DNA of 42,508 nucleotides from an uncultured delta proteobacterium. Lineage in GTDB: Bacteria > Desulfobacterota > Syntrophia > Syntrophales > Smithellaceae. The position numbers and the translations under genes are program-made. The DNA lies in assembly GCA_903904655.1 (NCBI GenBank), contig CAIVDK010000049.1, forward strand, positions 1-42,508, written 5' to 3'. Of this stretch, positions 1 through 42,508 are shown piece by piece. Under the pieces are notes generated by a model. That model was not told the origin of the DNA. It was given only the letters and a program-made list of their open reading frames with translations, and made no database searches. Each line of letters starts with the position of its first letter. Position 1 is the stretch's first letter.

Positions 1-86
1 ATCATACATAACAACCGCCCTTGAGGCAAACACATTTTTTGTTCATTTGATGCTGGATCCACCGCGTGCCCGGACCACAATCATGC

Positions 87-113
87 TTGACTAATCATCA
101 AAAAAAATATAGT
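87..113 (+). promoter_or_regulatory. Possible sigma70-type promoter for lysS (TTGACT-N15-TATAGT)
   Basis: TTGACT at 87-92 and TATAGT at 108-113; the 15-nt spacer is short. Confidence 0.3.
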
Positions 114-143
114 CAGATTGACTTTAAAAAAAGTGGAGAAATT

Positions 144-1625
144 ATGGAAGACAATGATCTTTTAAAGGTTCGCCTGGAAAAAATAGCGGCCTTGAAAGCA
201 GCAGGTGTGGATTTATATCCCAATGATGTAAAGCCCCAAAATACAACGGCTCAGATCATGGCCCAGTTCGGCGACACCGACAGTGAAACGCTGGCGCAAT
301 TGACACAAAAATTTTCGATTGCCGGGCGATTGATGGCCGTGCGCAGCTTCGGCAAAGCGGCTTTCGTCAAGATTCAGGACCGCAAAGGTCAGATGCAATG
401 CTATATTGCTAAAAACATCCTCACTGAACAGGATTTTTTTATATTTAAAAAGTTGGATATAGGCGACATTATTTATGTTTCAGGAAAACTCTTCCGAACC
501 AAAACCAATGAATTGACTGTTGAGATTGAATCATTGCGCTTGATGGCCAAATCGATTCATCCTCTGCCTGAAAAATGGCATGGCCTGACGGACATTGAAA
601 CCCGCTACAGGCAGCGGCATCTGGATTTAATATCCAGCCCAGCGGTCAAAGAAATCTTTTACCGGCGCAGCCTGATCATCAAACTGATGCGGCAATTCAT
701 GGATATGCATGATTTTCTGGAAGTGGAAACACCCATGATGCAGCCGCGAGCGGGCGGCGCCGTCGCCCGGCCGTTTAAAACCCATCACAACGCGCTGGAT
801 CAGGAACTCTACCTGCGGATCGCGCCCGAGCTTTATTTAAAACGACTGGTCACCGGCGGACTCGAAAGAGTTTATGAAATCAACCGCAACTTCCGCAACG
901 AAGGCATCTCCACTTTTCACAATCCTGAATTCACCATGATGGAGTTTTACTGGAGCTACGCAACTTACGAGGATTTGATGTCTTTTACGGAAGAGTTATT
1001 TGGTTTTATCGCCAAGAATATTTTCGAGGGACTCCAGTTCACCTATCAAGGCACGGAAATTGATGTGACACCGCCCTGGCGGCGGCTCACTGTCAAAGAT
1101 GCTCTTTTGCAAATAGCCGGTATGGACCCGGCCGACCTTACCGATTCCACAAGAGCCATCGCCTTCGCCCGCAAAACCGGCTGCGACATCAAAGAAACGG
1201 CTCCATTAGGAAAAATTTTAATGGCCATTTTCGATGAAGTGGTCGAAAAAAAGCTTGTCCAGCCGACATTTGTCACTCAGTATCCGGTCGCCGTATCCCC
1301 TCTGTCCCGCCGGTCCAACACCGACCCGGAACTTGTTGATCGTTTTGAGCTCTATATTTCGGGCAGGGAAATCGCCAACGCCTTTTCCGAGTTAAACGAT
1401 CCAGCCGATCAGCGCGATCGATTCGTCCAGCAACTCAAAGAGCGAGAAGCGGGCGATGATGAAGCCCACGAAATGGATGAAGACTATATCCATGCGCTGG
1501 AATACGGCATGCCGCCGACGGCCGGGGAAGGAATCGGCATCGACCGGCTGATCATGCTTTTTACCGATTCCGCATCCATTCGGGACGTTATTCTGTTCCC
1601 GCTTTTGAGAACCAAACAGGAATGA
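144..1625 (+). CDS. lysS: Lysyl-tRNA synthetase, class II
   Basis: Class II LysRS motifs RYRQRHLDLI, PRAGGAVARPFKTHHNALDQELYLRIAPELYLKRL, RNFRNEGISTFHNPEFTMMEFY and C-terminal GIGIDRLIMLFT. Start moved to ATG 144 (MEDNDLLKVRLEKIAALKAAGVDLYP) after a GGAG-like RBS. Confidence 0.96.
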   Translation: MEDNDLLKVRLEKIAALKAAGVDLYPNDVKPQNTTAQIMAQFGDTDSETLAQLTQKFSIAGRLMAVRSFGKAAFVKIQDRKGQMQCYIAKNILTEQDFFIFKKLDIGDIIYVSGKLFRTKTNELTVEIESLRLMAKSIHPLPEKWHGLTDIETRYRQRHLDLISSPAVKEIFYRRSLIIKLMRQFMDMHDFLEVETPMMQPRAGGAVARPFKTHHNALDQELYLRIAPELYLKRLVTGGLERVYEINRNFRNEGISTFHNPEFTMMEFYWSYATYEDLMSFTEELFGFIAKNIFEGLQFTYQGTEIDVTPPWRRLTVKDALLQIAGMDPADLTDSTRAIAFARKTGCDIKETAPLGKILMAIFDEVVEKKLVQPTFVTQYPVAVSPLSRRSNTDPELVDRFELYISGREIANAFSELNDPADQRDRFVQQLKEREAGDDEAHEMDEDYIHALEYGMPPTAGEGIGIDRLIMLFTDSASIRDVILFPLLRTKQE

Positions 1626-1685
1626 GATACACGCCAAAGCTTATGTAGCTGCAAAACCAGCTGTTTTCCAAAAGGATGTTGTTTA

Positions 1686-2972
1686 ATGCCTTACGAATTC
1701 TTTATCAGCAGACGATATATGAGAGCGAAACGCAAGCAGGTTTTTGTTTCGATCATCACCTTTATATCTATTTTTGGCATTTTCCTGGGCGTAGCCGCAC
1801 TCATTATTGTGCTGGCCGTCATGAACGGCTTTGAAGAAGATCTGCGGGCAAAAATTTTAGGCATCAAGTCTCATATTGAAGTCACCGCGGATATGGCCGG
1901 TCCCATAAAAAATTTTACCGCCGTTCGCGAGGAAATCGATAAAATCCCGGGCGTTGTCGCGTCCACGCCCTTTATTTATACGCAGGCCATGATTCGCAGC
2001 GGCAACGGCGTCACCGGCGTCGTGATCCGCGGCCTGGATACCCAAACCGCGCCGAAAGTTCTCAATCTGGGAAAAATCCGGGAAGGCCAACTCGAATATC
2101 TCAATAAAATTCCAAACGGCGTATTGAAAGAGCTGTCCGCCGAAGACAAAGACCTGACCGGCATCATGATTGGCAAGGAAATGGCTAGGAATCTGGGGCT
2201 TTTTCTTTATGATGCCATCACCATCATTTCACCGACGGGCGGGATTGCCACACCGATGGGCATGGTGCCCCGAATGAAAAAATTTGTCGTGGTCGGAATT
2301 TTCGAATCGGGATTTTATGAATACGATTCCACACTGGCCTTTTTGTCTCTGAAAAGTTGCCAGGAATTCCTAGACATGGGCAATACAGTTTCAGGTGTGG
2401 ATATCGTCGTTCATGATATCTATAAGGCGGATGTCATCGCCCGCAACATCCAGGGTAAGCTGGGCTTTCCTTTTTTTGCGCAAAACTGGATGCAGATGAA
2501 TAAAAACCTGTTTTCAGCCCTGAAACTGGAGAAGCGAGTCATGTTTATCATTCTAAGCTTGATTGTACTGGTAGCCGCCTTCAACATCATCAGCGCGCTC
2601 ATCATGATTGTTATGGAAAAGAACAAGGATATCGCCATTTTAAAGTCCATGGGGGCAACCGCTGCCACGATCATGAAGATTTTTATTTATCAGGGACTGA
2701 TCGTCGGCGTGGTTGGAACATTTTTCGGATGTATCGCCGGTCTCACCATCGCACTGAATTTGCAGAAAATTTCTCTTTTGGTGGAGAAAGTTTTTAATTT
2801 TAAAATTCTGCCCGGCGATGTGTATTATTTAAGCGAACTTCCCTCGAAAGTGAATTATAGTGACGTGGTCATTATTGTCATAGGCACGCTCACGATTTGT
2901 TTCCTGTCCACCATTTATCCTGCGCTGAGAGCTTCCAAACTGGATCCGGCGGAAGCCTTGAGATACGAATAA
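1686..2972 (+). CDS. lolC: Lipoprotein-releasing ABC transporter permease (LolC/LolE family)
   Basis: MacB/FtsX-type topology: N-terminal TM (FVSIITFISIFGIFLGVAALIIVLAVMNGFEEDLRAKILG), periplasmic domain, three C-terminal TMs, ending YPALRASKLDPAEALRYE. Followed by lolD. Confidence 0.93.
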   Translation: MPYEFFISRRYMRAKRKQVFVSIITFISIFGIFLGVAALIIVLAVMNGFEEDLRAKILGIKSHIEVTADMAGPIKNFTAVREEIDKIPGVVASTPFIYTQAMIRSGNGVTGVVIRGLDTQTAPKVLNLGKIREGQLEYLNKIPNGVLKELSAEDKDLTGIMIGKEMARNLGLFLYDAITIISPTGGIATPMGMVPRMKKFVVVGIFESGFYEYDSTLAFLSLKSCQEFLDMGNTVSGVDIVVHDIYKADVIARNIQGKLGFPFFAQNWMQMNKNLFSALKLEKRVMFIILSLIVLVAAFNIISALIMIVMEKNKDIAILKSMGATAATIMKIFIYQGLIVGVVGTFFGCIAGLTIALNLQKISLLVEKVFNFKILPGDVYYLSELPSKVNYSDVVIIVIGTLTICFLSTIYPALRASKLDPAEALRYE

Positions 2973-2994
2973 TATACCGGACGCAATTGCTGAT

Positions 2995-3657
2995 ATGATA
3001 TTACTTACAAATTTATCGAAGACTTTTATAAAAGACGGCAACAAAATTGAAGTCTTGCGAAATTTAAATCTGGAGATTAAGAAAGGGGATTCCCTGGCTG
3101 TCGTTGGCGTTTCGGGAGCCGGCAAAAGTACGCTCATCCATATCTTGGGCACGCTGGATCATCCGACATCCGGCACACTTTCCATTGCCGGTAAAAATGT
3201 TTTTGAGTGGAGCGAAAAGAAAATCGCCGCGTTCCGCAATTCGACGATCGGTTTCGTCTTTCAATTAAATAATCTACTGCCGGAGTTCAGCGCGCTGGAA
3301 AACACCATGATGCCGGCCCTCATCAGCGGTATGCCGAAAAAACAGGCCAATGAAAAGGCGAGTCAATTACTCGCGGAAGTCGGGCTGGAACATCGATTGA
3401 AACATAAACCGGGCGAACTCTCCGGCGGAGAGCAGCAACGCGTGGCTATCGCCCGTGCTTTGGTGATGGAACCGGAAATTCTGCTGGCGGACGAACCGAC
3501 AGGAAATCTTGACACGGAAACAGGAAAAAAGATAGAAGACGTCCTGGTTAATTTAAATATCATAAAAAAAATAACATTAATTGTTGTCACGCACAACAAA
3601 CTGCTGGCCGACAGAATGTCCGGCAGAATCGGATTGCGCGACGGGAAGATTTTATGA
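2995..3657 (+). CDS. lolD: Lipoprotein-releasing ABC transporter ATP-binding protein
   Basis: Walker [10 protein letters not shown], signature [15 protein letters not shown], Walker [13 protein letters not shown]. Adjacent to lolC. Confidence 0.94.
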
Positions 3658-6305
3658 TTTCTCATAAAAACACATTCAAAATAATTTCAACCCTCTTTCT
3701 TTTTCTTCTTTGCTTTCTGGCAGAAGCCCAGGCCGAAAACCTCAAGAAAATAAGCATCCTGCCTTTTGACGTTCACGCGAGCGTTGAAGACGGCACGTTG
3801 CAAAAATCCGTTTACAGTCATCTGGAAAAAGAATTCCAGCGGGAAAAGAAAATTGAAGTTGTAGCGGCGGGTGGCTATGCCAAAAGCAATGTTTTGCTTA
3901 ATAAACACCAAGCCGTCGCAGCCGGGAAGGCTCTGGGAGTGGACTATGTGGTCACAGGAAGCATCACACAGTTCGGCGAGGCGCTGAACATCGACGCGCA
4001 AATTATCGATATTTCCCGAGAGACGATTTTGCCGGGCGTGTCCATGCAGGGCAAGGGATCAGCGGGCTTGGAGGCGTTGGCGGGTGAACTGAAAACGGCA
4101 ATACTGGACCGTATGGGACTTTTGGATAAAATTGCACGGATTGATATCGCGGGCAACCGCAAAATCGGAGCAGACGCCATCAAACAGCAACTTAAGAGCA
4201 AAGCCGGCAACCCTTTGAACGAAGAGGATATCACCGCTGATATTAAAGCCATTTTCAAGATGGGATTATTTGTGGATGTCAGCGCGCAAGTGACGACAGA
4301 ACCGCAAGGCAAAGTCATTACTTTCACCATTGCCGAAAAAGGACTGATATCGGAAATCCGGTTGATCGGCAACAAGAAACTGGACAAAGACGACATTCTG
4401 GGCGCCATGACCGTCAAGACAAGGCAAAGCCTCAATCAGGAAAAAATTAAAGAAGACATTCAAAAAATCAAGGCGCTTTATGACACCAAAGGGTATTACA
4501 ATGCGGAAATCAGCGACCGCCTGGAAAAAGACGGCCAAAAAGACATTGTCCTGATTCTGGACATTAAGGAGAATGACCGGGTCTATATCCGTTCCATCAC
4601 GTTTGAGGGAAATGAATCTTTTTCCACAAAAGAGCTGGTCAAGATGATGACCTCGACAGAGCGCACCTTATTGGGCTTCATTACGGACACGGGCATCCTG
4701 CAAACCCAGCAGATCAAGCAGGATATTCAAAAATTAACCGCTTTTTATTTCAATAACGGTTTTGTCAACGCCCAGATCGGCGAACCGGCCATCACGCACG
4801 ACGCCAAAGGCATTTATATCAAGATCATCGTCAAGGAAGGCAAGCGGTTCAAAATCGGTAACGTGGAAATTTCCGGAGATTACCTGGAAAAACCCAGAGT
4901 CGATCTATTCACGCTTTTAAAAACAAAATCGGGAAACTACTACGATCGGGAAGCGATCTTGAAAGACATGGAAGCGATCACGCTGGCCGCCAACGATGAA
5001 GGCTATGCGCATGCCGACGTGAATCCCAAAATCGCCTCTCGCGAAAAAGAACAACTGGTGGATGTGAACTTCCAGTTGACCAAAGGTAACCTTGTTCATA
5101 TTGCCCGCATCGGCATTTCCGGCAATACGACCACGCGTGACAAAGTTATCCGGCGGCAGCTGTCCATCGTGGAAGGAGATTTGTATTCCTCAAGCAAGCT
5201 GAAAAACAGTTATGCCAGTTTAAATCAGTTGCGTTATTTTGAAGAAGTGGACTTTCAGACGGAAAAGGCGCCGGATAACAAAATGGATGTTAATATCCGC
5301 GTCAAAGAAAAAAACACGGGCATGTTCATGATCGGAGCGGGTTACAGCGCCGTTGATCAGGCCATGATCATGGCACAGGTCGTCCAGCAGAATTTCCTGG
5401 GGTACGGACAGACGTTAAGCCTGAAAGCTTCCCTGGGCTCCAAGACCAATAATTACGAACTGTCCTTTACCGAGCCCTGGCTTTTTGATTTGCCGCTGTG
5501 GTGCAAAGCGGACATCTGGAAATACAAAAAGGAATACGATTCCTATACGCTGGATACACGCGGCACTGGAGTAACCCTGGGCTATCCGCTTTGGTGGAAA
5601 ATTGTCGGCTATGCCGGCTATAAGCTGAGCATAGACAATATTCAGGACGTCAATCAGTCAACCGCCTCTTACTATATCAAGGCCCAGGCAGGCGAAAGAA
5701 TAACCAGCGCTCTAACCTTCACGCTCGCCTACGACACGACCAACGACAACATGTTTCCCAGTAAGGGAATCAAGACCAGCGTTTCCGTGCAACACGCGGG
5801 CACCCCTTTGGGCGGCAACACAAATTTCACAAAATATTCTGGCGCCATTGCCGGTTATTACCCGCTCTTCTGGGATATTGTTATCAGCGCGAAAGGCCGA
5901 ATCGGTTATCTGCAGAACAATGATGACCGCGATGACAGACTTCCGATTTACGAAAGATATGTTCTGGGCGGCATCAACTCTTTGCGCGGTTTGCGCTACG
6001 TCGGCCCGACCAATCCGGGAACCAGTGACGTCATCGGCGGCACCACCATGTTATCCTTCACCGCGGAAGTTGTTTTCCCCCTGATTAAGGACGCGGGCAT
6101 AAAGGGCGTTTTATTTTATGACGCAGGCAATACCTGGAACGGCGGTTACTATGTCGATGACTTAAGAATGACTTGTGGCACGGGCATTCGCTGGCAGTCA
6201 CCCATCGGGCCTTTGCGGCTGGAATACGGATATGTACTGGATCGCAAGGGATTGAATGACGACTCGATGGGCCGCTTTGAATTCACCATCGGTATGTTCA
6301 TGTAA
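3654..6305 (+). CDS. bamA: Outer membrane protein assembly factor BamA with an extra N-terminal TolB/CsgG-like domain
   Basis: Signal peptide, N-terminal domain [10 protein letters not shown]...[27 protein letters not shown], five POTRA-like repeats, Omp85 barrel with [17 protein letters not shown] and [19 protein letters not shown]. Overlaps the lolD stop by ATGA. Confidence 0.94.
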
Positions 6306-6312
6306 TAGAACC

Positions 6313-6331
6313 AATGAAGACTGTCTTCATT
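6313..6331. promoter_or_regulatory. 19-nt near-perfect DNA palindrome between bamA and skp
   Basis: AATGAAGAC-T-GTCTTCATT, 9-bp arms around one central base. Confidence 0.4.
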
Positions 6332-6370
6332 ACTTGATAATTGACTAACCAACAGAGAGGAGATTTTAAA

Positions 6371-6901
6371 ATGAAAAAAAATATTTGTCTGATTGCAGGA
6401 TTGGTCCTGCTCATTATTGTCTGGAGCAACACATCCTTTGCCGCAGATCGGATCGGTTTTATCAACATTCAGGAGATTATTCAAAACTCCAGCGCCGGCA
6501 AAAAAGCAGCCGAAGAATTTAAAAAACTCGTGGATAAAAAGCAAGTAAACATCAAAGACATGGAAAACGAAGTCAAAAAGATGAAAGACGAACTTGACAA
6601 ACAAGGCGCCATTCTGACAGCCAGCGCCCGCAGCGACAAAGAAGCCGCCTATCAGAGAAAATTGCGCGATTACCAAATCCTCGTCGATGACACCAACAAG
6701 GAGCTCCAGAAACGTGATCAGGACTATTCACAGAAAATAATTCCCGATATACTGAAAGTCGTCCGTGCCATTGCTGAAAAGGAAAAATATACTCTGATTC
6801 TGGATATCAGCACCATGCCGATGCCCTATCATGACAAGGCCAACGATATCAGCAAGAAAGTCATTGAAGACTTCAACAAAGCTCAAAATACAAAAAAATA
6901 A
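6371..6901 (+). CDS. skp: Periplasmic chaperone Skp/OmpH family
   Basis: Signal peptide MKKNICLIAGLVLLIIVWSNTSFAA, then RIGFINIQEIIQNSSAGKKAAEEFKKLVDKKQ and coiled coil. Start set at the ATG after AGAGAGGAG. Confidence 0.88.
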   Translation: MKKNICLIAGLVLLIIVWSNTSFAADRIGFINIQEIIQNSSAGKKAAEEFKKLVDKKQVNIKDMENEVKKMKDELDKQGAILTASARSDKEAAYQRKLRDYQILVDDTNKELQKRDQDYSQKIIPDILKVVRAIAEKEKYTLILDISTMPMPYHDKANDISKKVIEDFNKAQNTKK

Positions 6902-6907
6902 CAGTCG

Positions 6908-7960
6908 TTGAACGAAATGAAAAAAAGTATTCAGGAAATAGCCGTCATGATCGGCGGCGCCGTCCTCGGCGACGATAAGAGGGTGATCAGGAATATCCGG
7001 TCGATTGACGAAGCAGGCATTGATGATCTGACCTTTATCGCCAATCCGAAATATTATAAAATGCTGGAAACGACGCACGCGGCGGCCATCCTCGTACCGC
7101 CCGGAACCGTCCAACCGGATAAAAATCTGATTGTCGTAGCCGACCCCTACGCGGCCTTTGGGAAACTCCTGGCGGTGTTTTATCCGGTCGATCATGGCCC
7201 AATCGGCGTCCATCCTGCTGCTTATATCGAAGAAGGCGCCTCAATCTCACAGGAAGCAACCATCTTGCCACGGGCTTTCGTAAGCGCGGGCGCCCGCATC
7301 GAAAAAGGCGCTGTGATATACCCCGGCGTGTTTATCGGCCGCAACACGTCCGTCGGTGAAAATTCGATCCTTTACGCCAATGTCAGCGTTTATCAAAACT
7401 GCATCATCGGCCGCCGCGTGATCCTTCATTCCGGCGTCGTCATCGGCGCGGACGGTTTCGGCTTTGCCGCGCCAGGCGCTCTCAACGCCAAAATTCCACA
7501 GGTCGGCATCGTTCAAATTGACGATGACGTGGAGCTTGGCGCCAACACCACCGTTGACCGGGCCACCCTGGGTAAAACCTGGATTCAACGGAACGTAAAG
7601 GTTGATAATCTTGTTCAGATTGCACACAATGTCGTTATCGGAGAAAATTCGGCCATTGCCGCCCAGACTGGTATTTCGGGGTCCACCAAAATAGGGCGCA
7701 GCGTCATCATCGGTGGACAAGTCGGCATTGTCGGGCATATTTCCATCGGAGATCATGCCATGATCGGCGCCTCCTCGGGCATTCACAAGGATATCCCCGC
7801 AGGCCAGGTTGGCGGCGGAAGGCCGTTTCTTCCCTACAAAGAATGGCTGAAAGTAGAATCCAGCAAGGTCAAACTTCCGGAAATGCGCGCAAAATTAACA
7901 CAACTGATCAAACAAGTGGAACAACTTGAAGCAAAAATAAATAAACCAGGTGAAGATTAA
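6908..7960 (+). CDS. lpxD: UDP-3-O-acylglucosamine N-acyltransferase
   Basis: LpxD N-domain ([24 protein letters not shown]), hexapeptide beta-helix, [47 protein letters not shown]. Confidence 0.95.
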
Positions 7961-7961
7961 A

Positions 7962-8735
7962 ATGAAAATTCATCCTACAGCAATTATCGCAGCGGACGCC
8001 CAGTTGGAAGACGGTGTGGAAATCGGCCCTTACTGCATTATCGGCAGCGACGTTAAGATCGGTAAAAACACCGTGATCGGTCCGCACGCCGTCATCGAGG
8101 AGTACACACATATCGGCGAGAGTTGTCGTATCTTTCAATTTTGCTCCATTGGGGCTCCTCCCCAGGATCTTAAATTCGGTGGGGAAAAAACCGCCGTAAT
8201 AATTGGAAACTTTAATACAATCCGGGAATATGTCAGCATCCATCGTGGCACAAGCGCCAATACCGGCTTGACAATCATGGGTGATTATAATCTGCTGATG
8301 GCCTATGTCCACATTGCTCATAATTGCAAATTAGGCGATAACATTATCATAGGCAATTCGACGGGACTGGCCGGACATGTTCATGTTGAAGATTATGCGA
8401 TTATCAGCCCGCTGAGCGGCGTCCATCAATTCTGTCGTATTGGCGCACACTGCATAGTTGGCGGCGCATCCGCCGTGGTCAAAGACATTCCGCCTTATAC
8501 AATGGCCAACGGTAATCGAGCCACGCTATTCGGCCTGAATATGATCGGTCTTCAAAGACGTAATTTTTCAGAAAGCGCCATTGCCGGCCTGAAACAAGCC
8601 TATCGCATTATTTTCCGCTCCGATCTTCTGCTGGAAGAAGCGTTGGAAAAGGCCCGGACAGAAGTAGCAGACTGCCCCGAAGTTCGGCACTTTATCAACT
8701 TTATTCAAGAATCAAAAAGAAGTATTTGCCGCTAG
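7962..8735 (+). CDS. lpxA: UDP-GlcNAc (or UDP-GlcNAc3N) O/N-acyltransferase
   Basis: [95 protein letters not shown] 7962 preferred over the GTG at 7950. Confidence 0.95.
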
Positions 8736-8745
8736 AGAGAAAAAA

Positions 8746-9698
<953 letters not shown>

Positions 9699-9702
<4 letters not shown>

Positions 9703-10793
9703 TACCGATGGTTGATTTAAAAAGACAATACGCCCGGCTGAAAAAAGAAATCGACCAAGCTGTTGGGCAGGCGCTGGAACAGACTCAATTCATTCTCGGA
9801 CCGAACGTCTCTGCACTGGAGGCGGAAATCGCCGCCTACCACGGTCTGCCTTATGCCGTAGCATGCGCCAACGGCACGGACGCTCTGCTTCTGGCTCTGC
9901 GCGCCTGCGGGATCGGCCCAGGCGATGAAGTCATCACCACGCCCTTCACCTTCATCGCCACCGCGGAAGTGGTCGCGCTCGTGGGTGCCAAACCGGTCTT
10001 TGTCGATATTTGCCAAGACACCTTTAACATTGATCCCGGCAAGATCGCCGCTAAAATTACATCCCGCACCAAGGCCGTCATTCCCGTCCATTTATTCGGC
10101 CATCCCGCCGATATGGACCCGATTATAGACATCGCGCGGAAACATCATCTGAAAGTCATTGAAGACTGCGCACAGGCTTTTGGCGCAACGTATCAGGGAC
10201 AAACCGTCGGCACCATGGGCGACGTCGGCTGTTTCAGTTTTTTTCCCAGCAAAAATCTCGGTTGTTACGGCGACGGCGGTATCGTGATCACGCACGACGA
10301 GGCAATCGCCTCAAAAATTAAAATGCTTCGAAACCACGGCAGCGCGGTGCGGTATTACCATTCCGAAGTCGGTTACAACAGCCGGCTCGATGAAATCCAG
10401 GCCGCCATTCTTCGCGTCAAGCTGCCTCAAGTCGATGCGGCCAATGACGCCCGCCGCGAAAATGCCGCCGCCTATTGCCAGACTATGGTCGGAAAAGATA
10501 TCGTCCTGCCTTCGGAACGTCCCGGCTGCAAACATGTTTATCATCAATTTACCATCCGCTCCAAAAAACGCCAGGCGATTGCCGACGCGCTTCAAGGCGC
10601 GGGGAGCGCCTCCGCCGTTTACTACCCGGTCCCCCTGCATCAGCAGGACGTCTTTCTCAAAATGTATGACCTGAAAGAAAGCCTGAGCGTCAGTGAAACC
10701 TGCGCCCATGAAGTTCTTTCACTGCCGATGTTTCCGGAAATGACCCCGGAAGAAATCAGGCTGATAACCGATGCGATCAATAATGTCCGTTGA
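9699..10793 (+). CDS. gnnB: DegT/DnrJ/EryC1-family PLP sugar aminotransferase, GnnB-like
   Basis: [84 protein letters not shown] (PLP lysine). Overlaps the upstream stop. Confidence 0.85.
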
Positions 10794-11967
10794 AAAAAAC
10801 AGCATAAAGGTAAACGTGGACGCAGCAAGCGGGCACCCTCCGAAGGTGATGATCGTTGCCGGAGAAGCCTCCGGTGATCTCCATGGCTCCTTTCTGGTCC
10901 GGGAAATGCTCGCCATTAATCCATCTTTACACTTCTACGGCATTGGCGGCAACAAAATGAAAGAAGCGGGTGTGAAGTTTTTGGCTTTCGCAGCGGATAT
11001 TGCCGTGGTCGGCATTACAGAAGCATTTTCAAAAATCGGCACATTTATTAAAATCAACGCCAAAATAAGAAAATCTATGGACCAGTTAAAGCCGAATCTG
11101 GTTATTCTCATTGATTTTCCCGACTTCAACCTGAATATCGTGGCCCGGGCCGCTAAAAAAAGAGGCGTTAAAATATTTTATTATATAAGCCCGCAGGTCT
11201 GGGCCTGGCGTGAAGGGCGCGTCGGGCAGATCAAAAGGCTGGTCGACAGGATGGCCGTTATTCTGCCGTTTGAAGTGGATTTTTACGCCAAACACGGATT
11301 TGCCGTCGACTACGTCGGCCATCCCCTGCGCGATACGGTAAAAACAGAGTTCACGCAATCCCAGGCCAGACTTCAGTTCGGTCTTTCCGAAAAACAAACA
11401 ACCGTCGGGCTCCTGCCGGGCAGTCGGACAGCGGAAATTACCCGGCTGTTGCCGGAGATGATGAAGGCAGCTCAAATCATTTCCAAAAAAATACCGGACG
11501 CGCAATATATCCTCCCCCTGGCGGACACGCTCCCGGAAAAAACCGTCACTGCGATTATTGCCGCATCCGGCCTCAGCGTCAAAATTGTTTCGGGGCGCAC
11601 GTATGATGTTCTGGCCTGCTGCGATCTGGCGATTGTGACCTCCGGGACGGCAACGCTGGAAACCGGCCTGATGGGCGTACCCATGATTATCATCTACAAG
11701 CTGTCGCTTTTTTCGGAACTCATCGGCAGACTGATCATCAAGCCCCAGCTCATCGGCCTGGTCAATATCATTGCCGGTAAAGCCGTCGCCCCGGAATTGC
11801 TTCAGCGGGACGCCAACGGCCCGCGGATCGCGGCCGAGACGCTGGCTATTTTATTGAACCCTGAAAAAAAGCAGGAAATTATCACCGAGCTTCAGAGCAT
11901 CCGCGCCAAATTGGGTGAACCCGGCGCCGCCAGAAGAGCTGCGCAAATTGCCTGCGATATGATATAG
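10771..11967 (+). CDS. lpxB: Lipid-A-disaccharide synthase
   Basis: [80 protein letters not shown]. The exact start may be an internal ATG. Confidence 0.94.
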
Positions 11968-11975
11968 GATCAACT

Positions 11976-13733
11976 ATGGAAACTTTCAAAAGATTGTTAT
12001 TCATGGCCAAGCAATATTATGTACGCTTTATCTTTGCCGCGCTTTGCATGATCATTGCCGGAGGTTTGCAATCCGCTCTGCCGCTGATTTCTAAGCCGGC
12101 TATTGACGAAATATTTGTCAGTAAAAATATTGGGGCCTTAAAATGGATCCCCTTTGCCATTGTCGGCATTTTTCTGTTTAAAGGATTGTGCAACTATGGA
12201 CAGTCTATTTTAATGAGTTCTATCGGCTTGCGCATCGTTACCGATTTGCGCAATAAACTTTACGAAAAAATTCAGAACCAATCTTTATCTTTTTTTGCCG
12301 AACATCCCACTGGATTGCTGATGTCACGGATCACCAATGATGTTCAATCCGTTCAGACCGCGTCATCGGAGGCTATAACAGCATTAATCAAAGACAGCTT
12401 TATGCTATTATCATTGGTGGGGGTTATTTTCTACACGGACTGGAAACTGGCACTGATTGCCATGATTGTTTTCCCCCTGGCCATCTATCCCATTTCCCTG
12501 TTTGGCAGAAAAATGCGCAAGGTGACAACGTCCACGCAAATCACAATGGGAACCCTGAGCTCCCTTTTGCAGGAAACCATTTCCGGAACACGCATCGTCA
12601 AAGCCTTTTGCATGGAAAAATATGAAAATGCAAGATTCGCCGCGGAAAATGAAAGGCTGTTTAAATATAACATGAAAGCCGTTTCCGTAAACGCCATTTC
12701 CAGCCCCCTCATGGATTTTCTGGGCGGATTGGGGATTGCCGCCGTCATTTTTTATGGCGGCTTCAACGTCGTGCAAGGCCATTCCACGCCCGGCACTTTT
12801 TTCTCTTTTATTGCCGCGCTGCTGATGCTCTACGAGCCGGTTAAACGACTGACCAATATCAATAACACCATCAATCAGGGCATTGCCGGTGCCGACCGTA
12901 TTTTTGATATCATCGACCGCATACCGGATATTGAAGATAAACCGAATGCCATTGTGCTGCCCTCTGTTACCCAAGGCGTCGAGATTAAAAATGCGACGTT
13001 TTGCTATGAAACAACGCCGGTGCTGAAGAATATTAATCTCTCGATCAGGGCTGGTGAAGTTGTCGCATTTGTTGGTATGAGCGGCGGCGGCAAAACATCG
13101 CTGGTGAATCTGATTCCCCGTTTTTACGACGTCTCCACCGGACGCGTCCTGATCGATGGTTATGATATCCGCGACGTCACACTGCAATCGTTGCGCGGCC
13201 AGATCGCCATCGTCACGCAGCAGACCATTCTTTTTAATGATACCGTTAAAAACAACATCGCTTACGGCGATATACAAAGAACGGAAGAAGATATCTTCAA
13301 CGCCGCCCGCGCGGCCAACGCCCATGACTTCATCAGCCGGCTGCCCAAGGGATACGAATCCAATATCGGAGAACTGGGCACCAAGCTGTCCGGCGGTGAA
13401 AAGCAACGCATCTCCATTGCGCGGGCATTGCTCAAAGACGCGCCTATTCTGATTCTGGACGAAGCAACGTCGTCGCTGGATACGGAAGCCGAAATTGAAG
13501 TACAGGACGCGCTCGACAATCTGATGAAAGGGCGCACCACGCTGGTCATCGCGCATCGGCTTTCCACCATCCGCAATGCCGACCGGATCATTGCCCTGGT
13601 CAACGGGGAGATCGTGGAAGAAGGCAATCACGAAGCCCTGATGGCTAAAAAAGGCGAATATTACCGCTTGTATAATTTGCAATTCAAAGATGAAGGAAAC
13701 AGCAATGATCGATTGGCAAAGGATCTGGAATGA
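11976..13733 (+). CDS. msbA: Lipid A export ABC transporter MsbA
   Basis: Fused six-TM and NBD exporter; GMSGGGKTSLVNLIPRFYD, LSGGEKQRISIARALLKDAPILILDEATSSLD. Sits between lpxB and lpxK. Confidence 0.92.
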   Translation: METFKRLLFMAKQYYVRFIFAALCMIIAGGLQSALPLISKPAIDEIFVSKNIGALKWIPFAIVGIFLFKGLCNYGQSILMSSIGLRIVTDLRNKLYEKIQNQSLSFFAEHPTGLLMSRITNDVQSVQTASSEAITALIKDSFMLLSLVGVIFYTDWKLALIAMIVFPLAIYPISLFGRKMRKVTTSTQITMGTLSSLLQETISGTRIVKAFCMEKYENARFAAENERLFKYNMKAVSVNAISSPLMDFLGGLGIAAVIFYGGFNVVQGHSTPGTFFSFIAALLMLYEPVKRLTNINNTINQGIAGADRIFDIIDRIPDIEDKPNAIVLPSVTQGVEIKNATFCYETTPVLKNINLSIRAGEVVAFVGMSGGGKTSLVNLIPRFYDVSTGRVLIDGYDIRDVTLQSLRGQIAIVTQQTILFNDTVKNNIAYGDIQRTEEDIFNAARAANAHDFISRLPKGYESNIGELGTKLSGGEKQRISIARALLKDAPILILDEATSSLDTEAEIEVQDALDNLMKGRTTLVIAHRLSTIRNADRIIALVNGEIVEEGNHEALMAKKGEYYRLYNLQFKDEGNSNDRLAKDLE

Positions 13734-14817
13734 TAACGATTCGGTGCGACGCATCAGTCCGACAAGAGTAATCCTATTGCTCTTTTCGCTGCTCTATCGG
13801 CTGATCATTCATTGGCGAAACCGACTCTACGATCGACAGATTCTGAAGCCTGTCAAACTTTCCTGCCCGGTCATCAGCGTCGGCAACATTACCGTCGGCG
13901 GTACGGGGAAAACGCCCTGTGTCATCATGCTTGCAAAAATACTTCAGCGACACGGTTTGAAGCCGGCGATTATCAGTCGCGGTTATGGCGCCAAAAGCGC
14001 CCAACCCGTTAACATCGTTTCCGATGGAAAAAGCATTCTGCTTAGAGCGGATATCGCCGGTGACGAGCCGCTGCTTATCGCCCGGTCGCTGCCGGATATT
14101 CCGGTCGTCACAGGAGCCAGACGCCGCCTGACCGGACCGGCGGCCATCGACCGATTCGGAGCGGATGTACTGATCTGTGATGACGCTTTCCAGCACCGTC
14201 AAATCTTTCGGGATATCGATATTGTTTTGCTCGACGCCGAAAAACCTCTGGGCAACGGTCATCTTCTGCCGGCAGGCGAGCTTCGCGAACCAATTGGCGG
14301 CCTCGACCGCGCCAGTTGTTTTATTCTGACCCGCGCAGGCGAGACTGAGCGCTTGAATCAGGACGTCACCCGGATCGCAAACGCGTCGCATGTCCCCGTG
14401 TTTTTAGCCATTCATCGGTTCAAGGAGATGATCAGACCGGAGGAGAGTCTTCCCGTGCCGCCTGGTGATCTTCGTGGTAAAAAAGTTTGCGCTTTTTGCG
14501 GCATCGCCCGACCTGCGTCCTTTAAGAAAACGCTACTGGAAGCGGATGCAAAAATTCTATCTTTTGATCCTTACCCCGATCATCATATTTTCAGGGATTA
14601 CGATCTTGAAGAATTAAAGGACAAATTTACCAACCTGCACGCCGATTATCTAGTCACAACGGAAAAGGATGCCATGCGACTAACCGGTTATCCCGAATTC
14701 TTAAAAATGGTTTGTATTCTGCGCATGGAAATGGAAATAAAACCATCCCTGTCGTCATTCGAAAATTTTATCGTAGAGCGGTTGACCGCTGCTGCGAAGA
14801 GTAGTGAACATCTATAG
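13705..14817 (+). CDS. lpxK: Tetraacyldisaccharide 4'-kinase
   Basis: Displaced P-loop VISVGNITVGGTGKTPCV, ISRGYGAK, GDEPLLIAR, VLICDDAFQHRQI; overlaps the msbA end. Confidence 0.94.
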   Translation: MIDWQRIWNDNDSVRRISPTRVILLLFSLLYRLIIHWRNRLYDRQILKPVKLSCPVISVGNITVGGTGKTPCVIMLAKILQRHGLKPAIISRGYGAKSAQPVNIVSDGKSILLRADIAGDEPLLIARSLPDIPVVTGARRRLTGPAAIDRFGADVLICDDAFQHRQIFRDIDIVLLDAEKPLGNGHLLPAGELREPIGGLDRASCFILTRAGETERLNQDVTRIANASHVPVFLAIHRFKEMIRPEESLPVPPGDLRGKKVCAFCGIARPASFKKTLLEADAKILSFDPYPDHHIFRDYDLEELKDKFTNLHADYLVTTEKDAMRLTGYPEFLKMVCILRMEMEIKPSLSSFENFIVERLTAAAKSSEHL

Positions 14818-14891
14818 TGGATGGCGGGCAGGACTATGGCTATGGGTGATAGGCGTGAATTACTTTTTTACTTAACACTTAAAACTATTTT
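14814..14891. repeat. Degenerate heptanucleotide-periodic intergenic array (lpxK-lpxL gap)
   Basis: GTGGATG GCGGGCA GGACTAT GGCTATG GGTGATA GGCGTGA, then CTTAACA CTTAAAA CTATTTT directly before the lpxL start. Confidence 0.55.
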
Positions 14892-14897
14892 TTATTT

Positions 14898-15785
14898 ATG
14901 AACATGAAAATGAACATGAAAATTGCCAAAGCCATGGATCGCGCCGTACCTCTGTGCGTCAAACGATTGATCGCTATTGGTTTATCCGGTTTGCTTTATC
15001 ACCTCTCGCTCAAGCACAAACTGATCGCCGTTCATAATCTGACGCGTGCGTTTCCCGAAAAATCTTTGCCGGATATTTTAAAAATCGCCAAATCCTCCTA
15101 CACCAGTTTTGCCTTGATGCTGGCGGAGTTTACTGATATTTATTATCTCAACAAGAACAATCTGCATCGCCGGGTATCCGTCAGAGGTCTGGAATATTAC
15201 GATGAAGCCTGCCGCGCGGGCAAGGGCGTATTGCTTTTTTCCGCTCATTTCGGCAACTGGGAAATCGGCAACGCCGCGCTGGCGATTTTGTCTAGACCGC
15301 CGATGTTTATGGCCCGCATTATGGACAGCCCTTTTCTGGAAAATGTAATCAGTTATGTACGTGCTGCTCACGGTATTGCCATCATCCACAAGGAAAAAGC
15401 CATGCGGCTGACGCTGCGGCTGTTAAGAAAGGGTGAAGCCATTCAATTATTGATCGATCAGAACGTCTCCGTTCAAGACGGCATCTTTGTCGATTTTTTC
15501 GGACGCCCGGCTTGCACCACCTCCGGGGTCGCGCTCATGGCTTTGCATACGGGGGCGGCGGTGCTGCCGATTTTTACCACACGCATGCCGGACGGAAGAT
15601 ATATAACCGAAATCGGTCCGCAAGTAGAAACCATCATGACCGGCAACCGCGATCAGGACGTGCTTACGAACACACAAAACTACAACAGCATTATTGAAAA
15701 TCATATCCGTAACTATCCCGGACAGTGGCTCTGGCTGCATCAGCGCTGGAAGACCAAACGCTGCCAGGCCATGAGGAATTCGTGA
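14898..15785 (+). CDS. lpxL: Lysophospholipid/lipid A acyltransferase (LpxL/HtrB family)
   Basis: SAHFGNWEIGNAAL (HX4-5E-like motif), MARIMDSPFLENVISYVR, LLIDQNVSVQDGIFVDFFGRPACTTSG, PGQWLWLHQRWKTK. Confidence 0.88.
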   Translation: MNMKMNMKIAKAMDRAVPLCVKRLIAIGLSGLLYHLSLKHKLIAVHNLTRAFPEKSLPDILKIAKSSYTSFALMLAEFTDIYYLNKNNLHRRVSVRGLEYYDEACRAGKGVLLFSAHFGNWEIGNAALAILSRPPMFMARIMDSPFLENVISYVRAAHGIAIIHKEKAMRLTLRLLRKGEAIQLLIDQNVSVQDGIFVDFFGRPACTTSGVALMALHTGAAVLPIFTTRMPDGRYITEIGPQVETIMTGNRDQDVLTNTQNYNSIIENHIRNYPGQWLWLHQRWKTKRCQAMRNS

Positions 15786-15787
15786 AA

Positions 15788-15843
15788 CGTATCTCGCATT
15801 TCGGGGTTCACGGGATACGAGATACTGGATGCGAAATACGAGG
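15788..15843. repeat. Degenerate heptanucleotide-periodic array (lpxL-waaF gap)
   Basis: CGTATCT CGCATTT CGGGGTT CACGGGA TACGAGA TACTGGA TGCGAAA TACGAGG; contains the GTATCTCG/CGAGATAC inverted repeat. Confidence 0.6.
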
Positions 15844-15851
15844 AAAAAGCC

Positions 15852-16907
15852 TTGATACTGGAAGCAAAAAACAAACTGCCTCAAACAGGCCTCAATAAAA
15901 TATTGATTCGCGGCACCAACTGGGTCGGTGACGCCGTGATGACGCTGCCTGCCGTTGCCTCTGTGCGAGCGGCCTATCCGCGCGCACATCTGGCCATTTT
16001 GGCCAAGCCGCCCATTGACGATATTTATAAAATGTTTTCAGCCGCGGATGAAATCATCCCTTATGAAAATAAATACGATAATCCCGTGGGTATCTTTCAA
16101 TTGGCCTGGCGGCTGCGCCTTAAAAAATTCGACGCGGCCATTCTTCTGCAAAACGCCGTAGAAGCAGCCATCATGACATTGGCGGCAGGTATTCCCCTGC
16201 GCGCCGGATTTAACACCGACGGCCGCGGTGCTCTGCTTACGCATGATATCCGTCGCACCGGCGATATCCTGAAAGGTCATCAGATCGATTATTATCTGGA
16301 AATGGTCAAAGCCCTGGGCTGCGCGGATATTGACCGCGCCATGCATCTGGAAACGCATATATCACCCGCGACCGCCAGGGACATCATCAGGCAATACGTA
16401 TCCGGAAACGGCGAGCCGGTGATCGGCATTGCGCCCGGCGCCACCTACGGCCCGGCCAAGCGCTGGATGCCGGAAAGATTCGCGGCGGTGGCCGATCGTT
16501 TAAGCGCCGATCTGGATGCGCGGGTTGTGCTTTTCGGCGGAAAGAGTGACTGGGAAACAGCCGAACAGGTGCGAAAAAACGCGCGAACGGACATGATCAA
16601 TATCGCCGGAAAAACAACCTTACAGGAAGCGGTTTATTGCATTTCCCAATGCCGGTTATTTATCAGCAATGATTCGGGCCTCATGCATGTGGCTGGCGCT
16701 CTGAACATTCCCACGGTCGCCATTTTCGGCTCGACCAATCCCGTCACCACATCGCCCGCGGGAGAGAAAACCATTCTGGTGCGCAAACCCGTATTGTGCA
16801 GCCCCTGTCTGAAAAAGACCTGCCCGACGGATTTCCGCTGCATGACTCTGATCACGGTTGACGATGTCGTCGCGGCGGCCAATACATTATTATTAAAGAA
16901 AAGTTGA
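15852..16907 (+). CDS. waaF: ADP-heptose:LPS heptosyltransferase II-like (GT9)
   Basis: ILIRGTNWVGDAVMTLPAVASVR, IGIAPGATYGPAKRWMPERFA, SNDSGLMHVAGALNIPTVAIFGSTNPVTTSP. TTG start inferred after AGGA. Confidence 0.9.
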   Translation: MILEAKNKLPQTGLNKILIRGTNWVGDAVMTLPAVASVRAAYPRAHLAILAKPPIDDIYKMFSAADEIIPYENKYDNPVGIFQLAWRLRLKKFDAAILLQNAVEAAIMTLAAGIPLRAGFNTDGRGALLTHDIRRTGDILKGHQIDYYLEMVKALGCADIDRAMHLETHISPATARDIIRQYVSGNGEPVIGIAPGATYGPAKRWMPERFAAVADRLSADLDARVVLFGGKSDWETAEQVRKNARTDMINIAGKTTLQEAVYCISQCRLFISNDSGLMHVAGALNIPTVAIFGSTNPVTTSPAGEKTILVRKPVLCSPCLKKTCPTDFRCMTLITVDDVVAAANTLLLKKS

Positions 16908-16913
16908 CTCGCC

Positions 16914-17501
16914 ATGAAAAAAAACACAGCCATATTTCTGGACCGCGACGGAACCATTAACGACGAAGTCGGCTATCTCGACCATGAGAACAAACTGCAG
17001 ATCATTCCGGCCGCTTTCGAAGCCATTCGCCTGATTAACGAAAGCGGCATGAAAGCCGTGGTCATCACCAATCAGGCCGGTGTCGCCAGAGGATTCTTCA
17101 CGGAAGAATATGTCCGTAAAATAAACGGACATATTCAGAGTGCGCTTCTGGAGCAGGGCGCTCTGATCGATCGGTTTTATTTCTGTCCGCATCACCCGAC
17201 AGAAGGAAATGATCCTTATCGCAGAATTTGCAGCTGCCGAAAACCAGAACCGGGAATGCTCCAACAGGCTGCGACGGATCTGGACATTGACCTTACCCGA
17301 TCCTATCTCATCGGAGACCGTTTCCAGGACATTGAGACGGCTCACCGGGCCGGCGCCAGGGGCATCCTGGTCATGACGGGATATGGGCAGGATTTGATGC
17401 AGGAGGTCGGGCCGGACCGGGCCAATAAATTGAATCAACCCGATTATGTCGCCAGAGATATTCTGGAGGCGGTTCACTGGATATTGAAGGATCGAACGTG
17501 A
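16914..17501 (+). CDS. gmhB: D-glycero-beta-D-manno-heptose 1,7-bisphosphate 7-phosphatase
   Basis: HAD motif IFLDRDGTINDEVGYLDH, VVITNQAGVARGFF, CPHHPTEG, CSCRKPEPGMLQQA, YLIGDRFQDIETA. Confidence 0.93.
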   Translation: MKKNTAIFLDRDGTINDEVGYLDHENKLQIIPAAFEAIRLINESGMKAVVITNQAGVARGFFTEEYVRKINGHIQSALLEQGALIDRFYFCPHHPTEGNDPYRRICSCRKPEPGMLQQAATDLDIDLTRSYLIGDRFQDIETAHRAGARGILVMTGYGQDLMQEVGPDRANKLNQPDYVARDILEAVHWILKDRT

Positions 17502-18538
17502 ATATTCTGATTGTCAAACTAAGCGCTATCGGTGACTTGATTCACACCTTGCCTTCGCTTGCGGCAATGCGCCGTTTGTATCCCGATGCGCATATCACCT
17601 GGGTGGTGGAAGAAGCGGCGGCGGATCTCGTTCTGCATCATCCGTATCTGGATCAGGTTTTGATTTTCCGGCGCAAAAGCTGGATAAAAGAAATTAAAGC
17701 GGGTCAGTTTCATGAGGCATGGCGCGACGCGCTCTCTTTTTTGGCCGCACTGAAGAGTCGTCGGTATGATCTCGTCGTCGATTTTCACGGTCTGTTCAAA
17801 AGTTCGATAATCGTTTTTTTGAGCCAGGGCAAAAGAAAACTGGGCTATGATTCCTGGCAGGAACTGAGCGGCTTGTTTCTCAATGAAAAAATCCCGGAAA
17901 ACATGGACAAGCACGCGGTGGACCGCTACCTGGATTTCCCACGCCATCTGGGCGCGGTAGTCAAACAGGCCGAATTTATTTTGCCCATCAATCCGGAAGC
18001 GGAAGACAAGGCTAAGGCGCTGCTGGCATCTCATTGTCTGGAGAAAAAACAATACATTGCGGTCAGTCCTGTTGCCCTGTGGGATACCAAATTGTGGGAC
18101 AACCGGAAATTCGCCAAGCTTGCGGATGCCATCTCACAGCGGTTGAAAATTCCCGTTGTTTTCACCGGCCGGGACAAAGAATCTCTTGACAAAATCACAT
18201 CGCTCATGATCACAAGGCGGATCAATGTGGGTGGACAAACGACGCTTCCGGAATTGGCCTGCATCTATAAAGATGCATTGACTGTTATTACGACCGATTC
18301 CGGTCCCATGCATCTGGCGGCGGCCGTCGGCGTTCCTGTAATCGCTCTTTTCGGGCCAACCGATCCGGCCAGAACCGGTCCTTATGGAACAGGCCACACG
18401 ATTATTCGAGCAGGCCTTTCGTGCAGTCCGTGCCTGTTAAAAAAATGTCCAACTAAAAAATGCATGGAAGAAATAATGCCCGGCATGGTCTTTGAAGCAG
18501 TAGAAAAATTGGTAGGAAAAGCTCGTAGCTCACAGTGA
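17498..18538 (+). CDS. waaC: LPS heptosyltransferase I-like (GT9)
   Basis: MNILIVKLSAIGDLIHTLPSLAAMRRLYPDAHITWVVEE, TTDSGPMHLAAAVGVPVIALFGPTDPARTGPYG; overlaps gmhB. Confidence 0.9.
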   Translation: MNILIVKLSAIGDLIHTLPSLAAMRRLYPDAHITWVVEEAAADLVLHHPYLDQVLIFRRKSWIKEIKAGQFHEAWRDALSFLAALKSRRYDLVVDFHGLFKSSIIVFLSQGKRKLGYDSWQELSGLFLNEKIPENMDKHAVDRYLDFPRHLGAVVKQAEFILPINPEAEDKAKALLASHCLEKKQYIAVSPVALWDTKLWDNRKFAKLADAISQRLKIPVVFTGRDKESLDKITSLMITRRINVGGQTTLPELACIYKDALTVITTDSGPMHLAAAVGVPVIALFGPTDPARTGPYGTGHTIIRAGLSCSPCLLKKCPTKKCMEEIMPGMVFEAVEKLVGKARSSQ

Positions 18539-18544
18539 ATCGAT

Positions 18545-18586
18545 GTTTAAGGTTTTAGGTGTTATATTTTAGGTGTCAGGTAGCAT
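18545..18586. repeat. Degenerate heptanucleotide-periodic array downstream of waaC
   Basis: GTTTAAG GTTTTAG GTGTTAT ATTTTAG GTGTCAG GTAGCAT. Confidence 0.55.
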
Positions 18587-18590
18587 TATC

Positions 18591-18640
18591 GTCATTCCGG
18601 GCAAGCAAAGCACGACCCGGCTGTGTGCCCTTTAGGGTAA
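18591..18640. repeat. REP-like palindromic element
   Basis: GTCATTCCGGGCAAGCAAAGCACGACCCGG with CCGGG/CCCGG arms, then GCCCTTTAGGGT. Confidence 0.35.
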
Positions 18641-18655
18641 ATTCAGGAATGTAAA

Positions 18656-20326
18656 ATGATGAATCAAGCAAAGAGCCGGCAGCCGCAAGCGGCAGAAAAC
18701 AGATGTTACTTAAAACGTAAAAAGTTGAGCTATTCTTCCATGCACCATCCACTATCAGCTATCAGCTATCACCTATCCAACATCCCCCTTGCTCTGCTCC
18801 TCGCCGTGCTGCTCTTCATCCTGCATTTTCCGCTGCCGGCCAACGCGGCCTCATCGACAAACGTTTCCCTGGATCGTGATCTTTACCGCGACATGGAATT
18901 CTGGGCGGCTGAAGGCCTTGTCGGAAGCCAGTTGTATTCCATCAAACCCTTTGCCGGAAGTGAAGTCGGCAGGCAACTTATTGAGGCGCTGGATAAATGT
19001 TATGCTCAGAAAACGCCGTCCGCAACGTGCAGGGATATTCAAACGCGATACAGAAAACTTTTTAATGCGGAAATCACCGAGGCGCGATCCCCCGAAAACA
19101 TCAGCAACCTCTTTATAAAACCCGTGGAATCCTTTTCCGTTTCCTACAGCTATCTGAAAGGCCCTTTTTCCACTTTTAACAATGAGGGCATTCAATACGG
19201 CGAAGGCCACAACGCTCTGATCCAATTTCAATCGCAAGCCAGAGTCGGGCAGGTATTTTCTTTTTTTGTGCAGCCCGCCTTCATCTATAATCAGCATTTC
19301 GGCACTGACGAAGACGGCAGCCGGACCGACGTGCGCCTGCATAAGGGTTATGCAAAGCTGACGATCTTCAACGTTGAATTGCAGGCGGGCAGGGACTCTC
19401 TGTGGTGGGGACCGGGTTATCACGGCGCGCTGCTCATGTCCAACAACGCCCATCCCTTTGACATGATAAAATTATCCAATCCGGAACCGATCCTTCTGCC
19501 GTGGCTTTTTTCTTACCTGGGACCGGTGCAATTCAACTTGATTTTTTCACAGCTGAACGACGAAAGAAAAGGCCAGGAGCTGGCCAATCCTTTTCTATAT
19601 GGCATGCGGCTGGGTCTTAAACCGCATCCATATCTGGAACTGGGGGCATCCCATCTGGTTCTGTTTGGCGGCCCGGGACGGCGCAACCTGAGTCTCAGCG
19701 AGATCAACCAGATTCTCTTCGGCAATACCGATAGAGATCGCCAGAAAACAGAAAGCAACCAGGAATTTGCTGTTGATATGGCCCTGACTCTACCCAGACT
19801 TAAAAAATACATTTTTGTGGCTGACGGTATCAAGCTTTACGGTGAAATCGGCGCGGAGGATAACGGGTATCCCCCGACCAGCCGGGCATGGCTGGCAGGC
19901 CTGGCCATCTTTAAACCATTTGGGCTGGATAAAGCCGCCCTTCGCGGGGAGTATGCGACTACGGTTTTAGGGCCCTACAACGGACCGGACTCCTGGTATC
20001 GGCATGGAGCATATCCTATGCGTTATGAGGGTCGTATCTTCGGGCATCACATGGGAACCGAGGCCGAAGATTATTTCGTCGAATGGTCACAAAGTTTTGA
20101 CAAGTTTTGCTACAAACTGAGCTTTGACCAGGAAAGAAACGGCTTTAAAACAAAACTTTATACGCAGTCTAAAAATCAGTATCTGGGAGAATTAGGTTAC
20201 CGGGTCAATGATAACGTAAACATCTCGCTGCGTTACGCTTATGAAGAGATCAACAACCTCGGCAATGTCCGAGATGAGCGCCAGACGAATCACTTTCTAG
20301 GTCTGGAGACCGCCATTTATTTTTAG
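18656..20326 (+). CDS. Capsule assembly Wzi-like outer membrane protein
   Basis: Signal peptide NIPLALLLAVLLFILHFPLPANAA, DRDLYRDMEFWAAEGLV, ELQAGRDSLWWGPGYHGALLMSNNAHPFDMIKLSNPEPILLP, C-terminal aromatic beta-strand ending AIYF. True start uncertain (18656 or 18740). Confidence 0.8.
   Translation: MMNQAKSRQPQAAENRCYLKRKKLSYSSMHHPLSAISYHLSNIPLALLLAVLLFILHFPLPANAASSTNVSLDRDLYRDMEFWAAEGLVGSQLYSIKPFAGSEVGRQLIEALDKCYAQKTPSATCRDIQTRYRKLFNAEITEARSPENISNLFIKPVESFSVSYSYLKGPFSTFNNEGIQYGEGHNALIQFQSQARVGQVFSFFVQPAFIYNQHFGTDEDGSRTDVRLHKGYAKLTIFNVELQAGRDSLWWGPGYHGALLMSNNAHPFDMIKLSNPEPILLPWLFSYLGPVQFNLIFSQLNDERKGQELANPFLYGMRLGLKPHPYLELGASHLVLFGGPGRRNLSLSEINQILFGNTDRDRQKTESNQEFAVDMALTLPRLKKYIFVADGIKLYGEIGAEDNGYPPTSRAWLAGLAIFKPFGLDKAALRGEYATTVLGPYNGPDSWYRHGAYPMRYEGRIFGHHMGTEAEDYFVEWSQSFDKFCYKLSFDQERNGFKTKLYTQSKNQYLGELGYRVNDNVNISLRYAYEEINNLGNVRDERQTNHFLGLETAIYF
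18738..18786. repeat. Heptanucleotide array within the 5' end of the Wzi-like ORF
   Basis: CCATGCA CCATCCA CTATCAG CTATCAG CTATCAC CTATCCA ACATCCC. Confidence 0.65.
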
Positions 20327-20395
20327 TCCATTCCATTTCCAGGACAGGTTTGGATTAGATCAGGCGGCTTATCCTTTATACTTCCACCTTGATTC

Positions 20396-21046
20396 TCATT
20401 CTGCTCTGTATAGTTTGTTGGCCTCCATGTAACGGATAACGTTGTCCGGCACCAAGTATCTGATTGATTGGCCTTGGTGAATCCTTTTCCGAATACCTGA
20501 GGATGAAATATCCAAAAAGGTTGTTTTGCGGAAAAAAACAGAGCCGCCTTGCGGGTCTTTAAAAATTTCGTTTTGCTGATCATAAACAAAACGCGCGGCG
20601 ATATCGGGTGGCAGGATATGAACCAGACCCTTATTTTCATAGCCCGGTCTGGTCATCACCGCAAAGTGGCAAAGCGATAAAAGCTTTGCCCATTTATACC
20701 AGGTGGTGATCGCGTCAAATGCATCCTGGCCGGTAATGAAATATAATTCTAAACTTTTATCATAGGTATCTAAAAAATATTGGACGGTATCCATCGAGTA
20801 GGATTGCCCCGGCCGCAGGTTTTCCACATCTGAAAAAGAAAATTGATCATTCCCTTCGATGGCCAAGCGTATCATTTGCAAACGATGTTGAAAGGGTGCA
20901 ATCACGCACGCCGTCTTATGCGGCGGCAGGGCTGCGGGAATAAAGATCACGCGATCCAGATTTAGAAGCGCGATCAGTTCCTGGGCGGCACGCATGTGAC
21001 CGAAATGAACCGGGTCAAATGTCCCGCCGAAAAGTCCCCATTTCAT
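20396..21046 (-). CDS. nadD: Nicotinate-nucleotide adenylyltransferase
   Basis: [76 protein letters not shown]. Confidence 0.94.
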
Positions 21047-22299
21047 GCGCGGACCTGGCCGTCGCCGTAAATGATAAACTTGGACGTGGTAAGCTCTTCC
21101 AGTCCCATCGGCCCGAACGCATGCAGCTTGGTGGTCGAAATGCCGATTTCCGCGCCTAATCCCAGCTCAAAGCCGTCACTGAAGCGTGTGGAAGCGTTCA
21201 CCAGCACCGTTGAAGAATTGACTTCATTCAAAAACCGCTGCGAGTTGGTATAATCTTTGGTAATAATGGATTCCGTATGCAGCGATCCGTATTTTTCAAT
21301 ATGCGCGATGGCTTCGTCGATAGATGGCACAACCCTCACGGCCAGAATCAAGTCCAGGTATTCCGCGTACCAGTCTTCTTCGGTTGCCGCGTCGATATTT
21401 TTCAGGATCTTTCTTGTTTTTTCGCAGCCTCTGAGCAGGACGCCTGCTTTTTGCAGCCTTTCTGCGGCCTTCGGCAAAAACGCGGGGGCAATGTCCGAAT
21501 GCACCAGCAAGGTTTCCAGCGCGTTGCAGACACCGGGACGCTGCACTTTGGCATTGGCGCAGATATTTACGGCCATGTCCATGTCGGCTCCCGCATCCAC
21601 AAAGATATGACAGACGCCTTTGTAATGTTTAATAACGGGAATCTTGGACTGGGCAACCACGGCGCGGATCAGTTCTTCGCCGCCGCGCGGAATAATCAAA
21701 TCAATATGCTCGTCGAGTTGCAACATTGTCGAGACAGCCTCGCGATCGGTGAACGGAATGACCTGAATAGCCTTGTCCGGCAGAGGGCTTTCCCTCAAGA
21801 CATTCTGTAAGACAGACGCAATAGCCAGGTTGGAGTGAATCGCTTCCGAACCGCCGCGTAAGATGACCGCGTTGCCCGATTTGAGACACAGGGCGGAAGC
21901 GTCGACAGTGACATTAGGGCGCGATTCATAGATAATGCCGATCACCCCCAGGGGAATACGCATGCGGCCGACTAAAAGACCGTTGGGACGGCGCCACATA
22001 GACGTCACCTTTCCTACCGGATCAGGCAGCGCCGCAACTTCACGCAGCCCCTGCGCCATAGCCTCAATGGTAGCATCTTTGACCGCCAGCCGGTCGATCA
22101 TGGCTGCGGAAAGGCCCTTTTCTCGGGCGCCGGTCACATCCCGGCTATTTTCGGACAGGATAAAATCACGATGACCGATGAGCTCATCGGCCATGCGTAA
22201 AAGCGCGGCATTTTTTGCGTTGGCAGAGATATGGGAAAGAGGGCGTGATGCCCTAAGCGCGTCTTCGGCTATTTTTTTTACGGTGTCTTGGATATCCAT
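21043..22299 (-). CDS. proA: Gamma-glutamyl phosphate reductase
   Basis: [90 protein letters not shown]; overlaps nadD by ATGA. Confidence 0.95.
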
Positions 22300-22491
22300 T
22301 CTACTTCCCCTACTTGAGCATTTTAAAATAACTTGCAATTTCTGTAATTATTGATAAAAGCCGCATCAACTGTGAAGAATGGGAACCGTTCGAAAAAAAA
22401 TAATCGTGTTGATGCTTATTCGTGCATCGGTTGAAGTTATATTTACAAGACAAAAGGACATGTGTCAAGGTCTTTGCCCGGATGAATTTTT

Positions 22492-23559
22492 ATGAGCCGA
22501 TTGCGCATCAAAGCCGGAAAAAAAGCTTACGAAATCATTAAAGACGGTGGATTTAATTTTGACGCCGTTTCCGCTTATTACGGAGCGGCGGTAGGGCCGC
22601 GCTGGCTTGTCTCCAGCGGGTTTGATCTGACGCTTCTGACGCAAAACCTTCTGGGACGATCCAGATCCGTACATCTCATTGGATCTTCAGCCGGTGCCTG
22701 GCGTTTTGCCGCATGGCTGCAACCGCAGGCCGCCGACTGTTACCGGAAATTCATCCACGCCTATATCACAGTCGGCTATACCCGAAAAGATACGCCGGTG
22801 ACCATTCTGGAAAAATTCTCTCACATCATGAACACCTATATCGAAGATGACGCCCTGCCCTTTGCCCTGGCCAACAAGCGCTATCGTTTGTCCGTGATCA
22901 CGGCCCGCGCGCGAGGCCTGGTCGCTTCCGAAAAATACTTATTGCAGAAAAGCGCTCTGGCCGCCTGTTACGTGCTCAATTTCTTTAGCCGGAACAATCT
23001 GTACCATTTCGCCGACAGGGTTGTTTTCTACAACGGCTCCAAACCGCCCCCTTTTTGTTTTCACCCGCAATTCCAGGGCAAATATGTGCGGATAAATGAA
23101 TCAAATTTCAAATATGCGGTGATGGCCTCCGGCGCGATCCCGCTTATCGTTGCCGGAGTGAAGAATATTTTCGGCGCGCCCCGCGGTGTTTATCGCGACG
23201 GCGGCTTGATCGATTACCACCTGTCGCATCAGTTTGCCGCAAAAGAAAATGAATTGGTCCTTTTTTTCCATCACCAGGAAAGGATTATTCCCGGCTGGCT
23301 GGATAAGAAAAATAAACGGCGCATACCGGATGATCAAACATTGAATAACGTTGTGATGGCTTTTCCGTCGCAGAGTTTCATCGATCGGCTGCCGTCGGGC
23401 AAAGTTCCGGATCGGGATGACTTTCTGACGTATATCGACAATGGCGCTGAAAGAATTGCAAACTGGAATAAAGCCGTGGAGCTTGCCGCGCCACTGGGCG
23501 AGGACTTTTTGGAACTGGTGGAAAGCGGAAAGATTCGGGAAGTGGTGGAAAAGTTTTAA
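22492..23559 (+). CDS. Patatin-like phospholipase
   Basis: Nucleophile elbow LIGSSAGAWR (GxSxG) and catalytic-Asp motif YRDGGLIDYH. Confidence 0.75.
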   Translation: MSRLRIKAGKKAYEIIKDGGFNFDAVSAYYGAAVGPRWLVSSGFDLTLLTQNLLGRSRSVHLIGSSAGAWRFAAWLQPQAADCYRKFIHAYITVGYTRKDTPVTILEKFSHIMNTYIEDDALPFALANKRYRLSVITARARGLVASEKYLLQKSALAACYVLNFFSRNNLYHFADRVVFYNGSKPPPFCFHPQFQGKYVRINESNFKYAVMASGAIPLIVAGVKNIFGAPRGVYRDGGLIDYHLSHQFAAKENELVLFFHHQERIIPGWLDKKNKRRIPDDQTLNNVVMAFPSQSFIDRLPSGKVPDRDDFLTYIDNGAERIANWNKAVELAAPLGEDFLELVESGKIREVVEKF

Positions 23560-23623
23560 GATTTAAGTATTAAGTGATTATAATTATTTATTTTTTCTTA
23601 AAACTTAACACTATTTATTATGA
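23554..23623. repeat. Heptanucleotide-periodic A/T-rich array in the patatin-radical SAM gap
   Basis: TTTTAAG ATTTAAG TATTAAG TGATTAT AATTATT TATTTTT TCTTAAA ACTTAAC ACTATTT in constant 7-nt phase; TTAAG words first, then reverse-complement CTTAA words. Confidence 0.6.
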
Positions 23624-24537
23624 TCATTCAAGAACTTCTGGATATTTACACCTCCTGCACCCTTTGTCCGCGCGCATGCCGGGTCGACCGGACAAAGGGC
23701 GAGTTGGGCTATTGCCGTCTTCCCGCTGGGATTTTTATGGACTGCTCACTGGCCCATCACGGAGAGGAACCACCTCTTTCGGGAACACGCGGCGCCGGGA
23801 CAATTTTTCTTTCTTCATGCAACCTGAGATGCATCTATTGCCAGAACTATCAAATTTCCCACAGCGAGCAGGGACGGGAGCTGACCGTTTTGCAACTGGC
23901 CCACGTCATGCTCGATTTGCAAAAAAACGGCTGCCACAATATCGAACCGGTGACCCCGACGCCTCAGATGCCCCTTGTGATGGAGGCTCTGTGCATGGCG
24001 CGTGCTCAAGGCCTCACCATTCCCCTTGTTTACAATTGCAGCGGCTATGAAAATCCCGACATCATCCGTTTCCTGGACAGCATGGTGGATATTTATCTGC
24101 CGGATTTCAAATACGGACTTAATCAAGACGCCGAACTTTTCTCCGGCGCGCCGGACTATCCGCGCTTCGCCATAGAATCCATCCGAGAAATGGTCCGACA
24201 GGTCGGCTGCGACCTGAATGTGGAAGAAGGTGTCGCCACGCGAGGGATCATCATCCGTCATTTGGTTTTACCCGGAAGGCTGGAAAATTCCCGGGAAGCC
24301 CTGAGGATTTTGAAAAATGAAATATCAACAAGCGTCTCAATCAGCCTCATGTCGCAGTACACGCCCACCGAACAGATAAAATCCCACGCGCAACTGGGGC
24401 GCAGAATCACCAGCGCTGAATATTCCCAGATACTAGATTATGCCCTTGATCTGGGTTTTGAAAATCTATTTATCCAGGATGTCAACGACGACGACCTGAC
24501 TCCGGATTTTGATCGTGCAAATCCATTTGGTTCGTAA
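23620..24537 (+). CDS. Radical SAM protein, pyruvate-formate-lyase-activating-enzyme-like
   Basis: CNLRCIYCQNYQIS (CxxxCxxC) with N-terminal CTLCPRACRVDRTKGELGYC. Confidence 0.85.
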   Translation: MIIQELLDIYTSCTLCPRACRVDRTKGELGYCRLPAGIFMDCSLAHHGEEPPLSGTRGAGTIFLSSCNLRCIYCQNYQISHSEQGRELTVLQLAHVMLDLQKNGCHNIEPVTPTPQMPLVMEALCMARAQGLTIPLVYNCSGYENPDIIRFLDSMVDIYLPDFKYGLNQDAELFSGAPDYPRFAIESIREMVRQVGCDLNVEEGVATRGIIIRHLVLPGRLENSREALRILKNEISTSVSISLMSQYTPTEQIKSHAQLGRRITSAEYSQILDYALDLGFENLFIQDVNDDDLTPDFDRANPFGS

Positions 24538-24544
24538 AGGTGGC

Positions 24545-25162
24545 ATGATGCAAAGTGACTTGCAAAAAATTTATGACCGTTTTGCCGATACATACGATAA
24601 TAATCGGAACTTGTTTGACATGACGGCGGTCATCGCCGATTTCTCTAAAAGATTGCCTTGCAAGACAGGCCGTCTGCTCGACTTGGGCTGCGGCGCGGGA
24701 GAACCTTTTCCCGCTTATTTTATTGCGCAGGGCTGGCAGGTCACAGGCGTGGATTTTTCTTCCCGGATGCTGGATCTGGCCCATCGCTATCAACCGGACA
24801 TGAAAACTACCTTCGCCGATATTTGCGAAGTGGATTTTCCCGAAAAACAGTTTGACGCCGTCACGGCCATTTATTGCCTTTTTCATATTGAATACCAAAG
24901 GCATGAGGATATTTTCCGGAAAATCTACCGTTGGCTGAAACCGGGCGGTCACTCCCTTTTCACCTATGCCACAAAAGAATATACGGGTGCTGATTTTTTT
25001 AGCGGCACTAAGGAATTTCTGGGAGAACAATTATTTTACAGTCACACAACGCCAGGCGATCTGGTTGCAAGCTTAATATCGATTGGTTTCACGATAGAAT
25101 CCGCCCAATACCGCCAAATCGGCGGCGAAACATTTCTCTGGATGACGATCGCCAAACCCTAG
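24545..25162 (+). CDS. Class I SAM-dependent methyltransferase
   Basis: LLDLGCGAGEPF, VTGVDFSSRMLDLA, FDAVTAIYCLFHI, WLKPGG. ATG 24545 preferred. Confidence 0.85.
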   Translation: MMQSDLQKIYDRFADTYDNNRNLFDMTAVIADFSKRLPCKTGRLLDLGCGAGEPFPAYFIAQGWQVTGVDFSSRMLDLAHRYQPDMKTTFADICEVDFPEKQFDAVTAIYCLFHIEYQRHEDIFRKIYRWLKPGGHSLFTYATKEYTGADFFSGTKEFLGEQLFYSHTTPGDLVASLISIGFTIESAQYRQIGGETFLWMTIAKP

Positions 25163-25165
25163 TCA

Positions 25166-25873
25166 TTAGGGCATTTTAAAAATGCTGACACCAGGTGGCG
25201 GCTGGAATTGGAATAATTTCGAGGAAAGCCCGGCGTTCATTTTGATGCCGGAAAACTTCAGCTGGGTGGAATTACCCATCACATCATCAAAACTGACCTG
25301 AAGAATATGAAAGCTGTTTTTCTCAATCGTCATTTGCAGATATTGATAGGAGGCGCCTTTTTCACGCGGATATAACTGCAGTAGATAGTTGCCGCTTTTA
25401 TCCACGGCATGAGGGCTTGCATATTTGATAGTAAAGTCATCGCTTAGCTTTCCCAAACCGGACAGAAATTTGATTAAAGCCTCAGATTTAAAAATCTTAT
25501 CAGACTCTTGAGTATATACCGACTTATCCTGCGGCAGATAAAGCCAGGCTTTTTGTGAATTGATAATAAGTTTTTTCGTCTTTGGCTTTTTATAATCCCA
25601 GAGCATCTGTTTAGGATTTTTAAAATAGACTATCCCCTCTTCTACATCCGTTTTGCGGATGGATTTTACCATGGTCTCCTGAACGAAAATCGCCTGAAAA
25701 TCCTGTGTCTCCTCATAAATTTGCTGCAACCGGTTCACGGTCTCATCAATGGGAGGCGGTTCGGCAGCACAGGAAATATGAGACCAGAAAACCCCCAAAA
25801 GGATTGCAAAAAAAACCGTAACGATTTTTACTGATATAAATAACTCATTTTTATCGAGATTTGTTTTCATCAT
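25166..25873 (-). CDS. lolA: Outer-membrane lipoprotein carrier protein LolA
   Basis: N-terminal signal, DETVNRLQQIYEETQDFQAIFVQETM, GIVYFKNPKQMLWDYKKPKTKKLIINSQKAWLYLPQDKSVY. Confidence 0.88.
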   Translation of the reverse strand: MMKTNLDKNELFISVKIVTVFFAILLGVFWSHISCAAEPPPIDETVNRLQQIYEETQDFQAIFVQETMVKSIRKTDVEEGIVYFKNPKQMLWDYKKPKTKKLIINSQKAWLYLPQDKSVYTQESDKIFKSEALIKFLSGLGKLSDDFTIKYASPHAVDKSGNYLLQLYPREKGASYQYLQMTIEKNSFHILQVSFDDVMGNSTQLKFSGIKMNAGLSSKLFQFQPPPGVSIFKMP

Positions 25874-26013
25874 TTTTTATTTTCTAAAATATCAAAAATG
25901 GTCGAAAATGGCACATTTTTTTCAGTAGCGTTTATATCTTCATGTTGAGTGGCTCATAAATGGCAATGATTAAAGGGAATATCAATAACTATTTGATATT
26001 ATTAATATATATT

Positions 26014-26034
26014 ATTGCTCAAACCTTAAGCAAT
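26014..26034 (-). terminator. Possible hairpin terminator downstream of ilvE on the - strand
   Basis: ATTGCT/AGCAAT arms followed by A/T-rich sequence on the - strand; no clean U tract. Confidence 0.25.
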
Positions 26035-26183
26035 TTGGTCTAAAAGCCTAACCATTGCGGACTTACCTGACTTATGAACATGGTTACCAACAGGTCTTTC
26101 CACAACATTGTGGAATACAAATTCAAGTGCCTGTATCCAAGGGATAAAGACCTGAGATGGCCTCGATCTTCTTTACACGGCCC

Positions 26184-27254
26184 TTAAGCAAGCTGCATAC
26201 GCCAGCCGAAAGGATCCTTTTTGCTTCCATACTGAATATGTAAAATTTCGTGAAACAATTTCTCGGCAAGCGATCCGGTCTTCCCGTTGTTTATGATATA
26301 CTCCTTCTTGTGGAAATAAATCTGTCCCACTGGTGAAATAATAGCCGCTGTTCCAGAGGCAAAAGCTTCCTTGAGCGTTCCTTTTTCGATCGCGTCGATC
26401 ACTTCAGTTATGGGCAGGGGTCTCTCCTTTACATTCACACCCAGATGAGACGCCAATTTAATAACGGAATCGCGCGTCACACCCGGCAGAATGGTTCCTC
26501 CGAGCGGCGGTGTGATCAGCTCATCGCCGATCACGAAAAAGATATTGCTGGTACCCACTTCTTCCACATACTTCTTTTCCCGTGCGTCCAGCCACAGCAC
26601 TTGTGTATAACCCATATCGGTGGCAATACGGCTGGCATAAAGACTCGCGGCATAATTACCTGCCGCCTTGATTTGGCCAGTACCGCCTACCGCCGCCCGC
26701 ACATATTCTTCGGACACATAAATCTTAGTTGGTGCAAAACCGTGGGCGTAATAGGCGCCCACCGGCCCTGCAATAATAAAGAAGAGGTATTCACTGGACG
26801 GATGCACGCCAAGGGCGGCTTCCGTGGCAATCATCGTCGGACGGATATAAAGGGATGACCCCGCCTCTCTGGGAATCCAATCGCGCTCGAGCAACACAAA
26901 TTTTTTAAGGGCATCAAAAAACACCGTTTCGTCAATTTGAGCCATGCAAAGCCTTACGGCGGACGTATTCATTCTTCTGATGTTCTCCATCGGACGGAAA
27001 AGATAAATTTCATCTTTCTTCCCCCGGTAGGCCTTCAATCCTTCAAATATTTCCTGGCCGTAATGAAGACACATAGCGGTCGGATCAAGCTGCAAATAAT
27101 GGTAAGGTTCGATGACGGGGTCATGCCAGCCGGTTCCTTCCTTATACTTCATTGTAAACATATGGTCGGTAAAGTGCTGGCCAAAACCTAATTTGGTTTC
27201 ATCAGGCTTGGGCTTCATGTATTCCGGCAATGCTTCGACAATTTTAATTTCCAT
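26184..27254 (-). CDS. ilvE: Branched-chain amino acid aminotransferase
   Basis: GFGQHFTDHMFTMKY, CLHYGQEIFEGLKAYRG, GTGQIKAAGNYAASLYA, VEEVGTSNIFFV, LPGVTRDSVI. Start set at MEIKIVEALPEYM. Confidence 0.93.
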   Translation of the reverse strand: MEIKIVEALPEYMKPKPDETKLGFGQHFTDHMFTMKYKEGTGWHDPVIEPYHYLQLDPTAMCLHYGQEIFEGLKAYRGKKDEIYLFRPMENIRRMNTSAVRLCMAQIDETVFFDALKKFVLLERDWIPREAGSSLYIRPTMIATEAALGVHPSSEYLFFIIAGPVGAYYAHGFAPTKIYVSEEYVRAAVGGTGQIKAAGNYAASLYASRIATDMGYTQVLWLDAREKKYVEEVGTSNIFFVIGDELITPPLGGTILPGVTRDSVIKLASHLGVNVKERPLPITEVIDAIEKGTLKEAFASGTAAIISPVGQIYFHKKEYIINNGKTGSLAEKLFHEILHIQYGSKKDPFGWRMQLA

Positions 27255-27319
27255 AGATTCCTCTTTAATTAAAATATCTTCCAATAACGAATGTCGGCTA
27301 AATTACTTTTTTTATATCA

Positions 27320-28849
27320 CTAAACGATGCGTCGATCAAGGCTTCTATATTGAATCGCTTCGGCAATATGCGCGGGCTCGATTTTTTCTTTGCCTTCCAG
27401 ATCGGTAATCGTGCGGGACACTTTCAGAATACGGTTCATGGCACGAGCGGAAAGACCCAGTTTTTCTATGGCCATTTCCATGAGCTGATGAGACTCCTCA
27501 TCGATGGCACAAAAAGACCGGATTTGCTTTTCCGTCATACGGGCATTGGTAACGACACCCGAGTTGCCAAAGCGCTTTGTTTGCCTTTCACGCGCGGCAT
27601 CAACCCGCTCTCTGACGGGTGCTGATGCTTCGCCTTCTTCTTTCCCCGTTAAGGCGCGGTATCTGACCGACGGCACCTCGATATGCAAATCGATGCGATC
27701 CAGCAGTGGGCCGGATATTTTCGCCTGATACTGGCGGATCTGCTGGGGTGAGCAGCGGCAGGCGCGAATTCGGTCCCCAAAATAGCCACAGGGACAGGGA
27801 TTCATGGCGGCCACCAGCATAAACTTGGCCGGAAAGGCCGCGGTCACAGCCGAGCGGGTGATCGTAATCGTTCCTTCTTCCAGTGGCTGGCGCAACGCTT
27901 CCAGCGCATTTCTTTTGAATTCCGGCAGCTCGTCCAGAAAGAGCACGCCCAGATGAGCCAGGCTGATTTCTCCGGGATGCGGCATTTGGCCGCCTCCGAC
28001 CAGGCCGACATCGGAAATGGTATGATGAGGCGAACGGAAAGGCCGCACGGCAATCAATGTTTCTCCTGAATTCAGCAGACCGGCCACGGAAAAAACCTTG
28101 GTTACTTCGATGGCCTCTTCAAAGGAAAGATCGGGCAGAATCGTAGGCAGCCGCTTGGCCAACATACTTTTACCGGAACCGGGCGGACCAATCATCAAAA
28201 TATTATGGCCGCCGGCCGCCGCGACCTCCAACGCCCTGAGCGCCTGCTTCTGGCCTTTTATTTCAGAAAAGTCGATATCATAGTGACGATTTTTTTGAAA
28301 AATATTACCGGTATCCAGATAGAGCGGCAAAATGGTTTGTCTGGCTCCTAAAAACTCGACAACGTCGGGAAGCGTCTTGACGCCATAAACATGGATGCCT
28401 TCCACCATGGCCGCTTCCGCAGCGTTTTCTTCCGGCACAAATACTGATTGGATGCCCAGCTCCCTCGCTTTAAAAGCAGCGGGCAATACACCCCGAACAC
28501 CTTTAATACTGCCGTCGAGCGACAACTCGCCGATAAAGAAGCAGCCCTGAAGGGCGGCTTCTTCGATCAACCCCTCCGCGGCCAGAATGCCTACCGCAAT
28601 CGGCAGATCAAAGCCAGTTCCCTCTTTCCGAATATCGGCAGGCGCCAGATTAACGGTTACATGAGACCGCGGAAAACGGTAACCGGAATTCTTGATGGCG
28701 GCCTTGATCCTGTCGCGGCTTTCTTTCACAGAGGCGTCAGGCAGGCCGACCGTGGCAAACTGCGGCAAACCCTGGGAAACATCTACTTCCACCGACACAG
28801 GGTATGATTCCATACCGATAACACTCATGCCGAACACTTTTATGAACAC
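27320..28849 (-). CDS. comM: YifB/ComM family Mg chelatase-like AAA ATPase
   Basis: GMESYPVSVEVDVSQGLPQFATVGLPDASVKESRDRIKAAIKNSGYRFP, MIGPPGSGKSMLAKRLPTILP, MNPCPCGYFGD. GTG start 28849 after GGAG. Confidence 0.93.
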   Translation of the reverse strand: MFIKVFGMSVIGMESYPVSVEVDVSQGLPQFATVGLPDASVKESRDRIKAAIKNSGYRFPRSHVTVNLAPADIRKEGTGFDLPIAVGILAAEGLIEEAALQGCFFIGELSLDGSIKGVRGVLPAAFKARELGIQSVFVPEENAAEAAMVEGIHVYGVKTLPDVVEFLGARQTILPLYLDTGNIFQKNRHYDIDFSEIKGQKQALRALEVAAAGGHNILMIGPPGSGKSMLAKRLPTILPDLSFEEAIEVTKVFSVAGLLNSGETLIAVRPFRSPHHTISDVGLVGGGQMPHPGEISLAHLGVLFLDELPEFKRNALEALRQPLEEGTITITRSAVTAAFPAKFMLVAAMNPCPCGYFGDRIRACRCSPQQIRQYQAKISGPLLDRIDLHIEVPSVRYRALTGKEEGEASAPVRERVDAARERQTKRFGNSGVVTNARMTEKQIRSFCAIDEESHQLMEMAIEKLGLSARAMNRILKVSRTITDLEGKEKIEPAHIAEAIQYRSLDRRIV

Positions 28850-28946
28850 TATATTTTCTCCGAGGAAGAATTTACGGTCAAAAATGATAGCTAATTGCCG
28901 TATATATATCAAGTTTTTAATTTACTTAAAAATATTCTTGACTTTC

Positions 28947-28975
28947 TTGACTCGTCAAAGGCGCTGTGCTAGGGT
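28947..28975 (+). promoter_or_regulatory. Possible sigma70-type promoter for moaC
   Basis: TTGACT (28947-28952)-N17-TAGGGT (28970-28975), preceded by another TTGACT at 28938. Confidence 0.45.
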
Positions 28976-29030
28976 CTTTGTAAATTGTTTAGACTCACAT
29001 AATTCAAGCATACTAAAGTCAGTAGCCGCC

Positions 29031-29516
29031 ATGAAAAAGCTATCCCATGTTAATGATTCAGGCCAAGTACAAATGGTGGATGTAACGGACAAGGACAAGA
29101 CCGTCCGAAAGGCAACGGCCCGCGGCAGAGTCATCATGAAAAACAGCACGCTTCAGCTTTTGGAAGAAGGCCGCGTGGCTAAAGGCAACGTGCTGACCAC
29201 CGCCAAAATCGCAGGTATCATGGCGGCAAAAAAAACCGGCGAACTTATCCCCTTATGTCATCCGCTGGCACTAACGGGTATTGATATCGCCTTTGAAATC
29301 GACCGTCTAAACTCGCAGGTGATCATCGAAACGCAGGTCCGAACGGTTGGTGAAACCGGAGTGGAAATGGAAGCGCTGACGGCGGCCAGTATTGCCGCAC
29401 TGACCATTTACGATATGTGTAAAGCCGTAGATAAAGAAATAATCATCAGTGATATTATGCTTCTGGAAAAAAGCGGCGGCAAAAGCGGCACCTTTACCAG
29501 AAAAGCATCAGAATAA
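29031..29516 (+). CDS. moaC: Cyclic pyranopterin monophosphate synthase
   Basis: SHVNDSGQVQMVDVTDKDKTVRKATARG, AGIMAAKKTGELIPLCHPL, TVGETGVEMEALTAASIAALTIYDMCKA, KSGGKSG. The N-terminal part of the supplied ORF (28692-29030) is antisense to comM. Confidence 0.95.
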   Translation: MKKLSHVNDSGQVQMVDVTDKDKTVRKATARGRVIMKNSTLQLLEEGRVAKGNVLTTAKIAGIMAAKKTGELIPLCHPLALTGIDIAFEIDRLNSQVIIETQVRTVGETGVEMEALTAASIAALTIYDMCKAVDKEIIISDIMLLEKSGGKSGTFTRKASE

Positions 29517-30043
29517 TGCGGAGATCATACTTGAATCAGGTTTTTAAAATTAAGAAAGCCTTCAGGATTCCCTTTATCAGCGCCGTAACGCTTTTATTTG
29601 TTCTTCTGGCGCTCAGTCTTTTCGATGGGCAAATCTGGGAACAAATTCTAATCGCGGCTATATGCGTTGTCACGCTGGTTATTGCCATAGAGACACGTGA
29701 AAGAGAGTTTACCGTTTTCGAAAACGGCTTGCGTATTAAAAAATTTTTCCGCACGAAAGATTTCACTTGGGCGGAAATCACGCACCTGGGTGTCGTCATC
29801 ATGCGCAATAAGGCTTACTTTCTTCTGACTACAACCAAAGGGTTTTATGTGTTTTCCAATCTTCTGCAAAATCATACGCTCCTGATCCGACATCTGGCGG
29901 ACAAGCTTGGTGAGGAAAAAGTGGAGGCGGAAGTTAAAAGCTATCTGGAGGATCCCGTCGAACGGACATCTCTGGTTGTTTTGACCTGGATTGCCCTGAT
30001 TATTATCGTCGCGATTATCCTGACCAAATTGATAAAATTATAA
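29516..30043 (+). CDS. Small membrane protein with a possible PH/YcxB-like domain between TM segments
   Basis: Two N-terminal TMs, FENGLRIKKFFRTKDFTWAEI strand-rich core, one C-terminal TM; TAATG overlap with moaC. Confidence 0.55.
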   Translation: MRRSYLNQVFKIKKAFRIPFISAVTLLFVLLALSLFDGQIWEQILIAAICVVTLVIAIETREREFTVFENGLRIKKFFRTKDFTWAEITHLGVVIMRNKAYFLLTTTKGFYVFSNLLQNHTLLIRHLADKLGEEKVEAEVKSYLEDPVERTSLVVLTWIALIIIVAIILTKLIKL

Positions 30044-30090
30044 TTTCCGTTCGTCGTTTTAAGCAGCAAAAATATTGAAGTGAATGGTAT

Positions 30091-30112
30091 ATTTGAAAAG
30101 ATGGATTCAAAT
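30091..30112. promoter_or_regulatory. Dyad upstream of the Fis-type gene
   Basis: ATTTGAA-N8-TTCAAAT perfect 7-bp arms, just upstream of the RBS. Confidence 0.35.
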
Positions 30113-30123
30113 GCAGGAGTTTC

Positions 30124-30435
30124 ATGGCCATGAGAGCAAAAAATCAGAATAAAACGGCAGCAGGCATCGACGTCCAGGAAACATGTTTCACGGTCGTCGA
30201 AGAAATATTGGAAAAAAACTTGGCTGATCTGGCTACGGTCTTATCCGTTTCCGACAACGGTAAAAGTAAGCTTCACGAGGAAGTCATGGCCATGGTAGAA
30301 AAAGGTCTGTTCAAAATCGCCCTGCGTCGTTCCAGTTATGTCAAAAGCACAGCGGCGGCGTTTCTGGGTATCAACCGCAATACGTTTACCGATAAGATGG
30401 CCAAATTGGGCATCGACTGCGAAAAAATCAAATAA
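30124..30435 (+). CDS. Fis-type helix-turn-helix protein
   Basis: C-terminal KSTAAAFLGINRNTFTDKMAKLGI resembles Fis/NtrC-C HTH. Confidence 0.7.
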   Translation: MAMRAKNQNKTAAGIDVQETCFTVVEEILEKNLADLATVLSVSDNGKSKLHEEVMAMVEKGLFKIALRRSSYVKSTAAAFLGINRNTFTDKMAKLGIDCEKIK

Positions 30436-30486
30436 GGATCCCCGAAATATTTACATCCTGTATCGTTAAAAAAATCAGATCCGATT

Positions 30487-30689
30487 ACCGGGAAAGAATC
30501 CATCCACTTCAGGAACGGTTATTGCAAGCCCCATCCTAAACAACCGGGAAAACACGGACGACATACAAAGTGTCCGCCTGGATGCATGGCGTTAGGAATG
30601 GTTCGTAAGCACCATGCAAAACCAAGCTGGAAAAGGGTTTTCATACATCAAACCTGCCCGTTCCCGATGACCAGACAGGTTGACACGGG
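30487..30689 (+). ncRNA. Candidate structured leader or small RNA upstream of the GlmS-like gene
   Basis: 345-nt non-coding gap with several pairings: CGGTT/AACCG, CGGAC/GTCCG, TGCATGG/CCATGCA, CCATCCTAA/TTAGGAATGG (one bulge), and a pseudoknot-like AACCTG-CCCGT...CAGGTT...ACGGG. Confidence 0.35.
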
Positions 30690-30780
30690 TAGAACCGCAG
30701 TCTAACAAAATTGTTGAAAAAAATACCGCATGGTGTAGCTAAAACTTGCCAGGCCAAAGGACAAAGGGCAAAAGAAAATA

Positions 30781-33700
30781 ATGATTTATACAAAAATGTT
30801 CAATGCTCTAAAGAAAATATTCTTTTTTATTACGCATTGCCAAATTTTTATCGGCGCTCATCCTGATGCTGTTGATAAACCCGCCATCATATTTTCCCCG
30901 CTTCTTCCCGGTCAACTGAATTGCGGTTTTGCCGGATTGATGACGTGCCGCCTGCAGAGAAATCCTTTGGGTATGACAGCCGATCTCTCGCTGATTGCCG
31001 TATGGAAAAAAGTTAAAAGAGCCGGTTTGCAGACTGTCTTCACCAGGGAAAATTCTGCAGGGAATTATTTAAACGGTATGGAAGCCATCCATGCCCTGGA
31101 TATGGCCATAACCCAACTCAAACAGGAAGACGCGCAGGAATTTCTTTTTTTTCAGACAGACAGATCGGCTGATTTGTTTCACACCGCTCAAGACATGACA
31201 AAGTTTCTGATTGATGAAGAGAAGCAGTTGGAAGATCAGGACGCTGTTATCAGCTCTGTTGATCTGGAAATAATCAATAGCCGGCTTCTTTCGCTCAAGG
31301 ACATCTGCTGGGTTCTGGAAAAAGATATTCTGGCCAATCTGCAAAAAATCATCTCGCTTTCCGGCGCAGAGAAATCTTCTGCGCTCAATCCTTCCGCCTT
31401 TCGGAAATACCGGAAACTCAATCTGCTGTTAAACGCGCTGGATCGTCTGGAAGTTCGGGGACGCGACTCGGCGGGTCTTCAGTTAACCTTTGTTCTGAAA
31501 AATGAACAAGTGTTGCAGGAGATCATCCGGCAGATCCGGAAAAACGGATGGGATGATGATTATCAGAGGCGGACGCAAAAAGGCGACCTTGTCAACCAAT
31601 CCATTTTCATGTCAACCGGCCATAAAGACAATCCTGGCAGCGCCAGCGTTACCTTCACCTATAAAACCTTTTCCATCGTCGGCGAGTTGGGACGCAATGT
31701 AGTTGATTTGAGACATTCCATTCAAAAGGATCACATCCTGCAATGCTTTACCGTGGCAGATTCGGATTGTGAAACAGCCCTGACGCATACCCGCTGGGCT
31801 TCCGTCGGCTCCATCACCGAGGAAAATTGCCATCCGGTAAACAATTATACATCCATTCAGTCCAATACTGCCTATCCTCATTACTCCAACACCGATGCGC
31901 AAATCAATGGGGTTCTCAATGGGGATATCGATAATTATCCGGCGCTCCGGAAGGCTTTGGAGGAAAACGGCGACTTGATCGCCTCACAGGTTACCACCGA
32001 CACCAAAATCATTCCGCTGCAAATCGAAAAGTATCTGAAGGCGGGACAGAATCTGACGGAGGCGTTCCGCCTTGCCGTTAATGATTTTGAAGGGTCGCAG
32101 GCCATCGCCATGACCTGTAACCTGGAACCGGGCAAAATGTTTCTGGCGCTCAAGGGCAGCGGCCAGTCCATTTATGTGGGCGTGAATGACGATCAGTATA
32201 TGTTTTCTTCTGAACTTTACGGCTTGGTGGAAGTCATGCCACGTTTCATCAAGATGAACGGTGAAGAAGCGGGCAACGGCAAAGCCGGCGGACAGATTTT
32301 CATCCTGGACCAGAATCGCGGCGGTGGCATAAAAGGGATCACTGCCTGCTTCTATGACGGCGTTGCCATTCCTCTCGCGGACGACGATTTACAAACCGCG
32401 GAAATCACCACACGGGATATCGACCGCAGCGATTACCCGCACTTTTTCCTCAAGGAAATTTCCGAATCCGCCCTGTCCATTAAAAGAACCCTGCGTGGCA
32501 AATACCGAATCGTCGTATCCGGTCAATCCTTCCCTCAGGTCACGTTTAATTTGGGTCCGGATATCGTTCCTTCCGCTGTGCGCAATGGACTTCAAAACGG
32601 CTCAATTAAAAACATCATCGTCATCGGTCATGGAACAGCAGCCGTAGCAGGCCAAGTCTTAGCCGATACGCTGTCTTATTATCTCAAAGGCAGCCACCTC
32701 AACATCCTTGCCCGTATCGCCTCGGAACTAAGCGGTTTCGGACTGAAAGACGATCTGGCTGACACGCTCGTTATTCCGATCACGCAATCGGGCACGACCA
32801 CCGACACCAACCGGGCTGTGGCCATGGCCCGGGAACGCAGTGCGCAAATCATCTCCATCGTCAACCGCAGACAATCGGATATTACCACCAAATCACACGG
32901 CGTCTTTTATACCAGCGACGGCCGAGATATTGAAATGTCCGTTGCCTCCACCAAAGCTTTCTACGCCCAAATTGTCGCGGGACAAGTGCTGGCGCTGTTT
33001 ATTGCCCAGCTCCTGGGATTGCGGACCGATGAAGACATCGCGACAGCGCTCAAACATCTTGAATCCGCGCCACGTCTGATGGAACGAATATTTGACAGTC
33101 GTGAAGCCATTGCCGCCTCGGTGAAAAAAACAGCCGGCAAGCGTTTCTGGGCGATTGTGGGCAGCGGCCCCAACAAGGCGGCGGCGGACGAAATCCGCAT
33201 CAAACTGTCGGAGCTTTGCTACAAAACGATTTCCACGGATATCGTGGAAAACAAAAAACACATCGATCTGTCCGCCGAACCGCTGATTCTGGTATGCGCC
33301 GCCGGCAACCCCGAGGCGGTTGTGGAAGACGTGGTCAAGGATGTCGCGATATTCAGAGCGCATAAGGCCACCACCGTCGTTTTCGCCGATGAAGGCGATC
33401 ACCGATTTGACGCCGTCGCCGACGCGGTCATCGCCATACCCATCGCACCTGCGCCCCTGCCGGTGATCCTCAATACCATGGCCGGCCATCTGTGGGGTTA
33501 CTTTGCGGCGCGTGCCATTGATGAAGAGGCACAGATTTTCCGCGAATTCCGCAGCCGCCTGGCGACGGAATTGACGAAAAGGACAAAAAATAAATTATCT
33601 ATTTTTGACATTTTCGACATGATTGCGGATGTTTCTTTTTGCCGGATCATCAATGATTTTTATGCCCTGTTCAAATCCCAAAGCCAAAACGGAGCGTTCA

Positions 33701-34515
33701 GCGTTCTAGCCGGCCAAACCGTTGCCGATCTGCTGCTCTTGTTGAAATATGCCTCAGGCAAGCTGCCGCTGCAGGACATTCGCCAGGAATTCAAAGGAGA
33801 AGAGGATCTGCTCAATCCGTTTGATCTTCTGGACGCAATGCTCGGAACGGCCATTGATGAGTTGACTCGTCCGATTGACGCCATCCGCCATCAAGCCAAA
33901 ACCGTCACGGTGGGCACCAGCCGGAAGGAAAAAGAACTCAAAGGCATCGTGTTCGACCTGCTCGAAACCCTCAAGTTTTCCGCGAAAAATATGACCTATC
34001 GCAACATTCTATCGATCCATCGCCTCCAGCCTGCCCTAGCAGCGGTACGGGGATATACGGTTTATGATATCAGCGGTCTTGATGAACAGAGTCATCCCGC
34101 GCAAGATTCGACCATTGCAATCCGCGTCAAAAGCGGCGTGGCCAATGATATGAAGTCACGCGCGGATCATTCCACAACGCTGATGGGAGTGAAAAAAACC
34201 ATCGTCAGCACAGGCCATGTCTATCTGGGCCGGGGCAAAACAGACAGCGCCCCGATTATGATCATCCCTCTGCAGGGTGCAGGCGCCCAGATCGTGAACC
34301 TGCTGCTGATTCACATCACCTTCAATGAAACACTGAACCTGTCTGAAAAAATAGAGGTACTGGGATACCGGTATGACGATATCCGCAACCTGATTAATGA
34401 ATACAACCTCGCCTGGAACGACCGGTATTTGGATACTCTGTCGCTGGAATCGCTTTTCAGCGAATCTATTGAAATAATTGCCGGACGGATAAAATCACAG
34501 CACAGCCAATTCTAG
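30781..34515 (+). CDS. Expanded GlmS-like glutamine amidotransferase/double-SIS isomerase (1244 aa)
   Basis: Glutaminase motifs NCGFAG, LEVRGRDSAGLQL, LTHTRWASVGSITEENCHPVNN, LNGDIDNYPALR, TTDTKI; SIS1 ITQSGTTTDTNRAVAMA and GRDIEMSVASTKAFYAQ; SIS2 VGSGPNKAAADEIRIKLSELCYKTI; C-tail RPIDAIRHQAKTVTVG. Confidence 0.8.
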   Translation: MIYTKMFNALKKIFFFITHCQIFIGAHPDAVDKPAIIFSPLLPGQLNCGFAGLMTCRLQRNPLGMTADLSLIAVWKKVKRAGLQTVFTRENSAGNYLNGMEAIHALDMAITQLKQEDAQEFLFFQTDRSADLFHTAQDMTKFLIDEEKQLEDQDAVISSVDLEIINSRLLSLKDICWVLEKDILANLQKIISLSGAEKSSALNPSAFRKYRKLNLLLNALDRLEVRGRDSAGLQLTFVLKNEQVLQEIIRQIRKNGWDDDYQRRTQKGDLVNQSIFMSTGHKDNPGSASVTFTYKTFSIVGELGRNVVDLRHSIQKDHILQCFTVADSDCETALTHTRWASVGSITEENCHPVNNYTSIQSNTAYPHYSNTDAQINGVLNGDIDNYPALRKALEENGDLIASQVTTDTKIIPLQIEKYLKAGQNLTEAFRLAVNDFEGSQAIAMTCNLEPGKMFLALKGSGQSIYVGVNDDQYMFSSELYGLVEVMPRFIKMNGEEAGNGKAGGQIFILDQNRGGGIKGITACFYDGVAIPLADDDLQTAEITTRDIDRSDYPHFFLKEISESALSIKRTLRGKYRIVVSGQSFPQVTFNLGPDIVPSAVRNGLQNGSIKNIIVIGHGTAAVAGQVLADTLSYYLKGSHLNILARIASELSGFGLKDDLADTLVIPITQSGTTTDTNRAVAMARERSAQIISIVNRRQSDITTKSHGVFYTSDGRDIEMSVASTKAFYAQIVAGQVLALFIAQLLGLRTDEDIATALKHLESAPRLMERIFDSREAIAASVKKTAGKRFWAIVGSGPNKAAADEIRIKLSELCYKTISTDIVENKKHIDLSAEPLILVCAAGNPEAVVEDVVKDVAIFRAHKATTVVFADEGDHRFDAVADAVIAIPIAPAPLPVILNTMAGHLWGYFAARAIDEEAQIFREFRSRLATELTKRTKNKLSIFDIFDMIADVSFCRIINDFYALFKSQSQNGAFSVLAGQTVADLLLLLKYASGKLPLQDIRQEFKGEEDLLNPFDLLDAMLGTAIDELTRPIDAIRHQAKTVTVGTSRKEKELKGIVFDLLETLKFSAKNMTYRNILSIHRLQPALAAVRGYTVYDISGLDEQSHPAQDSTIAIRVKSGVANDMKSRADHSTTLMGVKKTIVSTGHVYLGRGKTDSAPIMIIPLQGAGAQIVNLLLIHITFNETLNLSEKIEVLGYRYDDIRNLINEYNLAWNDRYLDTLSLESLFSESIEIIAGRIKSQHSQF

Positions 34516-34662
34516 GCTCAGCATAAACTTGCATAATGGCTGAACCTTTTACAAATTAAGCGCCTGTCCGGATCAGTATGAAAAAATCAAATTTTCGTTT
34601 GACAAAGTAGTTTTTTGAAAGTAGGTATACGGCAAACGATAGCCGATTGCGATGGAAAACGC

Positions 34663-35664
34663 ATGAAAGAGCTTTTTAAGCCTGAAGACATTGAACGAAA
34701 AGTCATCCTCATTCTGAAAATTCTGCACGAAAGCCCGGAACCGATGGGCGCGCGTGTGCTTGCCCGCAGGATGTTGGAGCGCAACGTGCAACTCAGTGAA
34801 AGGACGGTCCGCTATCATCTCAAGATTATGGACGAACGGGGACTTACCCAACTGGTGGGCAGGCGCGACGGCCGGATCATCACAGAGCAGGGGCTTGCCG
34901 AAGTATCCGACGCCCGCGTGCAGGACAAGATTGGCCTTTCCATTTCACGCATAGACATCCTGTCCTTCAAGACGACTTTTGATATCAAAAAGAAACGTGG
35001 TTTGGTGCCGGTTAATATCTCCTTCTTCCCGAAAGAGCAGTTTAATCAAGCCCTGAAGATCATGAAGCCTGTCTTTCAAAAAAAGCTGGCCGTCAGCTCA
35101 CGCGTCGCAGTAGCACAGGCCGGCAAGACACTGGGTGATATTGTGGTGCCTCAGGGCAAAGTGGGATTCGCAACCGTGTGCAGTATCGTGATCAATGGCG
35201 TTCTTTTAAAGCATGGCATTCCCATTGATTCCAAGTTTGGCGGTATTCTCCAGATGAGAAAAGGGGAAATATTGAGATTTGTAGAACTGATTCATTACGC
35301 CGGCTCATCGCTCGATCCTTCGGAAATCTTTATTCGCGGAAAGATGACCGCTGTCGGACAAGTGGTGGCTGAAGGCGAGGGGAAAATTCTGGCCAATTTC
35401 CGTGAAATACCCGCACTGAGCCGGAGCCTGGTTGACCGCGTGGTCGATGACTTTGCCAAGACCGGTATTCATGGCGTCTTATCCATCGGCAATATCGGCC
35501 ATCCTGTGTGTCAGACCCATGTGGATATGAATAAGATCGGGATGATTCTTATCGGCGGCTTGAACCCGGTTGCTGCGGTCGGTGAAGAAGGTTTTGATGT
35601 GGACAATAAAGCCATGTCCACGGTGATGGAATTTGAAAAGCTAAAGGATATTGAGACGCTTTAG
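34663..35664 (+). CDS. NrpR-type (DUF128) winged-helix regulator
   Basis: N-terminal HTH ERKVILILKILHESPEPMGARVLARRMLERNVQLSERTVRYHLKIMDERGL, then an NrpR-like effector domain (GKVGFATVCSIVINGVLLKHGIPIDSKFGG, IHYAGSSLDPSEIFI, IGMILIGGLNPVAAVGEEG). ATG 34663 preferred over TTG 34615. Confidence 0.75.
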   Translation: MKELFKPEDIERKVILILKILHESPEPMGARVLARRMLERNVQLSERTVRYHLKIMDERGLTQLVGRRDGRIITEQGLAEVSDARVQDKIGLSISRIDILSFKTTFDIKKKRGLVPVNISFFPKEQFNQALKIMKPVFQKKLAVSSRVAVAQAGKTLGDIVVPQGKVGFATVCSIVINGVLLKHGIPIDSKFGGILQMRKGEILRFVELIHYAGSSLDPSEIFIRGKMTAVGQVVAEGEGKILANFREIPALSRSLVDRVVDDFAKTGIHGVLSIGNIGHPVCQTHVDMNKIGMILIGGLNPVAAVGEEGFDVDNKAMSTVMEFEKLKDIETL

Positions 35665-35736
35665 ATATCGCGAGAAATGTCGTGAGCATATAAACGCATC
35701 GCGGCATGTCATTGAATACGGTTGTATGGAGGCGCT

Positions 35737-36993
35737 ATGGATTTTAAGCCGAAATCCTATGAAAAAATTTGTCAACTGATCGATCGAGGCGTGGATATTC
35801 CCAACCCCGGAACACTCGATATCGGCAATGAAATCAATGTCGATCAAATTTCGGGAAAGGGTGTTACGATTTATCCGGGTTGCCGGATCTATGGCGCAAA
35901 AACCGTTATTTCATCCGGCTGCAAGCTGGGCTACGAGGCGCCGGTCACGATTGAAGACTGCCAACTTGGACCGGCAGTCGAGCTCAAGGGCGGCTTCTTC
36001 AGCAAATCTGTTTTTTTGGAAAAAGCAAATATGGGCATGGGCGCGCATGTCCGTGAAGGATGCATTCTGGAGGAAGAAGCCGGTGGCGCCCATTGTGTAG
36101 GATTAAAACAAACCATTCTTTTCCCCTTCGTAACACTGGGCAGCTTGATCAACTTCTGTGACTGCCTGATGGCCGGCGGCACCAGCCGAAGCAATCATAG
36201 CGAAGTGGGAAGCTCCTATATCCATTTCAATTTCACGCCGGATGCCGACAAAACAACGCCTTCAATGCTTGGCGATGTCCCCCGGGGGGTGATGCTCAAC
36301 CAGCCCCCCATTTTTCTAGGCGGTCAGGGAGGGATCATCGGCCCAGTGCGTCTGGGATACGGCAATATCGTAGCGGCGGGCTCCATCCTGCGGCATGATT
36401 ATTCCGGGGACAATCAACTAATCTTCGAGAAGGCCCCGGCAAGCAGCGTGAAGGACTTCGTTCCAGCAGCCTACCCCGGGCTCGGTCGTGTTGTGGAAAA
36501 CAATATTCTCTATCTGGCCAACCTGACGGCTCTTGAGTCATGGTACACACATGTCAGAAAGCCGTTTCTGGAAACCCAACCGTTCGGGCTTCTCTTGTAT
36601 GCAGGTGTCGCGGAACAACTTTCCGCAGCGAAAAAGGAACGTCTCAAAAGGTTAAAGGCGCTGGCGGAGAAAGCCAAAATGGCAGCCAGCAAAAACCGGC
36701 AGGGCGCAGCAGCCGGTGCAAGGCAGGAGCTCTCTGGGCAAATCGGCTTCATAGAAGGACTCTTCACGGGGAAAATGCCGGACGTCCTGACCGCGACAGA
36801 TCGATCCCGTGAGGCCTTTCTCAATGATTTCGAAAAGGCTACAGGAAACAGCAAAGCGAATTACCTCACGGCCATTCAGGGGCTGCCCGTGGAGATTTCG
36901 TTAAAAGGTGTTATATGGTTAAATGGCATAGTAAATGCTCTTGCCCAAAAGGTCACGCAGGCTCTGCCGTCGCTGGATTTATTCAAAAAATAA
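35737..36993 (+). CDS. Left-handed beta-helix (hexapeptide) protein resembling sugar-phosphate acetyltransferase/pyrophosphorylase C-domain
   Basis: Imperfect hexapeptide repeats (GKGVTIYPGCRIYGAKTVISSGCKLGYEAPVTIEDCQLGPAVELKGG); GGAGG RBS before ATG 35737; no N-terminal nucleotidyltransferase signature. Confidence 0.65.
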   Translation: MDFKPKSYEKICQLIDRGVDIPNPGTLDIGNEINVDQISGKGVTIYPGCRIYGAKTVISSGCKLGYEAPVTIEDCQLGPAVELKGGFFSKSVFLEKANMGMGAHVREGCILEEEAGGAHCVGLKQTILFPFVTLGSLINFCDCLMAGGTSRSNHSEVGSSYIHFNFTPDADKTTPSMLGDVPRGVMLNQPPIFLGGQGGIIGPVRLGYGNIVAAGSILRHDYSGDNQLIFEKAPASSVKDFVPAAYPGLGRVVENNILYLANLTALESWYTHVRKPFLETQPFGLLLYAGVAEQLSAAKKERLKRLKALAEKAKMAASKNRQGAAAGARQELSGQIGFIEGLFTGKMPDVLTATDRSREAFLNDFEKATGNSKANYLTAIQGLPVEISLKGVIWLNGIVNALAQKVTQALPSLDLFKK

Positions 36994-37053
36994 TATTAAA
37001 ATAATTTTGATCAGTTGATTCACAAGCAGTAAATCATTGCAAAAAGGAGAATA

Positions 37054-38406
37054 ATGATGGGGAAATTATTTGGAACCGACGGAATCAGAGGAGAAGCCAA
37101 CCGCTATCCGATGAACGCGGCAATTGCCTTCAGTGTCGGGCAGGCCGTCGCACACCTGTTTAAAAAAGACAAACACCGTGCCCACGTGATCATTGGAAAG
37201 GATACCCGGATTTCGGGATACATGCTGGAGAGTTCACTGGAAGCGGGAATCACGTCCATGGGAGGGTGCCCCATCCTTGTCGGCGTGCTGCCCACCCCGG
37301 GAATTGCCTTCATCGCCCAAAGCATGCGGGCTGACGCCGGCATTGTCATTTCCGCTTCACACAATCCCTTCCAGGATAATGGCCTGAAAATTTTTGGCGG
37401 TGACGGTTTTAAATTGACCGATGAAGAGGAAGACAACATTGAAAACCTGATCCTTAATAAAAAGCTTTCTGAACTGATGCCGACAGCCAGCGGCATGGGG
37501 AAAGCCGCCCGCCTGGATGATGTTAACGGACGTTATATCGTTTTTTTGAAAAATTCCTTTCCCCGTAATCTCTCCATGGAGGGGATGAAAATCGTTTTGG
37601 ATACCGCCAACGGCGCAACATACAAAGTGGCACCTAACGCCTTTATTGAACTGGGCGCCGATGTTGAAGTCATTCACAACACGCCGGACGGTGTAAACAT
37701 CAACGCCAAGTGCGGCTCACAGCACACAGAGGACCTCAGGAAGAAAGTCGTGGAAAGCGGCGCGGCCATTGGCCTGGCCTTTGACGGGGACGGCGACCGC
37801 CTCATTGCCGTGGATGAAAAGGGTAACGAGATCACCGGTGATCAGATTCTCATCATCTGTGCCAATATCTTGAAAAGAGAAGGCAAGTTGAAAAACGATC
37901 TTCTGGTCAGCACGGTGATGAGTAACCTCGGCTTGAAGGTTGCCTGCAAGAAATACGGCTTTAAGCACCATGCCTCAAAAGTGGGAGACCGCTATGTTCT
38001 CGAAGATATGCTGCGGATGGGATCCGTGATCGGTGGTGAGGAAGCAGGTCATATGATCTTTCTGGATCATCACACCACGGGAGACGGCATTGTTGCCGCC
38101 ATGCAGCTCGTTGCGGCGATGGCGAAAGAAGGCAAACCCCTTTCCGAACTGGCGCGCATGATGGATGTTTTCCCGCAGAAATTGATCAATGTTGATGTCA
38201 AAATCAAGCCGGATATTGATAAAGTCCCGAAGCTGGTAGAAGCCATCTCACAAATAGAAAAAGAACTGGGTGAAGAAGGACGCGTTCTGGTCCGGTATTC
38301 CGGCACTCAGAATATGTGTCGTGTCATGGTGGAAGGACCTTCCGATCTGGTAACCGCAAAATATTGTCAACAGCTCGCCGATATCGTAAAAAGTGAACTG
38401 GGATAG
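37054..38406 (+). CDS. glmM: Phosphoglucosamine mutase
   Basis: KLFGTDGIRGEANRYPM, ISASHNPFQDNGLKIFGGDGFKL (phospho-Ser), AFDGDGDR, RYSGTQNMCRVMVEG; AAGGAG RBS. Confidence 0.92.
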   Translation: MMGKLFGTDGIRGEANRYPMNAAIAFSVGQAVAHLFKKDKHRAHVIIGKDTRISGYMLESSLEAGITSMGGCPILVGVLPTPGIAFIAQSMRADAGIVISASHNPFQDNGLKIFGGDGFKLTDEEEDNIENLILNKKLSELMPTASGMGKAARLDDVNGRYIVFLKNSFPRNLSMEGMKIVLDTANGATYKVAPNAFIELGADVEVIHNTPDGVNINAKCGSQHTEDLRKKVVESGAAIGLAFDGDGDRLIAVDEKGNEITGDQILIICANILKREGKLKNDLLVSTVMSNLGLKVACKKYGFKHHASKVGDRYVLEDMLRMGSVIGGEEAGHMIFLDHHTTGDGIVAAMQLVAAMAKEGKPLSELARMMDVFPQKLINVDVKIKPDIDKVPKLVEAISQIEKELGEEGRVLVRYSGTQNMCRVMVEGPSDLVTAKYCQQLADIVKSELG

Positions 38407-38427
38407 CTTAAAGGAGAAGAATAAATC

Positions 38428-39387
38428 ATGGGAACAACCGTTTTTGTTACACGAGACTTTGCGCACATGAGTGAAGTGGCAGCAGATTTTGTCATCAAGA
38501 AAACGATCGTCATCCTTAAATCAAAAAATGGAGCTGTTTTGGGGCTGGCAACGGGGAATTCACCCACGGGGCTCTATAAGCACTTCGCCAAAGCGGCCAA
38601 CGAGGGCCGGTTTGATTCTGGACGGATCCGCAGTTTTAATCTCGACGAATATGTCGGCCTGCCGGGCGATAATATTCAGCAGCGGGTTCTGCACCCCGAG
38701 AGTTACGCTTATTTCATGATTCAGGAACTTTTCAGTCATCTCAATAAGAAATTTATTGAAACCCGCGTGCCCTACGGCTCGCTGATTGACCAGAAAATAT
38801 TGATCAAAGAATTGAAAGAAAACAAAAACGATTGGGAATTCAAAGGCACAGACGCGGGAAAGTCCATTGCCATCAAGGCAAAACCGGCATCCGCCTATCT
38901 GGCCTGGATCTGGAAAGAAATTCTGGACGGCTACGCCCGGAAAATAAAATCGGCCGGCGGAATCGACCTGCAGATTATTGGCGTGGGCGGTCGCGGCCAT
39001 GTGGCGTTCCACGAATCAGGCATTCCTTTTAAAGGCAGTTCGGTGCTGCTGGTCAAACTCGACGACAACACGATTGCAAATGCCGTTGCCGACGGACATT
39101 TCAGCAAAAAAACAGATTCACCGCAGTATGCCATCAGCATGGGAGCGGAGCTGGTTTATCAGGCCAGAACGGTCGTTTTGGTAGCCAGCGGCCAGCGAAA
39201 AACAGAGTCTGTGACCCGCTCGCTTCTGGGTGATGTAACCCCTGAAATTCCCATATCGCATGGTCAGCAATACGCGAAACAAGGCGGGGAGTTGATTTAT
39301 GTTCTCGACCGCGTTGCGGCCGGAGGCCTTCTGGCCAATCCGAAGGAACTCAAAGACAGGGGCATCGTTTTAAAGAACATGGCGTAA
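38428..39387 (+). CDS. NagB-like glucosamine-6-phosphate deaminase/isomerase family protein, divergent
   Basis: LGLATGNSPTGLYKHF, SFNLDEYVGL, GVGGRGHVAFHESGIPF; insertion between HPESYAYFMI and the RGH motif. Confidence 0.75.
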   Translation: MGTTVFVTRDFAHMSEVAADFVIKKTIVILKSKNGAVLGLATGNSPTGLYKHFAKAANEGRFDSGRIRSFNLDEYVGLPGDNIQQRVLHPESYAYFMIQELFSHLNKKFIETRVPYGSLIDQKILIKELKENKNDWEFKGTDAGKSIAIKAKPASAYLAWIWKEILDGYARKIKSAGGIDLQIIGVGGRGHVAFHESGIPFKGSSVLLVKLDDNTIANAVADGHFSKKTDSPQYAISMGAELVYQARTVVLVASGQRKTESVTRSLLGDVTPEIPISHGQQYAKQGGELIYVLDRVAAGGLLANPKELKDRGIVLKNMA

Positions 39388-39398
39388 ACGTCATTTGA

Positions 39399-41039
<1,641 letters not shown>

Positions 41040-41080
41040 CAGGCGCAGAACTGAAGCTGATGATCGCCGACATCATTGTT

Positions 41081-42502
41081 CTATGGCATATTGAAAGGGA
41101 TGGTAATTTTATACACGCCGCCCGATAGAACGGTCTCTACCGGAAAGGGTGCTTTTTCGTAAACTTTCAACATGGCCCTGTTGTTTTCCAGGACATCGGC
41201 CTTGAATCCGGCCATGCCTTCTTCCCGGGCCGCCCGTATTAAAAGATTGAAAAGATAAGTTGAAATACCCATGCCCTGATAGTGTTCATCCACAATAAAC
41301 GCGGTATCGGCAAAGGGATCTCCCTGCGACCTAGCATAGCGGCCCTCGCCGATAATTTTTTCAACGCCGGACTCATCAATAATGGCCACAATAGACATGG
41401 TGAAGCGGTAATCCACATTAACATATTCCTGCATCTTTTTATGAGGCATGGTCTTGATCGGGCTGAAATAACGGTAATAAACCGACTGGTCGGAAAACCG
41501 GTAAAACAACCGCCGCATCTCTTCCTCGTCGGACGGCCTGATCGCCCGGAAGCGGACGGTCACACTGTCTTTGAATCTATGCGAACAGGCGATTTTATCC
41601 GGATAAAGATGGCCGGACTCGACAAAATATATTTGATCAGCGTAAATCATCTTCGCTTCTTTGGCCTGCCTGACCAACTCGGCGCGGTCGTCCGGATGCG
41701 CAATTTCAATGAGCGCCTGGGCCCGCTCGCGCAATGTCTTGCCCATTAAATGGGCCACGCCATATTCTGTAACAACAACGTCCATGGATTCACGATTGGT
41801 AAACTGGAAGGGATATTTATCCAAAGAAAGAAGAATGTTCGGTTTTCCCTTGCGATTGCGGCTGGGCAGGGAAAAAATGGTCCGGCCGTTTTTGGACAGC
41901 GCCGCACCCCAAAAGAGTTCCTGAACGTTGCCGGGACCGGCGGTCACATTGCCCTTGCCGGTATGCAGCGCTATATCACCGGTCAGATCGACTTTCCGCG
42001 CCGGGAAAATGGCAACCATGTTGTCATTGAGGCCGATGGTCCGGGGGTCCATCACAATATCCTGTGGCTGAAATTCCACCAGCGCATTTAAATCCAGCCA
42101 AGCCATCAGCTCCTTAGTGCCGATGACGTAGGACGCGCAGGTCTTGCCGCGAAAGACGCCTTTATAACGGTTAGTAATAGCGCCACTCTTGACCAGTTCC
42201 ATCAGCGCGTCGGTAAAGAAAGGAGAATGAACACCCAGATTCTTTTTCGTGGCCAGCGTTTTGGCCAGTGCTTCAAAGAGCGGCCCGATCCCATAGGAAA
42301 TGCAGTTGCCATCCTGGATGACTGAAGCGACATTGACGGCGATTTTCAGATAGATTTCCTGCAACGGCCAGCGCTCGACATAATATGGTGGCTCGGTCGC
42401 CTCGACCAGGTAGTGGAAGTCATCCATATTCACCAGCGTGTCGCCCATCGTCCGGGGAATCTGGGAATTGATTTCACCGACAACGATTTTAGCCATTTCC
42501 AT
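41081..42502 (-). CDS. Acetyl-CoA hydrolase/transferase-GNAT fusion (5' end likely outside the window)
   Basis: CoA-transferase motifs (DGNCISYGIG, GKGNVTAGPGNVQELFWGAALSKNGRTIFSLPSR, VVTEYGVAHLMGKTLRERAQALIEIAHPDDR), then GNAT (VRFRAIRPSDEEEMRRLFYRFS, VDEHYQGMGISTYLFNLLIRAAREEGM). Confidence 0.85.
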   Translation of the reverse strand: MEMAKIVVGEINSQIPRTMGDTLVNMDDFHYLVEATEPPYYVERWPLQEIYLKIAVNVASVIQDGNCISYGIGPLFEALAKTLATKKNLGVHSPFFTDALMELVKSGAITNRYKGVFRGKTCASYVIGTKELMAWLDLNALVEFQPQDIVMDPRTIGLNDNMVAIFPARKVDLTGDIALHTGKGNVTAGPGNVQELFWGAALSKNGRTIFSLPSRNRKGKPNILLSLDKYPFQFTNRESMDVVVTEYGVAHLMGKTLRERAQALIEIAHPDDRAELVRQAKEAKMIYADQIYFVESGHLYPDKIACSHRFKDSVTVRFRAIRPSDEEEMRRLFYRFSDQSVYYRYFSPIKTMPHKKMQEYVNVDYRFTMSIVAIIDESGVEKIIGEGRYARSQGDPFADTAFIVDEHYQGMGISTYLFNLLIRAAREEGMAGFKADVLENNRAMLKVYEKAPFPVETVLSGGVYKITIPFNMP

Positions 42503-42508
42503 GGCCTG

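Follow-up and report, generated by a model that had tools for sequence, protein, structure and literature searches.

A double-length GlmS-like protein with a conserved pro-region replaces canonical GlmS in a class of Desulfobacterota

Glucosamine-6-phosphate synthase (GlmS) makes glucosamine-6-phosphate (GlcN6P) and commits carbon and nitrogen to the bacterial cell wall. The question raised by this locus was whether a protein about twice the length of the ordinary enzyme is the functional GlmS of its host. The window, i.e., the whole 42,508-nucleotide stretch that was analysed, belongs to a Smithella-like Syntrophales metagenome-assembled genome (MAG) of 473 contigs. It carries an open reading frame that the first-pass annotation had described as a GlmS-like enzyme with large insertions; this description, together with the frame, its coordinates, and the glutaminase and SIS motifs in the same order as in GlmS, was borne out by the sequence, Pfam, and profile alignment.

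30781..34515, forward strand: giant GlmS-like protein of 1244 aa whose start codon lies 47 codons ahead of the catalytic Cys (Pfam, NCBIfam, profile alignment)

The Pfam domains recognized were SIS (1.3e-14), GATase_6 (1.5e-8), and GATase_7 (5.7e-7). The NCBIfam glmS model (TIGR01135/NF001484) matched with 231.5 bits (E 1.9e-68), which is under its curated cut-off of 418 bits. Homology to GlmS spanned both catalytic halves, and hhalign aligned 30 giant homologues to three canonical GlmS sequences, including that of E. coli, with a probability of 100 and an identity of 26% across 530 columns. No glmS ribozyme or other Rfam RNA was found at gathering thresholds within the window, promoters and terminators around the gene were no more frequent than in shuffles, and no description of a long GlmS or of one with a pro-region was found in the open-access literature. 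The giant is divided as follows, the mature protein being numbered with Cys48 as residue 1.

30781..30921, forward strand: pro-region of 47 residues, motif GxxPxxVxxP[AS]IIFFP...L[NC] followed by C (conservation, pN/pS)
30922..30924, forward strand: codon for Cys48, the Ntn nucleophile and Cys1 of the mature protein (invariant in 59/59 homologues; directly after the start codon in L097, L105, L106, and L107)
30949..31416, forward strand: insert of about 155 residues, entirely helical, separating the Cys1 strand from the RGRDSAG helix (AF2 model)
31417..32256, forward strand: rest of the class II glutaminase domain with RGRDSAG, HTRWAS, LNGDIDN, and TTDT (GATase_6/7; alignment to E. coli GlmS)
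32557..33021, forward strand: first SIS domain with ITQSGTTTDT and SVASTKAF (Pfam SIS, profile alignment, structure match)
33064..33525, forward strand: second SIS domain with the E481, K485, E488, and H504 equivalents (profile alignment; invariance)
33526..33873, forward strand: second helical insert, about 115 residues long, after the second SIS domain and before the C-tail (AF2 model, lengths)
33874..33915, forward strand: internalised C-tail with the Lys603 equivalent (IDAIRHQAKTVTVG; Lys codon 33898-33900; Lys invariant in 59/59; motif match)
33919..34512, forward strand: C-terminal domain of 198 residues, predicted GAF/PAS-like fold (AF2, Foldseek)

The first helical insert ends at about residue 165 and the second comprises residues 869-984; for neither was a Pfam match or a convincing sequence homologue in Pfam or the PDB found. 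The long insertion between Cys and RGRDSAG, put at about 165 aa by the first-pass annotation, is present and measures 178 residues by our count, compared to 25 in E. coli GlmS. This distance was 158-181 residues in 58 of the 59 homologues, the spacing of landmarks was near-constant family-wide, and the stretch from RGRDSAG to HTRWAS was also longer than in canonical GlmS. The AF2 model of the mature protein (mean pLDDT 81, pTM 0.72) predicted a double-SIS isomerase fold, and the AlphaFold comparison proposed earlier placed the predicted isomerase half close to solved GlmS isomerase domains (Foldseek TM 0.81-0.87, about 0.86). The likeness previously noted to the tail of E. coli GlmS held at the level of the motif, RHQAKTVTVG matching canonical PRNLAKSVTVE tails, but not as a true C-terminus: about 200 residues follow the tail (about 204 after the catalytic Lys), so that this Lys, unlike that of GlmS, is not at the extreme C-terminus. 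Model confidence was low in the C-tail region, with a pLDDT of about 38 just after the tail.

The catalytic residues could be traced in the giant. In E. coli GlmS numbering, the positions aligned by hhalign were Arg73, Trp74, Asn98, Gly99, Asp123, Thr302, Gln348, Ser349, Thr352, Val399, and Ser401, as well as Glu481, Lys485, Glu488, and His504 of the isomerase. Cys1, Ala602, and Lys603 lay outside the hhalign columns and were assigned by motif, in the case of Lys603 by RxxAKxVTV, whose first position is R or K in the giants and whose Lys is invariant (59/59). All of these residues were invariant in the 59 giant homologues, in agreement with the earlier view that the active sites are intact and the chemistry retained, a view that the similarity of the modelled isomerase to solved GlmS also favours. 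The first-shell substitutions found in the giants (S303 to A, H77 mostly to V, and S347 to T/S) concern neither acid-base nor Schiff-base residues; S303 and S347 are located at the phosphate site and H77 at the glutaminase site.

Near-constant insert lengths and invariant catalytic residues mark the giants as a defined subfamily rather than a product of gene decay or mis-assembly. The source is a MAG of many contigs, which could raise the suspicion that the inserts arose from sequencing or assembly errors or that the giant is a decaying paralogue; we rejected an artefact, a pseudogene, and a decaying paralogue as next to impossible, given that landmark lengths are conserved, length and architecture are alike in more than 100 genomes from many independent assemblies, including single-contig ones, and purifying selection is strong. 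A split gene in one relative (L067) was likewise rejected, the interruption being an assembly gap of N bases.

The catalytic Cys is residue 48 of the predicted protein, has no adjacent start codon, and is preceded by a conserved pro-region that was absent from the first-pass annotation. The same holds for 55 of the 59 homologues, which have no start codon at the Cys and bear a related upstream stretch, the start at -47 being common to most Syntrophales homologues. The pN/pS was 0.51 in the pro-region, 0.89 in the codons preceding the start, and 0.16 in the first SIS domain, which indicates that the pro-region is translated and under selection, although less tightly than the SIS domain. Its GxxPxxVxxP[AS]IIFFP motif was strong, and the Pro at -8 was invariant (54/54). 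The remaining four homologues (L097, L105, L106, L107) have no pro-region and begin with Met-Cys, encoded with ATG or GTG, so that the Cys is residue 2 and would be freed by Met removal as in canonical GlmS, unlike Cys48 of the protein in the window. Three of these come from family f73, at or close to the base of the tree, and the fourth, from a single-contig genome (G285), is nested among carriers of the pro-region; the Met-Cys form thus occurs at two separate places in the tree.

The pro-region is probably cleaved, Cys48 becoming the N-terminus; the main evidence is that a single family contains both Met-Cys and pro-Cys forms. The analogy with those class II amidotransferases in which leading N-terminal residues are removed autocatalytically (PMC9140057) points in the same direction. 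The absence of a start codon at the Cys in most homologues would also be compatible with a pro-region that is never removed, a glutaminase half that is inactive, and an enzyme that uses free ammonia, the invariant Pro then being structural. We regard this reading as improbable, since an idle glutaminase would not need the Cys1, Arg73, Asn98, Gly99, and Asp123 equivalents that are invariant in all 59 homologues, and since the scattered Met-Cys relatives and the known amidotransferases with cleaved N-terminal residues speak against it.

Regarding distribution, the giant was the only GlmS found in its own genome. Within the class it was present in 129 of 149 genomes (82 of the 92 good ones), and a GlmS over the 418-bit cut-off was found in none of the 149. 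The phylum sample consisted of 394 Desulfobacterota genomes that were at least 90% complete, with counts taken from search listings: 55 carried the giant and 318 carried canonical GlmS, i.e., the giant only in 54, canonical GlmS only in 317, both in one (G303), and neither form over threshold in 22. Missing contigs probably explain the last group, as most of these genomes are drafts. The mutual exclusion gave a Fisher p of about 3e-47, a value that is too small because the genomes are related; the real argument is the repetition of the pattern across many families. In genus g109, the giant was present in G213 and G463, and canonical GlmS was found instead in G447, which looks like a replacement. 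The canonical GlmS of G447 (L085) is divergent, with 570 bits and a branch length of 3.9, and this divergence suggests acquisition from elsewhere. Among the matches listed from plasmid records, only canonical-type GlmS was present, none covering 80% of the query. In a tree with canonical GlmS the giants formed one clade (support 100/100) on a long stem, the root being uncertain because the branches are long. The giant is the replacement of canonical GlmS in the whole class, one of syntrophs, and in several other Desulfobacterota families; what had been taken for one odd enzyme is lineage-wide and not a singleton.

On its 3' side, the giant is followed by genes encoding an NrpR-like regulator, a GlmU-C-like beta-helix protein, GlmM, a NagB-like protein, and CTP synthase, two of which are specified here.

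35722..36993, forward strand: left-handed beta-helix protein similar to the acetyltransferase part of GlmU
37054..38406, forward strand: glmM, phosphoglucosamine mutase (NCBIfam TIGR01455, 577 bits, over cut-off)

The GlmU-C-like protein has diverged strongly (47 bits) and carries about 170 additional residues at its C-terminus; its gene was found close to the giant at 26 of the 31 Syntrophales loci and at a small number of the more distant loci. No fused GlmU was found in the own genome, which bears a separate uridylyltransferase half (G000:C67:28672-29391). The two halves of GlmU appeared as separate genes in most giant carriers tested, while family f73, with Met-Cys giants, and G212 keep a fused GlmU. 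Other genes of the region were also recorded. A 103-aa orphan Fis/NtrC-type HTH protein (30124-30435, forward strand), possibly a dedicated regulator, is encoded just upstream of the giant, or of a preceding GlmU-C-like gene, in most Syntrophales loci. An NrpR-type regulator with NRD1_2 and a winged helix (34615-35664, forward strand) adjoins this glutamine-using enzyme in a subset of Smithella-like loci; NrpR is known from nitrogen control in methanogens. The NagB-like protein (38428-39387, forward strand) scored below family cut-offs with a match in two pieces; it could be a GlcN6P deaminase that has diverged, or a related protein with a different role. Finally, an open frame (41081-42502, reverse strand) in which a CoA-transferase C-terminal domain is fused to a GNAT acetyltransferase domain reaches the end of the window and contig, where it may be cut.

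Given that giant and canonical GlmS coexist in only one of the 394 genomes, the giant most likely performs the ordinary GlmS reaction (Fru6P + Gln to GlcN6P + Glu). A changed acceptor is possible because of the low identity to GlmS (about 26%) and the very long stem branch. According to this alternative, the giant would be a glutamine-dependent SIS enzyme acting on another sugar phosphate, and GlcN6P would come from elsewhere, for example from the NagB-like neighbour running in reverse with ammonia; the altered S303 and S347 positions and the presence of the NagB-like gene in the cluster agree with it. It is nevertheless unlikely, in view of the near-perfect mutual exclusion with canonical GlmS, the swap inside genus g109, the conserved sugar-site residues, and the clustering with glmM and the GlmU-C-like gene, and the NagB-like gene itself adjoins the giant in a minority of loci only. 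For similar reasons, the substrate shift proposed in the first-pass annotation was not upheld, as the giant is the sole GlmS in almost every carrier and canonical GlmS takes its place within g109. We therefore consider it likely that the giant is the functional glucosamine-6-phosphate synthase of its host, a lineage-wide replacement of GlmS with pro-region processing.

With residue roles taken from known GlmS biochemistry, the ordinary reaction would proceed as follows in the giant. The chain would be made with its 47-residue pro-region, which would be cut off, probably by Cys48 itself, to give the free Ntn nucleophile Cys1. Together with the Arg73, Asn98/Gly99, and Asp123 equivalents, Cys1 would hydrolyse glutamine, and the ammonia would pass the Trp74 gate to reach the isomerase made up of the two SIS domains. 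There, the Lys in the internal C-tail would form a Schiff base with ring-opened Fru6P, and the Glu488/His504 equivalents would carry out the isomerase chemistry.

The domain behind the tail (residues 1000-1197) had no Pfam match and no convincing sequence homologue in Pfam or the PDB. Modelled alone by AF2, it reached a pLDDT of 93.7 and a pTM of 0.88, with an order of helices and strands resembling GAF and PAS sensor folds. Foldseek returned weak matches only, with a best E of 1.6e-3; GAF domains accounted for many of them and PAS domains for some, so the designation GAF/PAS-like is a lead. The domain was confined to giants in 118 genomes, except for two short pieces: one of 35.8 bits in a 154-aa frame beside a giant and one of 45 bits at a contig end. 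The helical inserts and this domain probably gate or tune the enzyme, through assembly or a bound metabolite, and the regulated enzyme envisaged in the first-pass annotation remains plausible to that extent, given the conserved extra domains and the GAF/PAS-like C-terminus. More speculatively, the giant could be a zymogen GlmS with its own metabolite sensor, in which the glutaminase would be held inactive by the pro-region until its cleavage, and GlcN6P synthesis would be coupled to a cell signal by the GAF/PAS-like domain that follows the internalised tail. Known GlmS controls include glmS ribozymes, sRNAs, and GlmR; a zymogen-plus-sensor GlmS, if real, would be a distinct control of cell-wall entry replacing these.

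Since the giant scores below the glmS cut-off, surveys using the standard threshold would record its carriers as lacking GlcN6P synthesis. A survey of the cut-off type reported GlmS or GlmU as missing in many genomes, though in other phyla (PMC7725333). The coexistence of Met-Cys and pro-Cys forms also makes the family a direct test of the gain or loss of a pro-region in an Ntn amidotransferase, as well as of how GlmS is affected by an internal C-tail and by the addition of a sensor-like domain.

When compared to GlmS/GFAT (EC 2.6.1.16; E. coli GlmS 2J6H, human GFAT-1), the giant shares the order of glutaminase, SIS, SIS, and VTV tail, the catalytic residues, the isomerase fold (TM about 0.86), and the position of sole GlmS of the genome. 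Its own features are the double length, the pro-region before the Cys, the insert of about 155 aa after Cys1, the helical insert before the C-tail, the internal tail, and the extra GAF/PAS-like domain. PurF and GltB are class II amidotransferases with propeptides, and the giant would resemble them in having a Cys nucleophile behind residues that need removal to make it N-terminal; it differs in being a GlmS-type SIS enzyme, with a putative cleavage. In relation to the canonical fused GlmU, the neighbouring protein (35722..36993) matches the acetyltransferase half, but the two halves appear as separate genes in most giant carriers tested. The best reading is that the GlmS reaction itself is the known one, and that what is new here is a heavily enlarged form of GlmS displacing the standard enzyme.
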